Origin: Planctomycetota bacterium
GTDB taxonomy: Bacteria > Planctomycetota > Phycisphaerae > Phycisphaerales > UBA1924
Reading direction: 5' to 3'
Assembly (NCBI GenBank): GCA_039819165.1
Contig: JBCBSM010000001.1
Location: 868,001 to 932,000 of the forward strand
DNA length: 64,000 bases
Under the pieces are notes generated by a model. It worked only from the letters and a program-made list of their open reading frames with translations. It was not told the DNA's origin and did not search any database. The number at the start of each line of letters is the position of its first letter. The stretch's first letter is position 1. The translations under genes were made by a program, and so were the position numbers. This document shows positions 1 through 64,000 of the stretch, piece after piece.

Positions 1-1
1 G

Positions 2-724
2 GTCGTCGGCAGCCGCACGGACGCAGGCAGGGAACTCTGGCGGCTCTACAGCGAGCAGGCCGTCGAGGTGCCTTCGCCCGCAAGCGAGCGGCTCGGGGCG
101 ATCGCCCGCGAGCACGCGGTCCACCTCGCCATCGGCGTGGTCGAACTCGATGCCGTCACGCGCGGCACCCTGTACTGCACGCTGCTGGTCTTCGGCCCCG
201 ACGGAAGACTGCTCCACCACCACCGCAAGCTCAAGCCCACGGCGGCCGAGCGGCTGGTGTGGGGCGAGGGCGATGGCTCGAGCCTGCATTCGATCGACAC
301 CGACCTCGGCCGCGTCGGCGGGCTGATCTGCTGGGAGAACTACATGCCCCGCGCCAGGGCGGCGATCTACGAGTCGGGCTGCGAGGTGTACCTCGCGCCG
401 ACGGCGGACCACCGCGAGGCCTGGCAGCACACGATGCGGCACGTCGCGCTCGAGGGCCGGTGCTTCGTGCTGGGGTGCAACCAGGTCATGGATGCGTCCG
501 TGTATCCGCCGCACGTGCGGGCGCTGGAGCCCGACCTCGACGAAGCCCGCGCCGTCAGCCGCGGCGGTAGCGTGATCGTGGCGCCGACGGGCGAGGTGCT
601 GGCAGGGCCGCTCTGGGATGAGCCCGGCATGCTTGTCGCCGACCTCGACATGGATCTGCTGCGGCAGACGCGGCTCGACTTCGACGTCGCGGGGCATTAC
701 GCGCGGGCGGACGTGTTCCGCTAG
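2..724 (+). CDS. Carbon-nitrogen hydrolase (nitrilase superfamily), 5'-truncated
   Basis: The reading frame is open from the first bases of the window, so the start lies to the left; about 240 residues are visible. Two of the three catalytic residues of the nitrilase superfamily (Glu-Lys-Cys) can be seen: the Lys in HHRKLKP (visible codon about 76) and the nucleophilic Cys in GGLICWENY (about 109). The Glu must lie upstream. The context after the Cys (WENYMPRARAAIY) resembles aliphatic nitrilases and cyanide hydratase-like enzymes, which hydrolyse nitriles to acids or amides; the exact substrate cannot be read. The C-terminal core (GGSVIVAPTGEVLAGPL) is intact. Its TAG stop shares bases with the stop of the convergent oxidoreductase gene. 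Confidence 0.9.
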   Translation, partial: VVGSRTDAGRELWRLYSEQAVEVPSPASERLGAIAREHAVHLAIGVVELDAVTRGTLYCTLLVFGPDGRLLHHHRKLKPTAAERLVWGEGDGSSLHSIDTDLGRVGGLICWENYMPRARAAIYESGCEVYLAPTADHREAWQHTMRHVALEGRCFVLGCNQVMDASVYPPHVRALEPDLDEARAVSRGGSVIVAPTGEVLAGPLWDEPGMLVADLDMDLLRQTRLDFDVAGHYARADVFR

Positions 725-1791
725 TCCCGCCAGTCGAGGACGATCTTGCCGAACTGCTCGCCCGCCTCGAGGCGTTCATACGCCGCGCGGCCGTCCGCCG
801 CCGGAAAGACCTTGTCGACGACGGCGGCCAGCTTGCCCGCTCGAAAGAGCGCGGCAACCTCGCGGAACTCGGCGGGCGTGCCCATGGTCGAACCCAGCAC
901 GCGGAGCTGGTTCCAGAAGATGCGGGCCAGGTCGGTCGTGGCGTCGGGACCCGTGGTGCAGCCCGGCGTGACGTAGGCCCCGCCGCGGGCGAGGCTCTTG
1001 ATGCAGCTCAGGTGCGTGGCCTTGCCGCTGCTGTCGACGGCCATGTCGACGCCGCGCTTGCTGGTCCACGCGCGGACGTCGCGGGACCAGTCCTCGCCCG
1101 TGTCCGGCACGGCGTGCTCCGCCCCCATCGCCAGCGCTCTGTCGAGCTTCCACTGGTGGCGGCTCGTCACGCACACCCGGCAGCCGTGGTGCAGCGCGAT
1201 CTGGAGGGCGCTCGTGGCGACGCCGCCGCCGATGCCGGTGATCAGCACGCTCTGGCCGCTGCTAAGTTGGCCCTTGGTGACCATCATGGACCACGCCGTC
1301 AGCGCCGTCAGGCCGAAGGCGGCGGCCCCGATGGGATCGATGTCGCTCGACGCGTCGGGACCCAGGTCCGCCAGGTGCGTCGCGGGGGCGTGGAAGAACT
1401 GGCGGTGCATGCCGTTGTGGTGCTCGCCGATGAGCTCGTAGTCGGCGGCGAGCGTCGAGGCGGGCGGATCGCCCGGCCGTTCACGGGGCGGCACCTCGAC
1501 GGCGGCGTTGACGATTACGCGGCGGCCGACCCAGGCGGGATCAACGCCGTCGCCGACCTCCTCGACGACGGCGCACGCATCGCACCCACTGACCCGCGGC
1601 CACGACAGATCCACGCCCGGGATGCCCCGGCCCACCCACAGGTCCATGTGGTTGAGTGCGCTGCACAGCGTGCGGAGCTTGGCGTGGCCGGGCGGCGTGG
1701 GCCCGAGATCGGGCCAGTCGGCCTGGAAGTCGATGCCGGGCGCGACGGCCTCGCCCCGGCCGGCTTGCTTGGTGCAGACGAGTGCGTGCAT
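721..1791 (-). CDS. MDR-family alcohol dehydrogenase/quinone oxidoreductase-like protein
   Basis: This 356-residue protein has the medium-chain dehydrogenase/reductase layout: an N-terminal GroES-like domain (ALNHMDLWVGRG, then GCDACAVVEEVGDGV where zinc enzymes have the GHE motif) and a central Rossmann fold with the nucleotide-binding loop ITGIGGGVATSALQIA near residues 185-200. The catalytic GHE zinc motif is replaced by GCD, so zinc use is uncertain. It probably reduces or oxidises a small carbonyl or alcohol with NAD(P)H. The gene is transcribed alone: a terminator of the ribosomal operon lies just upstream and its stop overlaps that of the convergent nitrilase gene (CTAG shared). Confidence 0.85.
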   Translation of the reverse strand: MHALVCTKQAGRGEAVAPGIDFQADWPDLGPTPPGHAKLRTLCSALNHMDLWVGRGIPGVDLSWPRVSGCDACAVVEEVGDGVDPAWVGRRVIVNAAVEVPPRERPGDPPASTLAADYELIGEHHNGMHRQFFHAPATHLADLGPDASSDIDPIGAAAFGLTALTAWSMMVTKGQLSSGQSVLITGIGGGVATSALQIALHHGCRVCVTSRHQWKLDRALAMGAEHAVPDTGEDWSRDVRAWTSKRGVDMAVDSSGKATHLSCIKSLARGGAYVTPGCTTGPDATTDLARIFWNQLRVLGSTMGTPAEFREVAALFRAGKLAAVVDKVFPAADGRAAYERLEAGEQFGKIVLDWRD

Positions 1792-1810
1792 GGGCGACGA
1801 TATGCCAACG

Positions 1811-1832
1811 AAAAAGCCGCCTCCCGGCGGCT
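1811..1832 (-). terminator. Intrinsic terminator of the rpsP-trmD-rplS operon
   Basis: Read on the minus strand, a 7-bp perfect GC-rich stem (AGCCGCC/GGCGGCT) with a 4-base loop is followed at once by five T residues. It lies 22 bases after the rplS stop and ends just before the next minus-strand gene. It is the clearest rho-independent terminator I see in the window. Confidence 0.8.
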
Positions 1833-1854
1833 CGTACGTCGTTTGCCATGCGCG

Positions 1855-2265
1855 CTACTTCTGGACCGTCTTCAGCCCCTCGACGTGCTTCATGCCGCGG
1901 CGGCGGTCGCGGAGGCGGCGCTTCTTGCCCACGCGGTCCCGCAGGAAGTAGAGCTTGGCGCGGCGGGCGTCGGCGCGGCGGACGACCTCGAACTTGGCGA
2001 TCAGCGGGCTGTTGAGCGGCCACGTCCGCTCGATGCCGATATCGTCCACGACGCGTCGGACGGTGATGCTCTCGTTGATGCCGCGGCCCCGCCTAGCGAT
2101 CAGCACGCCGGTGTAGACCTGGATGCGCTCCCGCTCGCCCTCGACGATCCGCTGGTGCACCTGGATGGTGTCGCCGACGTCGAAGCGCGGAACCTCGTCC
2201 TTGATGTGGGACGAGGCGACCGACTCGAGGATGGCCTGCCGGCTCTTCGGGTTGTTCAGCGACAT
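1855..2265 (-). CDS. rplS: 50S ribosomal protein L19
   Basis: The 136-residue product matches bacterial L19 along its length: FDVGDTIQVHQRIVEGER near residues 29-46, the VYTGVLIARRGRGINESITVRR core, and GIERTWPLNSPLIAKFEVVRR. L19 sits at the interface of the 30S and 50S subunits. The C-terminal basic tail (RDRRRGMKHVEGLKTVQK) is somewhat longer than in the usual 115-residue protein. The ATG is preceded by GGGAGCGTTCC. It is the last gene of the rpsP-trmD-rplS operon and is followed by an intrinsic terminator. Confidence 0.97.
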   Translation of the reverse strand: MSLNNPKSRQAILESVASSHIKDEVPRFDVGDTIQVHQRIVEGERERIQVYTGVLIARRGRGINESITVRRVVDDIGIERTWPLNSPLIAKFEVVRRADARRAKLYFLRDRVGKKRRLRDRRRGMKHVEGLKTVQK

Positions 2266-2310
2266 GGAACGCTCCCTGGGATGCGTGGCTCGCGAGCCGA
2301 GATGGTAGGC

Positions 2311-3087
2311 TCAGGGCCCCTCGGGCTCCAGCAGATCGGGCCGACGCTCGCGGGTGCGGGCGAGGCGTTGCTCCAGCCGCCAGCGGGCGACGGCGGCGTG
2401 ATCCCCGCTCAGCAGCACTTCGGGGACGGCGAGCCCCTCCCACTCCCGGGGCCGGGTGTAGTGCGGGCAGTCGAGCAGGCGGGCGCCCTCGGGCACGCCG
2501 ACCTCCCGCGCGAGCCGGGGGGCGATGGGCTCGCCGTTCGGATCGCGGGCCGGCGGCGGGCCGAAGCTGTCCTCGCCCGCGGAATCCTCGTGGCCCAGCA
2601 CGCCGGGGATCTGGCGTATGACGGCGTCCATGAGCACGATCGCCGCGAGTTCGCCGCTGCTGAGCACGTAGTCGCCGAGGCTGATCTCCTCCGCACCGAG
2701 CCGCTCGACCACTCGCTCGTCGATGCCCTCGTAGTGGCCGCAGATGAGCAGCAGCCGGGGCAGTGTCGAGAGCCGCTCGACGTCAGCTTGTGCCAGCGGG
2801 CGGCCCTGGGGAGTGAGCAGCACTCGATGCGCGGGGCGGTCATCCGAGCCCTCGGCAGCGCGCACGGCGTCCCACACCGGCTGGCACGCCATGACCATGC
2901 CGGGGCCACCGCCGAAGGGCCGGTCGTCGGTCTTGGCGTGCTTGTTGTCGGCGTGGGCGCGGATGTCGTGGGCGTGCCACTCGACGAGGCCGGCGGTCCG
3001 GGCCCGGGCCGGGATGCTCACACCGAGGGCCGCCGGCGGATCGGCCGCGAACATCTCGGGGAACGTGGTCAGGACGTCGAGGCGCAC
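2311..3087 (-). CDS. trmD: tRNA (guanine-N1)-methyltransferase
   Basis: TrmD methylates guanine-37 at N1, 3' of the anticodon, in tRNAs reading CNN and some GNN codons, using SAM and preventing +1 frameshifting. The protein of about 258 residues starts at a GTG giving VRLDVLTTFPEMF, which is where TrmD proteins normally begin. The longer open frame upstream (72 residues, Arg/Pro-rich) overlaps rpsP and is rejected. Diagnostic motifs are FGGGPGMVM, the deep-trefoil-knot SAM-binding segment (LLLICGHYEGIDERV) and ISLGDYVLSSGELAAIVLMD. It lies 28 bases after rpsP, with no rimM between them. Confidence 0.96.
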   Translation of the reverse strand: MRLDVLTTFPEMFAADPPAALGVSIPARARTAGLVEWHAHDIRAHADNKHAKTDDRPFGGGPGMVMACQPVWDAVRAAEGSDDRPAHRVLLTPQGRPLAQADVERLSTLPRLLLICGHYEGIDERVVERLGAEEISLGDYVLSSGELAAIVLMDAVIRQIPGVLGHEDSAGEDSFGPPPARDPNGEPIAPRLAREVGVPEGARLLDCPHYTRPREWEGLAVPEVLLSGDHAAVARWRLEQRLARTRERRPDLLEPEGP

Positions 3088-3115
3088 TGGGCGTGTCCGT
3101 CGTGCGCGGGCGCGA

Positions 3116-3775
3116 TCAGCCCTCGGCCTTCTCATCGCCCCCGGCATCGCCCGCCTCGGCGGGCTCGGAGTCGCTCGAGGCCTCGGCGGCTTCCTTGGCG
3201 GCGGCCTCCTCGTCGGCCTTCTTCTTGGCGCCGACCGCGGCCTCCACGGCCTTGCGGGCGTCGGAGAGGGCGCTCTCGGCCTTCGCCTTGGCCGCGTCGG
3301 CATCGGCGGGCTTGGCCTCCGCGACGGCCGCCTGGGCCTCCTTCACGGCCTCATTGATGGTGGTGCCAAAGCCGGCGATGTCGGCCTCGACGTCCGCCCC
3401 GCCCTCGATCGAGCCGGGCAGCTCGGCGAAGGCCGACTGCGAGTCCTCGGCCACCTTCAGGCCCACCTTGCAGCCCACGCGGTTGCGGTCGGCCTCCCGC
3501 TTGGCCTCCCACTTCTCCTTGAGCTTGGGGGTGAGCAGCTCGTTGCGGCCCAGGATGTCCATCATCGTGTCGCTGGGCTGGGCGCCGACGCTCAGCCAGT
3601 ACTTGATCCGCTCGGCCTTCAGCTCGAGCTGCTTGCCGGGATCCTTCTCGATGGGGTTGTACCAGCCGAGATTCTCGAGCACCTTGCCGTCGCGCTTGAC
3701 GCGCTTCTCAGCGGCGGCGATGCGATAGAAGGGACGGTGCGTGCGCCCGAGGCGCTGCATGCGGATCCGGACCAC
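3116..3775 (-). CDS. rpsP: 30S ribosomal protein S16 with long C-terminal extension
   Basis: The first 85 or so residues are canonical S16 (VRIRMQRLGRTHRPFYRIAA, then GWYNPIEKDPGKQLELKAER and YWLSVGAQPSDTM). S16 assembles early into the 30S body. The protein is 219 residues, more than twice the usual 80-100, because of an Ala/Glu/Lys-rich tail (for example AAVAEAKPADADAAKAKAES) that looks disordered or coiled coil. The start is a GTG preceded by AAGGAG seven bases upstream. It is the first gene of the leftward operon. A weak TATCAT -10-like element about 95 bases upstream (plus-strand 3871-3876) could mark the promoter. Confidence 0.96.
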   Translation of the reverse strand: MVRIRMQRLGRTHRPFYRIAAAEKRVKRDGKVLENLGWYNPIEKDPGKQLELKAERIKYWLSVGAQPSDTMMDILGRNELLTPKLKEKWEAKREADRNRVGCKVGLKVAEDSQSAFAELPGSIEGGADVEADIAGFGTTINEAVKEAQAAVAEAKPADADAAKAKAESALSDARKAVEAAVGAKKKADEEAAAKEAAEASSDSEPAEAGDAGGDEKAEG

Positions 3776-3898
3776 TGGACGCTCCTTCGGCTTGGGGCCG
3801 AGATGGGATGTAACGCACCCGCTGGTCGGGGGCTGCTTCCGGCATGGGCCGGGCCCGCGGGTGAGCAGAGATGATAGCCAGCCCGATCGTACGCCGGG

Positions 3899-4438
3899 CT
3901 AGAGCGCCATCTCGTCGCTCAGGTACAGGAGGCACTTCACCCACTGCAGGACCAGGACAGCAACGCCGAGGAGCAGCGCTGGGCCGCCGACGTACCTGGC
4001 GACGCAGGAGGCCCGCGAGTGCCGGCTGGCAACCACGGCGATCAGGAACGCCAGCGGGAGCAGCGTGATAGCCGCCTTACCGACGATCAGCCCGGGCCAG
4101 CCCGTGTAGTCGATCAAGAACGCTCCGATCGCCATGGACTCGTCGAGCGGGCCGAAGACGATGAGGTCGATGGTGAGACCAAGATCAAGCGTGCTAACCA
4201 GGAGCCAGACCAGGAGGACTGCGCCACAAGCCGGCCAGTGCGTGGCGATGTTGAACAGCGCAATCAGGCCCGCGATGCACGCGGCAACCGTCCAGAAGAC
4301 GACCGGCACGGGAATGGGCTGCGTTGACGAGACGGCGGCCGTGACGAGTGCGATGCCGAGCATCGCCGCCAGGATAACGCCCAGGTGTGCGGACGACGGG
4401 TCCACAACCCGCGGATTGGAGAGCACCGCGGCGGTCAT
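3899..4438 (-). CDS. Small integral membrane protein of unknown function
   Basis: I do not recognise a family. The 179 residues form about five hydrophobic helices (near residues 19-36, 45-65, 70-90, 115-135 and 150-168) joined by short loops, so this is a polytopic inner-membrane protein. Its ATG overlaps the stop of the upstream gene (ATGA), which implies translational coupling and a shared role with that MASE1-like protein. Base composition of this pair is visibly less GC-rich than the flanking ribosomal operon and sugar transferase gene. Confidence 0.65.
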   Translation of the reverse strand: MTAAVLSNPRVVDPSSAHLGVILAAMLGIALVTAAVSSTQPIPVPVVFWTVAACIAGLIALFNIATHWPACGAVLLVWLLVSTLDLGLTIDLIVFGPLDESMAIGAFLIDYTGWPGLIVGKAAITLLPLAFLIAVVASRHSRASCVARYVGGPALLLGVAVLVLQWVKCLLYLSDEMAL

Positions 4439-5394
4439 TGCGTGCGCTCGCGGATGGCAGCTGAAAGGTGCTCGAGGAACAACCGATTCGGTAGCGGTCG
4501 CTTCAACTCCCGGAGGTACAGCAAGAACAAGGCAACGATGGCAACGACGGAGTCGCCCATAAACCAGTGCAACACGAGATGCACCAGGAGATCATGGCCG
4601 CTGTGCCCCAAACCCGCGAGTTCGGTCACCAGTAGCGACGCCACCCCGAGACCCGCTCCGAGCGCGGTCGCAACGAACACTACGGCAATGCGTGTGCACA
4701 GCGCGACTTCGAACGTGCTGCCCGCCCGCTCCCAGCGTGCAAATAGGAACCACGCGGCAATCCATTGCACGGCGTTCGCGACCACGTAGGTTAGCATCGC
4801 CGCTCCGTCTCGTGCCGCCAGGCCGGCACCCAGCCCGACCGCCACGCCCATGCATAGTGCCAGCCCCGGACCACGGCGGGCGAGCGGGAGCAACATTGCG
4901 GGGTAGAACAGGGCCATCATGAAGTCGCTCGGCGCGGTATGCCGGACGAGCGCCTCGAACACGGCCAGGCCCAGACCAATTGCTCCCAGCAGCACGAAGA
5001 CGAACACGGGCGCAACGTCAAACAGGCATACGCCGGCTGCCGACAGTCCCCCATCCCGGTACGCCTGCCGCACTAGTTCCGAGGATTCGTCCAGGTCTTC
5101 CCTGGCGCGCCGCAGTGTGCTGCGAACACGACGCCCCGAGACCGCTGCCGCGGCACGCGCCGGACCGTCTGCGAGACTCGCAGCATCCGCATGGTGTTCC
5201 GCATCCGCCTCGAGCGGGCGACGGCACGCTTGGCATCCACCCGCCGCGGCGCGCATGGTCTCCGCCGTGATCCGCACCGGGGCGTCACGCCCGCGATCGC
5301 CGCGACGAGGCTCGACGCCCGCCCACGATCGGGGCGCCGCGGCGCGGGCCGGACCGGCACCGTGCTGCGTTAGCGTGTCCACCGACCTCTCCAT
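4435..5394 (-). CDS. MASE1-like polytopic membrane protein
   Basis: The chosen ATG follows a strong GGAGG 9 bases upstream and gives 319 residues; an extended frame upstream would overlap the next gene. Residues 1-110 or so are hydrophilic, with a CQACRRP cysteine pair. The rest is a bundle of about seven or eight membrane helices ending in LHWFMGDSVVAIVALFLLYL. That WxxGDxxxxxxxxP/F-type pattern and the overall layout resemble the MASE1 sensory membrane module, which normally precedes histidine kinase or GGDEF domains. Here no output domain follows; instead a second small membrane protein is coupled by an ATGA overlap. The MASE1 assignment is inferred from pattern only. Confidence 0.6.
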   Translation of the reverse strand: MERSVDTLTQHGAGPARAAAPRSWAGVEPRRGDRGRDAPVRITAETMRAAAGGCQACRRPLEADAEHHADAASLADGPARAAAAVSGRRVRSTLRRAREDLDESSELVRQAYRDGGLSAAGVCLFDVAPVFVFVLLGAIGLGLAVFEALVRHTAPSDFMMALFYPAMLLPLARRGPGLALCMGVAVGLGAGLAARDGAAMLTYVVANAVQWIAAWFLFARWERAGSTFEVALCTRIAVVFVATALGAGLGVASLLVTELAGLGHSGHDLLVHLVLHWFMGDSVVAIVALFLLYLRELKRPLPNRLFLEHLSAAIRERTQ

Positions 5395-5497
5395 TACAGA
5401 TCCTCCCGTGATCCAAGGGTCCACCGCACCACGCGACGCACGAGGCCGCCCGCCCCCTCCGACATGCTCGGCTAGCGCGGCGCGGGCCGGGCGCGGC

Positions 5498-5860
5498 CTA
5501 TCGAACGTTCGCATCCTCGACGACACCATTCGGCGTCGACTCAGCCACTACCCGCTCGACCCCGGCATGAACCATCTGCCCAATCCGTCGTCCGTCGTCC
5601 GTCAGCCGGTAGCGTCGGCGCCCCTGCTTGTCGACACCGACGATCTCGATGACTCGCAAGCGCACGCCACGCTTGATCGCCGCGTATGTCCGGCCGCAGT
5701 AATACCAGTGCACGAGCCGCAGCCACCACTCCCGATCCACCTGACGGCTTCGCTGGGCCCAGATCTCCGGCGCCGACCAAACTCGGTTTGGGTAGAGAAT
5801 CCGCGTGACGTGCCACAGCGCGTGCGAACCGTGTGGCTCGGCGCCCCTCGTCGATCTCAT
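5498..5860 (-). CDS. Small basic protein, possible winged-helix DNA-binding protein
   Basis: This 120-residue protein is not recognised with certainty. The segment IEIVGVDKQGRRRYRLTDDGRRIGQMV looks like the wing and C-terminal helix of a winged-helix regulator (RYRLTDDGR is a common pattern in PadR/ArsR-type proteins), and the preceding tryptophan-rich part could be helical. The ATG has a G-rich Shine-Dalgarno-like stretch (AGGGGTGGGTC). The next 195 bases upstream are the most AT-rich of this part and carry a -10-like TATGCTATAT on the minus strand (plus-strand 5975-5984), a possible promoter. It lies upstream of the MASE1-like pair on the same strand and may regulate it, which is inference. 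Confidence 0.45.
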   Translation of the reverse strand: MRSTRGAEPHGSHALWHVTRILYPNRVWSAPEIWAQRSRQVDREWWLRLVHWYYCGRTYAAIKRGVRLRVIEIVGVDKQGRRRYRLTDDGRRIGQMVHAGVERVVAESTPNGVVEDANVR

Positions 5861-6054
5861 GACCCACCCCTGCCTCGGCGAGCTGCGGCAGCACCCCCGC
5901 CATCGGGCCGAACGCCCGCCTCGCTGGACGCGCGGGTGTGTGCGGTGTTCTCTTCACGGCGCACTCTCGCTGCGATATAGCATACTGGAACAGGCGCTCG
6001 CTAAAACGAAGCTACTGCTAAGCATGCGCTAAGAGCGATGCGTCTCGGACGGTA

Positions 6055-7623
6055 CTAGTGCGCATTGCGGTGCACGAACCCGCGCACCGGCGTCAGCAGC
6101 AGGATCCACAGGTCGAAGAAGAACGACCAGTTGCGGACGTAGTAGAGGTCGTAGCGGAGACGGCGGCGCAGGCTGGTATCGCCGCGGAGGCCGTTGATCT
6201 GCGCCCAGCCGGTCATGCCCGCCTTCACGTGCTGGCGGAGCATGTAGCCCCGCCAATCCTCGCGGAAGCGCTCGATCAGCTCGGGCCGCTCGGGCCGGGG
6301 ACCGACGAGGCTCATCTCGCCCTTGAGCACGTTGAGAAGCTGGGGCAGTTCGTCGAGGCTCGTCCGCCTGAGCCAGCGGCCGATGGGTGTGATCCGAGGG
6401 TCGTCCCGCTGCGTCCAGCCCGGCTGGCTCACGCCCGCGACGCCGCCCGCGCCGGCCTCGTGCAGCAGCTCGGCCTCCTCGCCGGCGTGCCGCATCGTGC
6501 GGAACTTGTACATCCAGAAGATCTCGCCGCCCAGGCCGACGCGCTTCTGGCGGAAGATCACCGGGCCCGGGCCGCTAAGGCGAACCAGCAGGGCGCACGC
6601 CGCCATGATCGGCAGCGCTCCGAGCACGCAGGCACCCGAGCCCGCGACGTCGAGCACCCGCTTGCACGCGCCGCCGAAGCCGCAGGTCGGCGATTCGCGA
6701 TAGCTGAGCACCGGCATGCCGTCGAGCTCGTGCGCCATCATCGAGTGCGGCACGTGCCGCGGGTTGACGTCGGGCACGATGCGGACGTCGACCGGGAAGC
6801 GCTCGAGCAGCCGGAGGATGCGGCTGGTCTGCGCCGCCTCCCTCGTGGGCAGCGCCAGGTACACCGCGTCCACCTTGCAGCGGTCCAGCGTGTGCTCGAG
6901 GTCCCGCAGCCCGCCGAGCACGGGCACGCCCTCGCACTCGGCCAGGCGGTTCTCGTGGCGGTGGCTGACGAAGTAGGCCACCCGCAGCCCCGTCCAGCTA
7001 TTGCGGCTGAGCGTCTGGAAGGCGATGCGACCCGTGCGGCCCACGCCGATGATCGCCACGTGCCGCAGGTTGCGGCCCCGGCTGCGGAGCCATCGCAGCG
7101 CCAGGCGGAAGCCGACGCGGTGCGTGACCATGAAGGCGGCGAGGAAGACCGCAAAGAGCGCGATCTGCACGCGGCCGGCATCGAGTTCGGTGTCGAGGAC
7201 CACGAGCGGCGTCATCTCGGCCGTGCCGCCGATCAGCTCGTCGTTGCCCACGCCCCAGAGCACGACGACCATGGCCATAACGGCGATGGCCGTGGCCTTC
7301 ATCAGCTGCGCGATCTCGCCCGCCAGCGAGCGATCCCGGCGGGGCCGGTAGAGCTTGAATGCCAGGAAGGTCGCCAGGCACACGGGCACGGCAAAGAGCA
7401 GCAGCGGCTGCTTGAAGTAGCTCTCCCAGCTCGCGGGCCAGAAGTCCCAGTGCCCCGTGGGCCGGCTGGGCCAAAAATCCAGGAATCCGCCCGGGCGGTA
7501 GTGCGTCGTGGGCACGACCAGAAGCTTCCGCACGACCCACGCCGCCAGCGCCGCCAGCGCGACGACCGCGGCGTCGGCCAGCGCCAGCGAGGCGATCAGG
7601 ATCTGGTGCTTCTGCTTGACCAC
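6055..7623 (-). CDS. Exopolysaccharide polyprenyl glycosylphosphotransferase (WcaJ/WbaP type)
   Basis: The enzyme starts surface-polysaccharide synthesis by moving a sugar 1-phosphate from a UDP-sugar to undecaprenyl phosphate in the inner membrane. The 522-residue protein has four N-terminal membrane helices, a Rossmann-like CoA-binding-type domain (VAIIGVGRTGRIAFQTL, about residues 190-330) and a C-terminal bacterial sugar transferase domain with CKRVLDVAGS, the re-entrant membrane segment, FRQKRVGLGGEIFWMYKFRTM, RRTSLDELPQLLNVLKGEMS and LVGPRPERPE. Start is GTG. The sugar specificity cannot be told from sequence. It stands alone here, without a visible wzx/wzy set nearby. Confidence 0.93.
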   Translation of the reverse strand: MVKQKHQILIASLALADAAVVALAALAAWVVRKLLVVPTTHYRPGGFLDFWPSRPTGHWDFWPASWESYFKQPLLLFAVPVCLATFLAFKLYRPRRDRSLAGEIAQLMKATAIAVMAMVVVLWGVGNDELIGGTAEMTPLVVLDTELDAGRVQIALFAVFLAAFMVTHRVGFRLALRWLRSRGRNLRHVAIIGVGRTGRIAFQTLSRNSWTGLRVAYFVSHRHENRLAECEGVPVLGGLRDLEHTLDRCKVDAVYLALPTREAAQTSRILRLLERFPVDVRIVPDVNPRHVPHSMMAHELDGMPVLSYRESPTCGFGGACKRVLDVAGSGACVLGALPIMAACALLVRLSGPGPVIFRQKRVGLGGEIFWMYKFRTMRHAGEEAELLHEAGAGGVAGVSQPGWTQRDDPRITPIGRWLRRTSLDELPQLLNVLKGEMSLVGPRPERPELIERFREDWRGYMLRQHVKAGMTGWAQINGLRGDTSLRRRLRYDLYYVRNWSFFFDLWILLLTPVRGFVHRNAH

Positions 7624-7719
7624 GCTCGCTCTCTCCGTAACTCCTTCACCGCACCGATGTGTGTATCGGCGCTCGGGCAGCTCGCGGCTTGACGAAGGCC
7701 GTCCGCCCCCGCACGCCGG

Positions 7720-8649
7720 CTACTCGGAGCGCGCCCCCCACTCCGGGGCGGTCCTCGGCGACGGGCCCAGCCCCGACAGCGTCACGAGGAGCTGCCGGGT
7801 GGCCTCGTCGATGGCCTCGGGGGGCGGCGGCACGATCTGCACCTCGGCGAACAGATCGCCGCGGCCTCCCTTGGCGTCGCTCAGGCCGCGTTCGCGGAGC
7901 CTCAGGCGACGCCCGCTGCGCGTGCCGGGCGGCACGGTCAGCATCACGCTGCCCTCGAGCGTAGGCACCTCGATTTCGCACCCGAGCGCCGCCTCGGCGT
8001 AGTCCAGCGGCAGCGCGATCACCAGGTCCAGGTAGCCCTCGCGGCGGTACAGCGGGTGCTTGCCGACGCGAACCGTGAGTAGGAGGTCCTGCTCGCCGCG
8101 ACGCCCGCCAACGCGGAGCTTGGCGCCGTCCGCAATGCCCTTCGGGATCGTGACCTCGATGGCGCGGCCGCGGGACCCCACGCGGACGGTCTCGGTGCCG
8201 CCCCGGGCCATCTTTTGGAACGAGATGTCCAGCTCGGCCTCGGCAGGCCTGGGCCGCGACGCACGCTCGGCGCGGCGGTTCCTGCTTCGAGGGCTGCCCT
8301 GCTTCGGGTCGCCGCCGAAGAACGCATCGAACATGGAGCCGAGGTCGTCGAGGTCGAAGTCGCCGCCGGCGTTCGTGCCGCCGGCGTTGGTCCACGAGTA
8401 CCGCGGGCCCGGGCCGCCCGCAGCGCCGCTGAATGCGGCGCGGCCGTGGCGGTCGTAGGCGGCCCGCTTCTCGGCGTTGCCCAAGACCTCGTAGGCCTGC
8501 TGCACCTCGGCGAAGCGCTCGGTCGAGCCCTCGTCCTTGGTGGCATCGGGGTGCAGCTTGCGGGCCAGCCGCCGGTACGCCGTGCGGATCTCGTCCTGCG
8601 TCGCGGTTCGCGAGACGCCCAGCACGTCGTAGTAGTCCCGGTCGGCCAT
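7720..8649 (-). CDS. DnaJ-type co-chaperone without zinc finger (CbpA-like)
   Basis: This protein would stimulate the ATPase of DnaK and deliver clients. The J domain is at residues 5-70 with the essential HPD motif (ARKLHPDATKDEG). A Gly-rich linker with FDAFFGGDP follows, then the two C-terminal beta-barrel client-binding domains (from about residue 138, ISFQKMARGGTETVRV, to DLFAEVQIVPP). The four CxxCxGxG zinc repeats of DnaJ are absent, giving a type II, CbpA-like layout of 309 residues. The gene is monocistronic or read with the downstream sugar transferase gene, whose start lies 96 bases away. Confidence 0.92.
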   Translation of the reverse strand: MADRDYYDVLGVSRTATQDEIRTAYRRLARKLHPDATKDEGSTERFAEVQQAYEVLGNAEKRAAYDRHGRAAFSGAAGGPGPRYSWTNAGGTNAGGDFDLDDLGSMFDAFFGGDPKQGSPRSRNRRAERASRPRPAEAELDISFQKMARGGTETVRVGSRGRAIEVTIPKGIADGAKLRVGGRRGEQDLLLTVRVGKHPLYRREGYLDLVIALPLDYAEAALGCEIEVPTLEGSVMLTVPPGTRSGRRLRLRERGLSDAKGGRGDLFAEVQIVPPPPEAIDEATRQLLVTLSGLGPSPRTAPEWGARSE

Positions 8650-8672
8650 GACTCGGTCGTGCGCGCGGCTGG

Positions 8673-9806
8673 TTAGCCGCCGCCTCCCCCGCCCTCGCCG
8701 CCTGCGTTGCCCGCATCGCCGGTCTCGCCCGCCGGCTCGTCATCGCCGTACTCGATCTGCTTGGCGTGGATCGAGTAGATGATCGTGGAGCCCGCAGGAA
8801 TCGGCCCGACCGGGCGATCGCCGTAGCCCAGAGCCGGCGGGATGATGATCTTGCGACGGACATCCGGGAAGGTCGGCTGCGTGCCGCGGGTGAAGCCCGG
8901 GATCGCCCGGCCCGGGTAGAGGTACCGCAGCGCGACGCCCCGCTGGTAGGAGCTATCGAACAGCGTGCCGTTGGTGAGCCAGCCCTCGTAGTCCAGGAAG
9001 ATGACGTCGCCCTCGCCGGCGGCCTCGGCACCCTCCTCGCCGGCGTTGACGGTGATCGTGATCAGGCCGTCTTCGTCCCGCTGCACCTCGCCCTGCGGCT
9101 GCGCCCGGGTCCACGTGAGCCGACCGGCGCCGGGCAGGTCGGCCTTGGGCGAACCATCGATCCCGAAGAAGGTGTCCTCCGAGATGATGCGGTCGTTGCG
9201 GATCGACAGGGCCGTGGTCATCTCGACCGCGTCGTACTCCCGCGTCGGGTAGGCGTAGGGCGTGCGGCCATCGAAGCCCGCCTGCGCCGGGTTCAGCTCG
9301 ATGTCCATCGTCGCCAGCAGTTCGCTCGGCTCGACGACGCCGATGGGGAAGGCATCCGGCGCCAGCCAGAGGTTGGCCAGCACGTCGGCGCGCTCCGCGT
9401 TGCGGAACTCGTAGGTCCGCAGGCGGAGCTGGTCGCCGAAGCGGTATACGCGGAAGAAGGCCTGCCGCACGGGAGACCACGGCGTCGACTCGCGGGCGCT
9501 CTCAACGTAGAGCACGCGGCCCAGCAGGTCGGACTCCATGGGCACGATGTTCAGTCGGAGCCGGTCGGCGTCCTCGCCCTGGCCGATGGCCTCGCTGGTC
9601 CGCCAGCTGCCCTCGAGCATCGCTACCAGCCGCGACTGCTCGGCGTCGTAGGTCTGGCCCGCGAAGATCGACGCGGGCACCGCCGGCTCGGGCGCCGTCG
9701 CGGGGCCGACCTCCGGGCCGTCCTGGGCGACGGCGGCACTCGCGGCCACGAGCGAGAGTGCGAGTCCGCGGGCGGCGGACCGGAGCGTGCGGGTCGTTGC
9801 GGGCAT
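8673..9806 (-). CDS. Exported CpcT/CpeT-like domain fused to FKBP-type peptidyl-prolyl isomerase
   Basis: The ATG follows GGAG with good spacing and gives 377 residues. A signal peptide (RGLALSLVAASAAVAQ) is followed by a region of about 190 residues that reads like the CpcT/CpeT fold: LEGSWRTSEAIGQG, LYVESA, PVRQAFFRVYRF, LRTYEFRN and a DxELNPAQ segment. In cyanobacteria this fold attaches bilins to phycobiliproteins. From about residue 262 an FKBP domain follows (GDVIFLDYEGWLTNG, FDSSYQRG, IPGFTRG, IIPPALGYGDR, IIYSIHAKQI), an isomerase or chaperone module. The Gly-rich tail ends GGGGGG. The product is probably periplasmic. The FKBP part is sure; the CpcT part is a family-pattern assignment. 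Confidence 0.85.
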   Translation of the reverse strand: MPATTRTLRSAARGLALSLVAASAAVAQDGPEVGPATAPEPAVPASIFAGQTYDAEQSRLVAMLEGSWRTSEAIGQGEDADRLRLNIVPMESDLLGRVLYVESARESTPWSPVRQAFFRVYRFGDQLRLRTYEFRNAERADVLANLWLAPDAFPIGVVEPSELLATMDIELNPAQAGFDGRTPYAYPTREYDAVEMTTALSIRNDRIISEDTFFGIDGSPKADLPGAGRLTWTRAQPQGEVQRDEDGLITITVNAGEEGAEAAGEGDVIFLDYEGWLTNGTLFDSSYQRGVALRYLYPGRAIPGFTRGTQPTFPDVRRKIIIPPALGYGDRPVGPIPAGSTIIYSIHAKQIEYGDDEPAGETGDAGNAGGEGGGGGG

Positions 9807-9848
9807 CTCGGCTCTCCCTGGAGGTGGTTCGATTCGACGGGGCGCTCG

Positions 9849-9872
9849 CGGGCGGGCCCATGGGTCCGCCCG
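9849..9872. terminator. Long inverted repeat downstream of mdh, possible terminator
   Basis: An 11-bp stem (CGGGCGGGCCC/GGGTCCGCCCG, one G-U pair) closes on a two-base loop. A second shorter hairpin (CGCGGG...CCCGCG, about 9900-9916) lies between it and the mdh stop. Neither is followed by a T-run on the minus strand, so termination is only a suggestion; the repeat sits in the leader of the FKBP-fusion gene and could also act there. Confidence 0.4.
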
Positions 9873-9921
9873 TCCGTACGAATAATAGATCCAATTCGTC
9901 GCGGGATGGGCCCGCGGACCG

Positions 9922-10884
9922 TCAGGCCAGCTCGGGGAACATCTTCTGGACGACGCCGACCAGGTCCTTGACGTGGCTGACCGATTCGGCGAAGAGCTTG
10001 GCCTCGTCGCCCTCGAAATCGAAGTCGACGATCTTCTCGACGCCGCCCCGGCCCAGCAGCGCGGGCACGCCCACGAAGTAGCCCTTCGCCACGCCGCCGA
10101 ACTCACCGTCGCAGTAGGCGGCGCTGGGGATGATCCGCTTCTTGTCCTTGACGATGGCCTCGACCATCTGGATGGTGCCGCTCGCCGGCGCGTAGTAGGC
10201 GCTCGTGCCCATGAGCTTGACGATCTCGCCGCCGCCGACCTTGGCGCGGTCGACGCAGGCGGTGATCTTCGCCTCGCTGAGCAGGGCCGTGATCGGGATG
10301 CCGTGCACGCTCGTGAGCCGGGGCAGGGGCACCATGTCGTCGCCGTGGCCGCCCAGCAGCAGCGCCTGCACGTCCTCGACCGAGCAGCCGATCTCCATCG
10401 CCAGGAAGGTGCGGAAGCGGGCGACGTCGAGTGCCCCGGCCTGGCCCACGATGCGGCTGGTCGGAAAGCCCGTCGCCTTCCACGCGGTGTACACCATTGC
10501 GTCCAGCGGATTGGACACCAGCACCACGATCGACTCGGGCGCGTGCTGCTTGATGTTCTCGCTGACGCTCTTGACGATCTTGACGTTGGTCTCGATCAGA
10601 TCGTCTCGGCTCATGCCCGGCTTGCGGGGCAGGCCGGCGGTCACCACCACCACGTCGCTGCCGGCGATGTCGGCATAGTCGGACGTGCCGACAACGCTGC
10701 TGTCGAACCGCTCGATGGGCCCGCAGCAGGCCAGGTCGAGCATCTTGCCCTTGGCGACGCCCTCCTTGTCGGGGATATCCAAGACCACGATGTCGCCCAG
10801 CTCCTTGGCGGCGGCGAAGTGGGCGCAGGTGGCGCCGACGTTGCCGGCTCCGATGATCGAGATCTTGGCTCGTCCTGTGGTCAT
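9922..10884 (-). CDS. mdh: Malate dehydrogenase (LDH-like type)
   Basis: The enzyme interconverts malate and oxaloacetate with NAD in the TCA cycle. The ATG follows GGAGG six bases upstream and gives 320 residues. The NAD site is ISIIGAGNVGATCAH with the acidic residue of VVLDI after it. Substrate-binding loop arginines are in GLPRKPGMSRDDL; VSNPLDAM and the catalytic His of LLGGHGDDMVPL are present. The pattern is the homotetrameric LDH-like MDH of many bacteria, not the E. coli type. Frames running further upstream on this strand overlap the neighbouring PhoX gene and are shadows. Confidence 0.96.
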   Translation of the reverse strand: MTTGRAKISIIGAGNVGATCAHFAAAKELGDIVVLDIPDKEGVAKGKMLDLACCGPIERFDSSVVGTSDYADIAGSDVVVVTAGLPRKPGMSRDDLIETNVKIVKSVSENIKQHAPESIVVLVSNPLDAMVYTAWKATGFPTSRIVGQAGALDVARFRTFLAMEIGCSVEDVQALLLGGHGDDMVPLPRLTSVHGIPITALLSEAKITACVDRAKVGGGEIVKLMGTSAYYAPASGTIQMVEAIVKDKKRIIPSAAYCDGEFGGVAKGYFVGVPALLGRGGVEKIVDFDFEGDEAKLFAESVSHVKDLVGVVQKMFPELA

Positions 10885-10982
10885 GGGGGCCTCCGTTCGG
10901 CTGCTGCGCGGGCTCTCGAGGAAGGCCCAGCGTAGTCGCCGGAGCATCCCGCCGCAACGATCGCGGCGTGCCCGCCGCGGCC

Positions 10983-12422
10983 TCAGCCCGCGTGCCGCTC
11001 CTGCCAGGGCCCGGTGATCGCCAGCGTCAAGCCGGCGTGCTGGATGTTGACGAACATCGTGGTGCCGTCGGGGCTGAAGCAGGCACCGGCCATCTCGGAG
11101 TCGTTCCAGGCGTTGCGGGCGAACTTGTAGATGCGGCCCTCGGGCGTGACGCCCACGAGGAACTGCTCGCCCGAGCCATCCTCGCAGACGATCAGGTCGC
11201 CGAACGGAGCCACCGTCAGGTTGTCGGCGTTGTCGATCATGCCCTGGTCGTTGGGCTCGATGAAGAGCTCGAGCGTGCCCCCGTCGCCGCCGGACGGCGT
11301 GTACCGCCAGATCTGGCCCTTGTTGTTCCGGCCGCCGCTGGTGCACGCGAAGTACGCGCTGGCGCGCGAGTCGCCGGTCATGCTGCCCCACCACATGCCC
11401 TCGCCGCGGGCGAAGCGGGCGGCGCCCCGGGCGAAGCCGCGGCGTCTCAGGTCATCCGCGGGGGCCTCGATGTCGTCCATGTTGAGCCACTCGACTTCGA
11501 GTCGCTCGCCGATGCGCACCCGCTGATCCTCCCAGTTGCGGGTGTCCAGGCTGCGTCGGCCCCGGACAACGAGCGCCTGGAGCCGCCCGCCCTTGTGGAG
11601 CATGCCGCGCTCGTCCGGGATATAACGATACAGCAGGCCGTCGTGGCGATCCTCCGTCTGGTACACGATCCCCGTGCCGGGATCGACGCACACCGCTTCG
11701 TGGTTGAACCGACCCATGGCCGTGAGTGGGCGGGGCTCTGCCAGAGATGGCTCGGCCGTCACCGGCACCTCGAAGTTGTACCCGTGGTCCCGCTCGAACA
11801 TGCGGTCCGCCGCGTCGGGGTTGCTGGCCCGCTCGACGGTTTCTTCGCATGTCACCCAGGTGCCCCAGGGCGTGACGCCTCCCGCGCAATTCCGCATCGT
11901 GCCCGTCAGGCTGAGCCACTGCTTCTCGAGCTGTTGCGTGCGGGTATCGAACACGAGCGTGGTCGTGCCGCCGAAGCAATGGAACTCCTCGAAGGACCGG
12001 TCATAGAACCGGTCGATCGGGACGCGATCCGCTCGCTGCTGGCGGCGGCCAAAGGGGCTGCCATCGGACATATTCTGGTCGAGTTCGTGGTTGCAGACGA
12101 TGATCGTCTTGCCATCCGGCCCCTCGAACGTGCCCATCGCATCCGGCTTCCCGGGCACGAGCAGGCCGTCGCTCATCGTGTCTCCGATCTTGGCGATGAC
12201 CCGATAGCTGAACCCCTCGGGCAGATCGAGGATGCGGCTCGGATCTGGCTTGAGCGGCCCGAAGCCGAATGCGATGGCTTCGGTGGCCGGCGTCGCGAAC
12301 GCCGAACGCTCGAACAACCGGTGCAGCCCGCCGAAACCCAGGGTCACCGCGGCTGCGCTCTGGAGGAAGGCGCGACGAGTCGTGCCCCCGCCGCAATCAA
12401 GGGTGGTGCTCTTGGTGCTCAT
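10983..12422 (-). CDS. PhoX-type (DUF839) exported phosphatase-like protein
   Basis: The protein (479 residues) starts with a twin-arginine signal (TTRRAFLQSAAAVTLGFGG), so it is exported folded by the Tat system. The body matches the PhoX/DUF839 beta-propeller family: ILDLPEGFSYRVIAKIGDTM, DGLLVPGKPDAMGTF, IIVCNHELDQN, GGVTPWGTWVTCEETVE, GRFNHEAVCVDPGTGIVYQTED, and near the end FAPFGDLIVCED-type propeller repeats. PhoX enzymes are calcium- and iron-dependent alkaline phosphatases that release phosphate from organic esters. An upstream extension of 36 codons is possible but would put the Tat motif far inside. It is divergent from the DUF3179 gene. Confidence 0.85.
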   Translation of the reverse strand: MSTKSTTLDCGGGTTRRAFLQSAAAVTLGFGGLHRLFERSAFATPATEAIAFGFGPLKPDPSRILDLPEGFSYRVIAKIGDTMSDGLLVPGKPDAMGTFEGPDGKTIIVCNHELDQNMSDGSPFGRRQQRADRVPIDRFYDRSFEEFHCFGGTTTLVFDTRTQQLEKQWLSLTGTMRNCAGGVTPWGTWVTCEETVERASNPDAADRMFERDHGYNFEVPVTAEPSLAEPRPLTAMGRFNHEAVCVDPGTGIVYQTEDRHDGLLYRYIPDERGMLHKGGRLQALVVRGRRSLDTRNWEDQRVRIGERLEVEWLNMDDIEAPADDLRRRGFARGAARFARGEGMWWGSMTGDSRASAYFACTSGGRNNKGQIWRYTPSGGDGGTLELFIEPNDQGMIDNADNLTVAPFGDLIVCEDGSGEQFLVGVTPEGRIYKFARNAWNDSEMAGACFSPDGTTMFVNIQHAGLTLAITGPWQERHAG

Positions 12423-12480
12423 GCCCGAATCGTATCGAGAATCCACCCGCAGTGCTTCGATCATCGGCGGCTTAGCGCGA

Positions 12481-12492
12481 GCTTCATGAAGC
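12481..12492. promoter_or_regulatory. Perfect 12-bp palindrome in divergent promoter region
   Basis: GCTTCATGAAGC is self-complementary over its full length and lies in the 140-base gap between the divergent PhoX-type and DUF3179 genes, where promoters for both must lie. It could be an operator for a dimeric regulator. No matching second copy was seen nearby. Confidence 0.3.
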
Positions 12493-12562
12493 CCGGTCGT
12501 GCCGCAGGAATAACTCGAGCATTCGCGCACTTACCGGCGGGCGTGCACTAGGAGGATCTCCG

Positions 12563-13627
12563 ATGTCCGGCCGCCTCAAGCTGCTATTAGCCGCTCTCGC
12601 CATCATCCTGGCGGCCAACATCGGCGTCTACACGCACGCGCCGGGCACGCGCGCCTATCCAGGTGGCGTCGCCAGCGCTCACTGGCAGGAGGGCGAGCCC
12701 TTCCGCCGGGTGCAGCGCGAGGGCTCGGTCGACCTGCGGGCCGAGTACGACCTGGACAACCTGGCCATCCCCGAGGAGGAGATCCACACGCTGCTGCCGC
12801 GGGACGCCATCCCCGCCCTGACCGATCCGCCGACGGATCGCGCCGACGCGTCGGGCTGGCTGCGGCCCGAGTCGCGGATCATCGTCGCCGAGGTCACCGC
12901 GGAGAACGGCGTCGCCCGCTACGGCGTGCCGCTGCAGGTCCTGGATCGCCATGAGATCGTCAACACGACGCTAAGCGGCGCGCCGATCGCGATCACCTAC
13001 TGCCCGCTGTGCGACTCGGCGACGGTCTTCTCTCGCACCGTCGAGCACGATGGCGGCGAGCGGGCCGAGGGTGAACCGCCCCGCACGACGGTCCTGGAGT
13101 TCGGCGTCTCGGGCGCGCTGTACAACTCCAACGTCCTGATGTACGACACGCTTTACAAGGGCCTGTGGAGCCAGCTGGCAATGACCGCCGTCAGTGGACC
13201 GATGGCGGGCGCCGAGCTCGACATGCTGCCGGTCCGCATCCTGCCCTACGAACGGGTGCTCGCGCAGCATCCCGGGATGCCCATCGTGAACCAGGACACC
13301 GGCCACGAGCGGGACTACACGCTGCCCGCCTACCAGGGCTACTTCTCGAGCGACCGGCTCCTGGTGCCCGTGCGCCAGTACGACGACGCGTTGGCCCGCA
13401 AGACGCTGGGCGCGGGCATCGTCGCGGGCGACGAGGCTTGGTTCGTCGCCGAGGCGGCCATCCCCGCGGAGGGCTACACGCTCGAGACGCCGATGGGCGC
13501 CGTCGCCATCCAACGCAGCGAAGCCGGGATCGATTTTGCGAATGCGCCCGAGGGCGTCAAGACCGCGCAGGCCTTCTTCTACTCCTGGACGGCCTTCTTC
13601 CCCGACACCGTCGTCATCGGCGAGTAG
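12563..13627 (+). CDS. DUF3179-family protein, membrane-anchored or exported
   Basis: The ATG follows AGGAGG. The 354-residue protein has an N-terminal hydrophobic segment (KLLLAALAIILAANIGVYT) and then the DUF3179 pattern: IPEEEIHTLLPRDAIPALTDP near residue 72, YGVPLQVLDRHEIVN, the conserved cysteine motif ITYCPLCDSATVFSR, LEFGVSGALYNSNVLMYD, WSQL, and a late DYTLPAYQGYF segment. The biochemical role of DUF3179 is unknown; the CPLCDSA pair could bind metal or be redox active outside the membrane. It is transcribed divergently from the PhoX-type gene. Confidence 0.85.
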   Translation: MSGRLKLLLAALAIILAANIGVYTHAPGTRAYPGGVASAHWQEGEPFRRVQREGSVDLRAEYDLDNLAIPEEEIHTLLPRDAIPALTDPPTDRADASGWLRPESRIIVAEVTAENGVARYGVPLQVLDRHEIVNTTLSGAPIAITYCPLCDSATVFSRTVEHDGGERAEGEPPRTTVLEFGVSGALYNSNVLMYDTLYKGLWSQLAMTAVSGPMAGAELDMLPVRILPYERVLAQHPGMPIVNQDTGHERDYTLPAYQGYFSSDRLLVPVRQYDDALARKTLGAGIVAGDEAWFVAEAAIPAEGYTLETPMGAVAIQRSEAGIDFANAPEGVKTAQAFFYSWTAFFPDTVVIGE

Positions 13628-13741
13628 CGAGGCTGCGACGGGCGCCCGCCCGCCCCCCGCGAGCGGCGTGCAACAGGCCGGCCCACCGCCGCGTAGCGTT
13701 CGGGGGGGCCACGCTCTTCTCCAATCCTCCAGGAGGCATGG

Positions 13742-14941
13742 ATGCACGCACGACCCCCGCTTGCGTCGGCAGTCGCGCTCTCGATCACCGCAGCCCTGGC
13801 TTGCCCGATGCCCGCCGCGGGACAGCCACGGCTGATCGAGCTGCCGCCCGACTTCGGTGGCCTCGGGTCCCGCGCGCACGCCATCAGCGCGGACGGCTCG
13901 ACCCAGGTCGGCCGCAGCGACGATCCGGGCCAGAACGTCGTGCGATGGATGGGCGGCGGCGAGCCCGACCTGCTGGGCACCACCATCCTCGGCTACGCCC
14001 AGGACGTGAGCGGCGACGGCTCGGTCATCGTCGGCTACGACTACGGCGCCTTCCGCTACACGGACGCCGAGGGCCTCGTGATCCTCGACGAGCTGCCCAT
14101 CCCCGGCGTCTCGCTCCAGGTCGCCAACGGCGTGAGCGCCGACGGCTCGACCATCGTGGGCTACGCGCAGACCGCTCGCCTCCGCCGCCCGTTCGTGTGG
14201 ACGGCCTCGACGGGCGTCCGGGCCCTGCCGCTGGCGGGCGACGCCGACCTGGTGGAGGCCCATGCGGTGAGCGGCGACGGCGCGATCATCGCGGGCGAGA
14301 GCGGCGGCCAGGCGGCGATCTGGGACGCCGATCGGGCCATCACCGTGCTCGGCGTACCCGCGGGCGCCGCCAGCAGCCACGCCCGCGCCGTCAGCGACGA
14401 CGGCTTGGTCGTCGCCGGCTTCATCCGCACGGGCATCGATCGCGGCGCGTTCCGCTGGACGGCCGCCTCCGGATTCGAGCCGCTCCCCCTGCCCGCCGGC
14501 GCGGTCGGGGCCGAGGCGGTCGGCATCAGCGGCGACGGCCGGACGATCGTTGGGTCCGTCGACGCCGCCAGCGGCCCGGACGCCGCGGCGCTGTGGTCGC
14601 CCGGCCTAGGCGTCGTGGACCTGAACGCGTACCTGCTCGACGCGGGCCTCGACCTGATCGGCTGGCGGCTGACCCGCGCGACCGATGCGTCGTTCGACGG
14701 CACCGCGATCGTCGGCGTCGGACTCCTGGACGGCCAGCAGCGCGGCTTCCTGGTCACGGGCCTGCCCGCGACCTGCCGGGCCGACCTGGACGACGACGGG
14801 CGGCTCACGCTCTTCGACTTCCTGGCCTTCCAGACGCTCTTCGATGCGGGCGACCCGGCCGCCGACTTCGACGACGACGGCCGCCTGACCTTCTTCGACT
14901 TCCTGGCCTTCCAGACGGCCTTCGATGCGGGGTGCGAGTAG
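13742..14941 (+). CDS. Secreted HAF-repeat protein with twin EF-hand C-terminal tail
   Basis: The ATG lies five bases after AGGAGG. A signal peptide (about 28 residues, ending MPAAGQ) precedes roughly seven repeats of the HAF/beta-propeller type (AHAISADGSTQVGRS, AQDVSGDGSVIVGY, ANGVSADGSTIVGY, AVGISGDGRTIVGS), found in extracellular bacterial proteins. The last 55 residues are two near-identical EF-hand-like units between cysteines (ADLDDDGRLTLFDFLAF and ADFDDDGRLTFFDFLAF), a calcium-binding dockerin-like module. The same tail ends the unrelated secreted protein at 56081-56923. The function is unknown; a surface or exported role is inferred. Confidence 0.85.
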   Translation: MHARPPLASAVALSITAALACPMPAAGQPRLIELPPDFGGLGSRAHAISADGSTQVGRSDDPGQNVVRWMGGGEPDLLGTTILGYAQDVSGDGSVIVGYDYGAFRYTDAEGLVILDELPIPGVSLQVANGVSADGSTIVGYAQTARLRRPFVWTASTGVRALPLAGDADLVEAHAVSGDGAIIAGESGGQAAIWDADRAITVLGVPAGAASSHARAVSDDGLVVAGFIRTGIDRGAFRWTAASGFEPLPLPAGAVGAEAVGISGDGRTIVGSVDAASGPDAAALWSPGLGVVDLNAYLLDAGLDLIGWRLTRATDASFDGTAIVGVGLLDGQQRGFLVTGLPATCRADLDDDGRLTLFDFLAFQTLFDAGDPAADFDDDGRLTFFDFLAFQTAFDAGCE

Positions 14942-15011
14942 CGACAGCAAGCCAGCAGGCGCCGTGCCAGCGGGCGGCAAACCCCCCGCCGGCGAGCCCG
15001 TATCGTCGGGC

Positions 15012-15662
15012 GTGACCCCGTCCGCACACACCCGGCGGCCGCTCGGACGCGCCCTGCTCGTTCGCGGGTGCGCGGTGCTGCTTGCGAGCGTGCTGCTGAC
15101 GATCGCGTCGGCGTGGGCGCTGCAGTGGCACCACTTTCGAGCAGCCGCCGTCAATGAACGCTGGATTCCAGATTTTTCGGGACTCTACCTATTGGGTGCA
15201 CACACGTATGACCATCTAGGTAACGGCGTGTTCCGAGCACGCAAAGTTGGTACCGATCCGCCTCCCGGATTGGAAGCCCACGAACGGTACGTCCTTTCGA
15301 CCATGCCCTGGCTCATATACGAGCGTGGCAGCAGGAGCTATGTCAGGCGAAGCGAGTGGGACCAGTCCAACACGAGTTGGGCCAACATCTACCCTCACCT
15401 CCCGTCATCCCACTACGGCCGCAATGCGCTTCTGTATATCCAGCTTGGCCCCGCGAGCGAACGCTGGACGATCGATCGTCTCCTGACACCGCGACGCGCC
15501 CTAGAGCGAAGGGAGCACGATGCACGCTGGGAGCGGCCGGAACGCTACCTGACGTGGCGGTCTGGCTGGATTACCGCGTCGTCCTTTCGCGTGCACAGCG
15601 ATGAATCGCACCACGCGCTCGACTGGCCCGTCGAACGCTGGTCCGCCCAGCGCGCCGGATAG
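15012..15662 (+). CDS. N-terminal part of a planctomycete membrane protein, ended by in-frame TAG
   Basis: From a GTG this gives 216 residues; an ATG at 14925 would add 29 residues but overlap the previous gene. One membrane helix (ALLVRGCAVLLASVLLTIA) is followed by a long non-cytoplasmic-looking domain rich in Trp and Tyr. The frame meets TAG at 15660-15662 and stays open beyond it: the very next codons encode the segment annotated at 15666-16154. Family layout (helix, loop domain, helix, CGYD zinc ribbon) suggests the two were one gene. Base composition between about 15130 and 15640 is clearly less GC-rich than either side. Confidence 0.55.
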   Translation: MTPSAHTRRPLGRALLVRGCAVLLASVLLTIASAWALQWHHFRAAAVNERWIPDFSGLYLLGAHTYDHLGNGVFRARKVGTDPPPGLEAHERYVLSTMPWLIYERGSRSYVRRSEWDQSNTSWANIYPHLPSSHYGRNALLYIQLGPASERWTIDRLLTPRRALERREHDARWERPERYLTWRSGWITASSFRVHSDESHHALDWPVERWSAQRAG

Positions 15663-15665
15663 CCC

Positions 15666-16154
15666 ATGCACGCCATGATGGTCGAGATGTACGCCATCGG
15701 GCCGAGGCCACCGATCCGGCGGATCGAGGATCTGCCGCTGGTGAGCCTTGAGCATGGGCTCCGGGGCGGGCTCATCCTGCACCACGCGCCGCAGCACCCG
15801 GTGCTGCATCCGCTGGGGTGGTACAGCATCCCGCTCGTGCCGGTCTGGCCGGGCTTCGCCGCCAACACGCTGTGCTTCGCCGGCGTGATCGCGACGCTCT
15901 GGGCCACGCCCTGGATCATCCGGCGTGGCCTGCGGCGGCGTGGGCGGTGCCACGGCTGCGGCTACGACGCCCGCGATCTGCCGGCCTGCCCCGAGTGCGG
16001 CCGACCCAGCAACGAAGAACGCCCGCGGGTGCGGGCGTTGCAACGAATCGCTGATGAAACGAACGGGCCCCGAGCAGATTCGAGTCGGATGCCGCGTATG
16101 CGTCCCCTCAGGCCCGCCAGATTCACTCCGGCGCGGCCGTACGAGAGCGAGTGA
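15666..16154 (+). CDS. C-terminal part of the same membrane protein: helix plus CGYD zinc ribbon
   Basis: The 162-residue frame begins one codon after the TAG of the preceding segment and in the same phase. It has one membrane helix (WPGFAANTLCFAGVIATLWATP), a basic stretch (RRGLRRRGR) and a four-cysteine zinc ribbon CHGCGYDARDLPACPECG typical of many planctomycete membrane proteins of unknown function. It may be translated separately by reinitiation, by TAG readthrough, or be the dead end of a pseudogene. The tail after the ribbon runs through a perfect hairpin (16018-16039), so the native protein may once have ended near the ribbon. Confidence 0.5.
   Translation: MHAMMVEMYAIGPRPPIRRIEDLPLVSLEHGLRGGLILHHAPQHPVLHPLGWYSIPLVPVWPGFAANTLCFAGVIATLWATPWIIRRGLRRRGRCHGCGYDARDLPACPECGRPSNEERPRVRALQRIADETNGPRADSSRMPRMRPLRPARFTPARPYESE
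16018..16039 (+). terminator. Perfect 9-bp stem-loop after the zinc-ribbon codons
   Basis: AACGCCCGC and GCGGGCGTT pair perfectly around the loop GGGT. It lies just after the codons for the zinc ribbon (CPECG), where a gene end would be expected. There is only a short TT after the stem, so it is a candidate terminator or a repetitive extragenic hairpin. Confidence 0.4.
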
Positions 16155-16171
16155 GCGGCCGGAGGGCCGCT
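16154..16171. terminator. Hairpin between convergent genes
   Basis: AGCGGCC and GGCCGCT pair over 7 bases around the loop GGAG, in the 40-base gap between the rightward zinc-ribbon gene and the leftward subtilase gene. An overlapping larger pairing (GTGAGCG with CGCTCAC) is also possible. It has no T-run; bidirectional termination is inferred from position. Confidence 0.4.
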
Positions 16172-16194
16172 ACGGAGCGCTCACGAGGATGCCT

Positions 16195-19100
16195 CTAGGC
16201 GAGGCCGCTGGAGATGCCCAGCGGGATGCCAAGTGTGCCGAAGGATCCGCCGAAGAAGCCATCGGTGCGACCCTGGTAGGCCACGACGCCCGACGACGCC
16301 TTGACGGTGAAGCCGTAGAACACGCCGGTGCCACCCCCGGATGCGGCCTCGGCCAGCCGCGTGGGGCTGATGAAGGCCCGCAGGTCGAACTCGGAGACGG
16401 TGGCGGCGGTCGCGACACGGCGGAAGGTCTCGGTGCTGCCGTCGGTGAACTGCAGCGTGATCTCGACAAGCGCGTCCTGCGTGCCGGGGTTGTAGAGGCG
16501 GAGGTACTCGTCGACCTGGCCCGCGGCGATGGGCGCGAAGCCCTCGCTGAACGCCCAGAAGGTCTGGGCCTGCGTCGCCGCGCCGCTCGCCAGCCGCTCG
16601 CCGAGACCGCGGGTCGACGACGAGACGGTGACCGGCGCCGAGCTCTCGTAGAAGACGGCGTACGGCTTGCCCTCGGGGAACAGCGGCAGCTCGGCAACCT
16701 CGACGGAGGCCGAGCTCGCACCCGAGAGCACGACGCTCTCGCGGATGGCCGACCCGTCGTCGAAGACGAAGCGGAGCTCGACCGTCGCCTGCGTCGACGA
16801 ACCGTTGACGATGAAGATCGTCTCGCTGTCGCTGCTGAGGCCGAACTGGCCCTCGGCGATGGCGCCTTCGGTAGCGCCGAGTCCGGGCACGCCCAGCTCC
16901 GCGGCGCCGCCGCTGTTGTCGAAGCTGCTGGCCGCCGCCACGACCTCGTCGCCCGCGACGATGCTGACGCCGTAGTTGCCCGGCGCCAGGCCCTGCAGCA
17001 CGCCGCTGGCCAGCTCGGCGTTGAGGTTCCACCCGCCGCGGCGGAGGCCCTCGAGCGTGAAGACGATCTCCGTCGCCGGCCCGCCGTTCTCGGGGAACAG
17101 GAAGGTGCTGACCTTGGTGGTCTCGCTGCTGGTGTTCTGGAAGGTGATGAAGTCGTTGGAGCCCTGGCCGATCGAGACGTTCGCGAAGCTCCACAGCTCG
17201 CTGGCGGTGGCGGTGAACGCCTCGCCGGTGGAGAAGCCGAAGTCGAAGTGGCTGATCGTCGCCGCCACCGGCACCGACGAGCGGACCTCCAGGGCGTAGG
17301 GCGTGCTCTTGCGGACGCCGTCGGCCAGGCCGGTCTCGGGGTTGAAGACGTTTGTGGCGTTGCCCATCTCGAACAGCTCGGGCGTGGTGATGGTCAGCGC
17401 ATCGGGGCTGCGGGTGTTCGCCGCCACGACGCCGTCGAAGAGGACCTGGTCCCGCACGCCGGTCTCGTAGCGGGCCACCACGATGACCCGTGCGTCGGTA
17501 TCCGTCGGGTTGACGATGGGCACGAAGGTGCTCGAGCGGTCGTTGGCGAAGCCCTCGGGATAGAACAGCCGGTAGGCCAGGTCGGCGATGCCGTCGGCAT
17601 CGGCGGCGACGTCGGCCGGATCCAGCGTCAGCAGCCCGCTGCGCTGGTCGGTGGCGTCGGCCCGCGTGTTGTTCGCGGTGGCGTACAGGCCATTGGCGCC
17701 GGTGATGGGCTCGGCTCCGGCATCCGACAGGAACACGAAGTACCGCAGCGACACACTCTCGCCGTCGGCCAGCTGGCCCAGGTCGTAGACGAGCGCCATG
17801 GTCAGGTCGCTCGACACGCCGTCGGGATCGGCCACCGACCGCGACAGCACCGTGGCCGGATCGCGGATCTCGCCCGAGATCGTCGAGAAGAGCGCCGACG
17901 CCCGCGTGTCGGTCGCGTCCGCGCCGATCGCGATGCTCCTGCCGTTGGCGCCCGTCGCCACGGCGAGCGGCAGCCCATCGACGACGTCGTTGGTCGTGAA
18001 TAGGCTGCCCGTGCCGCCGAAGTCCTGATCGGGGTTGAAGCCCTCGGCCCACAGCACGTTGCCCAGGGCCCGGCCCGCGACGTTCTGCAGCGAGACGTCG
18101 ATCGCCAGGAAGCTGCCGTCCTGGGCGTAGCTGATCGTGCGGGAGACGTCGAAGCCGTCGACCACGCCGCTGACGACCACGCGGTTGTTGGCCGGCGTGG
18201 ACTGGCTCGTCACATTGAAGGGCACGTCCCGCGAGGGACCCGCCCCATCGTTGATGAACGAAGACCCGCCGCTGCTGAGGCCGAAGAAGGCCGTCCGTGT
18301 CGGCTCGCCGCCCACGAGCGGCAGGAACTCGATGCCGCCGAGCGATAGGCCCAGGGCATCGAGGCCGAAGACGCCGGTGCCGGTGATGCCCGCGTCGAGG
18401 CGGCTGCCGCTGAGGCTCACGCTGGGGTCGCTGACGCCGCTCGCCAGCTCGAGCGACAGCGTGTACGCGCCGACGGTCTCGCCGTCGACGCCGGAGGCGA
18501 CGGCCGTCGGGTCGTACGCGCCCGGGTCGGCCGCGCGGGCCGAGTCCGACACGCCGATGATGTAGCTGCCGCCGTCGACGAAGACGAACCCGTTGATGGC
18601 CGCGTCACGCTCGCCGCCGGGGTTGCTGGCCTGCAGCTCGTTGCCGTCGGCGTCGAACAGCCGCAGCGCCAGGTCGACGACGCCGCCCGAGGTCGCCTCG
18701 ATGTTGAGCGTGGAGCCCGCGGCCGCCTCGAAGCTGAACAGGTCCACGTCCCGCACGCCGAAGCCGCCGTCGCCGATGAACGCATTCAGCGTCACGGTGG
18801 CCGACGCCGGATCGACCACGCGGGCGGTCGTCAGCGTGTCGTTGAGCTCGAAGGGGCCGAAGATGTCGTTCTGGAGGGTGAGGTCCAGCTCCCACTCCAG
18901 CAGGCTGCCCGCGTCGTTGCCCTTGGTATCGCGGATCACGATCCGCCACAGCCCGTTGGCCGCGGTGTCGTTGAAGACCGTGAGCGAATCCTGCGGCGCC
19001 CAGAGGCCGCTGAACGGGGCGTCGGCGGGCGTGGCGGCCACGATGCTCCGCGTCGCCTCGCTGTCGAAGATGGTGTTCGTGAAGTTGTCGGCGCTGCCGC

Positions 19101-21603
19101 CGATGCCGTTGGCCAGCGTCACGATCTGGCCCTGCGGCCCGATCAGGCTGATGTCCAGGTCGCTCACGAAGTCGTGCGCGATGTCGATGCGGACGTTCAG
19201 GTCGCTGATGACCCGCGAATCGTCGATGAAGATCGACTCGATGAGGGTGCCCTGATCGGGGATCGGCCGTCCCGGAATCGGGAACGCCGCGGTCTCGACC
19301 AGCGTGGCATCGCCCACGAGGGCGACGTCGATGGTCAGGTTGTAGCTGCCCAGCGACTGGCTGCTGCCGCTGCCGGCCACCAGCGGCCGGTAGGACTCGT
19401 TGCCGAAGCCGCTGACGCCCACGTAGTACACGCCCGCGCTGGGCAGGAAGAAGTCGATGAACGGGTCGTTGCCGAAGAACTGGTCGTTCATCGCCAGCTC
19501 GTTGCCGTTGCCGTCGAACAGCCGCAGCACGCCGTCGAGCGTCGACGGCGTCGGCAGCGTCTCGGCGAAGACCCGCGCGGTCACGAGGCCGCCACGGGGC
19601 ATGTCGATGCGGTAGAGGTCGACGTCGAGGCCGGCCTGCAGGCCGTCGCCGATGGTGCGACCGGAGAACTGCACGCTGCCGTCGCCGCCGCCGGGGACGA
19701 TCACGGGCGTGGCCGACTGGATGCGGTCGTTGGGCTCACCCGGGCCGGGGGCGACCACGATATCGAAGAAGTAGGTCTCGTTCTCGCCGCTGACGGCATC
19801 GCCGTTGAGGAAGTTGCCCTCGAGGTCGGTGAAGCCCGAGGCGATCAGATCCAGCCGATAGCTGTCCAGCGTGCCCAGGGCGATCGACGGGGTGATGGTC
19901 AGCACCGTGCCGGTAGCGTCGAGCGTGGCGCCCGCCAGGGGAATAACGACCTCGTCGCCGTCGCCGAAGGTGCCGTCGCCGCCCGACCGCTGCAGCGTGA
20001 TCGACGAGAGCACGCCCGGGCCCAGGGGCGCGAGCCGCTCGTTGAAGGCGACCTCGAGCTGGTTGACCGGCGCGCCGGTGAGCACGCCCGGGCTGATCTG
20101 CGTGACCAGCGGGCCGTCGGTCAGGATGAACTCGAGCGCCCGGAAGGCGTTGACCCGGCCGTCCGCGACGACGAGATCCTGCAGCGCGGGGATGGGATCG
20201 CTCGAGGCGATCAGCGCGTCCTTGACCTGCGACGGCGTGAGGTCGGGCCGCACGGCCTTCATCAGGCCCACGATGCCCGCCACGATCGGGCCGGAGAACG
20301 AGGTTCCATCGATGAACGTGTACGTGTTGTTGACCGCCGTGGTCAGGATGCGCTCGCCCGGGGCCGCGACGTCGACGGTGGTCTCGCCAAAATTCGAGAA
20401 GCCCGCGAGCTCGTCGCGGTTGTCGGTCGCGGCCACGGAGATGATGCCCGGCAGGTCGTAGGCCGCCGGGAAGTTGGTGAACGCGTCGTCGTTGTCGTTC
20501 GAATCGTTGCCTGCCGACGCAACGAAGGTGCCGCCCGCGGCGATGAAGTCCTCGATCGCGGCCCGCTCGAAGTCGAAGTCCTCGAACTCGGCGAAGAAGC
20601 CCGGGGCGAAGGCGCCGTAGCTGTTGTTGGATGCGGCGATGGGCACGCCCGCCTGCAGCAGCCCGGTGAGGTAGGTGTGCGCCGCGATGATCGCGCCGCC
20701 GACGAGCGCGCCCTCCTGGTTGGCGATCTTGACCGGCAGGATCGAGACGTCCCAGTTGACGCCCGCGATGCCGATGCCGTTGTTGCCCACCGCGCCGATG
20801 GTGCCGGCAACGGCCGTGCCGTGGCCACCGCCGATGGCGTCGTCGTCGGGGTTGTTGTCGCCGCCGAAGATGCCGGTGCCGCCCTCGCCAAAGGTCGCGG
20901 TGCCGAAATCCCAGCCGTTGATGTCGTCGACGAGGCCGTTGCCGTCGTCATCGATGCCGTTGCCGGGGATCTCGCTGGGGTTCACCCAGATGTTGTCGGC
21001 CAGGTCTTCGTGGTCGATCTCGACGCCGGTGTCGACCACCGCGATAACCACGCCGCTCGAGCCCGTCGTGATCTCCCATGCCCGCTCTGCGTCGATGTCG
21101 GCGCCCGGCGTGCCGGCCAGTAGCCCGGGGATGATCTGCCCGGTGTTCTCCAGCCAGTACTCGTCGACGTAGCCCGGGTCGTTGGGCACCAAGTTGGGCG
21201 CCCGCGCCACGTTGGGCTCGATGTTGACCAGGTCGTCGTTGATGCCCCGCGCCCAGTCGATCGCCCGCTCGTTGAGCGGGTCGGGCGTCGTGAACTCGAT
21301 GAAGCGATCGCCGCGGCGTATGTAGCCATCGATGGCGATGCCCAGGTCGGCGATCACGCCGCTGAACTCGGCCAGCAGCGTCTTGTTGGTCACGCCCCGC
21401 TCGAAGGTCATGATCCACGAGTCCTCAACGCGGACGACCTGGCCGTCCCGCCAGTCCACGACCTCCAGGCCCGAGGGCAGCTCCACCGCACCCGACAGCA
21501 TGACCCGAGACTCGAGCGTCTCGACGATCGCCGGGGAACTCGTGCGGCCCGATTGGCGGAACAGGTCACGGATCCGGCGACGCGTGGTGGTGGATGCCGA
21601 CAT
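16195..21603 (-). CDS. Giant secreted S8 subtilisin-like protease with LEPR motif, PPC and P domains
   Basis: At 1802 residues this is the largest gene in the window. The N-terminus carries the planctomycete LEPR-type motif (VETLESRVMLSG, residues 27-38), seen on large exported proteins of this phylum. The peptidase S8 domain has the catalytic triad Asp191 (VVDTG), His261 (GGHGTAVAGT) and Ser435 (DGTSFSGP), with oxyanion Asn near 326. Then come a Big/CHU-like beta domain, a PPC domain (about 640-760), a proprotein-convertase P domain (about 785-900), a second PPC domain and a C-terminal half of repeated beta-rich units (for example VELRFVFDDGS). It should be a secreted or surface protease. 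The ATG follows GGAGA. Confidence 0.93.
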   Translation of the reverse strand: MSASTTTRRRIRDLFRQSGRTSSPAIVETLESRVMLSGAVELPSGLEVVDWRDGQVVRVEDSWIMTFERGVTNKTLLAEFSGVIADLGIAIDGYIRRGDRFIEFTTPDPLNERAIDWARGINDDLVNIEPNVARAPNLVPNDPGYVDEYWLENTGQIIPGLLAGTPGADIDAERAWEITTGSSGVVIAVVDTGVEIDHEDLADNIWVNPSEIPGNGIDDDGNGLVDDINGWDFGTATFGEGGTGIFGGDNNPDDDAIGGGHGTAVAGTIGAVGNNGIGIAGVNWDVSILPVKIANQEGALVGGAIIAAHTYLTGLLQAGVPIAASNNSYGAFAPGFFAEFEDFDFERAAIEDFIAAGGTFVASAGNDSNDNDDAFTNFPAAYDLPGIISVAATDNRDELAGFSNFGETTVDVAAPGERILTTAVNNTYTFIDGTSFSGPIVAGIVGLMKAVRPDLTPSQVKDALIASSDPIPALQDLVVADGRVNAFRALEFILTDGPLVTQISPGVLTGAPVNQLEVAFNERLAPLGPGVLSSITLQRSGGDGTFGDGDEVVIPLAGATLDATGTVLTITPSIALGTLDSYRLDLIASGFTDLEGNFLNGDAVSGENETYFFDIVVAPGPGEPNDRIQSATPVIVPGGGDGSVQFSGRTIGDGLQAGLDVDLYRIDMPRGGLVTARVFAETLPTPSTLDGVLRLFDGNGNELAMNDQFFGNDPFIDFFLPSAGVYYVGVSGFGNESYRPLVAGSGSSQSLGSYNLTIDVALVGDATLVETAAFPIPGRPIPDQGTLIESIFIDDSRVISDLNVRIDIAHDFVSDLDISLIGPQGQIVTLANGIGGSADNFTNTIFDSEATRSIVAATPADAPFSGLWAPQDSLTVFNDTAANGLWRIVIRDTKGNDAGSLLEWELDLTLQNDIFGPFELNDTLTTARVVDPASATVTLNAFIGDGGFGVRDVDLFSFEAAAGSTLNIEATSGGVVDLALRLFDADGNELQASNPGGERDAAINGFVFVDGGSYIIGVSDSARAADPGAYDPTAVASGVDGETVGAYTLSLELASGVSDPSVSLSGSRLDAGITGTGVFGLDALGLSLGGIEFLPLVGGEPTRTAFFGLSSGGSSFINDGAGPSRDVPFNVTSQSTPANNRVVVSGVVDGFDVSRTISYAQDGSFLAIDVSLQNVAGRALGNVLWAEGFNPDQDFGGTGSLFTTNDVVDGLPLAVATGANGRSIAIGADATDTRASALFSTISGEIRDPATVLSRSVADPDGVSSDLTMALVYDLGQLADGESVSLRYFVFLSDAGAEPITGANGLYATANNTRADATDQRSGLLTLDPADVAADADGIADLAYRLFYPEGFANDRSSTFVPIVNPTDTDARVIVVARYETGVRDQVLFDGVVAANTRSPDALTITTPELFEMGNATNVFNPETGLADGVRKSTPYALEVRSSVPVAATISHFDFGFSTGEAFTATASELWSFANVSIGQGSNDFITFQNTSSETTKVSTFLFPENGGPATEIVFTLEGLRRGGWNLNAELASGVLQGLAPGNYGVSIVAGDEVVAAASSFDNSGGAAELGVPGLGATEGAIAEGQFGLSSDSETIFIVNGSSTQATVELRFVFDDGSAIRESVVLSGASSASVEVAELPLFPEGKPYAVFYESSAPVTVSSSTRGLGERLASGAATQAQTFWAFSEGFAPIAAGQVDEYLRLYNPGTQDALVEITLQFTDGSTETFRRVATAATVSEFDLRAFISPTRLAEAASGGGTGVFYGFTVKASSGVVAYQGRTDGFFGGSFGTLGIPLGISSGLA

Positions 21604-21830
21604 CTCGATTCTCCAAGAGCGTTGCGGGGCGGGCAGGTGATCGGTGCGCTCTGCGGTCGTCCGCCAGGCGGCGGACGCGGCGGGCGAGCCTGGGCGCCGG
21701 GCATGCTCATGCCGGCGTGCACAGGCACGATCCCGTCGGGGGGCTCCGACGGTCTCTCTCGTGCGGGCCTACGGCTCGCGGCACCGCAACGTTCCGTGCG
21801 GCGGCGCAAGTGTAGCCGCTCGGGCTCGCG

Positions 21831-23093
21831 TCAAGGGCCAGCGGAAGACCTCGTATGCACCAGCGACAGCAGCATTTCGGCATTGGCTGCGCTCGCGCCC
21901 CGGTGCTCCTCGACGCACCGCCGCGCCGCCACCCCCATCGCCTTCCGCGCGTCGTCGTCGGCCAGGAGCGCTCCTACCGCCGCCCGAACGCCATTGGCTT
22001 CTACCACCCGCAGCCCGCCCGATGCCTCGAGCTGCTGCACCACCCGGGCGAAATTGGCGTGCGCCGGGCCGATCAGCACGGGCTTGCCGAGCGCCGCCGG
22101 CTCCATCGGGTCCGAACCCTGGAGCGATCCGCCGCGGTCGCCGAAGCTCCGCCCCATGACCACCACGTCCGCCAGCTCGTAGGCGAAGCCGAGTTCGCCG
22201 AGCGAATCCAGCACGAAGCGACTCGCGCCCTGGCCGGGCGTCCTCGCCGATCGGCGGACGCTTCGCGGCAGGCTCGCCGCCACCTCGTCGAAGCGTTCGG
22301 GCCGCCGCGGGGCCACCAGAAGCAGGCCATCGCAGGCCAGGTGCAGCAGGTGCTCCTCGCCCGGCGCCGTGCTGCCGGCGACGACCAGCAGCCGGGAGCG
22401 ATCGATGCCCAGCTCCGCCGCCAGCGCCTCGGCTTTGGCGGAGAGCCCTCCGGGAGCCGGGTCCCGCGCCGAATCCCACTTCAGCGAGCCGGCCACCCGC
22501 ACGCGGTCCTCGGGCACGCCCAGGGCCACGAAGCGGCGGGCGAAGCCCTCGTCCTGGGCGCCCACGGCCGACAGCGCCGCGAACGACCGCCGCAGCAGCG
22601 GCCGGATCTTCATGTAGCCGCGGAACGAACGCTCGCTGATCCGCCCATTGACGATCGCGATGGGCACGCCCCGCCGTCGGCACGCCGACACGAAGTTGGG
22701 CCACAGCTCCAGCTCCGTGAGCGCCACCACGTCGGGCTCGACGGCGTCGAGGAAACGCCGCACCGCGAATGTCGCGTCGAGCGGGTACCGCACGACGCGG
22801 CAGGTCTCTCCGTACAGGTCCCGCGCCCGCGCGAGCCCGGTGTCGGTCGTCGCCGACACCACGACGCGGGCGTGCGGCGTCAGCAGCGGCACGAGCGCCC
22901 GCAGCGCCCCGGCTTCTCCCACCGAGACCGCATGCACCAGGACCACCGGGCGGTTGTCGGCGGCCCATCCGGGCGGAGGCAGGCCGATCCGGCCGAAGCG
23001 TTCGGCCCAGCCGCCGCGGGCCTTGCGGAGCCATCTGGGCGCGGTGATCGCGGCCACGAGCACGTAGATCAGATTTGTCAGGATGCCGAGCAC
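21831..23093 (-). CDS. waaA: 3-deoxy-D-manno-octulosonic acid (Kdo) transferase
   Basis: WaaA (KdtA, GT30) transfers Kdo from CMP-Kdo to lipid IVA at the inner membrane, the first step of LPS core synthesis. The 420-residue protein has an N-terminal membrane anchor (GILTNLIYVLVAAITAPRW), the base residue region VHAVSVGEAGALRAL, SATTDTGLARARDLYG, the ELELWPNF motif, VNGRISERSFRGY and the C-terminal donor site with GRSFGDRGGSLQGSDPMEPA. Together with lpxI at 32.7 kb it shows a lipid A/LPS pathway. It lies upstream of the giant protease with a 227-base gap in which I see no clear element. Confidence 0.94.
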   Translation of the reverse strand: MLGILTNLIYVLVAAITAPRWLRKARGGWAERFGRIGLPPPGWAADNRPVVLVHAVSVGEAGALRALVPLLTPHARVVVSATTDTGLARARDLYGETCRVVRYPLDATFAVRRFLDAVEPDVVALTELELWPNFVSACRRRGVPIAIVNGRISERSFRGYMKIRPLLRRSFAALSAVGAQDEGFARRFVALGVPEDRVRVAGSLKWDSARDPAPGGLSAKAEALAAELGIDRSRLLVVAGSTAPGEEHLLHLACDGLLLVAPRRPERFDEVAASLPRSVRRSARTPGQGASRFVLDSLGELGFAYELADVVVMGRSFGDRGGSLQGSDPMEPAALGKPVLIGPAHANFARVVQQLEASGGLRVVEANGVRAAVGALLADDDARKAMGVAARRCVEEHRGASAANAEMLLSLVHTRSSAGP

Positions 23094-23179
23094 CGCGGAC
23101 GATAGGGTTAGCCTCTACCACGACCAGCGGCCTTGAGCGTGGCCGCCGGCGGGACGGACAAGAGACCAGGAGATCGAGC

Positions 23180-24019
23180 ATGCCGTTTTCGCGTCGAACC
23201 CTCGCTTCCGTTGTGGCCCTCGCGGCCGTCGCCGCCGCGCTGCCGGCGTGCACGACCGTCAGCCGCGGCATCGGCAACCTCACGGCCAACAAGTACGCCA
23301 AGCCCCGCAGCGGCACCGAGTGGGTCATCGCCCCGCCGCAGCTCGACCCGCCGGCGTCCGATGCCAGGACGATCTACATCTCGCACCGCAACCTCAGCGA
23401 CCTCCAGGACCTGGAGATCAAGCCCATCGTTGTCGCCGCCGCCCAGTCGGAGGGCTGGCAGGTCGTCAGCGATCCCGAGGCCGCGACCTTCCGCCTGCGG
23501 GGCCAGACGCGGTTCTTCGGCGAGGTCGAACCCGGCTCGGGCGGTGTCGCGCAGGCCAGGGCGCTGGGCGTCGTGACCGGCGCCGCGGTCGGCATCGGCA
23601 CGGGCATCGGCGTGGCCGAGGCGACCGACAGCGGCCTCGCCGGCGCTGCCGCCGGTGGCGCCGCGGGCGGCCTGGTCGGCTTGGGCATCGCCAACGCCTC
23701 CACCCCCCGCGAGTGGGCCCTCATCGTGGATTGGGTGCTCGAGGAGCGGATGAGCGAGCCCACCGAGTTCGACGTCTACACCGACTCGTCGGCCACCGCC
23801 GCCAGCGGCATGGCGACCTCCACCACCCGCAGCAGCACCGGTGGCGGCGAGCGTGCTCGATCGGGCAGCTACGCCACCAACACCCGCACCAGCAACTACT
23901 TTCCCCACGGCGTGCGGCTGAGCGCCTGGGCCAACCAGATGAACATGCGCGAGAACGAGGCCGCCCCCAAGATCAGGGAGCGGGTCGAGCGGGTCGTCGC
24001 CAACATGTTGCCCCAATAG
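23180..24019 (+). CDS. TraT-like outer-membrane lipoprotein
   Basis: From the ATG the protein is 279 residues: a signal with lipobox LPAC (Cys about residue 24) and a TraT-type layout. The diagnostic parts are RTIYISHRNLSDLQDLEI (compare the IFLQIKNTSD of TraT), a GWQVVSDPEAATFRLRG segment, and a glycine-zipper pair of hydrophobic stretches (GVVTGAAVGIGTGIGVA, AAAGGAAGGLVGLGIA). A Thr/Ser/Gly linker follows, then a C-terminal helix VERVVANMLPQ. TraT proteins block conjugation into the cell or give serum resistance when plasmid-borne; related chromosomal lipoproteins have unknown roles. No conjugation genes are nearby. Confidence 0.75.
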   Translation: MPFSRRTLASVVALAAVAAALPACTTVSRGIGNLTANKYAKPRSGTEWVIAPPQLDPPASDARTIYISHRNLSDLQDLEIKPIVVAAAQSEGWQVVSDPEAATFRLRGQTRFFGEVEPGSGGVAQARALGVVTGAAVGIGTGIGVAEATDSGLAGAAAGGAAGGLVGLGIANASTPREWALIVDWVLEERMSEPTEFDVYTDSSATAASGMATSTTRSSTGGGERARSGSYATNTRTSNYFPHGVRLSAWANQMNMRENEAAPKIRERVERVVANMLPQ

Positions 24020-24051
24020 GGCACCGCTCCCAAGAGCACAAGGGGCGGGAC

Positions 24052-24936
24052 CTAGACCCGCAGGCCGGCCCGCCACGCCTCCTCGTCCCGCTCGTCCTCG
24101 GCCGATCGCGGCAGCACTAGGCCGTCCCAGGCCAGCCGGATGGTGCCCGGCAGCTGCCGCTCGGTCGGCTCGTGCCGCACCTCGTGGTTCATGTGGATGA
24201 ACCACGTCCGCTCGGCCTCGATCCGCTGTGCCGCCGACACCGCCTCGTCGATCGAGAAGTGCGTGGGGTGCTTGCGGTGCCGCAGTGCGCCCAGCACGAG
24301 GGTCTTAAGGCCCCTCAGCAGCGGCCACGCGTCGGGCGGGACGGCCGACACGTCGGTGCAGTAGGCCAGCGGCAGCAGGTCCCCCGCGCCCTTCCGCGAG
24401 GCCACCGTGCCCGACGCCGCATCCACGCGGAAGCCCAGCACGGGCAGCTTGCCGTGCAGCAGCGGGATGGGCGTGATCCGCAGCCCGAACAGCTCGAGGG
24501 GCACGCACGCCTCGATCCGGTGCGGGATGACCGACGCCACGAAGCTGGGCTGCACGTTCTTGTGGGCTTCGAAGACGTGCGCGTACACCCGCCGCAGGAA
24601 GGCCATCGTCTGGTCGCTGGCGTAGATGTCCACCGGCCCGTGCATCAGCTGGTTGAACCGTCGGATCTCGTCGAGCCCCCACGTGTGGTCCACGTGGTTG
24701 TGCGTGAACAGCAGCGCATCGAGGCGGTCGAGCTCCGCCCGCAACGCTTGCTGCCTGAGGTCTGGCCCCGCGTCGAACAGGAGCGTCCGTTCATCGCCGC
24801 GGTCGTCCTCGAACCGCAGCGCCGCCGAGCACCGCAGCCGCCGATCGCGGGGATCCTCCGACGTGCACGTCAGGCAGGTGCAGCCGATGACGGGCACGCC
24901 CGACGACACGCCCGTGCCCAGGAACTCGAAGGACAT
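24052..24936 (-). CDS. MBL-fold metal-dependent hydrolase, PhnP-like
   Basis: The 294-residue protein has the PhnP subgroup signature: FLGTGVSSGVPVIGCTCLTC (extra zinc-binding cysteines), a CSAAL segment, LLFDAGPDLRQQ, the metal motif FTHNHVDHTWGLDEIR, YCTDVS and a late HMNHEV histidine. PhnP itself is a cyclic phosphodiesterase (ribosyl 1,2-cyclic phosphate), and relatives cut other cyclic or phosphodiester substrates, so the substrate here is open. The ATG giving MSFEFLGTG is where relatives start; the longer frame runs into the divergent cysS promoter. It ends 32 bases from the convergent TraT-like gene. Confidence 0.85.
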   Translation of the reverse strand: MSFEFLGTGVSSGVPVIGCTCLTCTSEDPRDRRLRCSAALRFEDDRGDERTLLFDAGPDLRQQALRAELDRLDALLFTHNHVDHTWGLDEIRRFNQLMHGPVDIYASDQTMAFLRRVYAHVFEAHKNVQPSFVASVIPHRIEACVPLELFGLRITPIPLLHGKLPVLGFRVDAASGTVASRKGAGDLLPLAYCTDVSAVPPDAWPLLRGLKTLVLGALRHRKHPTHFSIDEAVSAAQRIEAERTWFIHMNHEVRHEPTERQLPGTIRLAWDGLVLPRSAEDERDEEAWRAGLRV

Positions 24937-24988
24937 CCGCCGCACCAGCCAGCCTACGCCGATCCGCCCACGGGCGGTACCATCGGCC

Positions 24989-26623
24989 ATGGCGCTGAGG
25001 CTGCACAACACGCTCACGCGGCGCATCGAGCCGTTCCGGGCCACCGATCCGGCACGAGTGACCTTCTACAGCTGCGGCCCCACCGTCTACGACGACGCCC
25101 ACATCGGCAACTTTCGCAGCTTCCTGATCGCCGACCTGCTGCGACGCTGGCTCGAGAGCCCGCTGTGCGTCATCCAGGACGCCGACGGCAACGAGCACGA
25201 TCCAGGGCGTGATGGCCCCCGCACCGTTCGCCACGTCATGAACATCACCGACGTCGGCCACATGACCGAGGACGACCAGGCCGACGGCGGCGGCGAGGAC
25301 AAGATGCAGCTCGCCGGCCAGCGGCTGCTGGAGGCCAAGAAGGCCGGCACGCTGCCCGAGGGCACGAACGTTGACCCCCGCGATCCCTACGCCATCGCCG
25401 GCTTCTATCGCGACCGATTCCTTGAGGACGCCCGCCGGCTCGGGCTGAAGGTCGCCACCGAGGCCGAAGCCAACCCCGAGCTCATGCCCGTTGCCACCGA
25501 CTACGTGGCCAACCCCGGCCGGCCCATGGACATGGTCCGCGTCATCCAGCGGCTGATAGACAACGACCGCGCCTACGTCGTCGGCGAACCCGGCGGCCGC
25601 GCGGTCTACTTCCACGTACCCGCCTTCGAGGGCTACGGCCGGCTCAGCGGGAACACGCTGGAGGCCCTCCGCAGCGGCGCAGGCGGCCGCATCGACGAGG
25701 GCAACCAGGCCGCCAAGAAGCACGCCGCCGACTTCCTGCTCTGGAAGGAGGACGCCGGCCACATCATGCAGTGGGATTCGCCCTGGGGCCGGGGCTACCC
25801 GGGCTGGCACGTCGAGTGCTCGGCCATGGCCTTCGCCACGCTCGCTACCGCCAGCGGCAGCTCGACGATTCCGGACGCCGAGCCCATCATCGACCTGCAC
25901 TCGGGCGGCGAGGACAACATCTTCCCCCACCACGAGTGCGAGATCGCCCAGAGCTGCTGCGCCTTCAACGCCGACCCCTCCGGCGCCTCCTTCGCCCGCC
26001 ACTGGTTCCACCCCCGCTTCCTGCTGGTCGAAGGCCAGAAGATGAGCAAGAGCAAGGGCAACTTCTACACCGCCCGCGACCTGTTCAGCAGGGGCATCGA
26101 GCCCGCGGCGCTGCGCTTGGCGCTCATCCGCACGCACTACCGCTCCAACGCCGACTTCACCGAGCAGCTGCTCAAGGACAGCCAGCGGATGATCGAGCGA
26201 TGGCGGCGCTTCGCGGACGCTCGGGCGAACGGTCCCGAGCACCCAGCCGCAACAGGCGCAAGGCTCGCCTTCGCCGAGGCCATGCACGACGACCTGAACA
26301 TCGCGTCCGCCATCGCCGCCGTAAACACCATGCTGGGTGCCATAGACGAGCCCACCAGTCACGATGCGTCTGCGCTGCAAGAGCTCGATGCGTCGCTCGG
26401 CGTGCTCGCCCTCGAGAAGCCGCAGTCCGAGTCGACCTCCATCGGCCTCTTCGCGCCGGGTGTCGAGCCGGACCCCGCGGTCCTCCAGAAGCTCGAGGAC
26501 CGCAAGTTCGCCCGCGCACGCAAGGACTACGCCGCGTCGGACGCCATCCGCGACGAGCTGGCCGCCATGGGCTACGCGATCAAGGACGTCGCCGGTGGGA
26601 AGGTCGAGGTCAGCCGCGCCTAG
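24989..26623 (+). CDS. cysS: Cysteinyl-tRNA synthetase
   Basis: CysRS charges tRNA-Cys. The 544-residue class I synthetase has FYSCGPTVYDDAHIGN (zinc Cys plus HIGH-type motif, residues 27-42), a WHVECSAM zinc-site segment, and KMSKSKGNF near residue 351. The catalytic-domain insertion reads VMNITDVGHMTEDDQADGGG, the variant seen in a subset of bacterial CysRS rather than the NITDIDDKI form of E. coli. A C-terminal anticodon-binding helix (RKFARARKDYAASDAIRDEL) is intact. The ATG matches the usual start; the longer open frame upstream overlaps the divergent hydrolase gene and is rejected. Confidence 0.96.
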   Translation: MALRLHNTLTRRIEPFRATDPARVTFYSCGPTVYDDAHIGNFRSFLIADLLRRWLESPLCVIQDADGNEHDPGRDGPRTVRHVMNITDVGHMTEDDQADGGGEDKMQLAGQRLLEAKKAGTLPEGTNVDPRDPYAIAGFYRDRFLEDARRLGLKVATEAEANPELMPVATDYVANPGRPMDMVRVIQRLIDNDRAYVVGEPGGRAVYFHVPAFEGYGRLSGNTLEALRSGAGGRIDEGNQAAKKHAADFLLWKEDAGHIMQWDSPWGRGYPGWHVECSAMAFATLATASGSSTIPDAEPIIDLHSGGEDNIFPHHECEIAQSCCAFNADPSGASFARHWFHPRFLLVEGQKMSKSKGNFYTARDLFSRGIEPAALRLALIRTHYRSNADFTEQLLKDSQRMIERWRRFADARANGPEHPAATGARLAFAEAMHDDLNIASAIAAVNTMLGAIDEPTSHDASALQELDASLGVLALEKPQSESTSIGLFAPGVEPDPAVLQKLEDRKFARARKDYAASDAIRDELAAMGYAIKDVAGGKVEVSRA

Positions 26624-26638
26624 GCCGTACCGCGGCGC

Positions 26639-29083
26639 CTACGGCCCGACGCTCGCCAGCCGCTCGGACGCCTCGAACCACCGCTGCCAATCGCCGCGCG
26701 ACATCGGCAGGTCCGCGTCGTCCCACACCTCGGCGGGGAAGGACGCGTATAGCCGCTGCGCCCTCTCGTTGGCCGCCTGGGCGAGGGCGTACTCGCCCTG
26801 GGCGAGCCTCGCGTTGACGATCTGGATGAGCGGCACCAGCGCCGACGGATCCCGTGCGTAGCGAGCGTGCGCCGCGGCGTAGTTCCGCACGGCGGTCTCG
26901 TAGTCGCCCAGATCGAACGGGCAGGCCCCCAGATAGAAGTACGCGTTGCGGAGGTACTCGGCCTCGACCGCCGTCGGGCCGCGGAGGGTCTCCAGCCCGT
27001 CCCGCGCGGCCGTGTAGTGCTCCATGGCCGTCAGCAGCCGGTCGCGGCGGACCTGCTGCAGCTGCCGCCGCTCGCTGCCGGGCATCGCCTCGGTGAGCGT
27101 CCCGCGGATGCGGTCGGCCTCGCGCCGGTAGGCGTCGGCGAGCAGGAATCGCACGCGGTGCTCCATCCGCTCGCCGCCGTAACGAACGAGCGACTCGGAG
27201 AGCTTCTCGATGGCGGCCACCTGCTCGCCGCGGCGATAATGGGCCCGCCCCATCTCCAGCAACGCCGTGCGGTACTCCAGGCTCTCGGGCTCCACGAGTG
27301 CGCCCGACAGCACGCGATCGAGCAGCCGCATCGCCTCGTCGTCGTTGTCCTGGGCGGCGTCGGCCAGCAGGCACTGCGCCAGCGGCACGTACGAGCGGAT
27401 CGCGAAGGGCCCGACGTCCTTGCCCGTCGCGGTGTTCGACGAATCGTCGATCAGACCGCGGTACACCTCGCCCGCCTTTTGGTAGTTCCGCCTGGCCTGG
27501 TGGATGCGTCCGAGCCGGAACCGCGCTTCGGCGCGGAGCGGGCTCTCGCTGATGGCCGTGACGAAGGTCGTGAGCTTGCGCTGGGCCAGGTCCAGGTCGC
27601 CCGCGCGATCGAAGCACAACGCCGACAGCCACGTCGACCGCTCGAAGCGCTGCTCATCGAGCGTCACCAGGTCGGCGTGCAGCGCGTAGTAGCCGCCCGC
27701 GGACCGCAGGTGCCGCCGGACCGTGTCCCGCGTCGGCACATCGAGCGAGGCCGACTCCCGCAGGCTCGGTGCGTCCGCACCACCGCCCATCTCGCCATCG
27801 GCGACCGCGAGGTGCGCATCCGCCAACGCCCGGACCAGCTCGGGCGACCGCTCGTCGCCGCGGAGCCGCTCGGCCAGCTGTACGTACCGCAGCGCCGTCT
27901 TGGGCTGGTCGAACTGGGCCTGCACGCGGTACTGCGCCAGCAGCGCGTCCTCGAGCACGGCCCGCGAGACGCCGCTCTCCTCGGGGTCGGTGCGATCCAG
28001 CTCGTCGATGGCCCGCTCGAAGAGCTGCAGCGCCAGATCGTGCTCGCCCTCGGATGCCCGGACCTCGGCCAGGCCGAGCCGCGCCCCCTGCGCGGCCGAC
28101 GCCCACGCCATGTCCCGCAGCACCGCCTGGTAGCGCTCCCGCGCCTGATCGACGCGGCCGTCGAGTTCATCCAGCCGGCCCAGCAGCACCAGCGCGCGGG
28201 CCCGCTCGGGGGTCTGCTTGGCCGCCAGCGAATCGGCGGTCTCCAGCGCCGTGCGGGCGGCGTCGAGGTCCTCGAGCTCGAGGTGCGAGGCGCCCAGTTG
28301 CAGGGATAGGGCCGCGCGCTTGGCCGGCGAGGCGGCCGCCCATCGTGGATAGGTCCGCAGCAGCCGATCGACGACGCCGCCGTGATCCCCCGTGGCCGCC
28401 AGCAGCCGCACCCGCTGCAGTTCGGCCCACGCGCGGTCGTCGACGTTGAGCGTGGGATCCGAAACGAATCGCGCGATCAGCTCGAGCACCCGCTCGCGGC
28501 CGCCCTCGCTGCGGAGGCCCGCCCGCGAGACGGCCCGCCGGTATAGCTCATGGCGGCGGAGCTTCTCATCCACCGGCATCGCGTCCGCCCGGGCCAGCGC
28601 CAGGTCGATCATGTCGAGCGCGAGGTACGCGTCGGCGAGGTAGAACGCGTCACCCGGCGACAGCCGGCCGCCGTTCCGCTCCGCCGCCCGATACTGCGCC
28701 ACGATGTTGCGGTCGTTCTCTTCTTCGCGGCCGCCGAATTCCGCCTGCCCGAGGGCCAACGCCCGGGCCCGCAGCGTATGGAACCGCTGCAGGTGAACGG
28801 GCTCGAACGAGTCCCGGCCGACCATCGGCGCGAGCCGCCCGTTGAGCACGTCCAGGGCCTCGACGAATCGCCGGGCATCGATGCGTCGCTCGACGCCGTC
28901 GAGCAAGGAGTCGTAATTGGGCGTCGGCCGATGCAGGAGCATCGTCGACAGGCCCAGCGCCAGCACGACCATGGCCCCGCCCAGCGCAGGAATCTGCCAG
29001 ATCTCGCGCCACGGCGCAGCCGCTGCGCCCTGGTCGGACGCCGATGCGCTCTCGGGCTGTGGTGTGCCTTGCTCCGCCGACAC
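26639..29083 (-). CDS. Membrane-anchored TPR protein
   Basis: The GTG follows GGAGG and gives 814 residues; a TTG nine codons upstream is the alternative. One membrane helix (ALGGAMVVLALGLSTMLL, about residues 33-50) is followed by many TPR-type helix pairs (for example DAFYLADAYLALDMIDLALARA, AALSLQLGASHLELEDLDAARTAL, AYVRLGRI-like HQARRNYQKAGEVYRGLI). Such proteins usually scaffold envelope complexes. It is the last gene of a leftward operon, 57 bases after the RDD protein. No enzymatic domain is visible. Confidence 0.8.
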   Translation of the reverse strand: MSAEQGTPQPESASASDQGAAAAPWREIWQIPALGGAMVVLALGLSTMLLHRPTPNYDSLLDGVERRIDARRFVEALDVLNGRLAPMVGRDSFEPVHLQRFHTLRARALALGQAEFGGREEENDRNIVAQYRAAERNGGRLSPGDAFYLADAYLALDMIDLALARADAMPVDEKLRRHELYRRAVSRAGLRSEGGRERVLELIARFVSDPTLNVDDRAWAELQRVRLLAATGDHGGVVDRLLRTYPRWAAASPAKRAALSLQLGASHLELEDLDAARTALETADSLAAKQTPERARALVLLGRLDELDGRVDQARERYQAVLRDMAWASAAQGARLGLAEVRASEGEHDLALQLFERAIDELDRTDPEESGVSRAVLEDALLAQYRVQAQFDQPKTALRYVQLAERLRGDERSPELVRALADAHLAVADGEMGGGADAPSLRESASLDVPTRDTVRRHLRSAGGYYALHADLVTLDEQRFERSTWLSALCFDRAGDLDLAQRKLTTFVTAISESPLRAEARFRLGRIHQARRNYQKAGEVYRGLIDDSSNTATGKDVGPFAIRSYVPLAQCLLADAAQDNDDEAMRLLDRVLSGALVEPESLEYRTALLEMGRAHYRRGEQVAAIEKLSESLVRYGGERMEHRVRFLLADAYRREADRIRGTLTEAMPGSERRQLQQVRRDRLLTAMEHYTAARDGLETLRGPTAVEAEYLRNAYFYLGACPFDLGDYETAVRNYAAAHARYARDPSALVPLIQIVNARLAQGEYALAQAANERAQRLYASFPAEVWDDADLPMSRGDWQRWFEASERLASVGP

Positions 29084-29140
29084 GCACGCCTCCGGCGGGG
29101 CGGACCGCAATCCCCGCGCCAGGCGATCCCGGCGGCCCCG

Positions 29141-30829
29141 CTAGGACTCTTCGTCGGCCGATTCGTCGGCGTCGTTTGCCGGTTCGGGAAGCTGGACCAC
29201 GGCGGTGCCCGTCAGCGTGTCGCCGCGGTGCCTGAAGGCGCGTCCGAGAACCCCCGCGAGCGCCACCGGCGGCAGCAGCCACTTCACCGCGTTGCGGGCC
29301 ATCGACGGCAGCAACCCCGGAGCCCGCGGACCGTCGACGGGCCGATCGGGCGTACCCCCACGCACGACCGCCATGCCGAAGAGCAGCTTGCCGGGCGAGC
29401 GGCCGAACGCCGCCTCGAGCGCCGAACCCGCCCCCCAGCCAACGAACAAGGTCATGAGCACGGGCGCAAAGTCGATGGCGTCGACGCCCACGCGGATCGC
29501 CAGCCAGCCCTCGGGCAGCGAGGCCGCCAGCCACCCGCCAACGACGTAGGCCAGCGCCAGGTCGATCGACGCCGACATGATCCGCGGGAAGGGCGGCACG
29601 AGCGTGCATCCGGCCGGCAATTGCAGCGGCGCCGCCTCGGCCGACGTACGCACGATGAACAGGAGCGCCGCCGCGGAGATCGCGATCAGCAGCACGAACA
29701 TCAGGCGTAGGTCGCTCGGCGAGATCGGCCCATCGAAGACCGCCGGCCCAACGTAGAGCACCCGGCCCGTGTCGAGCGAGAACTCGCGGATCTCCAGCCG
29801 CGTCGCCGCTCGCCCCCGCGACGCGTCGGCCTCCTCCGATTCGAGGACGACCACGCCCCGCCGTGCGACGCCCAGCAGCGCCACGCCGCCCGCGGGCACC
29901 GGCGACAGCAGGCGGGCCTCCTGCGGCGAGGCCTCCACCGCGTGCCGCCCGCCCGGATGATCGACCACTGCGACCCACCGGTCTCCTACCGAGGCCGGCC
30001 CGGCGACGACCTCGCCCCGCCCCAGCGGCAGCTTGCCGGCCAGTTCGCCGTATCCGACGGCCGACGACGCCCAATCAAGAGCGACCCGTTCGGGCTCGGC
30101 CGGCGTCGACGCCCCGGAATCACCACCCAGAACGCGGGCGTCGGGGTCGGCCAGCGTGAACTCGCGGCGCGGACGCTCGACCTCGGGGAGCACCGCCTCC
30201 CACGACCACAACGCATCGGGGCCCGGCAGCACGACGCCCGCGCGGTCGCCGGCCACTACGCCAACCGCGATGCCCGCATCGGGCACATCCGGCGGCGGCC
30301 GCGGCCCGTCGGCGAACACCCACCGCCCGTCGTCGACCCATGCGAACTCCAGTTCGCCCGTGGTCCGCTCGAGCAGCACCATCGGGCCGTCGTCCCGCGC
30401 CGCCGCCGCCAGCAGCAGCGATCGCGTCTCGAGGAAGGGCCCGGCGTCGGGGCGGCTCGAAGCGGTGTGCCACGTGCCCTCGATCGCGCCGGGCAGCGCC
30501 GCGACCGTCAGGCTCGAGTAGCCCGTGTTGCCCCGCGGGAAGATCATCCAGACCCGCGGGCCGGCGGCGGCCATCGCCACCGGCGGCTGCGCCAGCGGCA
30601 GCACGGGCCGTGCCGAGCCGTCCGGGGCCGCCCCCCGCCCGACCCGCGGCGGCAGGTGCCACAACGCCCAGCCGTCCGCGGCGGGCGACCGGGCCACCAC
30701 CCACGCATGCTCCGGGCCGTCGTCGGCCCCGGCATCGACCCACGCCCCCGCGGCCACCTGCGCCGCCGCAGCCGACGCGTAGAGCAATGCCACGACCAAC
30801 GCCACGTGGGCGACGACGCACGCCCGCAT
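29141..30829 (-). CDS. Exported or membrane protein with C-terminal RDD domain
   Basis: The ATG overlaps the stop of the upstream lipoprotein gene (TGATG), so translation is coupled; 562 residues. A signal peptide (VVAHVALVVALLYASAAAAQ) leads a long periplasmic region with beta-propeller-like strands (WALWHLPP, VWMIFPRGNTG). A membrane helix (RLMFVLLIAISAAALLFIV) precedes a C-terminal RDD domain: FPRIMSASIDLALAYVVGGW, FGRSPGKLLFGMAVVRG and RHRGDTLTGTAVV. RDD domains are small membrane modules sometimes linked to ion transport. Fusion to a large extracytoplasmic propeller is a lineage-type arrangement. Confidence 0.8.
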   Translation of the reverse strand: MRACVVAHVALVVALLYASAAAAQVAAGAWVDAGADDGPEHAWVVARSPAADGWALWHLPPRVGRGAAPDGSARPVLPLAQPPVAMAAAGPRVWMIFPRGNTGYSSLTVAALPGAIEGTWHTASSRPDAGPFLETRSLLLAAAARDDGPMVLLERTTGELEFAWVDDGRWVFADGPRPPPDVPDAGIAVGVVAGDRAGVVLPGPDALWSWEAVLPEVERPRREFTLADPDARVLGGDSGASTPAEPERVALDWASSAVGYGELAGKLPLGRGEVVAGPASVGDRWVAVVDHPGGRHAVEASPQEARLLSPVPAGGVALLGVARRGVVVLESEEADASRGRAATRLEIREFSLDTGRVLYVGPAVFDGPISPSDLRLMFVLLIAISAAALLFIVRTSAEAAPLQLPAGCTLVPPFPRIMSASIDLALAYVVGGWLAASLPEGWLAIRVGVDAIDFAPVLMTLFVGWGAGSALEAAFGRSPGKLLFGMAVVRGGTPDRPVDGPRAPGLLPSMARNAVKWLLPPVALAGVLGRAFRHRGDTLTGTAVVQLPEPANDADESADEES

Positions 30830-31767
30830 CACGGCGCACGCTCCCCGCGTTCGGGCCTCGACCGCGACCGCTGCTCCAGCTCACGGTCCACGTCACGGAA
30901 CGCCTTGATGCCGTGCCGCGCGAGCGCATCCTGCAGCTGGAACGCCCGATCGTCGGGCCGCCGGCGGTCGGCCCTGGGCGCACTGATCGTGAGCCGCGCC
31001 CGCGCATCGAGGGCCGGCACGTCGATCAGCATCCGCCGCGGCACCCGCACCTTTGTCGGCAGCCCCGACACCCGATCGTCGAACTCCTGGTAGATCGGGA
31101 GGTCGGCCGTCAGCACCGGCGGCTCGTCGGCCGCACGCCGCAGCACCACCCGCTGCACCTCGAGCGATTCGGGATCCAGCCAGTACTCGCAGGCACCCCA
31201 CCGCGCTTCGGCCGCCACGATAAGCCGCTCACCGCCGGGCGACCATCGCATCTCGGCGGCCTCGTCATCCCGCTCGGGCATGGGCGCGAAGCCGAACAGC
31301 AGGATCAGGTCGAGCGGGTGCACCGGCAGGTAGAAGTCCCCCAGGCGATCGGGGTCGGCCTTCTCGTGCGTGCCGATGGCCGCAACGGGCGGATCTTCGG
31401 CGAGATCGAACCACCAGTACCGCTGCTCGTTGGAGCCCAGCACCGCGCCGTCCACGCCGAGCTTCTGGAGCGTGAGCGAGATCTTGTCGGGCGCCACCAT
31501 GTGCACGTACCCGTCGAGCTGCTCGGTCTCTTCCTCGCCCTGCTCGCCGATGTACCACACCCGCGTCGTCGCGCCCGCGAAGAAACGCTCGAGCCGCTCG
31601 GACCGCACGTTGATGCGAGCGGCTACGGCGTCGTAGTCCGGCAGCGGCCTCTCGACCGCCGCGACCGGCTCGGGCTGGGGAGGGGGCTCGGGGGCCGACG
31701 CGCAGCCGGCCGCGAGTAATGCGGCGATGGTCATCGTCGCCAGCTTCGCGAGGGTCTCGATGCTCAC
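30829..31767 (-). CDS. Lipoprotein of unknown function
   Basis: The GTG start overlaps the stop of the upstream gene (GTGA). The signal peptide has lipobox LAAGC (Cys about residue 22), followed by a Pro/Glu linker and a beta-rich domain of about 240 residues (VHMVAPDKISLTLQKLGVDG, RYWWFDLAEDPP, CEYWLDPESLEVQRVVL) with some likeness to LolA/outer-membrane lipoprotein carrier folds, which is only an impression. It is the third of five coupled leftward genes, together with the RDD and TPR proteins. The C-terminal tail is strongly basic. Confidence 0.7.
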   Translation of the reverse strand: MSIETLAKLATMTIAALLAAGCASAPEPPPQPEPVAAVERPLPDYDAVAARINVRSERLERFFAGATTRVWYIGEQGEEETEQLDGYVHMVAPDKISLTLQKLGVDGAVLGSNEQRYWWFDLAEDPPVAAIGTHEKADPDRLGDFYLPVHPLDLILLFGFAPMPERDDEAAEMRWSPGGERLIVAAEARWGACEYWLDPESLEVQRVVLRRAADEPPVLTADLPIYQEFDDRVSGLPTKVRVPRRMLIDVPALDARARLTISAPRADRRRPDDRAFQLQDALARHGIKAFRDVDRELEQRSRSRPERGERAP

Positions 31768-32324
31768 GCGGGCCCGTCCTCCGTCGCCTCGCCATCAGGC
31801 TCCGCAGCATCGCCTCCGAGCAGCACCGCAGTCACCCGCTCGATAGCGGCTTCGAGCTGGTCGTCGTCGAAACCGGGATCCGCGATCCGCGTCGAGCCGT
31901 CGTCCGCGAAGCCCCCCGTAGGCGTCAGCCGCCGCACCCGCAGGCCCTCCGGCGCGTGGCCCTCGACCCGCAGCCGCCGCCGGCGGATCAGCATCAGCGC
32001 GACCACGTACCGCAGCTCGATCGCCGACCGCTCCTCGGCGTCGCCGATCTGGTCGAACAGCGCGACGAGTTCCTCGTCGTCGATGATGCGGGCGGGCGCA
32101 TCGTCCGACGCTTCGGGCATCGTCCCCCGCCACGTCGCCACGACCGATCCGTCGGGCCGCCAGCCCGACACCCAGGCCGCCTCGGCGACATCGAGCCGCC
32201 GCCAGGCGTCCGCGTCGTCGGCCACGATGGCCGAGGCCACCCGCGCGCCCGGCGCCAGAGACGCGCCCGTCGCCGCGCACGTGCCCGAGGGCCGTCCAAC
32301 CGAGAATCGCGTGCCCGCCGCCAT
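31764..32324 (-). CDS. Planctomycete-type protein of unknown function
   Basis: The 186-residue soluble protein begins with a GTCAATGASLAPGARVASAIV pattern that recurs at the start of small planctomycete proteins, which I cannot tie to a named family. A helix-rich middle (ELVALFDQIGDAEERSAIELRYVVALMLIRRRRL) and an acidic C-terminus follow. The ATG at 32324 is likely. It is coupled by GTGA to the lipoprotein gene and lies 30 bases after the small zinc-binding protein gene, so it is part of the five-gene operon. Confidence 0.6.
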   Translation of the reverse strand: MAAGTRFSVGRPSGTCAATGASLAPGARVASAIVADDADAWRRLDVAEAAWVSGWRPDGSVVATWRGTMPEASDDAPARIIDDEELVALFDQIGDAEERSAIELRYVVALMLIRRRRLRVEGHAPEGLRVRRLTPTGGFADDGSTRIADPGFDDDQLEAAIERVTAVLLGGDAAEPDGEATEDGPA

Positions 32325-32354
32325 CGTGCAGTTTACGCCCGCGCTCGCGCCGCC

Positions 32355-32579
32355 CTAGCGGCAGCTCGCCTCGAACAGCCGATGCGGCGTGCCGTGCTCG
32401 GCCACGGGGAAGGTCGCCTGCATGCCGCACCGCGGGCATCGGACGCGGTACGACCGGCCGTCGGCGTCCCGGTACGCCCGGACGTAGGACGAGGCGCACA
32501 GGAACCGAACGCCGATCCACGGCCGGACCTCTCCCCGAGTCCCAACCGACCCGCCGCCATCCCCTGCTCGCTCGGTCAT
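32355..32579 (-). CDS. Small conserved planctomycete zinc-binding-type protein
   Basis: From the ATG the product is 74 residues, with the pattern RPWIGVRFLCASSYVRAYR followed by VRCPRCGMQATFPV and ending EASCR. Very similar small proteins (WIGVxFxC...CPKCG) are known from planctomycetes; the cysteines probably bind zinc. It is the first gene of the five-gene leftward operon and is divergent from lpxI. A longer frame upstream adds 25 residues without improving the start. The function is unknown. Confidence 0.6.
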   Translation of the reverse strand: MTERAGDGGGSVGTRGEVRPWIGVRFLCASSYVRAYRDADGRSYRVRCPRCGMQATFPVAEHGTPHRLFEASCR

Positions 32580-32713
32580 CCCAGGTCCATCGGTCCGCGG
32601 CCGCCGCGGCGTGCAGCCCGGGCGAAAGTCCGCGTGATAGGGATCTGCTCGCACGGGGCTCGCCGGCCCGGACTACCGCCGAATAATGGCTGTTGCCGAT
32701 ACCGGAGTCTGCC

Positions 32714-33594
32714 TTGCCCCGACCGCTGGTCATCCTGCCCGATCCGCCCGCCCCGCCGACGGCCATCGGGCTCATCGCCGGGGCGGGTCGCCTGCCGATC
32801 ATCGTCGCCGAGGGCCTCCGCGAGATCGGCCACCGCGTGCACGGCATCGGCCTCGCCCACATGTACGAGCCCGACCTGCCGAAGCTCTGCGAGAGCTTCC
32901 ACGAGGTTGGCCTCTTCCGCGTCGGTGGATGGGGCCGGGCGCTCGCCAAACGCGACGTGCGGCACGCGATCATGGTCGGCAAGGTCGACAAGGCCCGCCT
33001 GATGCACGACCCCCTGCGGATGCTCAAGCACGTGCCCGATACGCGGACGCTCATCGCGTGGCACCGCAAGCTCCGCCACGACCGCCGGTCCCACGCCGTC
33101 CTCAGCGCGATCGCCGAGGAGCTGGAGCGCAGCGGCGTCCAACTCCTCGACTCCACGACCTCCATCCCCCGGGAGCTGGCCGATGCCGGCGTGATGACCA
33201 CGCGGCAGCCCACGCCCGCGCAACAGGCCGACGTCGAGTTCGTCTGGCCGCAGCTCGTGGATCTGCTGCGGCTGGACATCGGCCAGGCCGTCGCCGTCCG
33301 CGAGCGGGACATCATCGCCGTCGAGGCCGTCGAGGGCACCGACCACATGATCGAGCGGGCCGGCCGCCTCTGCAGGGCCAAGGGCTGGACGCTGTGCAAG
33401 GGTGCCCGCTGCGGCCACGACCGCCGCAGCGACGTGCCCACCATCGGGGTGACCACCATCGAGCGGATGCACGAGGCCGGCGCGGGCTGCCTCGCACTGG
33501 CCGCGGGCGACGTCATCATGATCGACAAGGACGAGGTGATCGCCGAGGCCGACCGCCGCGGCGTGGCGATCATCGGCGTCCCCGTCGGCGCCGC

Positions 33595-33598
<4 letters not shown>
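32714..33598 (+). CDS. lpxI: UDP-2,3-diacylglucosamine pyrophosphatase LpxI (DUF1009)
   Basis: LpxI cleaves UDP-2,3-diacylglucosamine to lipid X, a step of lipid A synthesis that E. coli does with LpxH. The protein (294 residues from a TTG preceded by GGAG; a TTG seven codons upstream is possible) has the N-terminal AIGLIAGAGRLPIIVAEG motif, HVPDTRTLIAW, and the C-terminal domain with RERDIIAVEAVEGTDHMI, CKGARCGHDRRSDVPTIGV and a final AGDVIMIDKDEVI. Its stop overlaps the start of the next gene (GTGA). Confidence 0.85.
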
Positions 33599-35739
<2,141 letters not shown>

Positions 35740-35853
35740 CGGCGTATTCCCTTGCTGAGCGGCCCACCTCGCGCTCGCCGCCGCTACGCCTATCGGTCCC
35801 GCCGCGGGGCCGCTTGAGCCCCGGCGGCCGTCCCGGACCGAATACCGTCGCCG

Positions 35854-36690
35854 GTGCCCGAGCCCACCTCCGCGAGGCCCTGGACCGACGCCTTCACGCT
35901 GCTCTGCGAGCGGTGCGGCTACGTGCTCGACGGCATCGGCGACCAGGCCGCCTGCCCCGAGTGCGGTACGCCGATCGCCCGCAGCCTGCCCGCGGCCCGG
36001 ATCGGCACCGCGTGGCAGCGAGCGCCGTCCGCCGGCGCCCTGCTGCGCACCTGGTCGAGTGCGCTCCGGCGGCCGCACCGCACGCTGGACGCCATGGCCT
36101 TTGATCGACCACCACGATCCACGCGTCGGCTCCGCCGAGCCACGCTTGCCGTCGCCGGCCTGCTCACCGCGCCGACCATCGGCACGCTCGCGCTCCTCAT
36201 CCTCGAGCGTCCCAGGCGCTCGCCGACCGGCGGCATGTACCAGTGGTCGCCCGGCTCGGTGATCGGAGCGATGATGCTCGCGCTCGTGCTGGCGATTCCC
36301 GCGTGGCTCGCGTGCGGCGGCGTGTACGCCGCCCTCACGCACGTCGAGGCCCGGGGACTGGTGCTCTTCGGGCGGCAGCGGCACGCCCGCGTCGACCGAA
36401 TCATCGCCGACACGATCGTCGCACACGGTGCCGCGGGCTGGGTCGTCGCCGCGGCCGGCCTTGCGTTGTGCCTGCCATTCCTGTGGACGATGCAGCTCGA
36501 CGTGAGCCTTGCGCAGCCCGCACCGTTCATGAGTCTGGCATGGCGCGTGCTTGCGTACGTCGGCGTCGGCGTCGCGCTCGCGGGCTTCCTGCTGTTCGAG
36601 GTCTTCGCCTGGCTCGGCCTGCGGCGGTGCAAGTTCGCCAATCGGAGCCGCCCGGGTTCGGCGGCCGACGAGCAGAAGCGGGCCGGTTAG
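35854..36690 (+). CDS. Membrane protein with N-terminal zinc ribbon
   Basis: The 278-residue protein starts with a four-cysteine ribbon, CERCGYVLDGI...CPECGTPI (about residues 18-39), followed by three to four membrane helices (LAVAGLLTAPTIGTLALLIL, GAMMLALVLAIPAWLACGGVY, GWVVAAAGLALCLPFL, YVGVGVALAGFLLFEVFAWL). The ribbon-plus-helices layout recurs in planctomycete membrane proteins of unknown function. The start is a GTG. Its TAG shares bases with the stop of the convergent Fur-family gene. Confidence 0.7.
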   Translation: MPEPTSARPWTDAFTLLCERCGYVLDGIGDQAACPECGTPIARSLPAARIGTAWQRAPSAGALLRTWSSALRRPHRTLDAMAFDRPPRSTRRLRRATLAVAGLLTAPTIGTLALLILERPRRSPTGGMYQWSPGSVIGAMMLALVLAIPAWLACGGVYAALTHVEARGLVLFGRQRHARVDRIIADTIVAHGAAGWVVAAAGLALCLPFLWTMQLDVSLAQPAPFMSLAWRVLAYVGVGVALAGFLLFEVFAWLGLRRCKFANRSRPGSAADEQKRAG

Positions 36691-37127
36691 CCCCGCGCGA
36701 TGAGCTGGATGTCGATCTTGTCCAGCCCCACGCCAAGCCGCCGCTCGATCTCGGCGATCAGTTCCGGGTCGCTCGCGCGATCGATCAGCCGGGCGCTCAG
36801 ATCATCGGGCACGTCCATCAGCCGGCCGTCCGACGTCAGCAGGTGCACGTGCTCGCTGGTCGTGGCGTCGAACCGCGTCGGCCCGCCGGCGGTCGGGGCG
36901 AGCTTGCGGCACAACCCGCACTTCGAGAGCGATTCGAGCGTGTTGTACACGGTCGCCAGCGAGATGCCGGCGTCCGTGTCGCGGACCGCCAAGAACAATT
37001 CATCCGCCGTGGGGTGGCTCGTGCTGGCGGCGAGCGCGCCGTAGACCACCTGCCGCTGCTTGGTGCAGCGCAGCCCGTGCCGCGCGAAGAGGGTCTTCAG
37101 ATCGTTGCCGTGCGTTGCATCCGACAT
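36687..37127 (-). CDS. Fur-family transcriptional regulator lacking CxxC zinc site
   Basis: The 146-residue protein has a Fur winged helix (LRCTKQRQVVYGALAASTSHPTADELFLAV, ISLATVYNTLESLSKCGL). The dimerisation half keeps the HVH of the family, but both structural zinc cysteine pairs of the usual HHHxxCxxCG region are gone (HVHLLTSDGRLMDVP). This fits PerR/Fur relatives that use other ligands, or a metal-independent regulator. The ATG is probable. Its target is not known. Confidence 0.82.
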   Translation of the reverse strand: MSDATHGNDLKTLFARHGLRCTKQRQVVYGALAASTSHPTADELFLAVRDTDAGISLATVYNTLESLSKCGLCRKLAPTAGGPTRFDATTSEHVHLLTSDGRLMDVPDDLSARLIDRASDPELIAEIERRLGVGLDKIDIQLIARG

Positions 37128-37160
37128 GCTCAGAATACTAGCGACGCGCGCGACGCGGAG

Positions 37161-37703
37161 TTACGGCGGCGGGCCATCCAGGTCGTCGTAGCCTGTGCTG
37201 CCATCGAGGGAGGCCGCCTGGCTCCAGCCGTCCGCGGGCTCTGGTGGCGCTTGCACCACCATCTTGAGGTGCTCGATGCCGGCCTCCATGAAGCGGGGTC
37301 CCTCGCCCGCCCAGCCCAGCTTCTCGTAGAAGCCGATCGCCGTTTCCTGGGCGTGGCAGTACAGCGTCTCGAGCCCCAGCTCACCGAAGGCCCGGGCCTC
37401 GATCGCCACGACCAGCCGCCGGCCCAGCCCCTCGCCCTGCCGTTGCGGGTCGACGGCCATCTGCATGAGCTTGCCGGTGCGGGCTTCCTCGTCGATGAGC
37501 AGCAACGCGCACCCGATGGCCCTCGGGCCCGACGGATGCTCGAACACCGCCACGTAGTGCTCGAAGCGGTCCTCCACCCCCGGATACTCGCGTTCGAAGC
37601 GCGCCAGGTCGTAACCGATGGGCCCCAGCAGCACCGCCTCGCGGAGCGCAACCTCCGTGCGGTACACGGGGTCGTCGGTCGCGATTCGGCGGATCTCGAT
37701 CAC
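37161..37703 (-). CDS. GNAT-family N-acetyltransferase
   Basis: From a GTG giving VIEIRRIATDDP the protein has 180 residues. The acetyl-CoA site is KLMQMAVDPQRQGEGLGRRLV, a classic Q/RxxGxG/A motif, with LETLYCHAQETAIGFYEKLGW after it, as in PaiA/ElaA-type GNATs. The substrate is unknown. It has a hydrophilic tail rich in Gly, Asp and Pro. An antisense frame runs through the neighbouring operon and is not real. It lies divergent from the PTPS-ppk1-neuB operon with a gap of only 37 bases. Confidence 0.82.
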   Translation of the reverse strand: MIEIRRIATDDPVYRTEVALREAVLLGPIGYDLARFEREYPGVEDRFEHYVAVFEHPSGPRAIGCALLLIDEEARTGKLMQMAVDPQRQGEGLGRRLVVAIEARAFGELGLETLYCHAQETAIGFYEKLGWAGEGPRFMEAGIEHLKMVVQAPPEPADGWSQAASLDGSTGYDDLDGPPP

Positions 37704-37740
37704 GCCGCAGGATAGCCGGACCGCCTCGCTACCATCCGCC

Positions 37741-38136
37741 GTGTTCGAGATCGCCGTCACACGGACCTTCCGCGCAACCCACGCCGTCCGCATCGGCGGC
37801 GCGATGGAGGAGCCGCACGCGCACGATTGGCGAGTGCACGCAACCATCGCCGGCGGCGCCCTCGACGACGACGACCTGCTGTGCGACTTCCACGCCGTCG
37901 AGGCCTCGCTCGACGCGATGCTCGACCGCTGGCGGGACGCCGACCTCAACCACCAGCCGCCCTTCGCCGGCGGCCCGCTGCCCACGGCCGAGCGCGTCGC
38001 CGAGGCCATCGCCGCGGGCTTGGCCCTCGCCCTCCGCGGCGTGCTGCCCGAGGGCGCCCACGTCCGCCGGGTCGCGGTGACCGAGGCGCCGGGCTGCGAG
38101 GCGGCCGTCACGCCCGGAGAAGCGGCCCAGCGATGA
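37741..38136 (+). CDS. 6-pyruvoyl-tetrahydropterin synthase-like protein lacking catalytic residues
   Basis: The GTG gives a 131-residue protein with the PTPS/QueD fold: TRTFRATHAVRI, PHAHDWRVHATI, LLCDFHAVEASLDAMLD and PTAERVAEAI, ending in TEAPGCEAAV. The zinc histidines (THAV and HAHDW) remain. The catalytic cysteine that normally lies 3-4 residues before HGH is replaced (AMEEPHAH), and the LDHxxLN motif reads RDADLN, so the His of the Cys/Asp/His triad is also gone. Ordinary PTPS or QueD chemistry is therefore unlikely. It overlaps ppk1 by ATGA. Confidence 0.75.
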   Translation: MFEIAVTRTFRATHAVRIGGAMEEPHAHDWRVHATIAGGALDDDDLLCDFHAVEASLDAMLDRWRDADLNHQPPFAGGPLPTAERVAEAIAAGLALALRGVLPEGAHVRRVAVTEAPGCEAAVTPGEAAQR

Positions 38137-40325
38137 CCGACGCAACCGCCCGCAACGCCACCAGCAGCACGCCCGCCGGCGCCGCCACCGGGAGCGTGGC
38201 GCCGTCCGACGCAGAGGCCTTCTTCAATCGCGACCTGTCCTGGCTCGCGTTCAACCAGCGGGTGCTGGAGCTGGCCGAGGATCCCCGCACCCCGCTGCTG
38301 GAGCGCGTCAAGTTCCTCGTCATCTTCGCGAGCAATCTCGACGAGTTCATCATGAAGCGCGTCGGCCTGATCCGCCGTCAGGTGGACGCGGGCATCGAGC
38401 ATCCGTCCCGCGACGGGCTGGCGCCCCGCGAGCAGCTCACTCGGGTGCGCGAGCGCGTCGAGGCGCTGCAGGAACGCCAGGCCGCCTGCTGGGCGGACGC
38501 CCTCGTGCCCGCGCTCGCGCTCGAGGGCATCCGCGTGGACGAATACGCCGCGCTCGAGCCGGTGCAGCGGGAGGGGCTGGACAACTGGTTCCACCGCCAG
38601 GTCTTCCCGCTGCTGACGCCGCTGGCCATCGATCCCGGCCACCGCTTCCCGTTCATCTCCAACCTCTCCGAGAGCCTGGGCGTGCTGCTCGGGGAGCGCG
38701 CCGACGGCCCCGTCCGGCGGGGCGAGCGGTTTGCCCGCCTGAAGATCCCAGACGGCATCCCCCGGATGGTCCGCGTCGACGATCCGACGGCCGGCAGCGG
38801 CGTCGTGCCTGAAAGCGGCCTCACGCTGGTCCCCCTCGACCAGGTCATCCGCGCCAACCTCGACAGCCTCTTCCCGGGCGTGGACGTGCTCGCCACGACG
38901 GCGTTCCGCGTCACGCGGTCGGCCAGCGTGGAGACCGACGAGGACGCCCACGATCTCCTCGAGAGCGTGCAGGACGAGCTCCGAAAGCGCCGCTTCGCCC
39001 GCCCCGTCCGCATGGAGATCGCCGAGCAGCCCCACGAGGAGCTGGTCACCTTCTTTGCGTCCTCGCTGGGCCTGAACACCGAAGACGTGTACGTCCGCAA
39101 GGGCCCGCTGGAGTACGACGACCTGATGTCGATCGTCTCCATTGACCGCCCGGACCTCAAGGACCCACCCTGGACGCCCCGCACGCCGCCGCGGCTGATC
39201 GCCCGCCGCACGGACATCTTCCGGGCGGTGCAGGAGGGCGACATCCTCGCCCACCACCCCTACGACAGCTTCGACGAATCGGTCCGCGCCTTCGTGTCGC
39301 AGGCCTCGCGGGACCCCGACGTCCTGGCCATCAAGCAGACGATCTACCGCACCAGCCGGGACTCGCCCTTCGTCCGCTCGCTCATCCGCGCCGCCGAGGC
39401 CGGCAAGCAGGTCGCCTGCATGGTCGAGCTGCGGGCTCGCTTCGACGAGCACCGCAACGTCTCGTTCGCGCGGACGCTCGAACGCGCGGGGGTGCACGTT
39501 GCCTACGGCGTGGTCGGCCTGAAGACCCACTGCAAGTGCTCGCTGGTCATCCGCCGCGAGGATGCGGGGCTGCGGGCCTACGCCCACGTCGGCACGGGCA
39601 ACTACCACCCCGCCACCGCGCAGCTCTACACCGACCTCTCGCTGCTGACCTGCGACCCGAGGATCACCGGCGAGGTCGTAGAGCTCTTCAATGCCATGAC
39701 GGGCGTCTCGGTCAAGAGCGACTATTCCCAGTTGCTGGTCGCCCCGACCACCATGCGGCCGCGCTTCGAGGACCTCATCGACGCCGAGATCGAGCACGCC
39801 CGCGCGGGCCGGCCGGCCCGGATCTTCGCGAAGATCAATTCGCTGGAGGATCCCGACATCACCCGCCTGCTGTACGCCGCCTCGCGGGCCGGCGTCCGCG
39901 TCGACCTGGTCGTCCGCGGCTTCTGTTGCCTGAGGCCGGGCGTCCCGGGCCTGAGCGACAACATCCGCGTGGTCTCGGTCGTGGGTCGCTTCCTGGAGCA
40001 CTCCCGCATCTTCCACTTCGCCGGCGGCTCGGACGATCCCCTCGCCGGCCACTGGTTCATGGGCTCGGCCGACTGGATGTACCGCAACCTCAACAACCGG
40101 CTCGAGGCGGTGTGCCCCATCTACGACCCCGACGCGCGACGCCAGCTGGTCGAGATCATGCAGGCCAACCTCCGCGACGGCCGCTTCGCGTGGGACCTCG
40201 CCCACGACGGGGGCTACCGCCGGCACGACGACGCCGACCGCCCGGGCACCTTCGCGACGCTGATGCAGGCGGCCCTCGACGCCGAGGACGAGGCCCGCCG
40301 CCGCCTCACAGAGCCCCAGGACTAG
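38133..40325 (+). CDS. ppk1: Polyphosphate kinase 1
   Basis: PPK1 makes polyphosphate from ATP at the membrane. The 730-residue protein has FFNRDLSWLAFNQRVLELAED (N domain), FASNLDEFIMKRVGL, the phosphorylated histidine in YAHVGTGNYHP (about residue 485) and the second conserved His in HSRIFHFAGGS (about 622). The RARFDEHRN segment of the catalytic core is present. The start ATGA overlaps the upstream PTPS-like gene, and neuB starts four bases after the stop, so the three form an operon. A longer frame upstream is a shadow of the PTPS gene. Confidence 0.96.
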   Translation: MTDATARNATSSTPAGAATGSVAPSDAEAFFNRDLSWLAFNQRVLELAEDPRTPLLERVKFLVIFASNLDEFIMKRVGLIRRQVDAGIEHPSRDGLAPREQLTRVRERVEALQERQAACWADALVPALALEGIRVDEYAALEPVQREGLDNWFHRQVFPLLTPLAIDPGHRFPFISNLSESLGVLLGERADGPVRRGERFARLKIPDGIPRMVRVDDPTAGSGVVPESGLTLVPLDQVIRANLDSLFPGVDVLATTAFRVTRSASVETDEDAHDLLESVQDELRKRRFARPVRMEIAEQPHEELVTFFASSLGLNTEDVYVRKGPLEYDDLMSIVSIDRPDLKDPPWTPRTPPRLIARRTDIFRAVQEGDILAHHPYDSFDESVRAFVSQASRDPDVLAIKQTIYRTSRDSPFVRSLIRAAEAGKQVACMVELRARFDEHRNVSFARTLERAGVHVAYGVVGLKTHCKCSLVIRREDAGLRAYAHVGTGNYHPATAQLYTDLSLLTCDPRITGEVVELFNAMTGVSVKSDYSQLLVAPTTMRPRFEDLIDAEIEHARAGRPARIFAKINSLEDPDITRLLYAASRAGVRVDLVVRGFCCLRPGVPGLSDNIRVVSVVGRFLEHSRIFHFAGGSDDPLAGHWFMGSADWMYRNLNNRLEAVCPIYDPDARRQLVEIMQANLRDGRFAWDLAHDGGYRRHDDADRPGTFATLMQAALDAEDEARRRLTEPQD

Positions 40326-40329
40326 GCCG

Positions 40330-41391
40330 GTGCGCATCCGCGATCGCGGGATCGGCGCCGGCGAGCCGCCCTACGTCATCGCCGAGCTGGGCGTCAACCA
40401 CGATGGCTCCGAGGCGACGCTGCACGCGCTCATCAACGCGGCCGCCAATGCCGGCGCCGACGCGGTCAAGCTGCAGCTCTTCCGGGCGGACGACCTGCTC
40501 GCCGCGGCCGCACCCCTCGCCGGCTACCAGCGGCGGTCGGGCGAGGACGACGCCGCCTCGATGCTCCGGCGGCTGGAACTCTCGCTCGACGCCGCCCGCG
40601 GCGCGATCGACGCCGCGCACGCCGCCGGCCTGCACGCCATCGCCACGGTGTTCGACCTGCCGCTGGTCGCGTCCGCCGCCGCCCTGCCGCTCGACGCGTT
40701 CAAGACCGCGTCGCCCGACATCGTGCACCGTCCGCTACTCGATGCCCTCGCCGCCACCGGCCGGCCGCTCATCGCGAGCACCGGGGCGGCCACCCGCGAA
40801 GAGGTCGCCCGCGCGATTGGCTGGCTGCGGCCCGCCCGGCAACGGCTCGCCGTACTCCAGTGCGTCAGCGCCTATCCGACGCCGTCCGAGCACGCCGCCG
40901 TTGCCGCGCTCCACGATCTTGCGACACTGCACGACGGCCCCGTCGGCTACAGCGACCACACCGCCGATGCCGACACCGGCGCCCTCGCGGTGGCCCTCGG
41001 CGCGCACGTGCTCGAGAAGCACCTGACGCTGGACAGGACCGCCCCCGGCCCCGACCACGCGGCATCGATCGAGCCAGCGGAGATGGCCGAGTACGTCCGG
41101 CTGGCGCACGCGGCATCCAAGGGAGATTGGACGCACGATCCCGGCGATCCGCGGCTTGGCTCGGGCCGCAAGGCCGTGCTGGACATCGAGGCCGACGTCC
41201 GCCGCGTCGCCCGCCGCTCGATCGTCGCCGCCCGGAGCCTCGACGTCGGCGTCGTACTGCGCGCCGGCGACCTCGCCTTCAAGCGGCCCGGCGGGGGTCT
41301 CGAACCCTGGCAGGATGGCGACCTGCTGGGCCGTGCTCTAGCCGTTGACGTCGCCGCGGACCAGCCGCTGTCGCTCGGCCACCTGCTGTAG
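40330..41391 (+). CDS. neuB: NeuB-family nonulosonate synthase (sialic/legionaminic/pseudaminic acid synthase)
   Basis: The enzyme condenses PEP with an N-acetylated hexose to make a nine-carbon nonulosonic acid. The 353-residue protein starts at GTG. It has YVIAELGVNHDGSEATLHAL, ADAVKLQLFRADDLL, FKTASPDI, IASTGAATREE, VLQCVSAYPTP, GYSDHTADADTGALAVALGA, EKHLTLDRTAPGPDHAAS and a C-terminal SAF antifreeze-like domain (about 290-353, ARSLDVGVVLRAGDLAFKRPG). Whether the product is sialic, legionaminic or pseudaminic acid cannot be told. It is third in the PTPS-ppk1-neuB operon and overlaps the convergent ligase gene by 54 bases. Confidence 0.85.
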   Translation: MRIRDRGIGAGEPPYVIAELGVNHDGSEATLHALINAAANAGADAVKLQLFRADDLLAAAAPLAGYQRRSGEDDAASMLRRLELSLDAARGAIDAAHAAGLHAIATVFDLPLVASAAALPLDAFKTASPDIVHRPLLDALAATGRPLIASTGAATREEVARAIGWLRPARQRLAVLQCVSAYPTPSEHAAVAALHDLATLHDGPVGYSDHTADADTGALAVALGAHVLEKHLTLDRTAPGPDHAASIEPAEMAEYVRLAHAASKGDWTHDPGDPRLGSGRKAVLDIEADVRRVARRSIVAARSLDVGVVLRAGDLAFKRPGGGLEPWQDGDLLGRALAVDVAADQPLSLGHLL

Positions 41392-42675
41392 CGAGGTCCC
41401 CACGGCCAATCCCGTGAGCACCATCCACATCGCCGCGGTCTGGGCGTTGACGTGCACGGGGTCGAAGACGCCGGCGACGAACAACCCCAGCAACGCCCAC
41501 GCGGTCCCGCTCGCGTACGGGTCCGCCGAGCCGCGTGCACGCCACCCCGCCACGCCGACGGCCACCAGCACCACGACGAACAGCGCTGCGCCGACGATCC
41601 CCGTGGCGCCCAGCGGCTGCAGATAGGTCGTGTGCGGATGCGCCCCAACGTGCCGCTCGGCCGGATCCACGCCCCGCGCGCGCAGGTTCGCCTCGCACCA
41701 CGCCCGGTAGCCGCCCTCGCCCGTGCCCGCGAGTGGGTGCTCTGCGAAGGCCTCCAGCGACCACCACATCATGAGCAGCCGCGCGCCCGTGAACGACGAG
41801 TAGTCGCCGTCGCGGACGATGGCCGCGAGCTCGGAGTACGCCTCCTGCGCCCGCGGTGCCGCGACGGGGGCAAGACCCGCAACCACTAGCACCCCGGCGA
41901 CGGCCCCGACGAACAGTCCCCGGCGGGGCGCCGCGCCGCCGCGGAGCGACAGGACCACCTTCGCACCCGCCGCGAGCACCACAACGGCAGCCGCGGCCAG
42001 CCACGCCCCCCGGGTTCCCGTCGCGACGATCGCCGCCAGGCTGGCGACCACGCCCGCGAGTGCGACCGACCGCAGCCTCCCCCGCGCACGCAGCGCCGCG
42101 CCCGCGTGCAGCCCCAGAGCCGCGCACAGCAGCGTGCCGCCGACGACCGGATCCCACCAGCCCGAGTTGCGGCTGGGCAGCCGGTTCCACTCGGGCAGCC
42201 ACCCGATCCCCGCCCTCGAAAGCCCGTGCGAGACCTGGCTGAGGTTCCCCAGCGCAAAGCCCGCCGCGACCGCGAGCGCCAGCCGCCCCGCCGCCGGCGC
42301 CACCGGCACCAGCAGCGGCACCGACCACGCAAACCGCATCGCGCCGATCTGGTCGAGGCCCTGGCCCGCGTCGGTCGACCACGCCAGCGACAGCGCCCGG
42401 AAGCCGCACCACGCCGCGATCGCCAGCATCACCGGGTGCGCGAAGCCGACCAGCACCGCACGCCACACCCAGGGCAGCCGCGCGATCGTCGCCACGCCCA
42501 GCGCCGCCCCGCCGAACTCCACGACGGAGGTCGGCCCGCACGCCAGCACCATCCAGATCGCCGCCGTCGCGACGTGGGCGTGCCGGAGCCAGCGCGGACC
42601 CGCCTGGGCCCGGGCGAGGGCGTGCTCGATCTGTTCGGGTCCGAAGAAGCCGCCCGCCCACCAGCGCCGCTGCAT
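41338..42675 (-). CDS. O-antigen ligase/polymerase family membrane protein
   Basis: From the ATG with GGAGG nine bases upstream the protein has 445 residues and about 10-11 membrane helices. The diagnostic piece is the periplasmic loop EHPLAGTGEGGY...HPHTTYLQPLGATGIVGAALF, which matches the Wzy_C/WaaL pattern, and the ATGTRGAWLAA segment earlier. Such proteins ligate O-antigen to lipid A-core or polymerise repeat units in the periplasm. The upstream GTG at 42741 would take in an orphan tRNA 3' end and is rejected. Confidence 0.85.
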   Translation of the reverse strand: MQRRWWAGGFFGPEQIEHALARAQAGPRWLRHAHVATAAIWMVLACGPTSVVEFGGAALGVATIARLPWVWRAVLVGFAHPVMLAIAAWCGFRALSLAWSTDAGQGLDQIGAMRFAWSVPLLVPVAPAAGRLALAVAAGFALGNLSQVSHGLSRAGIGWLPEWNRLPSRNSGWWDPVVGGTLLCAALGLHAGAALRARGRLRSVALAGVVASLAAIVATGTRGAWLAAAAVVVLAAGAKVVLSLRGGAAPRRGLFVGAVAGVLVVAGLAPVAAPRAQEAYSELAAIVRDGDYSSFTGARLLMMWWSLEAFAEHPLAGTGEGGYRAWCEANLRARGVDPAERHVGAHPHTTYLQPLGATGIVGAALFVVVLVAVGVAGWRARGSADPYASGTAWALLGLFVAGVFDPVHVNAQTAAMWMVLTGLAVGTSLQQVAERQRLVRGDVNG

Positions 42676-42699
42676 GCCCAGCCGCCTCCACGCCACTGT

Positions 42700-42727
42700 T
42701 GGTGCATCCCGGGCGAATCGAACCCCC
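42700..42727 (-). tRNA. Orphan tRNA 3' end (T-arm, acceptor strand and CCA), partial
   Basis: Read on the minus strand, GGGGG-TTCGATT-CGCCC-GGGATGC-ACCA has the T arm, 7-base acceptor strand, discriminator and CCA of a tRNA. No matching 5' acceptor strand (GCATCCC) or anticodon arm lies upstream within 90 bases, and one T-stem pair is mismatched, so this is a fragment, not a working tRNA gene. Such fragments are typical scars of element integration at a tRNA. Confidence 0.5.
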
Positions 42728-42731
42728 CGCG

Positions 42732-42757
42732 GAATCGTCACGGGCGGGTCACGATTC
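42732..42757. repeat. Inverted repeat next to the tRNA fragment
   Basis: GAATCGT and ACGATTC pair over 7 bases, extended by two more pairs after one mismatch, around a G-rich loop. It lies five bases from the orphan tRNA 3' end in the divergent gap between the ligase gene and the Gln-rich membrane protein gene. It could be an operator or part of an old attachment site. Confidence 0.35.
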
Positions 42758-42855
42758 GTGCCTCCGCAACGAACCCGCCGATCCTCCGTACACTATCCAA
42801 GCGGGCGGGCGATCGGTCCGACACATCGGACGCGACCCGCAGCCGGGAGGGCTCC

Positions 42856-44658
42856 ATGCAGAGCGTGCATCGCGTCGTACGCAGGGCCTCGCGGAGGCTG
42901 TTTGCCTCGCTCCTGCTGCACCGGCTGGCGGTGACGACGCTGCTGGCGATCATCGTGCTGCTGCTCGTCCGCATCTCGCTGTGGCTCGTCTCGGTGCCGC
43001 TGGATCCCGCGGCGGCCGTGGCGATCGCGGCCGCGTTGGCCGTCGCCGGCGCCCTCGTCTGGGCGATGCTCACCCGGCCCCGCGGCGTGGCGGTGGCCCG
43101 CCGCGTCGACGACGCCGCGCAGCTCCGCGAGTCGCTCAGCACCGCCTGGACCATCGAGCGGCTCGACGATCCCTGGTCCGCCGCCGTCCGCGCCGACGCC
43201 GACCGCCGCGCCGCCGGCCTGGATGTGCGTGCGGCCCTGCCGCTGCGGCTGTCCAGGCTCTGGCAGGCGCCGCCCATCGCGGCCATCGCCGTCGTCATCA
43301 TCTGGGCGCTGCTGCCGACCCGCGGGCCCGACCTGCTGGGCTGGCTGGAGCGCTCCCAGGAGATCGCGCAGGCCGAGGCCGAACTCGAAGAGGCCCGCAC
43401 CGCCGTCGAGGTCGCCGAGAACATCGCCCAGCAGGTCGCCGAGCGGACGGGCCAGCAGCCCACCGAGCCCCTCGAGTTGGGCGACCCGCAGCTGGGCAAC
43501 CCCGAGGGCCTCCGCCTGGCGGCGCTCGAGCGGCTGACCGCCTCCGAGCAGGCGCTCCGCGAAGAGGTGGAGAACGGCGAGGCCGCCCGCCGCCTCGAAG
43601 CGGTCAAGCAGGAGCTCTCGCGGCTCAAGCAGCCCGGCCCCGGCCCCGCGACCGAGTTCGCCCGCGAGCTGGCACGCGGCGACTTCAAGGCCGCCCGTGA
43701 GCAGCTTGAGGAGCTCCAGAAGAAGGTCGAATCGGGCGAGCTGGACGCCCAGTCCAAGCAGCAGCTCTCCCAGCAGCTCCAGGGCATGCAGAAGCAGCTC
43801 GAACAGATCGCCCAGCAGAAGTCGGGCCTGGAGCAGGCGCTGCAGCAGGCCGGCATGTCGGCCGAACAAGCCCAGCGTGCCGCCGCCGACCCAAGCCAGC
43901 TACAGCAGGCCATCGAGCAGCTCCAGAATCTGTCGCCCCAGCAGCAGCAGCAACTGCTGCAGCAGGCCCAGCAGATGGCCCAGGCGGCGCAGTCGGCCCA
44001 GAACATGTCGCAGGCCATGGGCCAGATGGCCCAGCAGATGAGCCAGGGCCAGCAGGGCGGCCAGCAGCAGCAGGGCGGCCAGTCGCCCCAGGGCAACATG
44101 GCCGGCATGCTCAGCGATCTCGAGATGATGCAGAACGAGTGGCAGCAGAGCGCCCAACTGCTCAGCCAGGCCCAGGGCCAGATCGCCGCGATGGGCCAGG
44201 GCGGCCAGGGCGGCGGCATGCAGGGCATGGGCGGCGGCGACCCCATGTGGGGCCCCACCTCGGCCTGGCGGGAGGGCGAGAGCTCCCGCACCGGCCCGGG
44301 TTCGGGCGGGCCGGGCCGGGGCTCGGGCGCTAGCCCCGACGCCGAGGCGGCCGACTACCAGCGCACACGCGAGCGCACCCAGACTCGCCTCGGCCAGGGC
44401 CCCATCGTCGGCCAGCGGCTCGTCTACGGCGACCAGATCATCGGCGAGACCCGCGCCCAGTTCTCGGCCGCCGTCGAGGCCGCCGCCTCCGGCGTCGCCG
44501 AGGCCGTCGAGGAAAACGTCGTCCCCATCGAGTACCAGGAGTCGCTGCAGGCCTACTTCGGCCGGCTCCAGCGGCAGGCCGAGGTCGTCGAGGGCCAGGC
44601 CCCGCCCGTGTCACCCGAGCCCACACCGGCCGTGCCAAGCGAGGGGGGCGGCAGCTGA
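42856..44658 (+). CDS. Membrane protein with coiled coil and Gln-rich region (DUF4175-like layout)
   Basis: The 600-residue protein starts at an ATG after GGGAGG. Two N-terminal membrane segments (LAVTTLLAIIVLLLVRISLWL and AAVAIAAALAVAGALVWAML) and one near residue 140 (PPIAAIAVVIIWALLP) are followed by a long coiled coil (ERSQEIAQAEAELEEARTAV) and a strongly Gln-rich stretch (residues about 300-460, with runs such as QQQQQLLQQAQQM). A Gly/Met-rich part and an ordered C-terminus follow. It resembles the DUF4175 type of planctomycete/proteobacterial proteins in layout. The function is unknown. Confidence 0.65.
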   Translation: MQSVHRVVRRASRRLFASLLLHRLAVTTLLAIIVLLLVRISLWLVSVPLDPAAAVAIAAALAVAGALVWAMLTRPRGVAVARRVDDAAQLRESLSTAWTIERLDDPWSAAVRADADRRAAGLDVRAALPLRLSRLWQAPPIAAIAVVIIWALLPTRGPDLLGWLERSQEIAQAEAELEEARTAVEVAENIAQQVAERTGQQPTEPLELGDPQLGNPEGLRLAALERLTASEQALREEVENGEAARRLEAVKQELSRLKQPGPGPATEFARELARGDFKAAREQLEELQKKVESGELDAQSKQQLSQQLQGMQKQLEQIAQQKSGLEQALQQAGMSAEQAQRAAADPSQLQQAIEQLQNLSPQQQQQLLQQAQQMAQAAQSAQNMSQAMGQMAQQMSQGQQGGQQQQGGQSPQGNMAGMLSDLEMMQNEWQQSAQLLSQAQGQIAAMGQGGQGGGMQGMGGGDPMWGPTSAWREGESSRTGPGSGGPGRGSGASPDAEAADYQRTRERTQTRLGQGPIVGQRLVYGDQIIGETRAQFSAAVEAAASGVAEAVEENVVPIEYQESLQAYFGRLQRQAEVVEGQAPPVSPEPTPAVPSEGGGS

Positions 44659-45728
44659 TCCGCGCCGCCGGCATCCTCCTCGCGTGCATCCCTGCCGCCT
44701 GCGTCACGCTCGCGATGCTCGCCGCCGGCGGCTGCGAGCGCGCCGAGCCTGGCGAGCGCGTCGTGCTCTACAGCTCGGCCGACGGCTATCTGCTCCGCGA
44801 GGTCGTCGCCGACTTCGAGGACGCTACCGGCATCCGCGTCGACGTCGTCGGCGATACCGAGGCGACCAAGACCACCGGCCTCGTCGAGCGGCTGCTGGCC
44901 GAACGCGAGGCGCCCCGCGCCGACGTCTGGTGGTCGAGCGAGCCCTACCAGACCGTCCGGCTCGCCGACGCCGGCGTGCTCGCCCCCTATACGAGCGCAC
45001 CCAACGAGGCCGAGCTCGATCCGTGGCCGGCGGGCCTTCGTGACGCCGAGGGCCGCTGGTACGGCTTCGCCTCGCGGGCCCGCGTGATCGCGTATGCCAG
45101 CGATCGCCTCGACGCCGCCGACGTGCCCCGCCGCATCGCCGACCTCACCGCCGACGCCTGGCGCGGCCGCGTGGGCATGGCCCGCCCGGAGTTCGGCACG
45201 ACCCGCGGGCACGTCGCAGCGATCCTCGCCGCCGATCGCCCGGAGGTGCTCGAGCGGTGGCTCGCGTCCATGCGGGCCAACGGGATGCGGATCTACGACG
45301 GCAACGCCACCGTCGTCGCCGCCATCGCCCGCGGCGAGATCGACGTCGGCCTCACCGATACCGACGACGTCTACGCCGCCCAGCGGAACGGCTGGCGCGT
45401 CGACTTCGTGTTCGAGGCGGCCGACGATCCGCTCACCGATCCGCTGCCGCCCACCAGCCGCGGCCCGCTGCTGATGCCCAACACCGTGGGCCTCGTCGCC
45501 GGCGGCCCCAACCCGGATGCCGCCGGCCGGCTGATCGACTACCTGCTGAGCGAGCGGGCGTCGCGGGTCATCGCCGCCAGCGACTCGCGGAACTTCCCCG
45601 TGCGGCCCGAGTTGCGGGCCGAGCTCGGCCTCGAATTGCCCGCCGAGGCGTGGACGATCGACCCCGCGATCGTTGCCCGCGCCATGCCCGAGGCCATGGA
45701 GGTGTGCGACCGGGCCCTGGCCCCGTAG
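44655..45728 (+). CDS. Iron(III)-type ABC transporter substrate-binding lipoprotein, probable CTG start
   Basis: The mature protein (from GERVVLYSSADGYLLREV) has the layout of FbpA/AfuA-type ferric substrate-binding proteins: VVLYSSAD, DFEDATGIRVDVVGD, RADVWWSSEPYQT, WYGFASRARVIAYAS and TVGLVAGGPNPDAAGRLIDYLLS. From the ATG at 44715 the signal peptide is too short (MLAAGGC). The frame is open upstream and encodes a proper hydrophobic signal (ILLACIPAACVTLAMLAAGGC), with a CTG at 44655 that overlaps the previous stop (CTGA) and lies after GAGGGG. I therefore annotate the CTG start. No permease gene is nearby. Confidence 0.8.
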   Translation: MIRAAGILLACIPAACVTLAMLAAGGCERAEPGERVVLYSSADGYLLREVVADFEDATGIRVDVVGDTEATKTTGLVERLLAEREAPRADVWWSSEPYQTVRLADAGVLAPYTSAPNEAELDPWPAGLRDAEGRWYGFASRARVIAYASDRLDAADVPRRIADLTADAWRGRVGMARPEFGTTRGHVAAILAADRPEVLERWLASMRANGMRIYDGNATVVAAIARGEIDVGLTDTDDVYAAQRNGWRVDFVFEAADDPLTDPLPPTSRGPLLMPNTVGLVAGGPNPDAAGRLIDYLLSERASRVIAASDSRNFPVRPELRAELGLELPAEAWTIDPAIVARAMPEAMEVCDRALAP

Positions 45729-45766
45729 CCTCCGCGGGCCCGCACGGCCCGGGAAGGACCACGCCC

Positions 45767-46843
45767 ATGAAGCTCGCACTCGCAATCGCCGCCGTGCTTG
45801 CACCGGTTCTGGCTGTGGCGACGCCGGCATCGGCACAGGACGCCAACCCGGCACCGACGGCGCAGGATCTCGTCGACGGCAACCGCGTCATGGCGGCGCT
45901 GCGGGCGCTCCCCGAGGCCCGCGCCGGACGCAGCACGCCCGAGGACGTCGCCGGCCTACTCGAGACCGAGGAGTACGTCCTCACGCAGCTCCGCGGCATG
46001 GGCTACGACCCGATCACCGAGGACGTCGCCCGCCCCGAACGCATCGCCCGGACGACGCCGCCCGACGCGCCCACGCCCCGCAACATCTACGTCGACCTCG
46101 AGGGCAGCGGCGACCTCGCGAAGAACACCATCATCCTGCTCGCACACATCGACGCCGTCAGCGGATCGCCCGGCGCCGACGACAACGGCACCGGCACCGC
46201 CGCCCTGCTCGAACTCGCCCGCGTGCTCAAGGACCAGCCCCGGCGCCGATCCATCCGCCTGCTCTTCACGACCCTCGAGGAAGCCGGCCTCATCGGCGCA
46301 CGGCACCATGTCCGGCGGACCATCACCCCCGCGATCGCAGAGGGCGACATCATCGTCGACGGGGCGCTCTCGCTCGAGATGCTCGGCTACTTCAGCGACG
46401 AGCCGGGCAGCCAGCAGTCGCCCATTCCCGCCATCGAGGGCGTCTACGAGCCGCCCGACCGCGGCGACTTCCTCGCGCTCGTCGGCCTGCGGCAGCACCG
46501 CGACTTCACCGACGTCCTGGCCAACGCCATGCGGCGGGCCGAGCCCGAAGCCAAGATCCTCCAGGCCGACTTCTTCGGCTTCGCCGCCCCCGACATCATG
46601 CGGTCGGATCACGCCGAATTCTGGCGGCTGGGCCTGCCCGCCGCCATGTTCACCGACACCGCGAACTTCCGCAACCCGCACTACCACCAGGCCAGCGACA
46701 CCATCGAGACCATCGACCGCGCACGCTACATCCGCGCCGTGCGACAGGTCGCCGGCGCGGTCCAGGAACTCTCGATGCTGAAGGACTGGCCCAAGGCCCC
46801 GCCGCTGGCCGTCCCCGGTGCGGATCCGGACCCACGTCGCTAG
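45767..46843 (+). CDS. Secreted M28-family metallopeptidase
   Basis: The ATG gives 358 residues with a signal peptide ending TPASAQ. The peptidase domain has the zinc pattern of M28 aminopeptidases: ILLAHIDAVSGSPGADDNGTGTAALLELAR (first His, bridging Asp and second-metal Asp region), TTLEEAGLIGARHH (catalytic Glu pair), LEMLGYFSDEPGS, DHAEFWRLGLPAAMFTDTA and HYHQASDTIETID (last His). Such enzymes remove N-terminal residues in the periplasm or outside. It lies 38 bases after the substrate-binding lipoprotein gene. The first part of the long open frame upstream is a shadow. Confidence 0.9.
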   Translation: MKLALAIAAVLAPVLAVATPASAQDANPAPTAQDLVDGNRVMAALRALPEARAGRSTPEDVAGLLETEEYVLTQLRGMGYDPITEDVARPERIARTTPPDAPTPRNIYVDLEGSGDLAKNTIILLAHIDAVSGSPGADDNGTGTAALLELARVLKDQPRRRSIRLLFTTLEEAGLIGARHHVRRTITPAIAEGDIIVDGALSLEMLGYFSDEPGSQQSPIPAIEGVYEPPDRGDFLALVGLRQHRDFTDVLANAMRRAEPEAKILQADFFGFAAPDIMRSDHAEFWRLGLPAAMFTDTANFRNPHYHQASDTIETIDRARYIRAVRQVAGAVQELSMLKDWPKAPPLAVPGADPDPRR

Positions 46844-46864
46844 CGCGACCTTCTCGTCCGTTGG

Positions 46865-47164
46865 CTACTCGATGACCTTGGGATCGGCAAGCATGGCGTC
46901 GATCGTGGCCTCGATACGCTCAGAAGTCTCGTAGCGGCCACCCGCGATCGCCTCGCGAACCCGTGCGACGACCTCCGGGCGGAAGCCGTCGCTCGAACGA
47001 TCCGCGCGGGCCTGCGGCGACAATTCCACGCGGTCCGGCGTGCGTCGCGACGCGTCTGCCGTCCGGCCTGGCTGGTCCCCGGACGATGCCGGCCCCCGCT
47101 TGACCGGCCTCGGCTGCAAGTCGCCCGCGCTACCACCCGTCGTGATCTGCCCGATGTCCGTCAT
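46865..47164 (-). CDS. flgM: FlgM-like anti-sigma-28 factor
   Basis: From the ATG the product is 99 residues. The C-terminus (DRVELSPQARADR, then RPEVVARVREAIAGGRYETSERIEATIDAML) matches the FlgM pattern (VxLSxxA...IxxGxYxxxxxxIAxxM). FlgM holds sigma-28 (FliA) inactive until the flagellar hook is finished and FlgM is exported. Its presence implies a flagellar system elsewhere and gives context to the Maf-like gene 2 kb away. No fliA or flagellar structural gene is in this window. Confidence 0.65.
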   Translation of the reverse strand: MTDIGQITTGGSAGDLQPRPVKRGPASSGDQPGRTADASRRTPDRVELSPQARADRSSDGFRPEVVARVREAIAGGRYETSERIEATIDAMLADPKVIE

Positions 47165-47533
47165 GTGCCACACTCTCCGAAGCCCGTGTCTACCTGGTTT
47201 CGCAAATCCTGCGTTCGCACCTCGCGCCGCCTCCGGCCGCACGCACACCTCTGCACGACCACACGAATAGCGATGCCGGAGCCACGCTCCGGCCGCATCG
47301 TGCGGCTCTTTCGTCATCCATTACGGAGTGGGAACTCGGCCTTCGGCGTCGCTCCACCACCCCGTCCCTGGGGCACGATTAGTATCGACGGGGCATGCCC
47401 TCGGGCTCCAAAGATCGAAAGCCGCTCGAACGGCTCGCGAGGCTCGAATTCGGGCGATGGAGATCGAATACCGGCCGCGAAAACCGCCTCCGCAGCGACG
47501 GATCCGGCGATCGCGACATTTCGGAGACGCCGC
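47165..47533. other. Divergent intergenic region, about 370 bases
   Basis: This gap separates flgM (leftward) from the lipoprotein gene (rightward). It is less GC-rich than the genes around it. It holds two hairpins (GCCGGAG...CTCCGGC at 47275-47293 and the terminator-like one at 47292-47311) but no open frame with coding character. Promoters for both genes should lie here; I could not identify convincing -35/-10 pairs. Confidence 0.6.
47292..47311 (+). terminator. Terminator-like hairpin in the flgM divergent gap
   Basis: GCCGCA and TGCGGC pair over 6 bases around a TCG loop and are followed by TCTTT on the plus strand. No rightward gene ends just before it, so it may stop antisense transcription or act as a leader attenuator. 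Confidence 0.3.
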
Positions 47534-48391
47534 GTGAAAAAGATTGGGCTTTGTTCGGAAACCCGCTCGACGCCCGGGCTTGCCTCGTGCAGGATCGCGC
47601 GGATCGCCCTGCTGCTTTCCGCCGCGGCGCTGGCCTCCTGCGCGGCCGATCCCCAGCCGACCCGGCCCATCGGCTCCTTCGCCGATCTCACCGACGCGCC
47701 CGAGACCGCCCGCGACCAGGACGCATGGACCGTGGCGATGGCCGCATTCCGCGGCCCCCGCGCGCAGGAATTGGCGCAGGCCACGCTCGCGCGCGCCACC
47801 GCCGAGGGAGGCCTCCGCGGCGCGCGGCTCGAGCCCCGCAACGAGGCCATCCTGCTCGCCTTCGGCCGCTTCGCCGGCCCCGACGACCGCGAGGCCCAGG
47901 CGGCGCTCGAGCGCGTCCGCGGCGCGCAGATCGGAGGGGTCCGCCCCTTCGCCGCCGCGGTGCTCGCGCCGCCCGAGCCACCCACCGGCTCCGTGGCCGA
48001 GTACGACCTCACCAACGTCGCGAGCTACTACGGGCCGGGATTCGATTACACGCTGCAGATCGGCGCCTACGGCCGCAACGACGGCCGCCCGCCGTCACCC
48101 TCCGACCGCCGCAGCGCACGCGAGGCCGCCGAAGAGGCCGTCGCGATCCTGCGGTCCGAGGGCGAGTTGGCGTTCTACTACCACGGCCCCAACTTCAGCC
48201 ACGTCACCGTCGGGCTCTTCAACGCCGACGAGTTCGACGCCCAGAACGGCGTCTTCCCGCCGGCCTTCCTCGACCTACAGCGAAAGTTCCCGGTCGATCG
48301 CATCAACGGCCAGGAGCGCCGCGTCCGCCGGCCGGGCCAGCGGGAGGCCCGCGCGGTGCAGACCTTCCTGATCGCCATCCCCGCGAGCTAG
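47534..48391 (+). CDS. Lipoprotein with C-terminal SPOR-like domain
   Basis: The GTG after CGGAG gives 285 residues. The signal peptide has lipobox LASC (about residue 34). The mature part starts with an acidic helical region and ends in a domain (DYTLQIGAYGRNDGRP, EAAEEAVAILRSEGELAFYY, SHVTVGLFNADEF) whose order of strands and helices looks like a SPOR peptidoglycan-binding domain, which would place it in the outer membrane against the wall. The SPOR call is inference. Its TAG shares bases with the stop of the convergent gene. Confidence 0.6.
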   Translation: MKKIGLCSETRSTPGLASCRIARIALLLSAAALASCAADPQPTRPIGSFADLTDAPETARDQDAWTVAMAAFRGPRAQELAQATLARATAEGGLRGARLEPRNEAILLAFGRFAGPDDREAQAALERVRGAQIGGVRPFAAAVLAPPEPPTGSVAEYDLTNVASYYGPGFDYTLQIGAYGRNDGRPPSPSDRRSAREAAEEAVAILRSEGELAFYYHGPNFSHVTVGLFNADEFDAQNGVFPPAFLDLQRKFPVDRINGQERRVRRPGQREARAVQTFLIAIPAS

Positions 48392-49026
48392 CCGTCGAAG
48401 GAACCGACGCCCTGGATCCACATGGGCTCGAGCTCGAAGCACCGCCACGGTCCATCGCCGTCGCGCTCCCAGTGCAGCCTCCAGATGGAGCCATGGGCCA
48501 GCGAGCCGCGGATCTCGACCCGCACACGCAGCTGCGTGCGGGCCACGCCGGGCCCGTCGAGGCTGGCCTGCAGGTTGTACACCGACCAGTCCTCGATGGG
48601 GTACTGCCGCTCGAGTCTCGCATCGACTGCGCTCAGCATGTCCTCGCGTCCCGAGACCCTCTGCAGCACGCGGGCGATCGCGCCGCTGACCTCGAGCGAC
48701 ACGTCCTCGGCCAGCAGGCCGCGGAGCCGGTCGGTGTCGGCGTCGGCCGCCGCGCCGATTAGCTCCCGCGTGCGCTCGCGGAGTAGCTCTCGCTCGGTCT
48801 GCACGAGGGAGCCCGCCGCCAGCACGCCGCCCGCGAGCGCGACGGGCGCCAGTGCCCACAGCGATCGCGCGCCCAGCCGGCCCGTGCGGTTCTGCACCAG
48901 GAGCACGCCGATGGCCACGAGCAGCAGCGCGATCGCCGGCAGCAGCGGCTGCTCGAGCACGAAGCGGGACAGCAGCGGGCCCGAGGGCAGCGGATCGAAG
49001 CTCGGCGGCGCAATCACGTCGTTCAT
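48388..49026 (-). CDS. Membrane protein with C-terminal NTF2-like domain
   Basis: The 212-residue protein has two N-terminal membrane helices (PLLPAIALLLVAIGVLLV and LWALAPVALAGGVLAAGSLV), a polar helix and a C-terminal domain of about 120 residues (DTDRLRGLLAEDVSLEV, AHGSIWRLHWERDGDGPWRCFE) with the layout of SnoaL/NTF2-like pockets. I do not recognise a family. The function is unknown; the stop overlaps that of the convergent lipoprotein gene (CTAG). Confidence 0.6.
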   Translation of the reverse strand: MNDVIAPPSFDPLPSGPLLSRFVLEQPLLPAIALLLVAIGVLLVQNRTGRLGARSLWALAPVALAGGVLAAGSLVQTERELLRERTRELIGAAADADTDRLRGLLAEDVSLEVSGAIARVLQRVSGREDMLSAVDARLERQYPIEDWSVYNLQASLDGPGVARTQLRVRVEIRGSLAHGSIWRLHWERDGDGPWRCFELEPMWIQGVGSFDG

Positions 49027-49165
49027 GGCACTTCCCTCGCCGCGATGACCCCTCGGAGCACCACGCTCCCGCGGGGCTACAGGCTATTCTGCCGCCTATC
49101 CGATGCTGTTCCTCGTGCGGAAGGCCCCCACGCGCACCGCACGACACCCAACGGAGCCGCCACCC

Positions 49166-52100
49166 GTGCCCGACCCCGGCATCCTCGAACGCAACCTCGC
49201 CGCCCTGCGGGCGACCTCTCCCGATGCGGCACGGGCCGTCGCAGATGCAGCGCCCCATCCCGGAATCTCCTTCGCGCCGACGGACGACGGCGTGCCGACC
49301 GCCACCCTCGCCGCCGGCGGCACCGAGCACCTGCTCGCGTCGTCCCGTCGCCCGCGGCGAGAGGCCGAACGCCTCGCCGAGTCCGTCGACCCCCGCAACG
49401 CCGCCACGGTCGCGGTCCTCGGCTTCGGCCTGGGCTACCACGTCCGCGCGATCGCCGACCGCATCGGATCGGCCGGTCTGGTCCTGTGCTTCGAGCCCGA
49501 CGTTCCGCTGCTCCGGGCCGTGCTCGAGCGGGTCGACTGCAGCGACTGGCTGGGCGGCGGCGACCTCATCCTGGTGCACGACGCCGGCGACGCGAGCGCC
49601 ATCTCCCGCCGGCTGCACGGCCTGGAGGGCGCCCTGGCGCTCGGCGTGCAGATCATCGCGCACCCGCCCAGCGTGCAGCGACTGGGCGATTCGGCGGCGC
49701 AGTTCTCCCGCCGCTTCACCGAGATCATCAACGCCGCCAAGACGTCGATCGTCACGACGCTCATGCAGTCCGAGCAGTCGATGGCCAACGCGCTGCGCAA
49801 CGCCCGCGCCTACGCGAGCCAGCCGGGCGTCGAGGACCTCCGCGGCGCGCTCGCCGGCACGCCCGCGATCGTCGTGAGCGCCGGCCCGAGCCTGGCCGAG
49901 AGCATCGATGCGCTCGCCAAGCCGGAGGTCCGCGAGCGGGCGTGCATCATCGCCGCCCAGACCGTGCTGCACCCGCTGCTCGAGGCCGGCGTCCGCCCCC
50001 ACTTCGTCACCGCGCTGGACTACCACGAGATCAGCCGCCGCTTCTACGAGCAGCTCACGCCCGACGACGTCGAGGGCGTCACGCTCGTCGCCGAGCCCAA
50101 GGCCAACCCCGCGATCATCAATGCGTGGCCCGGCGCCGTGCGGCTTGCGGCCGATGGCGTGCTCGAGCGGCTGCTGAACGCCCACGGCGTCGATCTCGGC
50201 GGGCACCACGCCGAGCTGCCCGCGGGCGCCACGGTCGCGCACCTGTCGTACTACCTCGCCCGGTTCCTGGGCTGCGATCCGGTGATCCTCGTGGGCCAGG
50301 ACCTCGCGTACACCGACGGGCTGTACTACGGCGCCGGCGCCGCCATCCATCGCGTGTGGGCCGCAGAGCTGGGCGACTTCCGCACGCTCGAGATGATGGA
50401 ACTCGAGCGGATCCTGCGGGCGCGGCACATGCTCCGCCAGACCACCGACCGCGAGGGCCGCACGCTGTACACCGACGAGCAACTCCAGAACTACCTCGTG
50501 CAGTTCGAGCGGGACTTCGCCACCGACGCCGCCCGCGGTCTGTCGGTCATCGATGCGGGCCGCGGCGCCGCCAAGGCCCACGCAGAGCCGATGAATCTGA
50601 ATGTAGCGCTGGCGCAGCATCCCGCCGTCGGCGTACACCTGCCGCCGACGCCGGCGGACAGCGGCGCCAACGACGAGGCCGTCGACCGCCGGCTGCGGGA
50701 GATCGCCGAGCAGGCCCGGCAGGTCGGCCGCCTCTCGCTCGAGACGTTGGCCCTGATGAAGCAACTCGATCCGCACGGCGATGCGGCCAACGCCCGCCGG
50801 CTCGTCGGCGAGATCCATGCCATCCGCGACCGCGTGGAGAAGCTCCATCCCGCGTACTGGATGGCGCAGTACCTCAACCAGACCGGCGGCCTCAGGCGGG
50901 CCCGCGCCGATCGCGCCATCGCCCTCGAGATGGACGGCGCCGATCCCCGCGAGGTGCAGGCCCGGCGGGCCGAGCGCGACGCCGACAACCTGCAGTGGCT
51001 CGCCGATACCGCCGACCGCCTCGCCCGCATGCTCGAGGACGCCGCGAGCGGCGACGCGCCCCTGCCGCTCCGCGTGCATGCCCGGCCGCCGGCGGAGGCC
51101 CGGCTGCCCGCCGTCGTCTGGTTCGATCCGCGCCGCGGCGGGCTGTTCCACGAGCGGGACCTGCTCCGCCCCATCGCCGGCGACGATTCGATCGCCGACG
51201 TCACGCTGCGGTCGCTCGCCCGCTGCGACCGGGTGTCGGACATCGTGCTCGTCGCGACCGACGTCGACGCCGCTCGACGCGTGGCCGCCCGCACCGGCAA
51301 CGCCGCTCGCATGCACGTCCGCTCCGCGCCCGACGGGCTGGACACACGTCGGCGCTGGATCGCCGCCGCTCGCGCGTTCTCGCCCGCGAGCTTCCGCGGT
51401 GGGCTCGCCTCGCTCACGCCCCACGACGAGTGCTTCGATGCCGCCACCACGGCGGCGATCATCCGCGAGTTCGGCGCACCCGGCGCACTCGTGCTCGCCG
51501 CGGACTGGGCGCTCGTCGATCCCGCGCTGACCGACGCCGTCGCCGAGCGGATGCTCGAGGACCCCGACGCCCGCCACGTCGCCTTCGCGCAGGTCCCCGC
51601 CGGTCTGGCGGCCTGCGCACTCGCGCTGCCCGCGTGCGACGAGCTGGCGATGTCCCCCCCGCATTTGCCCGGCGCGACCATCGGCGGACTACTGGCCTAC
51701 CTGCCGCACGCGGCCCGGACCGATCCCATAGCCCGGCCAATCTGCGTCACGACTTCGCCGCCGCTCCGCGATCTCGGCCGACGGCTCATCCCAGACAGCC
51801 CCGATCGCGCCGCCACGCTGGCCGAGGCCCTCCACGTGGCCGCCGCGGGCAATCTCGACCCGCACGAACTGCCCGACATGCTCGGCGATGCGCTGCAGCG
51901 GCCCGCGCAGCTGCGGGCCATCCTGGGCGAGGACGCCGACGAGGGCCAGATCGACCGCGTGGTGGCCTTCGCCCGCGGCGCACCGGACGCGGCGATCACC
52001 CTCGACTGCCGCTACGGGGGCTATGCCGAATGGGTCGACGGCTTCGTGCACCGCCTGGTGGACGCCGGCGCCGCGTCGGTGCACGTCCGCACGCTCATGG

Positions 52101-52450
52101 CGGGCGGACCCTCGGAGGCCGATCGGCTGGCCCGCAGCGCCGCCGGCGTCATCAGCGTCGACATCCAGGATCCCGCGTTTCCGCCGCCGTTCGACGAGCT
52201 GCGCATGGAACGCGAGGACCGCCCGCGCTGGATCGTGCCCCGCCTCCGCCGCACCGCCGCCACGCTCGAGCAGCTGCCCGAGCGCTACGCGGCGCTGCTC
52301 GCCCGCTACGGCGCGGCCGTCGTCGATCCTCCGGCGCCCGACGAGTTCGAGCGGCTCCGTCCGCTGCCGCTGCCCCGCTCGGCCCGCAGGCGTCTCAACC
52401 TCGAGATCCGGCAGACCAAGGCCAAGTCCGTGCCGGCGGCGCTGGCCTAG
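49166..52450 (+). CDS. Maf-like (DUF115) motility-associated glycosyltransferase with extra C-terminal domain
   Basis: From a GTG with GGAG upstream the protein has 1094 residues (an ATG at 49103 would add 21). The N-terminal 500 residues match DUF115/Maf proteins, which attach nonulosonic acids to flagellin: VAVLGFGLGYHVRAIADR, LCFEPDVPLLRAVL, TPAIVVSAGPSLAESIDAL (about 231-250), VTALDYHEISRRFY and VILVGQDLAYTDGLYYG. From about residue 645 a second domain of about 450 residues follows (PAVVWFDPRRGGLFHERDL, VLAADWALVDPALTDAV), perhaps a degenerate nucleotidyltransferase-like fold. neuA starts four bases after its stop, and a sulfotransferase follows. Confidence 0.82.
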   Translation: MPDPGILERNLAALRATSPDAARAVADAAPHPGISFAPTDDGVPTATLAAGGTEHLLASSRRPRREAERLAESVDPRNAATVAVLGFGLGYHVRAIADRIGSAGLVLCFEPDVPLLRAVLERVDCSDWLGGGDLILVHDAGDASAISRRLHGLEGALALGVQIIAHPPSVQRLGDSAAQFSRRFTEIINAAKTSIVTTLMQSEQSMANALRNARAYASQPGVEDLRGALAGTPAIVVSAGPSLAESIDALAKPEVRERACIIAAQTVLHPLLEAGVRPHFVTALDYHEISRRFYEQLTPDDVEGVTLVAEPKANPAIINAWPGAVRLAADGVLERLLNAHGVDLGGHHAELPAGATVAHLSYYLARFLGCDPVILVGQDLAYTDGLYYGAGAAIHRVWAAELGDFRTLEMMELERILRARHMLRQTTDREGRTLYTDEQLQNYLVQFERDFATDAARGLSVIDAGRGAAKAHAEPMNLNVALAQHPAVGVHLPPTPADSGANDEAVDRRLREIAEQARQVGRLSLETLALMKQLDPHGDAANARRLVGEIHAIRDRVEKLHPAYWMAQYLNQTGGLRRARADRAIALEMDGADPREVQARRAERDADNLQWLADTADRLARMLEDAASGDAPLPLRVHARPPAEARLPAVVWFDPRRGGLFHERDLLRPIAGDDSIADVTLRSLARCDRVSDIVLVATDVDAARRVAARTGNAARMHVRSAPDGLDTRRRWIAAARAFSPASFRGGLASLTPHDECFDAATTAAIIREFGAPGALVLAADWALVDPALTDAVAERMLEDPDARHVAFAQVPAGLAACALALPACDELAMSPPHLPGATIGGLLAYLPHAARTDPIARPICVTTSPPLRDLGRRLIPDSPDRAATLAEALHVAAAGNLDPHELPDMLGDALQRPAQLRAILGEDADEGQIDRVVAFARGAPDAAITLDCRYGGYAEWVDGFVHRLVDAGAASVHVRTLMAGGPSEADRLARSAAGVISVDIQDPAFPPPFDELRMEREDRPRWIVPRLRRTAATLEQLPERYAALLARYGAAVVDPPAPDEFERLRPLPLPRSARRRLNLEIRQTKAKSVPAALA

Positions 52451-52453
52451 CCG

Positions 52454-53221
52454 GTGGCCGATCCCGCGCATCCCGACCCGTCAAAGGACACCCCCGCGAT
52501 CGCGATCATCCTCGCCCGCGCGGGCAGCAAGGGCGTGCCCGGCAAGAACCGGCGACCGATCGCGGGCCGCCCGTGCGTAGCCTGGACGATCGACGCGGCG
52601 CACGCCAGCGAGGCCGTCGGCCGCGTGGGCGTATCCACCGACGACGACGAGGTCGCGGCCACCGCGCTAGAGATGAACGCCGAGCACTGGCCCCGCACGC
52701 CCGCGCTCGCCACCCACGATGCCCGCATCGACGCCGCCGCCGCGGACGCCCTCGACCGCGCCGCCGAGCGCAAGCCAGTGGATCCCCACGCCCTCGTCGT
52801 GCTCCTCTACGCCAACGTGCCCGTCCGGCCGCCGGGCCTGATCGACCGCGCCGTCGCGGTGCTGCGGACGACGGGATGCGATAGCGTGCAGAGCTACGCA
52901 CGCGTGGGCAAGCACCACCCCTGGTGGACCGCCACGCTCGGCGACGGCGGCGTCGTCCGGCCCTGGCACGGCGAGCAACTCTTCAACGGCGTCTACCGCC
53001 GCCAGGACCTGCCACCCGCCTGCGTGCCCGACGGCGGCGTGATCGTCCTCCGCCAGTCGGCGCTGTGTGCCGGCGCTGCGCAGGCAGACCGCCCGCACGC
53101 CTTCCTCGGCTCGGACCACCGCGGCGTCCAGACCGAGCACGGCGACGTCGTCGACATCGACACCGAGGCCGACCTCGCCGTCGCCGAACACCTGCTGCAC
53201 ACCCGTGCGGCGGCGACCTGA
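52454..53221 (+). CDS. neuA: NeuA-like CMP-nonulosonate synthetase
   Basis: The enzyme joins CMP to a nonulosonic acid to give the donor for glycosyltransferases. The 255-residue protein (GTG start) has the signature ILARAGSKGVPGKNRRPI (A-R-x-G-S-K-x-x-x-K-N), VGVSTDDDEVAATA, VVLLYANVPVRPPGLIDRAV and EHGDVVDIDTEADL. It is the second gene of the Maf-neuA-sulfotransferase block, with 3 bases between it and the Maf-like gene, so its product probably feeds that transferase. The matching synthase NeuB is 11 kb upstream. Confidence 0.9.
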   Translation: MADPAHPDPSKDTPAIAIILARAGSKGVPGKNRRPIAGRPCVAWTIDAAHASEAVGRVGVSTDDDEVAATALEMNAEHWPRTPALATHDARIDAAAADALDRAAERKPVDPHALVVLLYANVPVRPPGLIDRAVAVLRTTGCDSVQSYARVGKHHPWWTATLGDGGVVRPWHGEQLFNGVYRRQDLPPACVPDGGVIVLRQSALCAGAAQADRPHAFLGSDHRGVQTEHGDVVDIDTEADLAVAEHLLHTRAAAT

Positions 53222-53236
53222 CGCCTAGGACTCGCC

Positions 53237-54013
53237 ATGGATCGCGTGCTCTGGATCTTCTCGCTGCCCAGGAGCGGCTCGTCGGTGACCGCCTACGCCG
53301 CCGCGCACGCGCTCGGGTGCCCGGTTGCCGACGAGCCCCTCGGCCCCTGGGACCGCACGGGCGAGCCGTACCACTACCCCGCCGAGCAGGCCGACCTGGT
53401 GAAGGCCCATCTGGCGGATCGCTGCATGCTGGAGGAGGTCCAGACCATCACGCTCGCCCAACGCGTGCTCGAGCAGATCGCCGGCCAGAGCAGCACGCTC
53501 GTTGTCAAGCACCCCCACCTGCGTCCGCCGCCGGCCAACTTCCAAGCGGCGTTCCCGACGCACCGGGCGGTGTATCTGGCGCGCAATCCCCTCACGCGGC
53601 TCAATAGCCTGTACGCCCGCGGATGGACCGACGCCCTCCGGCCCAACTACGAGCTGGACCACTACAAGCAATTCGCCGAGTACTGGGGCGACAGCCCGGG
53701 ACACCTCACCTTCGAGCTGCTGCGCAAGAAGCCGCGGCGGTTCTTCCGGGAGCTCTTCGCGGCCTGGGGCATCACCGACGGCCGGCGGCTCGCCGCCCGC
53801 GCCGCCGATTACGCGGCCAACCACTACCACGCCTCATCGCTCGTACAGGAAGAACGCGCGCCCGCCGCCGCGCCCTCGGAGCGTGAACGCTCGCTGCCCG
53901 AAGAGGCCGTGCGGATGTACCTGGCCGATCCCGAGATCCGGCGCTTGATGAAGGCCAACAAGTGGACGCGGCGGGCGAACGCCTACCTGCCGAAATCACG
54001 GGTGAACGCGTAG
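53237..54013 (+). CDS. Sulfotransferase-like protein
   Basis: The 258-residue protein starts MDRVLWIFSLPRSGSSVTAY, containing the 5'-phosphosulfate-binding loop (PRSGSS) of PAPS-dependent sulfotransferases, and later HRAVYLARNPLTRLNSLYARG, the 3'-phosphate-binding type segment (RNPxxRxxS). These enzymes move sulfate from PAPS to sugars, lipids or proteins. It lies 15 bases after neuA in the same direction, so sulfation of the glycan or its carrier is a reasonable inference. No PAPS synthesis genes are here. Confidence 0.78.
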   Translation: MDRVLWIFSLPRSGSSVTAYAAAHALGCPVADEPLGPWDRTGEPYHYPAEQADLVKAHLADRCMLEEVQTITLAQRVLEQIAGQSSTLVVKHPHLRPPPANFQAAFPTHRAVYLARNPLTRLNSLYARGWTDALRPNYELDHYKQFAEYWGDSPGHLTFELLRKKPRRFFRELFAAWGITDGRRLAARAADYAANHYHASSLVQEERAPAAAPSERERSLPEEAVRMYLADPEIRRLMKANKWTRRANAYLPKSRVNA

Positions 54014-54020
54014 CGGAGGT

Positions 54021-55190
54021 TCACCGCGTCGGCACGAACTGGACGGCGACGCCCGCCCACGGCTGCCACGACGCGGGATCCTCCTCCCACCAGAACAGCG
54101 TGGATTCGATCGCCGGCGGCGGCATCGAACCGGCACCGGGCAGCGGATCGCCCGCGATCGCGATGCGGACGCCATCGCCGAGCCGGCCCACCTGGTCGAG
54201 CATCCGCAGCATCGCCTCGGGCGAGCACGCCGCCTCCGCGACGAACACCGTCGGCGTCGAGCGCACGACCCGTTCCAGGTCGCCCACGAGGCCCCCATCG
54301 GCGTGCCCGAAGCCGCCGTCGATCGGACGGAACACCGCCCGTCCGGGCCCGCTCATCGCGGCGATCAGCTCGCCCCCCGCATCGCGCATCCGCCACGCGG
54401 GATCGATCAGCCCCACCGATGCGTCCTCGGCCGCCCTGCGAGAGGCGGCCAGATCGTCCGTCAGCACGACCACGACAAGCCGTCCGTCCATGGCGTGATC
54501 GAGCACATCCTCGGCGGGCATGCCGACCCGCGCCGCGAGCACCTCGGCCCACGCCGGCTCGGGAGCGGCGGCAACCGTGTCCGTTGGGGTCAGGAACACA
54601 ACTTCGCGGGGCGGCGCGTCCGCATCGCCGTCGCGGGCCGCCATCCGCTGCTCATCCTCGGGGCTCTCATCGACCGGATCGTCCGACCCGGCATCGCCGC
54701 CCGCGATGGCGATCGGATCGCCCGGGCTCAGGGGCGGCGGGCCGCTCCGCAGCAAGACCGGCAGCAGCTGCCAGGCCGCGAACGCCACCAGCAGCACCGC
54801 CGCGATGCCCATCGCCGGCTTAAACCATCCGGGGAAGGACGCCAGCGATAGCGGCGGGTCGGCGTGCGACACGCCAACCGGCGAGCCCCGCCCCGCCAGC
54901 ACCAGCAGCGACTGCCGCTCGTGCTCGTCCAGCACCGCCTGCGCGACGCTCGCCGGCGGCTGCGGCACATCGAGCGATCCCAGCGCCGCGCGGTCGATCC
55001 GCATCTGCTCCAGGGCCGTCGCCAGCCCGGGCTCGCCCCGGATCGCCTCATCGATCGCGCGCAGCGACGAACCGGGCGGAGCATCACCCCGCTCGCGAGC
55101 GTCGGCCTCGAGCCAATCGAGCGCGTCGGCCTCGCCCACGCCGCGTAGCCGCGCAATCGCGTCCTCGATGTTGGAGCGTTGCTGGCTCAC
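54021..55190 (-). CDS. Membrane protein coupled to an ECF sigma factor, possible anti-sigma factor
   Basis: The GTG overlaps the sigma factor stop (GTGA), giving 389 residues. The N-terminal 100 residues are helical (IEDAIARLRGVGEADALDWLE), one membrane helix follows (PAMGIAAVLLVAFAAWQLLPVLL, near 120-145) and then an acidic linker and a periplasmic-side beta/alpha domain. Position and topology are those of an anti-sigma factor, but the HxxxCxxC zinc motif of ZAS proteins is missing. It could sense an envelope signal. Confidence 0.65.
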   Translation of the reverse strand: MSQQRSNIEDAIARLRGVGEADALDWLEADARERGDAPPGSSLRAIDEAIRGEPGLATALEQMRIDRAALGSLDVPQPPASVAQAVLDEHERQSLLVLAGRGSPVGVSHADPPLSLASFPGWFKPAMGIAAVLLVAFAAWQLLPVLLRSGPPPLSPGDPIAIAGGDAGSDDPVDESPEDEQRMAARDGDADAPPREVVFLTPTDTVAAAPEPAWAEVLAARVGMPAEDVLDHAMDGRLVVVVLTDDLAASRRAAEDASVGLIDPAWRMRDAGGELIAAMSGPGRAVFRPIDGGFGHADGGLVGDLERVVRSTPTVFVAEAACSPEAMLRMLDQVGRLGDGVRIAIAGDPLPGAGSMPPPAIESTLFWWEEDPASWQPWAGVAVQFVPTR

Positions 55191-55789
55191 CCGTGGTCGT
55201 CTCCCTGCGAGGCCCGCACGCCCGAGCGGCTGCGTTCCAGATCCTCGATGACGCTCCGCAGCGCCGCACGCGCCCGGAACAGCTTGCTCTTCACCGTGCC
55301 GACGGCCACCCCCAGCACGCCCGCGATCTGCTCGTACTCCAGCCCCTGCACGTCCCGCAGCACCAGCACGACCCGATGATCGGGCTGCAGCATCTGCAAC
55401 CCTCGGGCCACCAGCCGCCGCCGTTCGGCCACGTCGAGGCCATCTCCGCCCCTTTGGACGCCCCGAGCGGCCTCGGGTTCCCCATCTTCGGGCCACGCGG
55501 AGCGCGAAGCCGACCGAACCCGTTCCGAACGCAGGTGGGTGTAGCACGCGTTGACGGCAATCCGGTAGGCCCACGTCGACAACGCCGATCGGCCGTGGAA
55601 CTTCTCAAGGCCCGTGAGCACCTTGATGAGCGTTTCCTGCGTGAGTTCGGCGGCGGCGTCTTCGTCGCCGAGGATCCGGAAGCACACGGCGAAGATCGGC
55701 CGCTGGTACCGCTCGACGATCTCGGAGGCCGCCTGGGCGTCGCCCTCGCACGCTCGCCGCACGAGCCGGGCATCATCCTCATGGGCCAC
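55187..55789 (-). CDS. ECF-type RNA polymerase sigma factor
   Basis: The 200-residue protein has sigma region 2 (IVERYQRPIFAVCFRILGDEDAAAELTQETLIKV, GRSALSTWAYRIAVNACYTHLR) and region 4 (LQPDHRVVLVLRDVQGLEYEQIAGVLGVAVGTVKSKLFRARAAL), with no region 1 or 3, as in the sigma-70 ECF group. The GTG start follows GGGAG. Its gene is coupled by GTGA to the membrane partner downstream, the usual sigma/anti-sigma order. Its promoter targets cannot be read here. Confidence 0.95.
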   Translation of the reverse strand: MAHEDDARLVRRACEGDAQAASEIVERYQRPIFAVCFRILGDEDAAAELTQETLIKVLTGLEKFHGRSALSTWAYRIAVNACYTHLRSERVRSASRSAWPEDGEPEAARGVQRGGDGLDVAERRRLVARGLQMLQPDHRVVLVLRDVQGLEYEQIAGVLGVAVGTVKSKLFRARAALRSVIEDLERSRSGVRASQGDDHG

Positions 55790-56080
55790 GTCGATGCTCC
55801 CTCGTCGCGCAACGAGCCGGCAGTCCAGCCTCCGCTCGATCGGCGATTGGGGTTTCCTCCGGACGACAGATTCGGTTGACTTTCCAACGCGTCTCGGTCA
55901 AACTGGGCAACAGGTTAGGGGACTCAGGTCCCGCCGTGGGGGTCAACGCATCGCACCGAACGACCGGCCAGGGTGCCGGCGTCGTACATGATGCCAGGGC
56001 GTGCGCACGATCTACCTGCCCGGAGATCGCGCCGAGAGGTCACGCCATCGGCACCACGGAAGATACAGGGGAGGTCCGAT

Positions 56081-56923
56081 ATGCGGACGTTTACGTGGTG
56101 CGCCGCGGCGCTCGGAGTTGCCGCTGCGCCGGCATTGGCACAGGTCACGCTCATCGACGACGGGTTCGAGGACTACGCGGCCGGCAGCGTTCTGACCGGC
56201 CAGGGGGGCTGGGACGTGTGGCCCGGCGGCACCGACGCGCTGGTCACCGGTGACATCGCCCGCACCGGCAGCAACGCGTTCTGGGCCAATGGACTCGAGA
56301 CGGACCAGATCTTCCGGATGCGGGACGGCGGCGGCGTGCCCATCGCCCAGGACGGCACCTGGGAGTTCAGCTGCTTCGTCTACCTGCCGTCGGACGAGCT
56401 CGTCGGCGACTTCTACGTCATCATCCTCAACACCTTTAACGACGCAGACCCAGGCAACAGCAACTGGTCGATGCAGCTGCGGGTCAGCTCGCTCGATGGC
56501 GTGGTCGAGAGCCAGTTCGACGGCGCGACCACCGACGCCGTTCTCGACGAGTGGGTCGAGGTCAAGGCGGCCATCGACCTGACCAACGACCTGTTCACGA
56601 TCTCCTACAACGGCGTGCCGCTCGCCGAGGACCTCGTCTGGAGCGAGAACGTCAGCGGCGGCGGCGAGACCCAGATCGACGTGCTCGATCTGTACGCCCC
56701 CGACGTCATCCCGGCCTACGTCGACGACGTGCTCTTCGTCGAGGTCTCCGCCGGCTGCCGCGCCGACTTCGACGGCGATGGCGAGCTGACGCTCTTCGAC
56801 TTCCTGGCCTTCAGCAACGCCTTCGACGCGGGCGACATCGCCGCCGACTTCGACGGCGACGGCATCCTGACGCTCTTCGACTTCCTCGAGTTCAGCAACG
56901 AGTTCGACGCGGGCTGCCCCTAG
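56081..56923 (+). CDS. Secreted protein with twin EF-hand C-terminal tail
   Basis: The ATG follows GGGGAGG. A signal peptide (WCAAALGVAAAPALAQ) precedes a domain of about 200 residues with the beta-rich order of concanavalin-like lectins (DDGFEDYAAGSVLTGQGGWD, GTWEFSCFVYLPSDE, FTISYNGVPL). The last 55 residues, between cysteines, are two EF-hand units (ADFDGDGELTLFDFLAF and ADFDGDGILTLFDFLEF) nearly identical to the tail of the HAF-repeat protein at 13742-14941. It is likely exported; the ligand is unknown. The 290-base gap upstream separates it from the divergent sigma factor gene. Confidence 0.8.
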   Translation: MRTFTWCAAALGVAAAPALAQVTLIDDGFEDYAAGSVLTGQGGWDVWPGGTDALVTGDIARTGSNAFWANGLETDQIFRMRDGGGVPIAQDGTWEFSCFVYLPSDELVGDFYVIILNTFNDADPGNSNWSMQLRVSSLDGVVESQFDGATTDAVLDEWVEVKAAIDLTNDLFTISYNGVPLAEDLVWSENVSGGGETQIDVLDLYAPDVIPAYVDDVLFVEVSAGCRADFDGDGELTLFDFLAFSNAFDAGDIAADFDGDGILTLFDFLEFSNEFDAGCP

Positions 56924-57114
56924 GCGGCAAGTCCCCAGCTTGCCGCGCGTCGCGCGGCTTCCTCTCCGTGGCGGGCGGGCGGCCTCTTCCAAGGGCCGTC
57001 CGCCTGTGTTCGTGTCTCGCTACACTGCCCGCCCGCGAGCCGCGGCGGCCGAGCGCGGTCACTCGGAACGGCCCGGGCCCATCCACGACGCACCCTCCGA
57101 CACGGGAGCCACGC

Positions 57115-58599
57115 ATGTTCGATTCCATCTCGGTCCGCAGCCGCGGCGCCGCCAGCACGCTGGTCATCGGCTACCTCAAGGGCAAGCCCCTCAGCCCCGA
57201 GGCCAAGGAACTCGACGCCGACGGCTCCATCGCCGCCGCGCTCAAGCGGGGCGAGGCAACCGGCGAGCCCGGCAGCGTCGCGCAGGTCTTCCCGGCGGGC
57301 GGCGATCCCGCCAAGCGCGTCCTGCTCGTGGGCCTGGGCGACGCCAAGGACCTCGACGTCGCGACGCTCCGCACGATGGCCGGCCACGCGGGCCGCCAGC
57401 TCGCGGCGGCCAAGGAATCGTCCGTGCGCTTCGAGCTCAGCGGACCGCTGATGGCCGCCCGCCTCGACGTCGCCGAGGCCTACATCGCCCTGGGCGAGGG
57501 GCTGGGCCTCATCGGCTGGACCTGCGACGACTTCCGGGGGGAGGCCCGCCCTCCCCGCAAGCGCACCAAGCTGGCGATCACCGAGCCCGTCGCCCTCCGC
57601 GCCCGGGCGCTCAAGCACGGGCTTGGCCTCGCCGAGGGCGCCAACCTCGCCCGCACGCTCAGCCAGACGCCGCCCAACATCGCCACGCCGCTGTGGATGG
57701 CCCAGCAGGCCGGCAAGCTCAAGAAGCACGGCGTCGCGGTTCGCGTCCTCAAGGGCGCGACCCTGGAGCGCGAAGGCCTCGAGGGCCTGATCAACGTCGG
57801 CAAGGCCAGCGAGAACGAGCCGTGCCTCATCCGCATGGAGTACAAGCCCCCCCCCGCGCGCAAGGGCGCCAAGCCCATCGTGCTCGTCGGTAAGACCATG
57901 ACCTACGACACCGGCGGCCTGAGCCTCAAGATCAACAACAGCATGCGGGGCATGAAGCGCGACAAGGACGGCGGGTGCGCCGTGCTCGGCGCTATGCACG
58001 CCATTGCCACGACCATCAAGCCCAAGGTGCCCGTCGTCGCGCTCCTATGTGCAGCCGAGAACAGCATCAGCGATGAGGCCTACCGCCCCGATGACGTGCT
58101 GACCTTCCGCAACGGCGTGACCGTGGAGGTCACCAACACCGATGCCGAGGGACGCCTCGTGCTCGCCGACGGGCTCTGCTGGGCCTGCGACAAGGAGAAG
58201 CCCGCCGCCATCCTCGACATCGCGACCCTCACCGGCGGCGTCGTCGTCGCGCTGGGCTCCACCTTCGCCGGTGTGTGGTGCGAGGACGAGAAGCTGCTCG
58301 GCCGCGTCCAGGATTCGGCCGACGCCACGGGCGAGCGCGTCTGGCGGCTGCCGATGCACCGCGAGTACCGCGACATGATGAAGTCCAGCGTCGCCGACAT
58401 CATCAACAGCAACCCCAACCGCAAGGCGCACCCCATCCAGGGGGCCGCCTTCCTGAGCTACTTCGTCGACGAGAAGGTGCCCTGGTGCCACATCGACATC
58501 GCCGGCACGCACGCCGTCGACGCCGACGAGGGACCCTACATCGCGGGCCCGACGGGCTTCGGCGCCCGCCTGCTCGCGCGGCTGGCCGAGCACTGGTAG
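57115..58599 (+). CDS. pepA: Leucyl aminopeptidase (M17)
   Basis: M17 enzymes are cytoplasmic hexameric two-zinc aminopeptidases that release N-terminal residues. The 494-residue protein has the N-terminal macro-like domain (RVLLVGLGDAKDLDVA), then LSQTPPNIATP, the metal Lys/Asp segment VLVGKTMTYDTGGLSLK (about 255-272), the metal motif VTNTDAEGRLVLADGL (about 338-353) and WCHIDIAGT near the end. TYDTGG replaces the usual TFDSGG. The ATG start is likely; the preceding frame is noncoding. Confidence 0.95.
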   Translation: MFDSISVRSRGAASTLVIGYLKGKPLSPEAKELDADGSIAAALKRGEATGEPGSVAQVFPAGGDPAKRVLLVGLGDAKDLDVATLRTMAGHAGRQLAAAKESSVRFELSGPLMAARLDVAEAYIALGEGLGLIGWTCDDFRGEARPPRKRTKLAITEPVALRARALKHGLGLAEGANLARTLSQTPPNIATPLWMAQQAGKLKKHGVAVRVLKGATLEREGLEGLINVGKASENEPCLIRMEYKPPPARKGAKPIVLVGKTMTYDTGGLSLKINNSMRGMKRDKDGGCAVLGAMHAIATTIKPKVPVVALLCAAENSISDEAYRPDDVLTFRNGVTVEVTNTDAEGRLVLADGLCWACDKEKPAAILDIATLTGGVVVALGSTFAGVWCEDEKLLGRVQDSADATGERVWRLPMHREYRDMMKSSVADIINSNPNRKAHPIQGAAFLSYFVDEKVPWCHIDIAGTHAVDADEGPYIAGPTGFGARLLARLAEHW

Positions 58600-58617
58600 C
58601 CCCCCGAATCACCCGCC

Positions 58618-60837
58618 CTAGGTCGCCGCGCGGGCTCGCTCGTCGGCAGCCGTCCGGGCCGCCCTCGGCCGCACCGCAAGCCGCGCCAGGCTCTTGACGC
58701 TCTGCTGCAGCCGCACGCCCTTGAGCGCCTGGTTGACCTTGTCGGCCAGGCGATAGCGGATGTTCTCGTCGAGCAGTTCGCGGACGCGCTGATCGAGCTC
58801 GTAGCCCTCGCTCTTGGCCAGCTCGATGCGGAGGGCCCGCTCGGGCCGCCGCGCGAGCCCCGGGTGCCGCGCCAGGATGTGCGATCGCAGCGCCACCTTG
58901 CGGCTGAAGCCCTCGGTCCGCAGCATGCTGCCGGGACGGATGCGGTAGTGGAACAGGAATTCCGGCACGATCATGCACCGCTCACCGCGGCGCGCGAGGG
59001 CACAGTACAGGTCCCAGTCCTCGAAGGCGGTCAGCCGCTCGTCGTAGCCACCGGCGGCGAGCACCGCGTCCCTGCGCAACAGGGCGGTGGCGTTGCACGC
59101 CCAGTTGTCGCAGCACAGGATGTCGCGATCGAAGCCCACGGGCAGCCACGAGCCGGTGACCTCGCCCGGGGATTCGCTCCAGAACGCCACCAACGTGCCC
59201 ACCGCCGCGAGTCCCGGGTCTCGGTCCATGGCCCCGACCACTCGCTCCAGAAAAGCCGGCGCGAGGATGTCGTCGGCGTCCAGCGGCAGCACCAGATCGG
59301 CCCGGGCGTGCCGGATGCCGAAGTTGCGGGCCGAACCCAGCCCGCCGTTGGGCTTCCGCAGCACCCGCCAGCGGTCTCCATCAAACTCGCGCTCCAGCCG
59401 ATCGACCATCGCCCGGCTCTCGGGCTGCGTCGAGCCGTCATCGACGACCAGCACCTCGTAGTCGCCGAAGGTTTGCGCCCGGATGCTCTCCAGCGTCTCG
59501 GGCAGCGTGTGGGCCAGGTTGTAGAAGGGCACGATCACCGATACGCGGGGCTGCACGGCCGACGCGATCGGCGTCGCGATCCGGTCCGGCCGCGCGGCGC
59601 GCACCGAGCCCATGAGCGATTCCATCCGCGCCACGACGTCCCGCGGCCTGCATAGCGAGGCCACGCGCTCCCGGGCCGCCTGGCCGTAGGCGGCCCGACG
59701 CTCTGGATCGGCCAGCAGCGACTCCAGCGTCCGCTCGAGCGCCGCGCTCTCGCCGGTCGGGAACACCGCCCCGCTCACGCCGTCCTGCACGATCTCGGCC
59801 ATGCCGCCCGCGCTGCCCACGATGCAGCAGCCGCCGATCGCCATCGACTCGAGCAGGGCGTTCGGGAAGTTTTCCCACCGCGACGGCAGCACGATCACGT
59901 CGGCCGCCCGCAGCAGCCCGCCGAGCTGCTCCCGGGGCCGCGCACCCTCGATCCGCACGCGCCGGCCGAGTTCGTCGCCGAACGCGGCCTCCAGATCGGC
60001 CCGCATCGAGCGCCCGAAGCGGCCGCTCTTGGTGTCGCCGCCGACCATGAGCAGGCGCATCGCCACGCCCCGGCCGAGCAGCCGCGTCGCAGCCTCGGCG
60101 AGCAGATCGACGCCCTTGCGCCGTTCCAGCCGCCCGAAGTACAGCACCAGCGGCCCCTCGCCGTCCGGCAGGTCACCGCCGTCGACCGGCGCGTCCGGCG
60201 GAGCCTTGGTGAGATCGAACGGGTACGGCACCACCTCGCCCGCGGGCGCTTCGGCGTCGGCCTCGGCGAGCATCCGCTGCGCGTGCCCGAGTAGCGCATG
60301 GCAGGGCGACACCAGCACGTCGGCCATCCGCAGGCACTCGAGTTCCATCCGCTCCAGCAGCGCCGTAGGCGTATCGAGCACGTCCTCGCCGTTCAGTGAC
60401 CGCACCAGCTCGGTGGGCGAGTGCAGCCGCACGCCCAGGACGGCGTCGCCGAACGCGCCCGTGGCGTGCCGATCCGTAAGCGCGAAGTAGCCGTCGGCCC
60501 AGTACTCGGGGAACTCGATGTAGTCGAAGGGCTCTCGCTCGTGCAGCAGCCGCAGCACGCGATGGCAGGCCAGGGCGTGCCCCTGGAAGCCATACCTCGC
60601 AAAGCGGACCGACTGGTCGTGGACCGTCCGCCCCCGGTGCTTCGGATCGGCGACGTGCACGGCCACGCCCGGCAGGTGATCGGCCGCCAGCGGATCGCCC
60701 AGCCCCTCGTGCGGTGCCGTGATGAGGTGCACGTCGTGCCCCGCCGCGGCGTAGGCCCGCGCCATCTCGGCGACGTAGACACCGATGCCCGCCCCGAAAT
60801 AGGGCGAGACCTCCCGGTTGACCAGGCACATCCGCAT
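58618..60837 (-). CDS. Two-domain glycosyltransferase (GT4 plus GT2)
   Basis: The 739-residue protein joins two enzymes. Residues about 1-400 form a GT-B fold of family GT4: FGAGIGVYVAEMARAYAAAGH, LVLYFGRLERRKGVDLLAEA, and VIVLPSRWENFPNALLESMA with the donor Glu. Residues about 430-640 form a GT-A fold of family GT2: SVIVPFYNLAHTLPETLESI, VLVVDDGSTQPE, LGSARNFGI, LPLDADDIL (DxD-type) and FEDWDLYCALARRGE. It could add two sugars in a row to one glycan. The sugars cannot be told. The ATG gives the natural GT4 start; an upstream extension is a shadow. Confidence 0.92.
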   Translation of the reverse strand: MRMCLVNREVSPYFGAGIGVYVAEMARAYAAAGHDVHLITAPHEGLGDPLAADHLPGVAVHVADPKHRGRTVHDQSVRFARYGFQGHALACHRVLRLLHEREPFDYIEFPEYWADGYFALTDRHATGAFGDAVLGVRLHSPTELVRSLNGEDVLDTPTALLERMELECLRMADVLVSPCHALLGHAQRMLAEADAEAPAGEVVPYPFDLTKAPPDAPVDGGDLPDGEGPLVLYFGRLERRKGVDLLAEAATRLLGRGVAMRLLMVGGDTKSGRFGRSMRADLEAAFGDELGRRVRIEGARPREQLGGLLRAADVIVLPSRWENFPNALLESMAIGGCCIVGSAGGMAEIVQDGVSGAVFPTGESAALERTLESLLADPERRAAYGQAARERVASLCRPRDVVARMESLMGSVRAARPDRIATPIASAVQPRVSVIVPFYNLAHTLPETLESIRAQTFGDYEVLVVDDGSTQPESRAMVDRLEREFDGDRWRVLRKPNGGLGSARNFGIRHARADLVLPLDADDILAPAFLERVVGAMDRDPGLAAVGTLVAFWSESPGEVTGSWLPVGFDRDILCCDNWACNATALLRRDAVLAAGGYDERLTAFEDWDLYCALARRGERCMIVPEFLFHYRIRPGSMLRTEGFSRKVALRSHILARHPGLARRPERALRIELAKSEGYELDQRVRELLDENIRYRLADKVNQALKGVRLQQSVKSLARLAVRPRAARTAADERARAAT

Positions 60838-61016
60838 GGCAATCCCCGCGTCCGGCGTGCCCGTCCGTGGCGCGCCCCGGGGGCCGCTGCGGCACACAAC
60901 CGATGGTAGTCGCACGCCCCGACCGGGCCCGGGTCGCCCCGCATGCGGCCGGTCGGGCGGACCGGCTTCTCCTAGCATCCAGAGGTGCGGGAGCCGCCCG
61001 CCCCGCGGAGACCACG

Positions 61017-62306
61017 ATGCCATTCACGCTTCGACCGGACCAGGGCTACGACGTCGACATCGAGAACACCGGCTACCTCAGCGAACACGTCGACACCGGC
61101 GACCGCTGGACGCTGAACTTCGGCCCCCAGCACCCCGCCACGCACACGACCCTTCGATTGGTCCTCGAGCTCGACGGCGAGCGGATCGCCCGCTGCACGC
61201 CCCACATCGGCTACCTGCACAGCGGCTTCGAAAAGCTGGGCGAGGCCCTCGACTACAACCAGTATGTCACCATCGTCAGCCGCATGAACTACCTCAGCCC
61301 GGTCGCCAACGACATCTGCTGGCACCACGCCGTCGAGACGCTCTTCGGCATCGAGATCACGCCGCGGTGCAAGGTGCTCCGCACCATCCTGGCCGAGCTG
61401 GCCCGCATCCAGGACCACCTGCTGTGCGTCGGTGCCGCCGGGCTCGACCTGGGTGCCTTCAGCGGCTTCCTGTTCGCCTTCAACCCCCGCGAGAAGATCT
61501 ACGACATCATGGACTTCGTCTCGGGCCAGCGATATCACCCCGACTGGACCCGAGTCGGCGGCGCCATGCAGGACCTGCCCGACGAGGAGACCTTCCAGCG
61601 GATGGTCAAGCACTTCATCCACGAGGACCTGCCCCAGGCCCTCAAGGACCTGACCACCCTCGTCGAGCGCAACCGCATCTTCCAGGACCGCACCCGCGGC
61701 GTGGGCTACATCAGCAAGGAGGACGCCCTGGCGTGGTCCATCAGCGGCCCCATGGCCCGGGCCTCGGGAGTCGTCCGCGACCTCCGCAAGGACATGCCGT
61801 ACCTCTGCTACGCCGACAACTGGGACTACGAGGGCGCCGAGGCCGTTCGCTTCCAGGTGCCGGTCTGCGATGACGGCGACGTCTACGCCCGCTTCCTCGT
61901 CCGCGTCGAAGAGATCAAGCAATCCATCAAGATCATCGATCAGCTCATCGACAACATCCCCCAGGGCCCGCTCGACGTCTTCAGCGACGCCAAGACCGTC
62001 AAGCCGCCCAAGAGCGAGGTCTACGGCTCCATCGAGGGCCTCATCCAGCACTTCGAGCTCATCATGAGCAACCGCGGCTGGAAACCCCCCGTCGCCGAGG
62101 CCTACGGCGCCAACGAAACCGCCAACGGCGAGCTGGGCTACTTCATCGTCAGCGACGGCGGCCCCCGCCCCTGGCGGGCACGCACCCGGCCGCCCACGTT
62201 CATGAACTACCAGATCATGGCCAAGCTCACCGAGGGCCACATGCTGGCCGACATCGTCGCGATCCTGGGCAGCATCAACGTCGTGGCGGCGGAGCTGGAT
62301 CGATGA
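61017..62306 (+). CDS. nuoD: NADH-quinone oxidoreductase subunit D
   Basis: NuoD is the 49-kDa subunit of complex I near the quinone site. The 429-residue protein has LNFGPQHPATHTTLRLVLELDGE, IGYLHSGFEKLGE, NYLSPVANDICW, the LARIQDHLLCVGA helix, SISGPMARASGVVRDLRKD and a C-terminal LGYFIVSDGGPRPWRARTRPPTF and MLADIVAILGSIN. It starts after GGAG. No other nuo gene adjoins it; instead its stop overlaps the start of a small lipoprotein gene (ATGA). That isolation is unusual, as nuo genes mostly form one operon. Confidence 0.95.
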   Translation: MPFTLRPDQGYDVDIENTGYLSEHVDTGDRWTLNFGPQHPATHTTLRLVLELDGERIARCTPHIGYLHSGFEKLGEALDYNQYVTIVSRMNYLSPVANDICWHHAVETLFGIEITPRCKVLRTILAELARIQDHLLCVGAAGLDLGAFSGFLFAFNPREKIYDIMDFVSGQRYHPDWTRVGGAMQDLPDEETFQRMVKHFIHEDLPQALKDLTTLVERNRIFQDRTRGVGYISKEDALAWSISGPMARASGVVRDLRKDMPYLCYADNWDYEGAEAVRFQVPVCDDGDVYARFLVRVEEIKQSIKIIDQLIDNIPQGPLDVFSDAKTVKPPKSEVYGSIEGLIQHFELIMSNRGWKPPVAEAYGANETANGELGYFIVSDGGPRPWRARTRPPTFMNYQIMAKLTEGHMLADIVAILGSINVVAAELDR

Positions 62307-62548
62307 AGCCCCCACGCCGCACGCTCATCGGTGCGACCGCGTTGGTCCTGGCAGCCCCGCTCCTCGGCGGCTGCCAGCGTACCCACACCATCGACGTCGC
62401 CAACACGGGCCGCAACCCGATCGTCATCTCGCAGCATCGCGGCGGCGGCGTCTATTCCATCGATCTCGAGCCGGGCGAGTCGGCACGCATGGCGTTGCCC
62501 GCAGGCCAGAAGATCAAGCTACCCGACGCGACAATCGTCATTCGCTGA
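62303..62548 (+). CDS. Small lipoprotein overlapping nuoD
   Basis: The 81-residue protein begins at the ATG of an ATGA overlap with the nuoD stop. A signal peptide with lipobox LLGGC (Cys about 24) precedes a short beta-rich domain (TIDVANTGRNPIVISQHRGGG). I do not recognise a family. Coupling to nuoD suggests co-expression, but a link to complex I is not established. Confidence 0.6.
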   Translation: MKPPRRTLIGATALVLAAPLLGGCQRTHTIDVANTGRNPIVISQHRGGGVYSIDLEPGESARMALPAGQKIKLPDATIVIR

Positions 62549-62587
62549 GACCCACGCGGCCGGCTTCGACCCTGCGCCGCGCACTGC

Positions 62588-63367
62588 TCAGGTCGTCTGC
62601 GGCCGGCCCGCCATCGCGTCGTTCAGCCCCGAGAAGGTCCCCGCGTACGCCCCGCGCTCCCGCGCGAACCGCAGCGGCTCGCACCGCTCCACGATGATCT
62701 CGTCGCGATCGGGGTCGGCCTCCCACAGCCGCATCACCTCGGCGATGTACTCGTCGAGCGGCATCGCCCGCTCGTCGTTCGCTTGGTCGTCGCCCGTCAG
62801 GTGCGTCTGCACGTACGGCGGGGCGATCTCGACCACGTGCACGCCCGTGCCCTCGAGCTGGTACCGCATCGAGTCGCCGTAGCTCGCCAGGGCGGCCTTC
62901 GTCGCCGAGTAGGTCGCGGCGTTCGACAGCGGCACGTACGCCAGGCCGCTGGTCACGTGGGCCACCACCGCTCCATCGCGGCCGAGCAAGTGCGGCAACA
63001 GCGCGTTGGTCAGCCGGATGGGGCCCAGCAGGTTGGTCGTAATCGTCCGCTCGGCGACATCCCCCGCATCGGCGTGGCCCTCGGTGAACGACTCGAATTG
63101 CATCATGCCCGCGTTGTTGATCAGCACGTTGAGCGCTGGGAACTCGGCGGTGATGCTCGCGGCGAACCGCGCAATGTCGGTCGCGTCCGCCACGTCGAGC
63201 GTGCGAGCGTGCATGTTCTCGGAGCCGGCCGCGGCCTCCTCGAGGCGGCCGGCCGTGCGGCCCGAGATAACGACCGTGTTGCCCCGCTCGTGCAGCGCCT
63301 TCGCCAGGCCGTACCCGATGCCCGAGCCACCGCCGGTGATGAGGATGGTGTTGCCCGTGAGTTGCAT
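62588..63367 (-). CDS. SDR-family oxidoreductase (DltE-like)
   Basis: The 259-residue protein has the classical short-chain dehydrogenase sites: ILITGGGSGIGYGLA (nucleotide), LNVLINNAGMMQF, and the catalytic Ser and YSATK motif (SGLAYVPLSNAATYSATKAAL). The HERGNTVVISGR after the first strand suggests NADP. DltE-type SDRs have unknown substrates. It is convergent with the nuoD-lipoprotein pair and divergent from the next gene. Confidence 0.9.
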   Translation of the reverse strand: MQLTGNTILITGGGSGIGYGLAKALHERGNTVVISGRTAGRLEEAAAGSENMHARTLDVADATDIARFAASITAEFPALNVLINNAGMMQFESFTEGHADAGDVAERTITTNLLGPIRLTNALLPHLLGRDGAVVAHVTSGLAYVPLSNAATYSATKAALASYGDSMRYQLEGTGVHVVEIAPPYVQTHLTGDDQANDERAMPLDEYIAEVMRLWEADPDRDEIIVERCEPLRFARERGAYAGTFSGLNDAMAGRPQTT

Positions 63368-63572
63368 GCGTGCGTCTCCCTTCGGTGCCGTTCGAGCGCG
63401 ACGGTAGCCGTCCTCGTGCGGGTGCGCCGCGGAGCCGCGGGTCCAAGGACGATCACCGACGCGTCGCGAGGCCGAGGCGAGGGCTCGCGCAACCGCACCT
63501 TCCCCAACGGGTTTTCCCGACTATGCTCCATCCCACGCCGCCCGCGTCGCGGCGTGCATGGGAGATGTTGCC

Positions 63573-64000
63573 ATGGACTCCATACCGCCGCGCGACGATG
63601 CCGCTCCGGCCCCGAGCACCACACTCACCCTCGGCTCCGCCCTGTCGGACGCCCACGGCCTGCTGGGCCGCAACTACGGACTCCTGCTGGGGGCCACCCT
63701 GCTGCTGGTCCTGCTGAACCTGGCGATCGTCGCGGTCGCGGGGCTCATCGACGCGGCGTTGGTCGGCCCGGACGCCATGGTCCAGCCGGTCTCCCAGCTG
63801 GCGAGCCTGCTCATCACCACGCCCCTTGGCATCGGTGCCGGGATGCTCGCCGCCATGCGCTACCGCGACGGCACGGGCACGCTTAGCACGCTGTTCATCG
63901 GCTTCTCGCGATACGGCGTCGTGGTGCTCATCGCCCTGCTCTACATGATCGGCCTCTGGGGGTTCATCTTTATCGGCGCCGTCGTCGTCGGCATCGCCGC
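63573..64000 (+). CDS. Membrane protein, cut by the right edge
   Basis: The frame starts at ATG after GGAG and is open to the end of the window. About 142 residues are visible, with three membrane helices (LLLGATLLLVLLNLAIVAVAGLI, a second near residues 72-90, VVVLIALLYMIGLWGFIFIGAVVVG). A YRDGTGTLSTLFIGF loop joins them. This layout resembles glycerophosphoryl diester phosphodiesterase membrane-domain or DUF975-type proteins, which is a guess. The end lies outside the window. Confidence 0.65.
   Translation, partial: MDSIPPRDDAAPAPSTTLTLGSALSDAHGLLGRNYGLLLGATLLLVLLNLAIVAVAGLIDAALVGPDAMVQPVSQLASLLITTPLGIGAGMLAAMRYRDGTGTLSTLFIGFSRYGVVVLIALLYMIGLWGFIFIGAVVVGIA

Follow-up and report, generated by a model that had tools for sequence, protein, structure and literature searches.

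Introduction

The closest described counterparts of the locus reported here are the Maf nonulosonyltransferases of Magnetospirillum (structure 5mu5), Clostridium botulinum (CbMaf) and Campylobacter. In PMC11339370, Maf is described as an O-nonulosonate transferase for Ser/Thr of flagellin, the C. botulinum enzyme is reported to accept Neu5Ac, and the nonulosonates commonly found on flagella are given as Pse and Leg. Sulfate, together with sulfotransferases, is found on the archaellin glycans of Halobacterium, likewise on the glycan of a swimming filament; there, however, it concerns an archaeal N-glycan on an unrelated filament, without Maf. A full-text literature search (subscription journals and preprints lie outside its coverage) returned no paper devoted specifically to the glycosylation of flagellin in planctomycetes or Phycisphaerae, to sulfated bacterial flagellin, or to spiro-SPASM proteins. 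To our knowledge, the flagella of planctomycete swarmer cells have hardly been studied chemically.

Here we describe a three-gene cassette in the window, a 64,000-nucleotide stretch of a planctomycete genome. The cassette probably encodes a system for the glycosylation of flagellin with a nonulosonic (sialic-acid-like) acid, including a Maf binding module and, in the window's genus, sulfation. It thus represents a testable flagellin glycosylation system for planctomycetes and a candidate case of a sulfated bacterial flagellum, and it proposes a partner role for the spiro-SPASM-like family, for which we found no prior function.

Organization of the cassette

The three genes lie on the plus strand at 49103-52450 (1115 aa from the first ATG), 52454-53221 (255 aa) and 53237-54013 (258 aa). 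They are separated by 3 and 15 bases, so that the open reading frames bear out the tight, co-directional arrangement that an earlier note had read from this DNA. The first gene encodes a Maf fusion protein and the third a sulfotransferase. The second encodes a NeuA-like CMP-nonulosonate cytidylyltransferase (PF02348, 58.2 bits, cut-off 22.6), whose best solved relatives were the CMP-Neu5Ac synthetases 6ifd and 1eyr, and which stayed far below the cut-off of the PseF model (69.4 vs. 205.7 bits).

In all 30 fetched loci neuA followed maf, as it did in 74 of the 76 named loci that left 1 kb or more for it; L149, L164, L171 and L190, which completed the 80 named loci, offered no such room and were excluded from the count, while L154 and L162 had room and carried no neuA behind maf. 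This order is far beyond chance and marks an old unit, in line with the earlier view of Maf and NeuA as one unit. The usual operon of the order reads maf-neuA-neuB-neuC. Of the 80 named loci, 71 had room for the neuB count and 66 for that of neuC; the former gene lay behind the pair in 63 and the latter in 47. In most relatives, the three enzyme families of NeuC-NeuB-NeuA sialic acid synthesis are encoded consecutively, whereas in the window's genus the pathway is scattered. The single neuB of the window's genome (40330-41391, plus strand; PF03102, 216 bits) follows ppk (domains at 37827-40325), as in all seven genus genomes, and its neuC lies 1.4 Mb from the cassette on the same contig. In the other six genus genomes neuB is separated from maf by 57-106 kb or sits on a different contig, and only in the window's genome was the distance below 8 kb. 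Since neuB follows ppk throughout the genus and is far from maf elsewhere, its closeness here appears accidental, and the earlier use of this nearness as evidence for the cassette did not hold.

The Maf fusion protein

The first gene product contained the MptE-like central domain of Maf (PF01973 in Pfam, 115.9 bits, cut-off 34.6), and the full fusion was modelled by AlphaFold2 with a pLDDT of 89.2 and a pTM of 0.87. Among the structures listed by VIA-align, residues 23-658 (49169-51076, plus strand) matched Magnetospirillum Maf, 5mu5 (Z 25.9, rmsd 7.4, 529 aligned), which was also found by Foldseek (E 1.7e-16) and by sequence profile A4 (E 8e-16). The PseD model NF050051 gave 47.9 bits, below its cut-off of 670. 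The protein resembles known Maf enzymes in its central domain and overall fold, and the systems share adjoining nonulosonate genes and co-occurrence with flagellin. The planctomycete loci differ in the order maf-neuA-neuB-neuC, in lacking a pse/leg aminotransferase gene in the cassette, and in a Maf that is fused to, or followed by, a cytidylyltransferase-like and pseudo-radical-SAM partner.

The earlier note had overlooked this extra C-terminal half. Its residues 665-934 (51095-51904, plus strand) matched the Leptospira cytidylyltransferase 6oew (Z 19.4, rmsd 2.9, 220 aligned), and residues 931-1110 (51893-52432, plus strand) are predicted to adopt a radical-SAM-like fold close to PqqE (6c8v; Z 10.9, rmsd 3.2, 171 aligned) without CxxxCxxC. 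This cluster motif was absent from the C-terminal half in four overlapping sets, comprising 31 copies, the 16 of alignment A2, eight phylum loci and the 80 named loci. The relatives L071 (38.4 bits) and L060 (41.2 bits) pass the PF04055 cut-off, and the module looks catalytically dead. Its reading frame was uninterrupted in 30 of 30 loci and its identity within the genus amounted to 52-57% (vs. 59-61% for the Maf half), indicating that it has been kept. It was also open, and fused to Maf, in all 80 named loci, a biased count because these were retrieved by alignment to the full-length fusion.

C-terminal halves or separate partners of relatives matched most of the spiro-SPASM model TIGR04321 (L226 159.2, L071 133.3, L233 94.2, L068 59.3 and L060 57.3 bits), all below the curated cut-off of 250, which was reached in none of the 149 phylum genomes; the window's own copy gave no match at all. 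Unlike radical SAM enzymes, these spiro-SPASM-like relatives lack the cluster motif. The raw tally of TIGR04321 matches (126 of 149 phylum genomes) was discarded as evidence, because matches in 10 of 14 control genomes indicate that mostly other radical SAM proteins were counted. Follow-up was limited to eight near-full-length matches, six of which adjoin a Maf gene; no Maf was seen within the 3 kb of contig upstream of the gene in L231, and the L233 locus contains flagellin but lacks Maf. In G041, separate contigs carry maf and the partner gene.

The acceptor protein

Maf was detected in 32 of 149 phylum genomes, and flagellin accompanied it in 32 of 32 cases compared with 51 of 117 Maf-negative genomes (Fisher p 3e-10, kinship not corrected for). 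In the order-level sample of 61 genomes, all 55 with a strong Maf (E <= 1e-111) encoded flagellin, and none of the five genomes without flagellin had a strong Maf; G011 (87% complete) encodes flagellin and gave no Maf match. At least 9 of the 32 Maf-positive phylum genomes have maf within 10 kb of flagellin; several of these nine Mafs are divergent (E 1e-15 to 1e-36). In G038, the genes flgH-flgI-flgK-flagellin run upstream of maf-neuA-neuB-neuC. Flagellin, which the earlier note had named beside another surface protein as a target, is supported as the likely acceptor by conserved order, co-occurrence and linkage. In the window itself, a putative FlgM-like anti-sigma-28 factor is encoded at 46865-47317 on the minus strand (PF04316, 22.6 bits, cut-off 25). 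Among its orthologues scanned, L064 (38.0 bits) and L065 (28.8 bits) exceeded this cut-off, while L056 gave no match. Of 19 fetched loci of 20 kb, 10 contained a FlgM family member near maf, with relatives beside maf in other loci of the genus and family.

The expected proximity of flagellin genes to the cassette was seen in other phylum members, but the window's genome has its flagellin genes on a different contig, and only one of the 80 named loci included flagellin within the fetched flank. Two relatives without flagellin, G042 and G054, moreover retain a short, divergent Maf-spiroSPASM fusion (E ~1e-21). The separate contig of the flagellin genes and these two relatives would suit a Maf that acts on some other surface protein; yet these two genomes have no neuA nearby and no NeuC match, and together with the co-occurrence in both samples and the linkage described above this makes such an acceptor very improbable. 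An alternative reading of the C-terminal half of Maf is that of a functionless, decaying remnant. The missing cluster motif fits decay, as does the alignment, in which the SPASM tail present in relatives is lacking in the window's protein and gone in the genus; in the genus, neither half of the region matches a family. Against this stand the conservation and open frame of this half, its confidently predicted fold, and a separate partner gene kept beside maf in other orders and classes. We therefore regard a functionless remnant as rather improbable and favour a retained binding module.

The sugar and its proposed sulfation

The NeuC of the window's genome passed TIGR03568 (hydrolysing 2-epimerase; 258.7 bits, cut-off 235.9), a model that we take to cover LegG as well. 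NeuB remained below the cut-offs of both NeuB_NnaB (TIGR03569, 274.2 vs. 399.65 bits) and PseI (187.5 vs. 340.25 bits). It is a real possibility, if somewhat short of an even one, that legionaminic acid or a related sugar is made instead of N-acetylneuraminic acid, in which case NeuC and NeuB would correspond to LegG and LegI. The low NeuB_NnaB score agrees with this, and so do the closest solved proteins: NeuC resembled the hydrolysing diacetylbacillosamine 2-epimerase 5xvs (153.6 bits) as closely as human UDP-GlcNAc 2-epimerase 4zht (140.2), and NeuB was closest to SpsE (1vli, 160.6), followed by SiaC (2wqp, 130.5). Pse and Leg are also the nonulosonates named as common on flagella in PMC11339370. 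On the other side, NeuC exceeds the TIGR03568 cut-off and the operon contains A, B and C genes only. Seven DegT-family matches occur in the genome; the two strong ones, which were those scanned, fell below the cut-offs for PseC (315.1 and 260.5 vs. 423.5 bits) and LegC (257.9 and 190.2 vs. 420 bits). Comparison of NeuB and NeuC with solved proteins did not separate Neu5Ac from legionaminic acid.

The sulfotransferase (53237-54013, plus strand) scored just below the PF00685 cut-off (20.6 vs. 22 bits), as its relative L056 did with PF13469 (22.1 vs. 27 bits). A profile search against solved proteins gave no relative at E 10, the profile having held a stray 3-residue row. The structural model (pLDDT 84.6) had TPST1/TPST2 as best folds among the matches listed (Z 14.8-13.7; top match rmsd 3.1, 207 aligned). 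In the stretch FSLPRSGSS (codons 53258-53284, plus strand), presumably the 5'-phosphosulfate (PAPS) loop, R12, G14, S15 and S16 were invariant in 10 of 10 aligned sequences; the same applied to R116, N117, P118, L119, L122, N123 and S124 of RNPLTRLNS (53582-53608, plus strand), which we take to bind the 3'-phosphate. Owing to these invariant residues and the fold, we read the gene as a sulfotransferase in spite of its PF00685 score. It shares fold and presumed PAPS loops with tyrosylprotein and other PAPS sulfotransferases, but differs from them in its low identity (12-14%), bacterial origin and position beside neuA.

The order maf-neuA-sulfotransferase was found in six of seven genus genomes (69-73% identity) and in none of the other fetched loci. 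G006, a genus member, lacks the gene, as do 52 of 61 relatives, and of the nine relatives that encode it G014, G020 and G033 carry it away from maf. It seems to have been added to the cassette only in the window's genus. Gene order in relatives thus sustains the joint role proposed earlier for maf and neuA, which stay together outside the genus; with the sulfotransferase absent there, the claim that all three act together is limited to the genus. APS kinase is no specific support for sulfation, because it occurs in all seven genus genomes, including G006, and matches were found in 11 of 14 controls. It is well possible, though we lean the other way, that the enzyme merely shares the transcript and acts on a target other than the nonulosonate, such as an unrelated metabolite or a protein tyrosine, whether in flagellin or elsewhere. 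The top folds listed are indeed tyrosylprotein sulfotransferases (5wri, 5wrj, 9wwe, 3ap3, 3ap1, 3ap2 and 8w5z; Z 14.8-13.6; next kinds 12.9), and both the homologues located away from maf and the majority of Maf cassettes, which have no such gene, are in agreement with this. However, Z differences below 1 are ties, other sulfotransferases trail by no more than 1-2 Z, and a fold does not reveal the substrate, whereas the gene begins 15 bases behind neuA and directly follows it in six of seven genus genomes.

Proposed pathway

Gene identities, predicted folds, conserved order and flagellin co-occurrence were observed or computed; the reaction chemistry is inferred, as are the acceptor, the function of the apparently dead half and the target of sulfation. 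NeuC and NeuB (40330) would make the nonulosonic acid, which NeuA (52454) would activate with CTP. Before export, the Maf half of 49103-52450 would move the nonulosonate from its CMP-activated form onto Ser/Thr of flagellin. The apparently dead C-terminal half would most likely serve Maf as a module that binds either flagellin or the CMP sugar received from NeuA, and in the genus the PAPS-dependent sulfotransferase added behind neuA would most likely sulfate the same product, either the sugar or flagellin itself. A bolder version, which we consider doubtful as a whole, extends this to the Planctomycetota: flagellin would be decorated by Maf and an obligate pseudo-enzyme partner of the spiro-SPASM kind (dead cytidylyltransferase plus dead radical SAM), at first a neighbouring gene and later fused, which would deliver the CMP sugar or hold flagellin; the sugar would be true Neu5Ac made via NeuC-NeuB-NeuA and sulfated in the window's genus. 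If so, this would be a natural sulfated, sialylated bacterial flagellum, and the spirochaete spiro-SPASM proteins would gain a first role, in flagellar glycosylation.

Upstream region

No good sigma-28 or sigma-54 match, i.e. no flagellin-type promoter, was found by simple count upstream of maf, and two proteins scanned against PHROGs gave no match. A promoter-like element, TATTC-N(10-11)-CCGATG (49085-49105, plus strand), lies upstream of a GTG at 49166 that the earlier note had proposed as the maf start; it is present in five of seven genus genomes and was not found in the flagellin stretches of the window's own genome. Because this element overlaps the ATG at 49103 and Maf residues 1-17 have a pLDDT below 50, the GTG start is plausible as well. 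The element may equally serve the gene divergent from maf, a conserved 212-aa gene (48388-49026, minus strand); 65 of the 80 named loci carry a match to it on the upstream side of maf.

Gene order of the maf cassette

The maf cassette is real and old, and is probably a flagellin–nonulosonate cassette with a new transferase architecture. On contig C1 (window 868001-932000) of the 3.14 Mb genome G000 (35 contigs), the three plus-strand reading frames in one direction were found to be real, and their gaps of 3 and 15 bases were confirmed. They encode a Maf protein (49103-52450; PF01973, 115.9 bits), a NeuA-like cytidylyltransferase (52454-53221; PF02348, 58.2 bits) and a sulfotransferase (53237-54013), the latter scoring 20.6 bits, slightly below its family cut-off of 22. 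neuB (40330-41391; PF03102, 216 bits) is real as well, and the FlgM match (46865-47317) is weak (22.6 bits vs. a cut-off of 25). A TATTC-N(10-11)-CCGATG element upstream of maf (49085-49105), in the divergent promoter region, recurred in 5/7 genomes of the genus, while none was present in the genome's own flagellin stretches searched. Downstream, a minus-strand gene without a Pfam hit (54021-55574) is kept in genus loci beside an ECF-type sigma factor gene.

When 61 genomes (G000 and 60 relatives) were searched with the Maf protein, 57 had a match: a strong one (E <= 1e-111) in 55, and one near 1e-21 in G042 and G054. neuA followed maf in all 30 loci returned, supporting these genes as one unit; the sulfotransferase was third in only six, every one within the genus. 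Outside the genus, the three-gene order of the earlier note held for its first two members. Among 80 named loci, found with full-length fusion alignment, neuA lay immediately downstream of maf in 74 of the 76 whose flank reached 1 kb or more, neuB downstream in 63/71 (2.5 kb of flank) and neuC in 47/66 (5 kb). The prevalent order in wider stretches was maf-neuA-neuB-neuC, often preceded by flgM, a SPOR-like gene and a 212-aa-type gene. The sulfotransferase occurred downstream in 2/80 named loci, both from genus members; L127, the third genus member among them, lacked it. Two records titled 'Cyanobacteria bacterium' (L133) and 'Leptolyngbya sp. PLA1' (L135) carry a Phycisphaerales-type maf-neuA locus and are probably misnamed or mixed assemblies.

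Within the genus, the nonulosonate pathway is complete but dispersed. neuB directly follows a polyphosphate kinase gene in 7/7 genomes; its distance from maf is 7.7 kb in the window genome, 57 kb in G004, 80 kb in G003 and 106 kb in G005, and the remaining three carry the two genes on separate contigs. In G000, neuC has a single match, which shares the contig of maf at a distance of 1.4 Mb. The closeness of neuB, on which the earlier note drew, is therefore no evidence of linkage to maf.

Flagellin as the probable acceptor

Flagellin is encoded in 56 of the 61 genomes, including all 55 with a strong Maf, and none of the five genomes without flagellin (G042, G048, G050, G054, G058) has a strong Maf; G011 (87% complete) has flagellin and no Maf match. 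Across a phylum sample of 149 genomes, 83 encode flagellin; Maf (profile A4) was detected in 32, every one of which belongs to those 83 (Fisher p 3e-10, without adjustment for kinship). In at least nine of the 32 (G063, G068, G098, G104, G118, G150, G153, G166, G184) maf and flagellin genes are 0.9–9.6 kb apart, seven of these nine Mafs being divergent from that of the window. In G038, flgH, flgI, flgK and flagellin genes are followed by maf-neuA-neuB-neuC. Against such linkage, flagellin was inside the fetched flank in just 1/80 named loci, and the flagellins of G000 are on contig C2, whereas the window is on C1. The earlier reading of sulfated nonulosonate decoration of flagellin is supported in part: the probable flagellin–nonulosonate cassette stands, the neuB linkage falls, and the sulfotransferase is a young member of the cassette at the level of the genus. 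Short divergent Maf–spiro-SPASM fusions beside housekeeping genes, with no neuA nearby, were seen in G054 (L123:4034-6532) and G042 (L124:4406-7300), both without flagellin.

The activated sugar

The NeuC of G000 passes the hydrolysing UDP-GlcNAc 2-epimerase model (258.7 vs. a cut-off of 235.9), and the genome's two strong DegT aminotransferases score below the PseC and LegC models. These scores favour the three-enzyme Neu5Ac route. Legionaminic acid may nevertheless be the product, since the solved proteins nearest to NeuB and NeuC include SpsE and a diacetylbacillosamine epimerase. Neu5Ac is described as tolerated by Maf enzymes in PMC11339370.

The fused half of the Maf protein

The C-terminal 465 residues, searched alone, gave nothing above cut-off. 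In a full-length structure prediction (pLDDT 89.2, pTM 0.87), residues 23-658 match Maf 5mu5 (Z 25.9), residues 665-934 the Leptospira cytidylyltransferase 6oew (Z 19.4, rmsd 2.9, 220 aligned) and residues 931-1110 PqqE 6c8v (Z 10.9, rmsd 3.2, 171 aligned). Copies of the fused half from relatives aligned to the spiro-SPASM model (TIGR04321) over most of its length with 57–159 bits, below the cut-off of 250; the window's own copy did not match. The radical SAM motif CxxxCxxC was absent from 31/31, 16/16, 8/8 and 80/80 copies in overlapping sets. Six order-level relatives (G040, G044, G045, G052, G053, G056) encode this half in a gene of its own immediately after maf, and the same arrangement was seen in 6/8 loci from other planctomycete groups. 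It thus appears to be a former partner gene that was later fused and lost its cluster motif early; in the window's genus the SPASM tail appears, from sequence, to have been lost in addition. Conservation of the fused half is still good, with 52–57% identity within the genus against 59–61% for the Maf half. We read the fused half, by inference, as a binding module. At L228 (G087), two different Maf genes flank a spiro-SPASM-like gene.

The sulfotransferase

The sulfotransferase appears to be a young, genus-level addition to the cassette. It is present in 9/61 genomes, behind neuA in six genus members and away from maf in G014, G020 and G033. Its structure model (pLDDT 84.6) shows a PAPS sulfotransferase fold, the nearest folds being tyrosylprotein sulfotransferases (Z 14.8; other kinds at most 12.9). 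The target may be the sugar or a flagellin tyrosine. Sulfated and nonulosonate-bearing polymers co-occur in granular sludge (PMC10483923), with no link there to the window sulfotransferase or to flagella. APS kinase is encoded in 7/7 genus genomes, including the one without the sulfotransferase. In G033, the family forms two tandem copies distant from maf (L072:8568-10093).
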